Positions 1 to 20,423 of a stretch of 20,423 nucleotides of DNA are shown in pieces (within the stretch, counting starts at the first letter, position 1; each line of letters opens with the position of its first letter). The notes beneath the pieces are model-generated. The model worked only from the letters and a program-made list of their open reading frames with translations. It was not told the DNA's origin and searched no databases. The translations under genes and the position numbers were made by a program. This DNA is from a virus, in IMG/VR virus record IMGVR_UViG_3300009167_000038, positions 1 to 20,423 of that record, one strand, 5' to 3'.

Positions 1-1116
1 AGTTATAAGCATTCCAGCAATTCCAAGAACAATAAATGCAGCAGCAAGTGCACCTAATGCTATAGCTATTTCAGCAATACTCATTGAGCCTAACGTCTTT
101 AAAACTGGAGTGAGTATTGATAATGCCGCAGAAACTACTAGTAAGGCGGCAGCACCAGCAATAGCTCCAGACATTGCATACATCCCAATAGCTATTATAA
201 GTAAAGCGCCACCTAAGGCAACTAACCCTCTAGCAACCTCTTCCCAACTCATGCCTGACATTTTGACCAATGCATCGGCAAGAATAGTAATTGCTCCAGA
301 AATTATAAGAAGACCAGCAGCGGTAAGAATCATACTCTTTGGCAAAAGTTTTACTGCTACAACTATAGCTAGCAATGCCCCAGCCATTCCAGTCATACCC
401 CTGGCTATTTCTTCCCAAGATAATTTGCCTAATTTTGTTATTGCCTCAACAAATATAAGCATGGCACCACCAAGAATAGCCATTCCAATAGCGGTTGCCA
501 TTAAATTCATTCCACTTCCAACTAATTGGGTAAAAAGAGCCACTTCAGTTAGGATAGCGCCAATAGTTATTAAGCCCTGTTTTAAAACTCCTATATCCAT
601 TTTACCGAATTTTTCAACAGCTGCAGATATTAGTAATATACCAGCAGCTAAAGCAATAATGCCAAGACCGCCACTAATACCTCCGCCCTTGCCAACCATT
701 TGAGTGAAGATTACTAACTCCGCAAGAATTACGCCGATAGCAGCAAGTCCCTTTTGCAAGGTGCCAACATCAAGATCGCCTAATCTTCTAACTACATCTG
801 TAATAATTTCAAGTCCAACTGCTAAAACAATAAGACTAACTGCTGCACCAACAAAACTCTTGGCACCAGCTCCTAAGATTCGCATAAATACAACAAGACC
901 AGTAGTTATTGCGCCTAACGCTACTAAACCATTTGCTAATTCTTGCTGATCTATATCTGCTAAGGACTTAAGGGCAACACTCAGAAGTAAAAGTGATAAA
1001 CCCATAGCAATAAGCGTAGCAGATGCTCCTGCAGCTCCACCAATACCTCCACTATTAAGCAAGCTCATTGATACTACTAATTCTGCAAATAGAACAGTAA
1101 TTGCTTTTATTGATCC
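1..1116 (-). repeat. Degenerate 54-62-residue hydrophobic repeats in the tape measure protein
   Basis: Within the tape measure frame a Gly-hydrophobic motif (for example GLVALGAI, GLAAIGVI, GLITIGAI, GMTGMAGA, GLVALGGA) recurs. The first codon of each copy has its 5' base at 1116, 930, 750, 576, 399, 228 and 66. Spacings are therefore 62, 60, 58, 59, 57 and 54 residues. Each copy is followed by a long apolar stretch. The repeats are protein-level and degenerate, not near-identical DNA copies, and they probably continue past the left edge. This is consistent with a predicted membrane-associated segment of a tape measure protein. Confidence 0.75.
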
Positions 1117-3285
1117 AGTAAGTTTCTCTGAATCTATTAAAGACAGTACCAACAAAGACGCTGCTAAGAGACCTACAGCAATAGCAATATTTAATAATGT
1201 CTTAGATTTTAGGTTTTGCTGATAAGCTTCGAGACTCTTTCTAACTCCATCTAAAATGCCAGCTACTCCACCAAGCATTCCGCTAAAACTATCCATGACT
1301 CCACTACCTGACTTCACAAATTTGGTAATGGCTAGGATAAATGCACCAAGAAAACCAGCATTAAGAGTATCAAATAGGTTGCTAAAATCAACGGTAGAAA
1401 CAGCATTCATAATAGCTGTTCCTAGTTGGCCTAATATTTTTCCCATCCAGCTTCCTAATCCTAGAAGAATTGGAGCAGACTTTTTGAGAAAACCAATAAG
1501 ACCATTTACAATAAATGTTACACCGTTGAATAGCATTTCAAGCGGGGCAAAACGAAGTTTAAGCTTATCAACAAAACTAGTAGCACCACCTGTATTAATT
1601 TTATTAAAATTAAGAGCATTTTTGAAATTATCAATAAATCCACCAAATGTATTCTTAATTTCGTCTATTAAGACTTTAACATTATCAAATACACTTTTAA
1701 ATTTATCTCCAAACTCACTAAGAGAATCCTTAAGTTTTATAAAATTAAGTTTTATTGTTTCTAGTTTCTTCCCAAAGACGTCATTCGTTTTTATAAAATC
1801 TCTAGTCTTTATTATTTGAAAGGACAATACTTTTAAATATTGAAGTAAACTACCTACTAATGGCTTTATTCCGCTTGTATTAATTTTTCCAAAACTTTCA
1901 AATATAGCTTCTACTGCCATTTTACCAATATCTAAAATAGCAAATAACCCTCTAAAAATATCTCTTAATCTCTGAATAGTTATTAAACTTGGTTTAAGAT
2001 AATCAGTAAATTCTTTTATGGCTTTAGTTATATTATAAATTGTACGTCCTGCAGGTCCACTAGGAAAAATTGAATTCCAAGCGTCTCCAACAGCCTTCAT
2101 AACACTAAGCACAGAATCAAGCACATTTTTAATAGCTTGAACAGCTAAATTTCTTCCACCAAAATCTTTCCAACCTTGCAGCATCTCGTTACGAACATCG
2201 CTAGACCTTTGAATGAGGGCACCAAAAGTGTCATTTAAATATGTAAAGAAACTCTTAGCCTCTCCAAAATCACCAAATATAATTTGCCAGGTCTTAGCCC
2301 ATCCCGACTGCATGGCCTCACTTAAGGTTTCTCGCAATTGACTTAAGGTTTTAACTTTAGTGGCAGCATCAATAGCCGTTACGCCAAGTTTAAGAATTCC
2401 AGCTATCTGGTCTTCCGTATACCCCATTGTTCTTAACTGATCAGCATTAAGATCACCAGTAAATTTGGATAGGGTTTCAGTTAAAATTTCACTACTTAGC
2501 CAACCTTCCTGAAGAGTTTCTCTAAAACTGCCCTGACTTTTAATCATATCGTCAATAGCAATGCCATGTACACGAGCAGTTTCTTTAAGAGCATCTTGAA
2601 ATACTTGACCACCCATGCCAGCATTTACAACTGAGTTCCAGTCCATAAGCTTTACTGTACCAGATGATAATGCTTGAGATAACTGATACATAGCTGTTGC
2701 TGCTTGCTGAGAATTTGAACCGGATACGGCAGCTAAGTTAGCAATACCTTTAATAGCATCTGCCGCCACATTTAAATCGATGCCAGCAGCAGTGAATGTT
2801 CCCATATTTTTAGCCATCTCAGGGAAACTATAAATGGTTTGATCGGCATACTTATTCATTTCTTCAAGTATGTCGTTAACCTCTTGAAGAGTAGTACCCT
2901 TAGATGCAGTATTTGCCAATATGGTTTGTATAGAATTCATCTGGACTTCATATTCACTGAAACCCTTCTTTGCTGGTGCAGTTAATGAAGTCCATAATTT
3001 CTTTCCAAAATCAATAGCGGCATTAGTAAGATTTTGAAGAACGGTCATACCAATGATGCCAAAAGTAGAAAATCTATTAGATAGATTTTGAACACCGTCA
3101 GAAATTCCACCTAAATTAAGTGTTTTACCAGCGCTGGAAAAGTTTTGCAAACTCTTAGCTTGTTCACTAAGATCTAATGCTTTTTTCAGTTTATCTAATG
3201 AGTCTACACTTGTTTTAACGCCACTTTCAAACTGTTGATTTTCGAATCCTAGATGAACAGCACGATTATCTACAGTATTACTCAT
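1..3285 (-). CDS. Tail tape measure protein (N-terminal 1095 codons, runs off the window)
   Basis: This protein fills the tail tube, sets tail length and is ejected with the DNA. The frame stays open from the ATG at 3285 to base 1, giving 1095 codons with no stop; the C-terminus lies outside the window. Residues about 100-240 match the conserved tape-measure core: the stretch with SEYEVQMNSIQTILAN, followed by a segment on Ala/Gly-rich helices ending near the TARVHG motif. Residues about 498-555 are amphipathic charged helices. From about residue 723 the protein is a series of hydrophobic, membrane-like segments built on a motif such as GLVALGAI, repeated every 54-62 residues. The ATG overlaps the stop of the upstream gp10-like gene (ATGA) and has a GGAGGTG ribosome binding site 8 bases upstream. 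Size, core motif and position after two tail chaperones make the call firm; the ejection and membrane roles are inferred from the family. Confidence 0.94.
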   Translation of the reverse strand, partial: MSNTVDNRAVHLGFENQQFESGVKTSVDSLDKLKKALDLSEQAKSLQNFSSAGKTLNLGGISDGVQNLSNRFSTFGIIGMTVLQNLTNAAIDFGKKLWTSLTAPAKKGFSEYEVQMNSIQTILANTASKGTTLQEVNDILEEMNKYADQTIYSFPEMAKNMGTFTAAGIDLNVAADAIKGIANLAAVSGSNSQQAATAMYQLSQALSSGTVKLMDWNSVVNAGMGGQVFQDALKETARVHGIAIDDMIKSQGSFRETLQEGWLSSEILTETLSKFTGDLNADQLRTMGYTEDQIAGILKLGVTAIDAATKVKTLSQLRETLSEAMQSGWAKTWQIIFGDFGEAKSFFTYLNDTFGALIQRSSDVRNEMLQGWKDFGGRNLAVQAIKNVLDSVLSVMKAVGDAWNSIFPSGPAGRTIYNITKAIKEFTDYLKPSLITIQRLRDIFRGLFAILDIGKMAVEAIFESFGKINTSGIKPLVGSLLQYLKVLSFQIIKTRDFIKTNDVFGKKLETIKLNFIKLKDSLSEFGDKFKSVFDNVKVLIDEIKNTFGGFIDNFKNALNFNKINTGGATSFVDKLKLRFAPLEMLFNGVTFIVNGLIGFLKKSAPILLGLGSWMGKILGQLGTAIMNAVSTVDFSNLFDTLNAGFLGAFILAITKFVKSGSGVMDSFSGMLGGVAGILDGVRKSLEAYQQNLKSKTLLNIAIAVGLLAASLLVLSLIDSEKLTGSIKAITVLFAELVVSMSLLNSGGIGGAAGASATLIAMGLSLLLLSVALKSLADIDQQELANGLVALGAITTGLVVFMRILGAGAKSFVGAAVSLIVLAVGLEIITDVVRRLGDLDVGTLQKGLAAIGVILAELVIFTQMVGKGGGISGGLGIIALAAGILLISAAVEKFGKMDIGVLKQGLITIGAILTEVALFTQLVGSGMNLMATAIGMAILGGAMLIFVEAITKLGKLSWEEIARGMTGMAGALLAIVVAVKLLPKSMILTAAGLLIISGAITILADALVKMSGMSWEEVARGLVALGGALLIIAIGMYAMSGAIAGAAALLVVSAALSILTPVLKTLGSMSIAEIAIALGALAAAFIVLGIAGMLIT

Positions 3286-3659
3286 AGTTTGCACACCTCC
3301 ATCCATATGGCATCTGAAATTTCGCCTAATATAGGACCCATAACAGGATTAATATAGTCAATGCCCTGGACATATGTACCGCCTCTTGTTCCGTGTCCGT
3401 ATTGAATAAGCATTGCTGGCTTTGCCCCGTTCTCTTCATGTGAGTTATACCAACCTATAAAATAATTATTACGACCAACTTCAACTTTATAACTCCATGA
3501 GGCAGCTGTTACTCCTGTATCTTTTGGAGTTGCCATAGCCAGAGCATTAACACCTTTTGATCCATATCCTTCAAGAATGCGGCGTATTTCTAATTTTTTA
3601 GCATTACTAAAGAATCTTTCTGTATTGCGAAAATCTCCGGTTTGTTTAATGGTAATCAT
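3282..3659 (-). CDS. HK97 gp10-like head-tail/tail component
   Basis: This 125-residue protein carries the TPKDTGVTAASWSYKV motif at residues 44-59 and a YGHGTRGGTYVQG loop near residues 87-99, followed by a DYINPVMGPI segment. All three are hallmarks of the HK97 gp10-like family, small proteins at the head-tail joint or tail completion point. It starts one base after the stop of the second tail chaperone and its stop overlaps the tape measure start (ATGA), so expression of the three genes is probably coupled. The ribosome binding site is only a GGGG stretch, weaker than its neighbours. In HK97 and lambda this protein is encoded before the tail tube gene; here it sits directly before the tape measure, an arrangement I recall from other Firmicutes phages. 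The family call is good; the exact place in the virion is inferred. Confidence 0.75.
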   Translation of the reverse strand: MITIKQTGDFRNTERFFSNAKKLEIRRILEGYGSKGVNALAMATPKDTGVTAASWSYKVEVGRNNYFIGWYNSHEENGAKPAMLIQYGHGTRGGTYVQGIDYINPVMGPILGEISDAIWMEVCKL

Positions 3660-3660
3660 A

Positions 3661-4200
3661 TTACCCCGTAGTATTTAATCTCTCTCGACGAGCAGCGTTA
3701 AGAGCAGCATTACGAGAATATATAGTTCCTTTCGGAACTTTCTTCTTAGGTTGATTTTTAATATTACAAACATTAATTAATGTTAATAATCTATTCAAAT
3801 GCCACTTTTGGCATTCGAAAGGAATATTTAATGCAACCATCCAATAGTAGATAATCTCTGCTGTGATTATATCATTATTAATAACTTTTTTCTCATTACT
3901 AAATGTTGTAGCAGTCATTGGAGCTTCAATATATTGACTTACTTGATTCATGATATCATTAGTAATCCCGTTATATATATCAAAGTCAACATTTTGATTA
4001 ATCGTCATACAACGAATGTAATCGATTGTTTCTTCATAAGTTTTTGGAGTTCTTGATAGAAACGGTTTACACCATTTCGACTCCCATTTTGATAACGAGA
4101 CTAAAGAATGTTCCAACTGTAGAACTTGTTCCTTCTTTTGAACAAACTCATTAGCTATCTCATTCCATAATTCAGTGGCAGGAATGGTTATCTGCAACAT
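3661..4200 (-). CDS. Second tail assembly chaperone-like protein
   Basis: This 179-residue protein lies between the first chaperone and the gp10-like gene, the usual site of the T-type half of a gpG/gpGT chaperone pair. It has a LEHSLVSLSKWESKWCKPF segment (residues about 29-47), a TYEETIDYIRCM segment, an EAPMTATTFS segment, and a C-terminal block with IPFECQKWHLNRLLTL followed by a basic tail. I recognise this pattern as a conserved phage protein encoded before the tape measure. Chaperones of this kind coat the tape measure protein during tail polymerisation and are absent from the finished virion. It has its own ribosome binding site (GAGGAG about 8 bases before the ATG) and is separated from the upstream gene by 24 bases, so it appears to be translated independently. 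The chaperone role is inferred from position and pattern. Confidence 0.68.
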   Translation of the reverse strand: MLQITIPATELWNEIANEFVQKKEQVLQLEHSLVSLSKWESKWCKPFLSRTPKTYEETIDYIRCMTINQNVDFDIYNGITNDIMNQVSQYIEAPMTATTFSNEKKVINNDIITAEIIYYWMVALNIPFECQKWHLNRLLTLINVCNIKNQPKKKVPKGTIYSRNAALNAARRERLNTTG

Positions 4201-4224
4201 TCTTTAGTCTCCTCATAATTTTCT

Positions 4225-4599
4225 CTATGAATTAGATGGAAGATTAGTTGGTATAATACCATTAATAAAGGCAGTGGCAGCCTCAGCATTCGTTGCCAAT
4301 TCCATAAACAAATCACTATATGCCTGTGTCTGTATGAAGGCGTCACGAACTTCCTTATTTTTCACAAACTGCCTTCCATCTGGAGATTTCTCTCCGTATG
4401 ATCTTGCAATAATATCCTTAAATATTTCAACAATACTAGCATTATCTTGAGCTTCGATAATTTTTTGAAGTTTTGTAGAAAGACCACCTTCGGTTGAGAG
4501 TTCCATCTCGGCAACTTCAGCCTTAGTAAGGTTGAAATAGAAAGTTTCTTCTCGCTGATTCCCATCAAAATCTGTGTATTTAATTGTCTTTTTAAGCAT
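4225..4599 (-). CDS. Tail assembly chaperone, gpG-like
   Basis: This 124-residue, acidic, mostly helical protein begins with a beta-like KKTIKYTDFDGN segment, followed by a FYFNLTKAEVAEMELS motif at residues about 21-36. That motif is typical of small phage tail chaperones that precede the tape measure gene. A helical domain follows, with YGEKSPDGRQF near the middle and an SDLFMELATNAEAATAFINGI segment near the end. The start has an AAAGGAG site 9 bases upstream. In lambda the G and T products are joined by a -1 frameshift; here I see no heptameric slippery site before the stop, and the downstream gene has its own start. The role in tape measure folding and tail tube assembly is inferred from motif and gene order. 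Confidence 0.7.
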   Translation of the reverse strand: MLKKTIKYTDFDGNQREETFYFNLTKAEVAEMELSTEGGLSTKLQKIIEAQDNASIVEIFKDIIARSYGEKSPDGRQFVKNKEVRDAFIQTQAYSDLFMELATNAEAATAFINGIIPTNLPSNS

Positions 4600-4622
4600 G
4601 ATAATTTTCTCCTTTCAATATT

Positions 4623-4928
4623 TTAATCTGTTTGAACACAACATAAACCATATGCATCTGCAATGACGTTTTCGATTAGACAGTTTTGAACTTTTCTCCA
4701 CCCCTTACCAAAATAAACAACATCAGCCTTTGACATAAGGAGAATGGAATTACCAAGATACCAGAGGGCATTTGCATCGTCAGGAACATCTTTTATAAGA
4801 GAAGCAAGATTCTCGATTGGTTCATCTTCATCAAACATATCTTTTACTTCAGCGATGGCTGCGTCTCTTATTTCTTGAATTTCTTCATCTGATTGTCCAT
4901 TCATTGGTTGACTGATAAATAGGTTCAT
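4623..4928 (-). CDS. DUF4406 protein, nucleoside 2-deoxyribosyltransferase-like
   Basis: This 101-residue protein opens with MNLFISQPMNG (residues 1-11) and has ALWYLGNSILLMSKADVVYF (54-73), GW at 77-78 and IENVIADAYG (85-94). These match DUF4406, a small Rossmann-like family related to nucleoside 2-deoxyribosyltransferases. Glu86 falls where those enzymes keep their catalytic glutamate. The substrate is unknown: it could act on nucleosides or nucleotide-derived molecules, but no activity can be read from the sequence. It is not a structural protein by fold, yet it sits inside the tail operon between the tail tube and the chaperones and directly after a strong hairpin. That makes it look like a cargo (moron-type) gene. 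The ribosome binding site is AAGGGAG. The family call is good; the function is open. Confidence 0.75.
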   Translation of the reverse strand: MNLFISQPMNGQSDEEIQEIRDAAIAEVKDMFDEDEPIENLASLIKDVPDDANALWYLGNSILLMSKADVVYFGKGWRKVQNCLIENVIADAYGLCCVQTD

Positions 4929-4953
4929 CCCATTCTCCCTTTTTAGAATATAT

Positions 4954-4984
4954 AAAGGGGCCTGGGATATTCCTAGACCCCTTT
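4954..4984 (-). terminator. Hairpin terminator/attenuator after the tail tube gene
   Basis: An inverted repeat starts 6 bases after the tail tube stop codon. On the minus strand, AAAGGGG pairs with CCCCTTT; the stem continues through a further six positions containing one G-T wobble and one A-C mismatch, and the loop is five bases. The 3' side reads TTTATATATT, which is U-rich but not a pure U tract, so termination is probably partial. Placement just after the most abundant tail protein suggests it lowers read-through into the DUF4406 and chaperone genes. Read on the plus strand, the same hairpin is followed by TTTTT, so it could also stop antisense transcription. Confidence 0.6.
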
Positions 4985-4990
4985 TTAAAA

Positions 4991-5656
4991 TTAGACAGTC
5001 TCCAAGAGAGCCTTCACTGCATCTGGAAGTGGAAGATTTGCCACACCAGTTGTAAGATCACCAAATAACTCATACTCAAGAGCTAGAAGGCCTGCAGCGG
5101 TCGCTTGCGTCGAGTCAACAATCAGCAAAGAAGTTGGCTGAAAGCCTGTAACATTTGTTGGAGTTGTAGAAATCTCCCAACTAAACGTAATAGCTTCTGG
5201 AGAATCATTAACTGTAGCGTATGCTTTTTCTGATGGAGAAGCCAAACAACCATAAAGCAAATGGAGTTTGTAACCAAGGTCCTGGCCACCCACATCGTTA
5301 CCCAATTTAGTCCGATAAACCAAACCAAATTGCTTACGAGGTTGCTGAGCAACCCAACCACCTAGCCCAGTTCCAATCTCTTTAGAACCATCACATTCTG
5401 CAAAAGCTTCTGGATAGGTATAAGCCTCTAAGGTGGCAGAAAATTCCTCAGCTGACATAAGAGTTAAATACTTAATATTATCGGCATACAAGGGTGTTGG
5501 CTCAGCACCGGAGGGACTTTCTGTAACAGCGGTTAAGCCATTCCAAGGAACTCCCAAAGGATATGCACCAGTACCGTCCATAACATACAAAACCCCATGA
5601 TCAACACCGGTTTCAAAAAAACGTTTACCAGTATCATCCCAAACTAATTGAGTCAT
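4991..5656 (-). CDS. Major tail tube protein
   Basis: This 221-residue protein should polymerise into the tail tube. It begins MTQLVWDDTGKRFFETGVDHG and carries PWNGLTAVTESPSGAEPTPLYADNIKYL-type sequence across residues 38-66. AEEFSATLEAYTYPEAF and a long PSEKAYATVNDSPEAITFSWE-type segment follow in the second half. These are familiar features of a siphovirus major tail protein family. The gene lies between the terminator-like gene and the chaperones, the expected slot. AAAGGA lies about 10 bases before the ATG. A strong hairpin follows the stop codon directly. No Ig-like C-terminal extension is present. Identification is by recognised sequence pattern and gene order. Confidence 0.87.
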   Translation of the reverse strand: MTQLVWDDTGKRFFETGVDHGVLYVMDGTGAYPLGVPWNGLTAVTESPSGAEPTPLYADNIKYLTLMSAEEFSATLEAYTYPEAFAECDGSKEIGTGLGGWVAQQPRKQFGLVYRTKLGNDVGGQDLGYKLHLLYGCLASPSEKAYATVNDSPEAITFSWEISTTPTNVTGFQPTSLLIVDSTQATAAGLLALEYELFGDLTTGVANLPLPDAVKALLETV

Positions 5657-5671
5657 CTTATTTTTTTCCTT

Positions 5672-5977
5672 TTAAAAATAAAGTATAAAAATATTATGAT
5701 TGAGATTATCAGCTACAAAATGACGATCGAATATGCATTTCTGTAGCATGATAACTTGATCGAGAATTGAACTATCCGGATTTTTATCTATAACGGTCAA
5801 TGAATAACGTTTTTCAACTACATATGGATAATTATCTGCAAATTTGGTATCCATATCATCCAAATTATAGACAATACACGGATAATTCATTTGTAAAGTT
5901 GGAGGGGGCTGGAAATATACATTTCTAGAACCTAATAGAGTTTCAAGAAGAGTTTGCAAATCGGCTCTAGTTCCCAT
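5672..5977 (-). CDS. Tail terminator/neck-like protein
   Basis: This 101-residue protein begins MGTRADLQTLLETLLGSRNV and contains YFQPPPTLQMNYPCIVY, a YSLTVIDKNPDSSILDQV segment, and the ending CIFDRHFVADNLNHNIF. I recognise these from small phage proteins encoded between the head-closure and tail tube genes. In that slot the usual role is tail termination or head-tail joining, which is inferred here. I chose the ATG at 5977. A TTG at 5992 in the same frame would add five residues, but the GGAGGGG site lies ideally, 6 bases before 5977, and the TTG codon itself overlaps that site. The start overlaps the end of the head-closure gene by 11 bases, which suggests translational coupling. Confidence 0.68.
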   Translation of the reverse strand: MGTRADLQTLLETLLGSRNVYFQPPPTLQMNYPCIVYNLDDMDTKFADNYPYVVEKRYSLTVIDKNPDSSILDQVIMLQKCIFDRHFVADNLNHNIFILYF

Positions 5978-6290
5978 TATACACCCCTCCAACTGTTAAA
6001 ATGATACGAGGTCTCTGGATTTCGAACGATGATATTTTCCAAGAGACCTCGTCAAGCTTCAAATAACGCATTAAATGGGTATGATTAATCGTATATTCAT
6101 CTGCAAGAATACTAAATCGATTATCAATAACCAAAGCTTCATTAATTTTTTGACTATTTTCCCAACGTCTCGTATTGCGAAGAATGTCTCCACTGCAAGG
6201 ACGCTCTGTAACAACTTCACCATATACTCCTGGCGCAGTTTCGCTTTCTTCAACTGTTACAAATCCAATAAGTCCGTGAAACTTTGCCAT
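5967..6290 (-). CDS. Head-closure/head-tail connector protein
   Basis: This 107-residue protein begins MAKFHGLIGFVTVEESETAPGVYGE and has ERPCSGDILRNTRRWENSQ near residues 29-47, an NTRRW-type motif, an RYLKLDEVSWKISSFEIQRPRI segment and the ending LTVGGVYNGN. This pattern belongs to a conserved family (I believe DUF7253 or close to it) that follows the capsid gene in many Gram-positive phages and is thought to close the head or join it to the tail. AAAGGAG lies upstream of the ATG. It is preceded by the capsid gene with a gap of 20 bases, and its 3' end overlaps the next gene. The structural role is inferred from family and position. Confidence 0.7.
   Translation of the reverse strand: MAKFHGLIGFVTVEESETAPGVYGEVVTERPCSGDILRNTRRWENSQKINEALVIDNRFSILADEYTINHTHLMRYLKLDEVSWKISSFEIQRPRIILTVGGVYNGN
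5984..5990 (-). promoter_or_regulatory. Ribosome binding site fixing the start of the tail terminator-like gene
   Basis: GGAGGGG on the minus strand lies 6 bases before the ATG at 5977. It overlaps the alternative TTG start at 5992, which therefore cannot use it. This supports a 101-residue product and sits inside the last codons of the upstream head-closure gene. Confidence 0.7.
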
Positions 6291-6310
6291 ATTAGAGCTC
6301 CTTTAAACTA

Positions 6311-7357
6311 TTACGCCTGAGCGCGCTCGATAACCAAAGCAGACTTCGGCATAGTCAAAGCGCCAGAAATACGAGTCTCGATCAAATACTTATATTGGTT
6401 ATAGTCAATATCAAAGTCATCAAACATGCTCACAGCGCCACCCTTGTCGGCACCAATGGTGTAATCGTAGAGATTAGCAATAATGCCAAGCAAATCATAT
6501 TCAAGGGTATCAGTTCGATGAAGGCCTTCCATTACTGGAACTTCAATAATGTTCTTAACACGAAGAACAGCCGCGAGATCAGCTTCAGTCTTGTAAATCC
6601 GATACCCAAGACTATCTTTAATCAGCAGCATAGAACTCAGAAAACTGGGACTGGTGAAGAGAGTCGGACTTCCGGATCCCTTATAATTAACTCGAGCAGC
6701 CGTAATCTTGTCAATAACTTCCTCTGCCAAATTGTCGGTAGAGGGAAGCTGAACATGATGAGCATAAAGATCGCTATCGGTCCAAATTGGGCGGACACAG
6801 GTTTCATCAATCTTATCTTCAGAAACGCCCGAGCGACCATCACCAACCAATACTGCACGAGCAATTTCCTCATCCAGCATCATGCGCATTTCAGCTTTCA
6901 ACCATGCAACAATATCGAGATCGGTAATATCAAGAATATCATTCCGATCCAATTTCTGCTTCTTATAGATCGTGGTCGGGGTAGTGGTGCGTTTCAGCAA
7001 ACCAAAGACTTCATCCTTTTTCAAAGCACCAGTAACATAGCCCATAGCACGAGCAGTATCAACGGTAATATCAGCATAAACACTCTTAATACGAGAAAAT
7101 GGAGTGTGGCGAGTCCCGCTCATAACAGGGGCTACCCAAGTCGTCTCACGAGCAAGAAAAGCCGGTTGCTGTTCTACCAAACGAGCATCCGGGAACAAAT
7201 AATCAATATTATCAATACCATAGGTTCCGGCGTGCTCAATAACTGCCTGCTTTAAAGAACCAAAGCGAGCTGCGTCCTTTGCAATTTGCTCGAACTGATC
7301 ATGCGAAAGATAAACTCGATTATTAACTGCTGAACCATCAAAAGCGTTTGCTTTCAT
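6311..7357 (-). CDS. Probable free major capsid protein from an internal start
   Basis: Within the protease-capsid frame, Met239 (ATG at 7357) is preceded by AAGGAGATAAAGGTACA, a strong Shine-Dalgarno sequence. Starting there gives a 348-residue protein covering the complete HK97-type capsid segment, without the protease and acidic linker. A head needs hundreds of capsid subunits but few proteases, so a nested start would solve the dosage problem. The sequence directly shows the ATG and the SD, and that the boundary coincides with the end of the linker; use of the start is inferred. The alternative is that only the fusion is made and the protease part is cut off during maturation, in which case this site would be the approximate cleavage region. 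Confidence 0.6.
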   Translation of the reverse strand: MKANAFDGSAVNNRVYLSHDQFEQIAKDAARFGSLKQAVIEHAGTYGIDNIDYLFPDARLVEQQPAFLARETTWVAPVMSGTRHTPFSRIKSVYADITVDTARAMGYVTGALKKDEVFGLLKRTTTPTTIYKKQKLDRNDILDITDLDIVAWLKAEMRMMLDEEIARAVLVGDGRSGVSEDKIDETCVRPIWTDSDLYAHHVQLPSTDNLAEEVIDKITAARVNYKGSGSPTLFTSPSFLSSMLLIKDSLGYRIYKTEADLAAVLRVKNIIEVPVMEGLHRTDTLEYDLLGIIANLYDYTIGADKGGAVSMFDDFDIDYNQYKYLIETRISGALTMPKSALVIERAQA

Positions 7358-8071
7358 TGTACCTTTATCTCCTTCATTATTAGAATTTAAATCGTCGGAT
7401 TGAGCCATTTCTTCTTCATCTAGGACACCCTCGTCAACTAGAGCGCCTACAATTGCGTATACAGCAGTCTTTTGCTTATCACTAAGAGTATCGAAAACAT
7501 CCTGAATAGTCTCATCATCTTCTGCGGGGGCATCAGCATGAGCAACTTCATTAATAGCTGGTTTAGCTACTTGATTAACTGGTTTAGATGGTTCTTCTTC
7601 TTTCTTTTCAATCTCTAAACCTGTATATATAATTGCTTCTTCATCATCGGGACTAACGCTACCATCAGAATGTTCAAAAGCAAAATTATCAATTACCGCA
7701 CCAGGATTTGCCCCAGCCATAACAAGAGAAACTTCACGGATTACACCATGAACAACGTTCTTAGCTTTCTCAATCAGTTGATTCGCGTAGATCGATAAAG
7801 ATGATACATCGCCATGTTCTACAAGAATTCGTGCATTCTTTCCTGATTCGCTAGCATTAAAAGTACAATAAGCATATACTCCATCAGCACGATTTTCAAG
7901 TAGAGCATGTCCTAGAACGTTAGATGGTTCATTATGCTGATGCTGCCAAACTAGTGGAACAACTTGGCCATCATTGCCCTTAAATGCATCTGGAAGAATC
8001 ACCCGTCCATCTGTGCATTTAAGTCCACTTTTAGTAGCATAGCCACCAAAATCGTATTTTGACTTAGCCAT
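6311..8071 (-). CDS. Fused prohead protease and HK97-type major capsid protein
   Basis: This 586-residue protein joins two head functions. Residues about 1-135 are an S78-type prohead protease: His44/His46 in VWQHQHNEPSNVLGHA, Ser93 in SSLSIYAN, and Glu113 in REVSLVMAGANPGA fit the expected catalytic positions. Residues about 136-238 are an acidic linker rich in Glu, Asp and Pro, with a helical part around 187-222, suited to a scaffold (delta-like) role. From residue 239 onward the sequence is an HK97-fold major capsid protein, with YLFPDA (291-296), HTPFSRIKS (322-330), KRTTTPTTIYKKQKLDR (360-376), EMRMMLDEEIARAVLVGDGR (394-413) and a closing DDFDIDYNQYKYLIETR segment. GAAGGAG precedes the ATG. 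A second start at codon 239 is likely (separate entry). GC content rises visibly in the capsid part. Confidence 0.95.
   Translation of the reverse strand: MAKSKYDFGGYATKSGLKCTDGRVILPDAFKGNDGQVVPLVWQHQHNEPSNVLGHALLENRADGVYAYCTFNASESGKNARILVEHGDVSSLSIYANQLIEKAKNVVHGVIREVSLVMAGANPGAVIDNFAFEHSDGSVSPDDEEAIIYTGLEIEKKEEEPSKPVNQVAKPAINEVAHADAPAEDDETIQDVFDTLSDKQKTAVYAIVGALVDEGVLDEEEMAQSDDLNSNNEGDKGTMKANAFDGSAVNNRVYLSHDQFEQIAKDAARFGSLKQAVIEHAGTYGIDNIDYLFPDARLVEQQPAFLARETTWVAPVMSGTRHTPFSRIKSVYADITVDTARAMGYVTGALKKDEVFGLLKRTTTPTTIYKKQKLDRNDILDITDLDIVAWLKAEMRMMLDEEIARAVLVGDGRSGVSEDKIDETCVRPIWTDSDLYAHHVQLPSTDNLAEEVIDKITAARVNYKGSGSPTLFTSPSFLSSMLLIKDSLGYRIYKTEADLAAVLRVKNIIEVPVMEGLHRTDTLEYDLLGIIANLYDYTIGADKGGAVSMFDDFDIDYNQYKYLIETRISGALTMPKSALVIERAQA
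7358..7375 (-). promoter_or_regulatory. Internal ribosome binding site for the capsid protein
   Basis: On the minus strand the bases before the ATG at 7357 read GAAGGAGATAAAGGTACA. AAGGAG ends 11 bases before the ATG, slightly long, and a second purine block, AAAGGT, ends 3 bases before it. The element lies in the acidic linker coding region, where the encoded residues (EGDKGT) are not expected to be constrained by catalysis. Confidence 0.55.
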
Positions 8072-8074
8072 TAT

Positions 8075-9352
8075 TTAAACTCCTTCATTTTTTTTAATCA
8101 TATCCATAATTGAGGTAGGTGGTTCACTCACTGATTCAGATGAAACAGACTGGGATTGCGGTTGAGTTTGATTAAGATTCTTATTAGTTAACTTATCAGC
8201 ACTTTCATCATTACTAGGTTTACGTCCAACAATCTGACGCAGTTCGTTAGAGCTTAGAATAGCATTTCTACTAAACTTATCCGCTACATCAGCTATTTGG
8301 CTAACTGGAACAAGCTTAAACGGATCTCTAAGTGCCTCAATAGACTGTCCTTGAGTTCTACCAGTCTTGGTTATAAAAACTCGTTTCATAGCATCTACAA
8401 CCGCAGCAAGAATTGGTTCAATTGAACGATTATAATAATTTATCATCTCTTTTTCATCTGCAGTGCCATTAAAAACAGACTCTGTTAGACCTAACTGGCT
8501 ATATAGCATTCTCGTTAAGTATTCAATCTGTCCCATCAGGTTATTTTCTGCAGGTCTGTTCAATTGAGTAACCTTCTCGGTTCCATCAGTGTAAGCGATT
8601 CCATACTTCGAATCTTGCAACTGACTTTCAATATCTTTCCTTCTAGTCTCAGCTTGTTGCCTTCGAGCTTCTGTTTTGACGACGTATGGTAGTTGGATAA
8701 TTAAATCCAACTTTCCAGATCCCGACTGCTGATCTATTACATCTAAAAGATTTAATTTCATTATAAGACGTTGTAAAGTAGAATTTGGTTCATTCATTAC
8801 TGCAAAAAGTGGATTTTCAACAATAGCAACCATTGTCTTAGGAAGGGTAATATCTTGCTTGTATCCGGTCTCTTCATTATAAACATTAACTCGAACATGT
8901 TTTGGATACCAGCTAACAATTTTTCCTGTTCGCATTGTTACAATATCATACGAACCAGTAATCGCGGGATTCATTGTTGTATCCACTGGTACTACTGCTA
9001 CAACACCTTCATCACACATAGACATTACAATATCTTGTATAAAAGCACGACCTGTTTGGTCTATATTCGCTTCTAGTGTAAGGCAATTATTAAGACCAGA
9101 TTTAATCGTTTCGATATATCTTCCATCTTCGTCAAGACGAACATGTTGAATCGGAATTGAAGCTACATCTATACCAATTCTAGTATAAATAGAAGAAATA
9201 AATGAAGTATCCACTCCGGGACGTAAACGATATAAATCTGGTCTCAGGCTATATGATGGTCCAAGACTTGTGCGATATTCTCGGTTAGACTCTCCATATC
9301 TAATGGCATTCCATGCATGTCTTAAACGATTACCAAATGAAATATTGGGCAC
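8075..9352 (-). CDS. Portal protein
   Basis: This 425-residue protein forms the dodecameric ring at one capsid vertex through which DNA is packaged and ejected. It shows the HK97-type portal pattern: an N-terminal region with SLRPDLYRLRPGVDTSFISSIYTRIGIDVASIP (about residues 35-67), a central domain with beta segments around WYPKHVRVNVYNEETG, long helices around KTEARRQQAETRRKDIESQL (226-245), and an NLMGQIEYLTRMLYSQLGLTES segment followed by NYYNRSIEPILAAVVDAMKR. The last 60 residues are rich in Gln, Ser and Asn and look unstructured. The start is GTG, supported by AAGGAGG 9 bases upstream. It directly precedes the protease-capsid fusion, as in most HK97-like phages. Length is typical of the family. 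Confidence 0.94.
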   Translation of the reverse strand: MPNISFGNRLRHAWNAIRYGESNREYRTSLGPSYSLRPDLYRLRPGVDTSFISSIYTRIGIDVASIPIQHVRLDEDGRYIETIKSGLNNCLTLEANIDQTGRAFIQDIVMSMCDEGVVAVVPVDTTMNPAITGSYDIVTMRTGKIVSWYPKHVRVNVYNEETGYKQDITLPKTMVAIVENPLFAVMNEPNSTLQRLIMKLNLLDVIDQQSGSGKLDLIIQLPYVVKTEARRQQAETRRKDIESQLQDSKYGIAYTDGTEKVTQLNRPAENNLMGQIEYLTRMLYSQLGLTESVFNGTADEKEMINYYNRSIEPILAAVVDAMKRVFITKTGRTQGQSIEALRDPFKLVPVSQIADVADKFSRNAILSSNELRQIVGRKPSNDESADKLTNKNLNQTQPQSQSVSSESVSEPPTSIMDMIKKNEGV

Positions 9353-9415
9353 TAAACACCACCTCCTTACTTAGAATAGTTTTAACAAACATACATAGTT
9401 TGCCAGATTCTTCCT

Positions 9416-9991
9416 TTAGAAGGCCGAACCAAGAGCAACGCGACGCCAATTTTTGTCAGCAGTAGTATTATCAGCTACGCAATAATACACATATGTCGCA
9501 TCAAACATTGGCTGACCATGAACACCAATGGTTCCATCGACGCCACCAGCTAATGCTGCGGCACTAAATAGATTTCCAGCATTGGTAAATGTTTCAGCAA
9601 CAGCAATAGCATTTCCTACTACTCCTGCCACAATAGCTGTAAGAGGATAAACATCACCTGCTAATGTTCCACAAAGAACCTGGGTATGAGCAACATTATA
9701 ACCATCCGTTCCATTAATAGCCGCTTTGACAGCGGTTTGGAATGTTGCTTTATCGGTACCAATATTAACTTCACCATCTTCGTTTGCCGTAGCATTAGCA
9801 ACGCAAGTAAATACTTTATTACCGATAGTAAAAGTATCTCCTGCTGTACCAATTGCACCAATTGTCAAGTTTACTGCAGCATTTACAGCGTTAACTGGCG
9901 TTGTAAAATATCCTAGTTTTTTTTGCTGTTCATGAAAACGAATTTGTTCAGCCGAAAGTAAAGCCAGATCAGCACTTGTTAGGTCAGTCAT
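9416..9991 (-). CDS. Virion structural protein of unknown role
   Basis: This 191-residue protein starts with a short helical segment (DLALLSAEQIRFHEQQKK, residues 8-25). A beta-rich module follows: GTAGDTFTIGNKVFTCVAN (48-66), TFQTAVKAAING (83-94), then a Val/Ala-rich part. Similar GDT-type modules recur in phage tail and fibre proteins. The C-terminal end GQPMFDATYVYYCVADN...WRRVALGSAF (159-191) resembles the common phage tail ending with AYDSNYLYVC and WKRVAL motifs, found on virion surface proteins. It is the last gene before the portal, with a 63-base gap. A tail, fibre or capsid decoration role is possible; the sequence does not decide between them. AGGAG lies 8 bases before the ATG. Confidence 0.5.
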   Translation of the reverse strand: MTDLTSADLALLSAEQIRFHEQQKKLGYFTTPVNAVNAAVNLTIGAIGTAGDTFTIGNKVFTCVANATANEDGEVNIGTDKATFQTAVKAAINGTDGYNVAHTQVLCGTLAGDVYPLTAIVAGVVGNAIAVAETFTNAGNLFSAAALAGGVDGTIGVHGQPMFDATYVYYCVADNTTADKNWRRVALGSAF

Positions 9992-10030
9992 TTCAAATTC
10001 TCCTATGTTTTTAATTTTAATTTTGTCTTA

Positions 10031-10405
10031 CTACTTTTGGGTTTTAGCTTTTACTACTTTTGGTGCTTCAGTTTCTACTACTTTTGGTGCTTCAGTTTCT
10101 ACTACTTTTGGTGCTTCAGTTTCTACTATTTCAACCTTTAATGGTTTTACTTCTTTGGGCTTTGTGAAGGCGGTAATAAAGTCCATTACAAGAGCACCCG
10201 GATCGGATAGCTTTTCCAATTCTTTATAGGAATATACTTTTTTAAATTGAACCGCATGGACGGTTTTATCATTTCTTTTCCAATCCACTGTAAATGTCTC
10301 TTCTTTATTGTTTTTTACAATATCGACATTTCCTCCTAATGAATTTTCAATACGTTCAGCTATTGTATTAATAGCTCTATCCGTATAATCTACAATAGAA
10401 GTCAT
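10031..10405 (-). CDS. Small unknown protein with a repeated Pro/Glu/Val C-terminal tail
   Basis: This 124-residue protein has an N-terminal folded part of about 90 residues, mixed alpha/beta and charged, with a DYTDRAINTIAERIENSLGG helix and a FTVDWKRNDKTVHAVQFKKVYSY strand region. After KPKEVKPLKVEIV, three exact copies of an 8-residue unit (VETEAPKV in one register) form an extended acidic/proline tail that ends in a basic AKTQK. I do not recognise the family. It sits between the likely fibre-tail adaptor and the small virion protein before the portal. A tail of this kind could act as a flexible linker or stalk. The start is supported by AGGAG about 8 bases upstream. Confidence 0.55.
   Translation of the reverse strand: MTSIVDYTDRAINTIAERIENSLGGNVDIVKNNKEETFTVDWKRNDKTVHAVQFKKVYSYKELEKLSDPGALVMDFITAFTKPKEVKPLKVEIVETEAPKVVETEAPKVVETEAPKVVKAKTQK
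10053..10124 (-). repeat. Three perfect 24-bp tandem repeats
   Basis: Three identical 24-base units lie head to tail at 10053-10076, 10077-10100 and 10101-10124; similarity continues for a few bases on each side. They are in frame and encode an 8-residue unit (VETEAPKV). Perfect identity at third codon positions points to recent expansion by slippage or recombination. Confidence 0.9.
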
Positions 10406-10423
10406 TTTAAATTCTCCTGTATA

Positions 10424-10777
10424 TTATAATTCCCTTACAGGAATGATAATTGTTTTATCTAACGTTCTTGCATCGTCAGTAGTAATTCGACAAGTTATTG
10501 GATAATCTTTATTTGCCAAACCTCCTTCTAACCAAATAGTGCAAACAGTGTTTACAGAATATTCAACACCAGCAATAGTTAATGCATTTTGATTAGAGAT
10601 TTTTTTAGTTAATTCTGATCCAATTGGAAAAAGCCATTCAACAGTAGAAATTGTTGAACCTTGAAGTTCTCCATGATCATGCTTCGATCCATCATTAAGA
10701 CCAGTTTCAATATCACACCATACAACAAAATATGGTTCAACATTATTTGGATCTTTACTTGGTAAGGTACTTGCCAT
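10424..10777 (-). CDS. Likely phage fibre-tail adaptor (Gp77-like)
   Basis: This 117-residue protein begins MASTLPSKDPNNVEPYFVVW, has a central STVEWLFPIGSELTKK-type segment, and ends with TIWLEGGLANKDYPITCRITTDDARTLDKTIIIPVREL-type sequence (about residues 80-117). The ending, with xVWLxGGxxGxxYxVTCRITTxxGRxxDRxxxVxVRE, is the recognisable pattern of the Gp77-like fibre-tail adaptor family: small beta-sandwich proteins linking fibres to the virion. It immediately follows the 1237-residue fibre-like gene (8-base gap), which fits an adaptor for that protein. AAGGAGG lies only 3 bases before the ATG, closer than usual. The family name is from memory of the motif; direct evidence is limited to sequence pattern and position. 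Confidence 0.6.
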   Translation of the reverse strand: MASTLPSKDPNNVEPYFVVWCDIETGLNDGSKHDHGELQGSTISTVEWLFPIGSELTKKISNQNALTIAGVEYSVNTVCTIWLEGGLANKDYPITCRITTDDARTLDKTIIIPVREL

Positions 10778-10785
10778 GGTCCTCC

Positions 10786-13700
10786 TTACTTTCCTCTTTT
10801 ATCTCTCCACAAAATGTGACCACGCTTATCACGGAATAATACTTCGGCTCGTTTGTCTCGGAATAATACCCCGATAGAGTGGTTTCCATCATTGTAGACA
10901 TATAAAGATGGAGGTTCAGCTATAATAGATTTAGATTGATTAAGATTAATAATATTAAACCCATATAAAAGAGTTATAAGAGTAAAGATATCTATTCTTC
11001 CTAATTCAATCTCTTCAAAGATTATTGAACTATCAATTAATGATAATCCATTATCATACTGCAAATTAACACTTTCTAATAAGTATCGACTATCAAGAAT
11101 TGCAAAATCATCTAATCTTGATAATGTTAATAGTTCGTTTAACATCAATTGCGAAGAACTATTAAATATACTAAATTTGCTAACGGTGGTATTCTCGTTA
11201 ATAACAATTTGTGTAGCAATACTTAACCCATTTGATCGAGCAAATATCAAACTTTTAGAAACCTGGCATTGCACACTAGAACTTATTCCGTTAGATCGAC
11301 CAAATATTAAACTATTATATATCTTACTCTCTTCATTGATTAAGATTAAGTTCGATCGAGCAAGAGATATATCTTCAGCGACATGACTTATACCTTCTTG
11401 GAAAATCGATATAGCAGCAATACGACCTAAAGTTAAAATCTCAGTATATTGTCCAATTGTTTCATCAATTATAATTATATACATGAACTTGCTTAAAGAC
11501 ACAAGATCATTAACCTGGCACTGCGTTTCTTCACTTATAACTGCTAATCGATTTAAGAGAGTAATATCATTAAGTAGACATTGAGTCGCTTCACTTATAT
11601 CACTTAATCGAGTAAGTGTTACATCTTCACTTACATGGCTTATACCTTCTTCTAATGCTTCTATAACAATAGAATGACTAAATATAACAGCTTCATTAAT
11701 TTGGGATTCTTCAACTTCACTTATACTAGCTAATCGACTAAGTGTTACGTCTTCACTTACCTGACTTATACCTTCTTCCAATGCCTCTATAGCAATAGAA
11801 TATATCAATAAAGCACTTTCATCGATAAGAGCTTGTAATATTCCGCTTATTCCAGCTAATCGATTTAGAATTAAATCATCATTAACTTGGCATTGGCTTA
11901 TTTCATCTATTCCAGCCAAGCGACTAAGGCTTACATCCTCACTTACATGACTTATACCTTCTTCTAAAGCTTCTATAGCCATAGAACGAGCTAATATAAC
12001 TGTTTCATTAATAAAGCCTTGTGCTTCTTCTAGTACAGATATACCAATAAAATCTTCTAAAGTGGTGGCATCATTTTCAACAGTCTGACTAACTGGAACA
12101 ATAGTATTAATACGTCCTAAACTAACTGTATCACTTTCATTAGTTTGGTCAAGTTCACCAATAGTATTAATACGTCCTAAACTAACTAAATCGCTTTCGT
12201 TGGTTTGGGTCGCAGTATCAATAACCTGGTTAATAATCAAACTGACAGCATCTTGTTCATTTGTATCAGATACAGCATCTTCTCCAGCCATACGATTTAA
12301 CGAAACCGCATCCTGCAAGTCTAGCTGATCAGAATTTAACACAGTAAGAACAAGATCCAATATAACAGCTTCTTCGACAACTCCTGGTAAATGCTTAGTA
12401 ATCGATAAGTAAATTTCCAGATTTACTGACTCATTAGTAGCCGTGCCACCAATAGCTTCTGCTACCGTGAGACCTGCAAAACGATCAAGTGTTGTTGCAT
12501 CACTTTCACTAGTTTGATCTAACTCAGATATAGCGATATGATTATCAAGAGCAACTGCATCACTCTCACTAGTTTGATCTAATTCTGAAATAGCAATATG
12601 ATTATCAAGAGCAACTGCATCATTCTCACTAGTTTGATCTAACTCAGATATACCGATATGATTATCAAGAGCAACTGCATCACTTTTAATAATTTGATCT
12701 AGTTCTGAGATACCGATATAATTATCAAGAGCAACTGCATCACTCTCAGTAGTTTGATCTGACTCAGATATAGCGATATGATTATCAAGAGTAACTGCAT
12801 CATTCTCACTAGTCTGTCCACTTGCTAAGACTCCTAAATGGTTATCTAAGATAACCGATTCTTCAACTGGACCACCCTCTGCTGCTGTATAAACTCCATA
12901 ATGTATCTGATCTGTTACCCAGTTATCGAGACTACCTGTAGTACCAATCTTAGGTGTAGCTACATCAAGCCATATTTGATCTGTAATCCAGAAACTTAGC
13001 CTATCAGGAGATAGGATTTCTAATTCATCAAGAGTATTTAATTGGAGAGATTTTCCAAGACTAGCAAAATCTTGAATATTTGTTTGGTCAGAAGAACTTA
13101 TTTGGAGAGATTTTGCTAGCGTGATGCTTTCTTCAATAGGAGCCGCACCTACAGCATTTCTTAAATGACTTAACAAACTCCCCCACGAAATTGATGGTCC
13201 ATCCTCAACCCAAAACCTACCATGGCTAGTCAGATGCCTATCATTTCCACTGTAGTCCCTAAGGGCATTTTGCAAATCCGACATCATTGGATACCAGGCC
13301 CATAGGTCAGCAAACCTAGATGGTCTATACTGATACATTTCCTGCTTTATTTCGTTCTCAGTTAGCTGGACACCATCCCATATTTTCCAGTTTGCAAGAT
13401 TTCCACGAAATGCAACGCCAGGATATGCTGCTTCGGTATTATCCTGACTAAAAAAGACGATACCCGATTCACCAGTATAGGTTTCTGCGGTTCTATTTAT
13501 TTCGAGATTGCCATTCAGATAGACTCTATTATCGTTCGCGCCATTAGATACCCAGGCAACATGATACCATGTGGAGGTTGATAAGTAAGTAGTTCCTCCC
13601 TGCCAGATGGAGTTTCCACCAATTGCAAGACGCCATAATCCATCCTCGTAAATAAGTTGAACACAGGTATTGTCACCTCCATCCATTGCGAATAAGGTAG

Positions 13701-14499
13701 GATACTCATTTGGATCACGAATATAGAACCAACCAGCGACAGTAAAATCTAGTTGAGCAGGATTACTCGCATGCTCAAGCCACTCATGAACTAATCCACC
13801 ACCACTTATTGAACCACCAGTTGGTGGTATTTGCCAGGGTACGGTGTATATCTTGCTACCCCACGATACTGGTGGATTATCATAGTCAGCAACCACACCG
13901 ACTTCACTTAGATCTGCACGCTGGTAATAATCTATAAGCCGTTCTGCACTACCTGGAAAGAACGGCCACCAACCTAAGAGGTTGGCACGCCTTACGGGTC
14001 TTGCAACATACATTTCTTGCTGTATTTCTGCCTGTGTTAGATTGGTTGTCCACGCCTTCCCAAAAGCTTGAGCACCGCTGAAGCCATTTGTTACATTATA
14101 CTCATTCCCGAAAGCAAAACCTGCTGGAGTACCTGATCTACCTGAAACATTTGTCGAGCAGGTTATATCCAATACACCATTGACATACAACTTAGCATCG
14201 GTGTCTGAGTTCCTCACTATTGCGACGTGATACCATGTGTTTATGTTATAAGGAGTCGAGGAATAATTATCCGCTCCTTCTGATGCCCACAAATCAAATA
14301 CGCTATCACCCCCTACCTCGTAAAGTTGAATAGCATCATAACCTTCTGAGTCGTTAACGCCAAGAATAGTTCTCCAACCCGTACCCCACTCGGAAACACG
14401 AACCCAACACATCAATGTATAAAGACCCGCTGCATCTAGCAGAGGTGCGCTGCTTCGTTGCAGTTTTTGATTAGTCGCAGCGGAGAAAAGAACGCCCAT
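10786..14499 (-). CDS. Large fibre-like protein: two LamG domains, long ~20-residue repeat stalk
   Basis: This 1237-residue protein starts with two LamG/concanavalin A-like domains, residues about 1-177 and 225-415. Each has the diagnostic pair TWYHVA...(residues 89-93 in the first, near 310 in the second) and YVNG/YLNG (105-108 and near 326). Each also ends in a matching helix with QEMY and R...W/WPF-type sequence, so they are probably a duplication. From about residue 450 to 1190 come some 20-21-residue repeats with hydrophobic L and I positions and acidic starts, followed by three nine-residue units (xLxRDKRxx) at the C-terminus. The architecture suggests glycan-binding heads on a long beta-rich stalk. 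No enzymatic motif is seen. GGAGCG precedes the ATG, within the end of the upstream gene. It is probably a receptor-binding or head/tail fibre; which end attaches to the particle is not shown. Confidence 0.75.
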   Translation of the reverse strand: MGVLFSAATNQKLQRSSAPLLDAAGLYTLMCWVRVSEWGTGWRTILGVNDSEGYDAIQLYEVGGDSVFDLWASEGADNYSSTPYNINTWYHVAIVRNSDTDAKLYVNGVLDITCSTNVSGRSGTPAGFAFGNEYNVTNGFSGAQAFGKAWTTNLTQAEIQQEMYVARPVRRANLLGWWPFFPGSAERLIDYYQRADLSEVGVVADYDNPPVSWGSKIYTVPWQIPPTGGSISGGGLVHEWLEHASNPAQLDFTVAGWFYIRDPNEYPTLFAMDGGDNTCVQLIYEDGLWRLAIGGNSIWQGGTTYLSTSTWYHVAWVSNGANDNRVYLNGNLEINRTAETYTGESGIVFFSQDNTEAAYPGVAFRGNLANWKIWDGVQLTENEIKQEMYQYRPSRFADLWAWYPMMSDLQNALRDYSGNDRHLTSHGRFWVEDGPSISWGSLLSHLRNAVGAAPIEESITLAKSLQISSSDQTNIQDFASLGKSLQLNTLDELEILSPDRLSFWITDQIWLDVATPKIGTTGSLDNWVTDQIHYGVYTAAEGGPVEESVILDNHLGVLASGQTSENDAVTLDNHIAISESDQTTESDAVALDNYIGISELDQIIKSDAVALDNHIGISELDQTSENDAVALDNHIAISELDQTSESDAVALDNHIAISELDQTSESDATTLDRFAGLTVAEAIGGTATNESVNLEIYLSITKHLPGVVEEAVILDLVLTVLNSDQLDLQDAVSLNRMAGEDAVSDTNEQDAVSLIINQVIDTATQTNESDLVSLGRINTIGELDQTNESDTVSLGRINTIVPVSQTVENDATTLEDFIGISVLEEAQGFINETVILARSMAIEALEEGISHVSEDVSLSRLAGIDEISQCQVNDDLILNRLAGISGILQALIDESALLIYSIAIEALEEGISQVSEDVTLSRLASISEVEESQINEAVIFSHSIVIEALEEGISHVSEDVTLTRLSDISEATQCLLNDITLLNRLAVISEETQCQVNDLVSLSKFMYIIIIDETIGQYTEILTLGRIAAISIFQEGISHVAEDISLARSNLILINEESKIYNSLIFGRSNGISSSVQCQVSKSLIFARSNGLSIATQIVINENTTVSKFSIFNSSSQLMLNELLTLSRLDDFAILDSRYLLESVNLQYDNGLSLIDSSIIFEEIELGRIDIFTLITLLYGFNIINLNQSKSIIAEPPSLYVYNDGNHSIGVLFRDKRAEVLFRDKRGHILWRDKRGK
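10789..10869 (-). repeat. Three 27-bp C-terminal units encoding RDKR motifs
   Basis: The last 27 codons before the stop consist of three nine-residue units: VLFRDKRAE, VLFRDKRGH and ILWRDKRGK. The bases are clearly related between units but not identical. The result is a compact, strongly basic terminus with alternating hydrophobic residues, unlike the acidic repeat stalk before it. Confidence 0.85.
11380..11995 (-). repeat. Dispersed second-type repeats in the fibre stalk
   Basis: A unit encoding roughly EALEEGISxVSEDVxLxRL recurs, with DNA copies of the bases CTTATACC (plus strand) at 11387, 11639, 11765 and 11951. Spacings are 252, 126 and 186 bases, i.e. 84, 42 and 62 residues, consistent with a basic 21-residue (once slightly shorter) period and two- to four-unit higher-order repeats. 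Copies share most bases, so they appear fairly recent. Confidence 0.75.
12481..12840 (-). repeat. Six near-identical 60-bp tandem repeats in the fibre stalk
   Basis: Six consecutive units of exactly 60 bases encode a 20-residue repeat close to SDAVALDNHIAISELDQTSE (residues about 554-673 of the protein). Units differ at a few bases only, and the outer copies are the most diverged. There is no insertion or deletion between units. This is the most homogeneous part of a much longer, more diverged repeat series. Confidence 0.9.
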
Positions 14500-14502
14500 C
14501 TA

Positions 14503-14982
14503 TTACGCTCCGTCTCTAATCTCTACTTCCAGAACATACATGTCACCTGTTGCTGTATCGTCAGCAGCATCTCGGTCGAGACTAAAACGAACATAATCAC
14601 CAGCTGCTCCATTGTCAAAGTTTGTCAAAGTTACATCGATGACATCCATGTAACCTGCTGTTCCAGGTACAGTAGTATTATCAGTAGCATTAGCAGTATC
14701 AAAGCTGTTACCAGCATCCAAATCAACTGCGTCACCATCTGTAATTGCTTCAACCAATACATTTACATCGACATCACCAGAGGTTGCACTTGCCATCATA
14801 TAGTAAATATAGGCATGCACTGTACCACTCAAACCCTGTGGTAGGACCGCTGTCCAGTAACAAGTTTCTTTGGTGGCGGCATCAAATGCTAGAACCGGAC
14901 GCCTGTTGATCAAAGTAAGTTGGGGAAAGTTTGAAGCAGGAAATTCTGCTGAGTAAGGATTTAGAATAAGTCTAGTAGCCAT
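14503..14982 (-). CDS. Small beta-rich virion protein (conserved phage hypothetical)
   Basis: This 159-residue protein begins MATRLILNPYSAEFPASNFP, has VNRRPVLAFDAAT-type sequence near residues 26-38 and AYIYYMMASATSGDVDVNV (57-75), and ends with GDYVRFSLDRDAADDTATGDMYVLEVEIRD-type sequence. I recognise this pattern as a phage protein of about 155-170 residues encoded next to fibre genes; the alternating beta pattern suggests a jelly-roll fold. Its function is not established to my knowledge; a fibre knob or capsid decoration role would fit. Its ATG shares one base with the stop of the upstream gene (TAATG) and its stop is 4 bases before the LamG gene, so the three genes are probably translated together. 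Confidence 0.6.
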   Translation of the reverse strand: MATRLILNPYSAEFPASNFPQLTLINRRPVLAFDAATKETCYWTAVLPQGLSGTVHAYIYYMMASATSGDVDVNVLVEAITDGDAVDLDAGNSFDTANATDNTTVPGTAGYMDVIDVTLTNFDNGAAGDYVRFSLDRDAADDTATGDMYVLEVEIRDGA

Positions 14983-15269
14983 TAGTCCACCTCTCCTACA
15001 ATTTTACGTAGTAAGTCGGGATTATGTCGAGCAAGAACAACAACTGCAAGTAATAATGCCTTCTGTTCTTGTGTGGCATTTGCTCGGAAAGTAACTGGTA
15101 GGGCTAAGTTATAATTTATCGAATTGTCATCAGCCCATTGATCCGTTGCATCAACAGCGGCATCAATATCCGCTTTGGTCATGTTAAGTAGCGTCTCTCC
15201 AAGTTGTGACCAATACCGCTGGATACCACGCCATATTCTTAGCCTATCTAATTCGGGTAAAGTAGCCAT
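14982..15269 (-). CDS. Small conserved phage protein of unknown role
   Basis: This 95-residue helical protein has LDRLRIWRGIQRYWSQLGE (residues 7-25), MTKADIDAAVDATDQWADDN (30-49), a YNLALPVTFRANATQEQKALLL segment and a closing LRKIVGEVD. I recognise the arrangement (RxWRG...RW, then AV.ATD.W, then ALP..FR..A) as a widespread small phage protein found beside fibre genes. I cannot assign a function. It is probably part of the virion or of its assembly, judged only from context. AAGGAG lies upstream of the ATG. Confidence 0.6.
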   Translation of the reverse strand: MATLPELDRLRIWRGIQRYWSQLGETLLNMTKADIDAAVDATDQWADDNSINYNLALPVTFRANATQEQKALLLAVVVLARHNPDLLRKIVGEVD

Positions 15270-15295
15270 TTAGAACTCCTTATTGTAATTGATTA

Positions 15296-16681
15296 TTAGC
15301 TCACTGCAACCGTATCAAAGAATGTATCATAATTTCCAGTGGTGGCAGTGTTATTCGACTTAATGAAGATATCCACGTAAGGAGGCAAAGAAGCTGGCGT
15401 AAAAGTATCCGTCAGCGTGTTCCAGGTGCTTGCACTACCACTATCAGTAGTTGTCCTATCGCTCTGTCCGGGTTGACGAAGTATCATCTGTGGCAGTGTT
15501 CCAGCGTAATCAGCCTCACGATAGCACTTACAAGCAATCGTAGTACTGACAGCCGTGATTGGCACACGCATCAGGAATTGTTCGCCAGCATCAGGCAACT
15601 TCACCGAGGCAGAGCCTCCATGAACCGTAGTCGTTTCACGGATTGCACCTGTAACCTGTATAGCACCCCATGACTTTTTACTAGATGTACTAGGTCGAGC
15701 CATGCCAAATAAATCCTCTGTGCTTTCGGATGTTCCTGCTTTTCTTCCAACAGCCGATAAGGGGTTAAGAGTTCCAATTGGAGGTACTGGAAAGATATGA
15801 CCATCTAATAATATAGGGTATAAAGGCAAAGATGCATAGGAAACTGAATTTGCACCGGTATTTACTGTGCTTCTATCAGTAGTGTTAGAGAAGAAGGTAT
15901 TATAGTCCTCCACAATTTCGCCAAGTGCAGTTGCCTGTAAGCCAGTTGTGCTATTGGTAAAAATACTGTTATACACGTATACATATGAGCTTGCAGCAAG
16001 GGCGGTACCAACTCGTACACCTTGCGCGCCACATTGGAAGCGGCAATTTTTAATGCTAATACCACCAACCCTATCTGTCCTAACTCCTCTTGCTGTGAAG
16101 AATATACAATTTTCCACCAATATAACAGCATCACTAACAGTTGTTGCATTACTAAATAATATTGCTGACCCGCCCTGGCCGTTCCCCATAAAAATACAGC
16201 GTCTTACGGTTATGTTATTACATGCAGCAGTAAAAGCAATGTCTGAATATGCTCCACTATGAAAAACACAGTCTTCAATTATCCAGTTTGTTGATGTAGC
16301 ATAGCCATTGTTTATTGTTGCACTTGTCGAGCCATCAAATTCAATACCTCTAAATGTTCTATAACTAACATTAACCCCATTTGTGTTTAATATATATGTT
16401 TGGGAGAATGTTTGCTCGTTGCTATCCAGTCCCGAAAGTCTAACTCTTCCACCTACACCATCAGTGTGTTCACCAGTAACATCACCAATATATACTATTG
16501 GAGAGCCATCACTACCAGATGTCGTAAGAGCAACCCCACCCGTATGCCTTCCGGGGCCAATATATACTATGTCACCTGCTGTCACTGTGCTTTCTACACC
16601 AACAACTGTGAGTTTACGTAGTGCCCAGCTTAAACCACTATTACCATTATCACCACCAATGCCTACATAGCGTACTGTCAT
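15296..16681 (-). CDS. Right-handed beta-helix tailspike-like protein
   Basis: This 461-residue protein begins with a strand-rich cap (MTVRYVGIGGDNGNSGLSW, GDIVYIGPGRHTGGV), as seen before pectin-lyase-like helices. Residues about 80-290 show coils of about 20-25 residues with repeated NxxF/CxF turns: FRGIEFDG (110-117), IIEDCVFHSG (134-143), TVRRCIFMGNG (158-168), LVENCIFFTA (188-197), ISIKNCRFQCG (208-218), VYVYNSIF (234-241). The helix closes with a DLFGMARPS...WGAIQ motif (323-342). The last 110 residues look like a beta-sandwich, possibly carbohydrate binding. Such proteins bind or cut surface polysaccharide; I cannot identify a catalytic pair. The start overlaps the upstream stop (ATGA) and GGGAG precedes it. 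Fold confidence is high; enzymatic activity is uncertain. Confidence 0.78.
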   Translation of the reverse strand: MTVRYVGIGGDNGNSGLSWALRKLTVVGVESTVTAGDIVYIGPGRHTGGVALTTSGSDGSPIVYIGDVTGEHTDGVGGRVRLSGLDSNEQTFSQTYILNTNGVNVSYRTFRGIEFDGSTSATINNGYATSTNWIIEDCVFHSGAYSDIAFTAACNNITVRRCIFMGNGQGGSAILFSNATTVSDAVILVENCIFFTARGVRTDRVGGISIKNCRFQCGAQGVRVGTALAASSYVYVYNSIFTNSTTGLQATALGEIVEDYNTFFSNTTDRSTVNTGANSVSYASLPLYPILLDGHIFPVPPIGTLNPLSAVGRKAGTSESTEDLFGMARPSTSSKKSWGAIQVTGAIRETTTVHGGSASVKLPDAGEQFLMRVPITAVSTTIACKCYREADYAGTLPQMILRQPGQSDRTTTDSGSASTWNTLTDTFTPASLPPYVDIFIKSNNTATTGNYDTFFDTVAVS

Positions 16682-16944
16682 GAGTACATCTCCCAGGTGT
16701 CAATTCCAAGTGTCACTCTGACGGTAGCAGTAATCATTTCCTCTGCAAAGGCTTTTCGCACATCTAAAGGCATAGCCACCAGATCGTTAGGAAATGTATA
16801 GGTCTGAGGACCATGAGTATGTGCTACGCCTTGATCATCAATCCACTTTATTTCAAGAGTGAAAGTATATCTAGCCATAGGCGTTGTTAGCCCTGTGTCC
16901 ACAAAGTTAGTTATATTAATTTCATTAACAGATCTCGCTGGCAT
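16678..16944 (-). CDS. Small hypothetical protein in the fibre cassette
   Basis: This 88-residue protein has an N-terminal part (VNEINITNFVDTGLT), a central beta pattern YTFTLEIKWIDDQGVAHTHGP (residues about 26-46), then TYTFPNDLVAMPLDVRKAFAEEMITATVRVTLG. I do not recognise the family. It is translated from a good AAAGGAG site, and its stop overlaps the start of the beta-helix gene (ATGA), so it may act with that protein, for instance as an attachment or chaperone partner. That pairing is inference from coupling only. Confidence 0.5.
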   Translation of the reverse strand: MPARSVNEINITNFVDTGLTTPMARYTFTLEIKWIDDQGVAHTHGPQTYTFPNDLVAMPLDVRKAFAEEMITATVRVTLGIDTWEMYS

Positions 16945-16992
16945 AATTTACTCCTTTATACAAATTTCTTCAATAACTAAATTAGGAGATTA

Positions 16993-17634
16993 TTATACTC
17001 CTCCAATTTGAGAACCATCATCATTTGCTATCCATCTATCGAAATAAACTGATCCCGTCGTACTAACAGATGGAGATGACCTTAAATTGCATCCTATTCC
17101 ACAGTTATTAAATCTTACCGAAGTATTTGTAGCCGTTATCGTTCCTTGGCTAGTTCCATCTATCCAAAGTTGAAACGAACCAGGACTTCCTCTTTGCCAA
17201 TAAAACTCGAATAGATGCCATGCATCTGTAAATGTATATACACTTGACCAAGTTACTATATTCAAGGTATTATCTGCTAATCCAATATCTATTCCGTAGC
17301 TTGATCCATTCCATGTTAAAGTGCAATTGAATGCCTGTTGTGATAAATCATAATGAAAATTACGAAGAATCATTATATAACTTCCAGAAGGAATAGTAAT
17401 ACTATTGGGATCAAAGTAAAAAGCAGTTCTAAACTTTCCGGTAAGATCATGAGTAACTTTACCACCTCCCGTAACAGTTCCTGCAAGCGGTGTACTCTTT
17501 AATCCGTAACTTCCTTCATAAGCTGCGGCAGCAGCTACTTCCAACGTTCCACCGGAAACATAACAATTATCATATCCACTAATTGGATGAATTAGCATAT
17601 TATTTTCAAAAGTAACATTGAATAATGTTGTCAT
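16993..17634 (-). CDS. Concanavalin A/LamG-like lectin-fold protein
   Basis: This 213-residue protein is beta-rich with a jelly-roll pattern: NVTFENN near the start, EGSYGLKS (residues 40-47), FRTAFYFDP (68-76), WHLFEFYW (139-146) and FQLWIDGT (154-161). The last two are the usual strand pair of LamG/ConA-like domains, and the ending DRWIANDDGSQIGG resembles others of the class. It probably binds glycans as part of a fibre. I start it at the ATG at 17634; a TTG at 17643 would add three residues, but AGGAG would then be only one base away, whereas it is 10 bases from the ATG. The start overlaps the stop of the hydrolase-like gene (ATGA), and the gene ends in tandem TAA TAA. No signal peptide or catalytic residue is evident. 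Confidence 0.65.
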   Translation of the reverse strand: MTTLFNVTFENNMLIHPISGYDNCYVSGGTLEVAAAAAYEGSYGLKSTPLAGTVTGGGKVTHDLTGKFRTAFYFDPNSITIPSGSYIMILRNFHYDLSQQAFNCTLTWNGSSYGIDIGLADNTLNIVTWSSVYTFTDAWHLFEFYWQRGSPGSFQLWIDGTSQGTITATNTSVRFNNCGIGCNLRSSPSVSTTGSVYFDRWIANDDGSQIGGV

Positions 17635-18827
17635 GGCAGCCAATCTCCTGCCAATATTCTTACATAAGTAGAATTATTTTCTGGTCGATAATAATGTATC
17701 CAGGGACGTTGACCCTCAATTCCCTCTACATGAGTTTTTAATGAAGCAGTCGTAATATGATCAGTAATAGCACTATATAGGGTTGTATAAGTTGATCCTC
17801 CTATATCAAGAGAAAAAGACGTTGCTGGAGTGACTGTAATTTTCGTTATTGCTGGATATGGAACGACAGCTTGCAATTTACCATGCAAATAGTCACTAAG
17901 AGCTTCCTGAAATTCCACAGTGTCCATTGCATCAACCCAATCAAAAATACAGGCATTAGGATAACCAAGTTCTGAGTGTTGCCTAAGTGTGGTCCTAAGA
18001 TCAGAAGGACGTGTGCAGTTAAAAGCCCAGTCAGAACTATTCTGCTCTGTAGCGGTTCCCATAAAAAATCTTACTTTTGATAAATCTGCTTGATCCATAT
18101 GATACAATTTCAATGGATAACTAGTATAATATCCCATAACCCGACATGTATCAATATATCTATTATTTATCCAACTAGGCATATCTTGATGCACAGGATA
18201 AGTTATGTTTAAAACTGATAATGTACAAGCACTTAATTCTCTATCAGGTATAGCAGTTCTACATTCGGATACAAAAGAAGTAACGTTAGCATCAGTTTGA
18301 CCTGTAACAGTCCCATCCGTTCTTATATAGTCTAAATTTACTCCATATACTTCTGGATTTTCCTTAGCAAAATCTTTTATAGCATTTATCACAGTAGTTC
18401 GTGGAGAAGACTGCGAAAAATTGAGGGTGCTACCCCCATTAGATGTATCATGATTAGTGGCATTATCGGTAAGTGGAGATAAAAGAACGGCATTTGACGT
18501 TCCCCACCAAGTCCATATATATATGCACCACCAAGCATGAACCCTAATACCATGAGTTTTTGCTTCTCTTGCTAAATATCTAATTGGCTTCATTCCATCT
18601 ATATTAGTAGAAGTAACGTTACATAGAGTACTATTTCCCATACATACTTTTGGTGTGGCATCAGAATTAACTGCTATAGCATCTAAATCAGTTATACCAT
18701 TATCCTTACAATATTGAATAATAGCATCGCATTCGGCTTTAGTGTCATAAGCATAATATTGCAACCACATAGATATTAATGGTTTATTCGCATAACGTTT
18801 TTTATAGATGTGATTTTTCTTTACCAT
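17631..18827 (-). CDS. Glycoside hydrolase-like TIM-barrel protein, likely depolymerase
   Basis: This 398-residue protein has the hallmarks of a GHL10-like (DUF187-type) TIM-barrel hydrolase. A first strand includes LISMWLQYY (residues 17-25), followed by KDNGITDLDAIAVN (41-54), the THGIRVHAWW strand (91-100) and VYGVNLDYIRTDG (160-172), in which Asp166 is the expected catalytic or active-site acid. Later strands are YIDTCRVMGYY (224-234), VRFFMGTA (252-259) and NACIFDWVDA (291-300). The last 80 residues form a separate beta segment. Target glycan and activity are unknown; in a phage fibre cassette, degradation of surface polysaccharide is the natural inference. No good SD precedes the ATG; it overlaps the upstream stop (ATGGTAA), so it probably depends on translational coupling. 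Confidence 0.68.
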   Translation of the reverse strand: MVKKNHIYKKRYANKPLISMWLQYYAYDTKAECDAIIQYCKDNGITDLDAIAVNSDATPKVCMGNSTLCNVTSTNIDGMKPIRYLAREAKTHGIRVHAWWCIYIWTWWGTSNAVLLSPLTDNATNHDTSNGGSTLNFSQSSPRTTVINAIKDFAKENPEVYGVNLDYIRTDGTVTGQTDANVTSFVSECRTAIPDRELSACTLSVLNITYPVHQDMPSWINNRYIDTCRVMGYYTSYPLKLYHMDQADLSKVRFFMGTATEQNSSDWAFNCTRPSDLRTTLRQHSELGYPNACIFDWVDAMDTVEFQEALSDYLHGKLQAVVPYPAITKITVTPATSFSLDIGGSTYTTLYSAITDHITTASLKTHVEGIEGQRPWIHYYRPENNSTYVRILAGDWLP

Positions 18828-19486
18828 TGGATAAACCCAAAGTCATAAGTTAAATCTGTTGTAGTAACATAATCCGGAACACCAACGCACGTAGCAGAAG
18901 CATATAAATGAGCACTTCCTGAAGCTGCAACTGCATGATCAATAATTATATCTGCGAATGAAATACCTCCAGCTGAATTATAATCCGCAGCTGTAACAAG
19001 AACAGTAGCAATCACTTTGCCTAAATCAGTAGAATATGCAACCGTAGTATGATCTGTAAGTGTGGCAGCAGTAGGATTAGCATTATATATCTGAATAACC
19101 AAGGCTGCTTTTTGATTTCCACGGTCAATAATGTGTAAAGAATGCCATAACCCCGAGGCACCACTTGCACGCATAGCATCTGTAAGGGTTAATTTTCCAC
19201 CTACACAGTATCCTGCAACATAAACCGAAGTTGAAATAGTAGGAGTGAGAGCTATATTTTTCAATTTCTTTCCTACAACTATTGGTAATTGATCACTTGC
19301 CATCGTTATAGGTAAGGAATTGGCCATCGTTTGTTGACCACTATCTACTACTAAATCAAAAGCATCCTCTGCTCCTAAAGCAATTTTTAATATCTGAAAC
19401 TCTTTATTTCCACCACCAACATTAACTGTATCAACAGCAATACTTTTTCCACTACCTGGGGTAATATCAACTCCTTCAATTGTCAT
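18821..19486 (-). CDS. Beta-rich virion protein of unknown role
   Basis: This 221-residue protein starts with GVDITPGSGKSIAVDTVNVGGGNKEFQILKIALG-type sequence (residues about 5-38), a recognisable phage virion start in which VDxVxxxxxQxxKLxxG recurs across many fibre and baseplate genes. A short linker includes NSLPITMASDQLPIVVG (56-72). A beta-rich domain follows, with LWHSLHIIDRGNQKAALVIQIYN (112-134) and DYNSAGGISFADI (167-179). The pattern suggests an adhesive or head-fibre-type module, but no enzyme or lectin motif is evident. GGAG lies about 9 bases before the ATG. The end overlaps the hydrolase-like gene. Function unknown beyond a virion context. Confidence 0.55.
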   Translation of the reverse strand: MTIEGVDITPGSGKSIAVDTVNVGGGNKEFQILKIALGAEDAFDLVVDSGQQTMANSLPITMASDQLPIVVGKKLKNIALTPTISTSVYVAGYCVGGKLTLTDAMRASGASGLWHSLHIIDRGNQKAALVIQIYNANPTAATLTDHTTVAYSTDLGKVIATVLVTAADYNSAGGISFADIIIDHAVAASGSAHLYASATCVGVPDYVTTTDLTYDFGFIQW

Positions 19487-19489
19487 ATT

Positions 19490-20356
19490 CTACGCTCCAT
19501 ATAAGGTTTCTTCTACAACACGAAATTCTAATAGTGTAATATCTTGATACTTATCGAATATAGATGCATCTTGCCCATTTATATTTGTTATTGTCTCAAT
19601 CGTTTTATTTGAAACTGTTAAGCTAGTTGCATCTTGGTCACTTACTTCAGATAGGACAGCAATTGTTTTGTCTGAAACAGCTAAACTAGTTGCATCTTGC
19701 TCACTTACTTCAGATAATGCTGTAATTATCTTATTTGAGACTGCTAAACTAGTTGAATCTTGATCATTTACTTCAGATAATGCTGTAATTGTCTTATTTG
19801 AAACTGCTAAAGTTGAGGTTTCATTAATATTTTGACTAAGTAAATTAACTGTAATTACTGGTGTATCAGTATATACTGCTATTGCACTAGATCCATCATA
19901 TATGCGTAAATTAACAGTATCATTATCTAATAATTGAGCTCCATCTAACTGCAAACAGAATTCCACTTCAAATAAGTAACCAGCAGTACCAGAGTTAGTT
20001 GCACCGCCAGTTGTTTCTTTCATACCATTGTTATTAGTTACAAAGGTACCTGTACCACCAGTTAATTGAGTTGTGCAATCATCACCATCAGTAAAATTAT
20101 CAGAAAGACTAAACTTAACAGGAGTACTAGCTGTTACAGCATTATAACCACCAGCATTTAGTTGGTAATAGAGATTCCATACTTTATTAGTCCAAGCACG
20201 ACTATTTGTTTCATCTATTCTAAAACGTACTCGAAAATTTGCTGCGGTATCCTGTGTCCAGTCCGAACCTTGTGTAGCTTTCCAACTAGCAGCACTTTCT
20301 GAACCATCATCATTACGACCACGAAATGTAACCTGAGTAAATGCAGGATTAGTCAT
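19490..20356 (-). CDS. Beta-rich virion protein with a 21-residue repeat tail
   Basis: This 288-residue protein has a folded N-terminal region, residues about 1-170: ATQGSDWTQD (27-36), FRVRFRIDETNSRAW near 41-55, WNLYYQLNAGGY (60-71), CTTQLTGGTGTFVTNNNGMKE and FEVEFCLQLDGAQL. This recalls a beta-sandwich seen in other phage virion proteins. From about residue 172, four 21-residue repeats with SLAVSNKTITALSEV-type sequence lead to a short unique C-terminus (LEFRVVEETLYG). The repeats resemble in spacing and acidic-hydrophobic pattern the stalk of the 1237-residue protein. The start is well supported by AAGGAGG; the ATG overlaps the previous stop. A fibre or appendage role is inferred; I do not know the family name. 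Confidence 0.58.
   Translation of the reverse strand: MTNPAFTQVTFRGRNDDGSESAASWKATQGSDWTQDTAANFRVRFRIDETNSRAWTNKVWNLYYQLNAGGYNAVTASTPVKFSLSDNFTDGDDCTTQLTGGTGTFVTNNNGMKETTGGATNSGTAGYLFEVEFCLQLDGAQLLDNDTVNLRIYDGSSAIAVYTDTPVITVNLLSQNINETSTLAVSNKTITALSEVNDQDSTSLAVSNKIITALSEVSEQDATSLAVSDKTIAVLSEVSDQDATSLTVSNKTIETITNINGQDASIFDKYQDITLLEFRVVEETLYGA
19566..19817 (-). repeat. Four 63-bp tandem repeats
   Basis: Copies of GCATCTTG (one changed to GAATCTTG) begin at 19566, 19629, 19692 and 19755, exactly 63 bases apart. Each unit encodes 21 residues with the core SLAVSNKTITALSEV. The units differ at several bases but have no length change. A fifth, more diverged unit precedes them in the protein. Confidence 0.88.
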
Positions 20357-20423
20357 ACTTGTTCCTCCTTACTTCCCCAAGCAGTTCTAATAGGAAAATC
20401 GGTATCTTCATTTGCTAAGCGCA
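20353..20423 (-). CDS. 3' end of an unknown upstream gene
   Basis: A minus-strand frame enters from the right edge and ends with TGA at 20355-20353, overlapping the ATG of the next gene. The visible 22 residues include DTDFPIRTAWGSKEEQV. The overlap and shared strand place it in the same operon. The fragment is too short to identify; another virion protein is the likeliest guess from context. Confidence 0.55.
   Translation of the reverse strand, partial: RLANEDTDFPIRTAWGSKEEQV

Follow-up and report, generated by a model that had tools for sequence, protein, structure and literature searches.

A conserved in-frame start at the linker-capsid boundary of phage protease-capsid fusion genes, and the free capsid protein it probably makes

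In phage lambda, Nu3 is made from an in-frame start nested within gene C, and in herpesviruses UL26 and UL26.5 give a protease-bearing long form and an in-frame C-terminal short form, the latter being a scaffold made from its own transcript. The phage gene studied here resembles C/Nu3 in that a protease-bearing long form would be accompanied by a 3'-coterminal in-frame product with its own start, since an internal in-frame start with its own Shine-Dalgarno sequence (SD) is present and the stop codon is shared. However, the nested product has here a capsid fold and not that of a scaffold: in lambda the scaffold is nested and the capsid gene is separate, whereas here the nested product would be the major capsid protein itself. 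The herpesvirus pair shares the logic of long and short forms, and as far as tested is not homologous to the present arrangement. In HK97 both folds and the order portal-protease-capsid are the same, while the protease gp4 and the capsid gp5 are separate genes whose ratio is set via separate starts, instead of one ORF with a nested start. By analogy, the lambda gene, which unites protease and scaffold according to PMC8508860, offers the nearest known parallel in logic.

Protease-capsid fusions themselves are described, in the accessible text of the two papers, for actinobacteriophages (PMC7302621) and for Pseudomonas phage MD8 (PMC8508860), where no internal capsid start is proposed. In Gordonia phage EpicDab an internal ATG precedes the protease and capsid domains, in another context (PMC9671378). 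Searches of the open literature turned up these descriptions of fusions and no internal capsid start, which may have been recognised earlier elsewhere. Our gene belongs to the same family as phrog_3270, the 'major capsid and protease fusion protein' of Gordonia, Arthrobacter, Streptomyces and Microbacterium phages, and as gp10 of Lactococcus phage 1706. On the whole, at least 257 phage records match the window protein, 245 of them over at least 80% of its length, and the annotated phrog_3270 fusion records examined list neither an internal start nor a free capsid product.

The window, meaning the whole stretch of DNA analysed, is a virus record of 20,423 bases with a tailed-phage head-tail module on its minus strand (Table 1). 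Downstream of the 586-aa ORF there are small head-tail genes and then the major tail protein. Both halves of the 586-aa protein are recognised by Pfam above cutoff (PF04586 S78 at residues 10-128, PF05065 Phage_capsid at 328-580), and phrog_3270 matches it from residue 4 to 584 with an E value of 2.6e-225, as a full-length fused family. Across the alignment H44 and S115 are invariant and H46 nearly so. A search of solved structures by sequence with the window protein gave no match; comparing its capsid half with solved HK97-fold shells by VIA-align gave a Z of 15.5 to mature HK97 (1ohg_A) over residues 270-585. In the AlphaFold model, computed from a 58-sequence alignment, the protease is ordered up to about residue 155, residues 160-187 are disordered, a hairpin follows at 189-214, and residues 213-251 are disordered again before the capsid begins. 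Elsewhere on the same strand, a 1237-aa protein (10786-14499) carries a pair of Laminin_G_3 domains along with numerous repeats, each about 20 residues long, of the type ESDAVALDNHIAISELDQT, and a 124-aa protein (10031-10405) ends at its C-terminus in three copies of VVETEAPK.

Table 1. Coordinates of the protease-capsid gene and of its proposed parts in the window
Feature	Position	Strand	Basis or remark
Portal gene	8075-9352	minus	directly before the 586-aa ORF in module order
Protease-capsid fusion ORF, 586 aa, phrog_3270	6311-8071	minus	ORF list, Pfam, PHROG
SD AAGGAG of the primary start (ATG 8071)	8080-8085	minus	8 nt spacer
S78 prohead protease domain, residues about 1-155	7607-8071	minus	PF04586; AlphaFold; conserved H44/H46, S115
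Acidic linker, residues 156-238, mostly disordered, helical hairpin 189-214	7358-7606	minus	AlphaFold; alignments
Internal SD AAGGAG	7369-7374	minus	sequence; conserved in relatives
Internal start codon ATG, codon 239	7355-7357	minus	sequence; NTG in all relatives
Proposed free capsid ORF, 348 aa, frame and stop common with the fusion	6311-7357	minus	comparison
HK97-fold capsid, residues about 269-586	6314-7267	minus	PF05065; VIA-align Z 15.5 to 1ohg_A

Two sets of relatives were compared with the window gene. The first holds 101 sequences, namely 80 relatives from viral contigs, the window and 20 sequences from phage records, of which 85 genes (below 85% identity) form a non-redundant subset. 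The second, genomic set consists of 74 loci from genome contigs, 69 of them scored. The genes in both sets are mutually related, so that the counts overstate independence, and the 31 lineages that differ at below 62% identity give a safer number than the full counts. The window has a single ORF, as has each relative whose ORF is complete, and no family member examined has separate protease and capsid genes as HK97 does. MT835616, at first matched only over residues 237-582 and taken for a split gene, is in fact a fusion that has a long acidic linker and a GAGGAGG...ATG of its own; two other apparent split genes, L174 and L175, also turned out to be fused. In the actinophage fused genes (L084-L101) the C-terminus runs about 75-100 residues past the end of the window protein, as an extra capsid domain or an extension.

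The sequence-only reading of the window had placed an ATG with an upstream AAGGAG exactly at the linker-capsid boundary, and both its coordinates and its codon number prove correct. The DNA of the minus strand at this site reads 5'-TAATGAAGGAGATAAAGGTACAATGAAAGCAAACG, and codon 239 lies inside the part of the linker predicted to be disordered. Among the 101 fusions, the boundary column holds NTG in 98 (91 ATG, 5 GTG, 2 TTG), and the other three have an ATG 2-5 codons upstream with the SD shifted along with it. In the genomic set NTG is present in 69 of 69, first scored as 57 ATG and 12 GTG, after which L121 was re-read as ATG; its true boundary is GAGGGAGGAACTGAACCT-ATG with an SD present. The single GTT (L039) adjoins an ATG that carries GGAGGAG. 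Relatives with valine or leucine as the boundary residue use GTG or TTG for it, though other and mostly commoner codons for both amino acids exist in most of these genes. There are nine alignment columns in which NTG is common, and only column 239 pairs it with strong SDs (SD5 0.77, against at most 0.12 in the others).

The AAGGAG hexamer is common to the internal start and to the gene's own start. We counted as an SD core any AAGG, AGGA, GGAG or GAGG within -20 to -4. Such a 4-mer core precedes 85 of 85 boundary starts but only 24% of the 2,111 other in-frame NTGs of the same genes, and for a 5-mer core the figures are 66 of 85 versus 5%. The genomic set behaves likewise, with a core at 69 of 69 boundary starts versus 23% of 1,708 other NTGs. 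None of the 154 sequences in which start codon and SD core were both scored (85 + 69) lacks either of them, and the pairing of AAGGAG with ATG across the family is, on these counts, far beyond chance. Poor conservation of the SD had been named beforehand as the result that would speak against the proposal, and the alignment of related fusions asked for as a check gives the opposite. The residues encoded by the SD differ between relatives (EGD, EGG, DGG, QGD, EEE, MED, LGG), while the nucleotides are kept. A second element, AAAGGT (7366-7361), had been read together with AAGGAG as one strong signal; this part of the claim fails, because close relatives already read ACAGGT, ATTGGT or AATAAT. The spacer of 11 nt between AAGGAG and ATG is longish, which counts against a nested start. 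In 28 genes the internal and the primary SD are equal in strength on average, with 5.43 matched bases each, so that the ratio of products is not determined by how strong the SDs are.

Whether the linker residues by themselves would spell an SD can be judged from codon choice. Duplex energy compared with synonymous resampling, the amino acids being fixed, gives a z of -2.6, a slight advantage overall, and is weakly informative, because the residues E-G-G/D spell an SD in any case and GAG-GGN pairs well; in GC-rich genes the SD pairs less well than random synonymous choices do. Codon identity was therefore used as the measure. In the genes with at least 55% GC, where the usual glutamate codon is GAG, the glutamate of the SD is GAA in 21 of 21 against 5.2 expected (product of probabilities 1.7e-15), and its glycine is GGA in 11 of 21 against 1.9 expected. 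What the GC-rich genes retain is thus the GAAGG form and not maximal pairing with the anti-SD, and in them codon identity alone is clearly constrained. Some genes of this class (e.g. L088, L090 and L092) keep GAAGG though GAGGG is computed to pair better.

Predicted local mRNA structure is lowest at the internal start, where it is weaker than in synonymous resampling (mean z +0.95, s.e. 0.09), while at five other positions of the same genes z ranges from -0.60 to -0.02. A scan of the coding (minus) strand of the linker for consensus promoters gave no promoter-like site, and such a scan could miss one; even if the linker held a promoter, the internal start would be needed.

Codon usage changes at the same place. 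Optimal codons are more frequent in the capsid part than in protease plus linker in 85 of 85 genes, and in 31 of 31 of the diverged lineages. The step is seen in AT-rich, middle and GC-rich genes (from <42% to 66% GC), and the change point lies at a bootstrap median of +2 codons from the internal start (95%, -2 to +8). After the boundary TTC, TAC, AAC, ATC, CAC and AAG go up and GCT rises over GCC, while the four-fold codons of Val, Gly and Thr show no such change, and the shift is therefore not a general one in GC or GC3; judging from these codons the signature is translational. The codon index of the linker is close to that of the protease (p 0.09), and that of the protease to that of the low-copy portal (p 0.54), whereas the capsid part exceeds both linker and protease, with p at or below about 1e-13. 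A higher index than that of the portal is likewise seen in the longest downstream ORF, assumed to encode the major tail protein, which is what an index that tracks copy number should give. Greater conservation of the capsid is no explanation, since the step persists at columns at least 90% conserved (p 4e-13). For the genomic set, in which capsid and linker were compared, the capsid is higher in 64 of 69. In the window gene alone the step has the right direction and is not significant (p 0.079). The step argues that selection has favoured stronger translation of the capsid part than of the protease part.

Three other explanations have to be weighed against these observations. All subunits might be made as fusions, with proteolysis freeing the capsid and the SD-like stretch merely reflecting an acidic, glycine-containing linker. 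The unbroken ORF in every relative, the conserved protease residues and the name that annotators give to the product agree with this, as does the interpretation of MD8 gp5 as a single-gene polyprotein in PMC8508860. Yet in such a gene nothing would hold the boundary codon to NTG, and there would be no bias to GAA and GGA, no codon switch and no opening of the mRNA, and the SD core survives changes of the amino acids it encodes; we consider fusion alone very unlikely. Even less can be said for a programmed pause, in which the SD-like sequence slows ribosomes and gives the protease time to fold ahead of capsid synthesis, no initiation taking place. The site, within disordered linker sequence that has a folded domain on either side, would suit a pause, but a pause needs no start codon, while NTG is kept through changes among Met, Val and Leu and shifts together with the SD; the switch in codon usage would also be left unexplained. 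Of the three this is the one we regard as the most improbable.

The codon step might otherwise be a relic of gene fusion, recording the different histories of two joined genes and not different expression. Both domains are indeed separate genes in HK97 (PMC8508860). However, the step is found in all GC classes from the AT-rich to the GC-rich and throughout the diverged lineages, so it is actively kept, and the linker matches the protease, so that the switch coincides with the start codon instead of the edge of the protease domain. We give this relic a very small chance, slightly below that of fusion alone. The evidence points instead to nested in-frame initiation, and very probably one gene gives a minor protease-capsid protein and a major free capsid. 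Comparison shows start, SD, open mRNA and codon switch to be conserved precisely at codon 239, and together they support the suggestion of the sequence-only reading that one gene yields both a fusion and free capsid.

From this arrangement we infer the following course of events, which includes the actual initiation, the excess of abundant free capsid over rare fusion, the co-assembly and the cleavage sites. Ribosomes starting at 8071 would make the 586-aa protease-linker-capsid fusion, and those loading at the internal SD would make a 348-aa free capsid with the same C-terminus. The two would co-assemble with the free capsid forming most subunits, and the fusion, as the minority, would bring protease into the prohead shell in a limited dose; the helical hairpin of the linker would ride in with it, perhaps as a scaffold. 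The protease would then cut itself away together with the linker, and possibly also about 30 residues from the start of the capsid. Because solved mature capsids begin to align at about residues 269-272, the leader of about 30 residues of the free capsid may be trimmed and the mature N-terminus may lie near 269-272; a terminus away from 239 would therefore be compatible with the internal start.

Single protease-capsid ORFs of different sequence families, and one distant fusion, were also inspected. In the Orlajensenviridae (cluster EE, L178-L183), the SD-like stretch AGAGGA and an ATG stand just after the protease in 6 of 6 genes, at codon 166 in BurtonThePup gp5 (L178), and the residues around and after this Met differ; no codon step is seen in these genes, where 70% GC leaves little power. 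It is possible that they hold a second, independent nested capsid start. For MD8 gp5, used as an outgroup, no SD with a start is found at the capsid boundary, the only candidates being at codons 185 and 220. These two (L176, 4371-6452) are in-frame ATGs with AAGGAGG and CAGGAG that flank the end of the protease part, and by analogy possibly serve as a scaffold or scaffold-capsid start like that of lambda Nu3. The 684-aa gene of Bifidobacterium phage BlindBasel1 (L177), a distant fusion that shares 25% identity in its capsid part, reads AAAGGGAACAAC-GTG where linker and capsid meet, at codon 276, in this one sequence.

The combination of a codon step within one ORF with a conserved SD and start offers a route to hidden nested products from sequence alone, and the nested start of the present family can be put to a direct test, since some of its phages have been isolated and grow on laboratory hosts. 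Should ribosomes indeed use the internal start, at least 257 phage records would carry a wrong annotation of the main shell protein, those examined listing one product, and there would be a simple answer to why a phage with such a fusion need not build a protease into each subunit of its shell. We see an even chance that a nested capsid start in the gene of the maturation protease is a general device for setting dose, having arisen at least two times (in the phrog_3270 phages and in Orlajensenviridae), with the fusion as the minority subunit that delivers the protease. If so, many of the annotated 'capsid-protease fusions' would be genes with two products.
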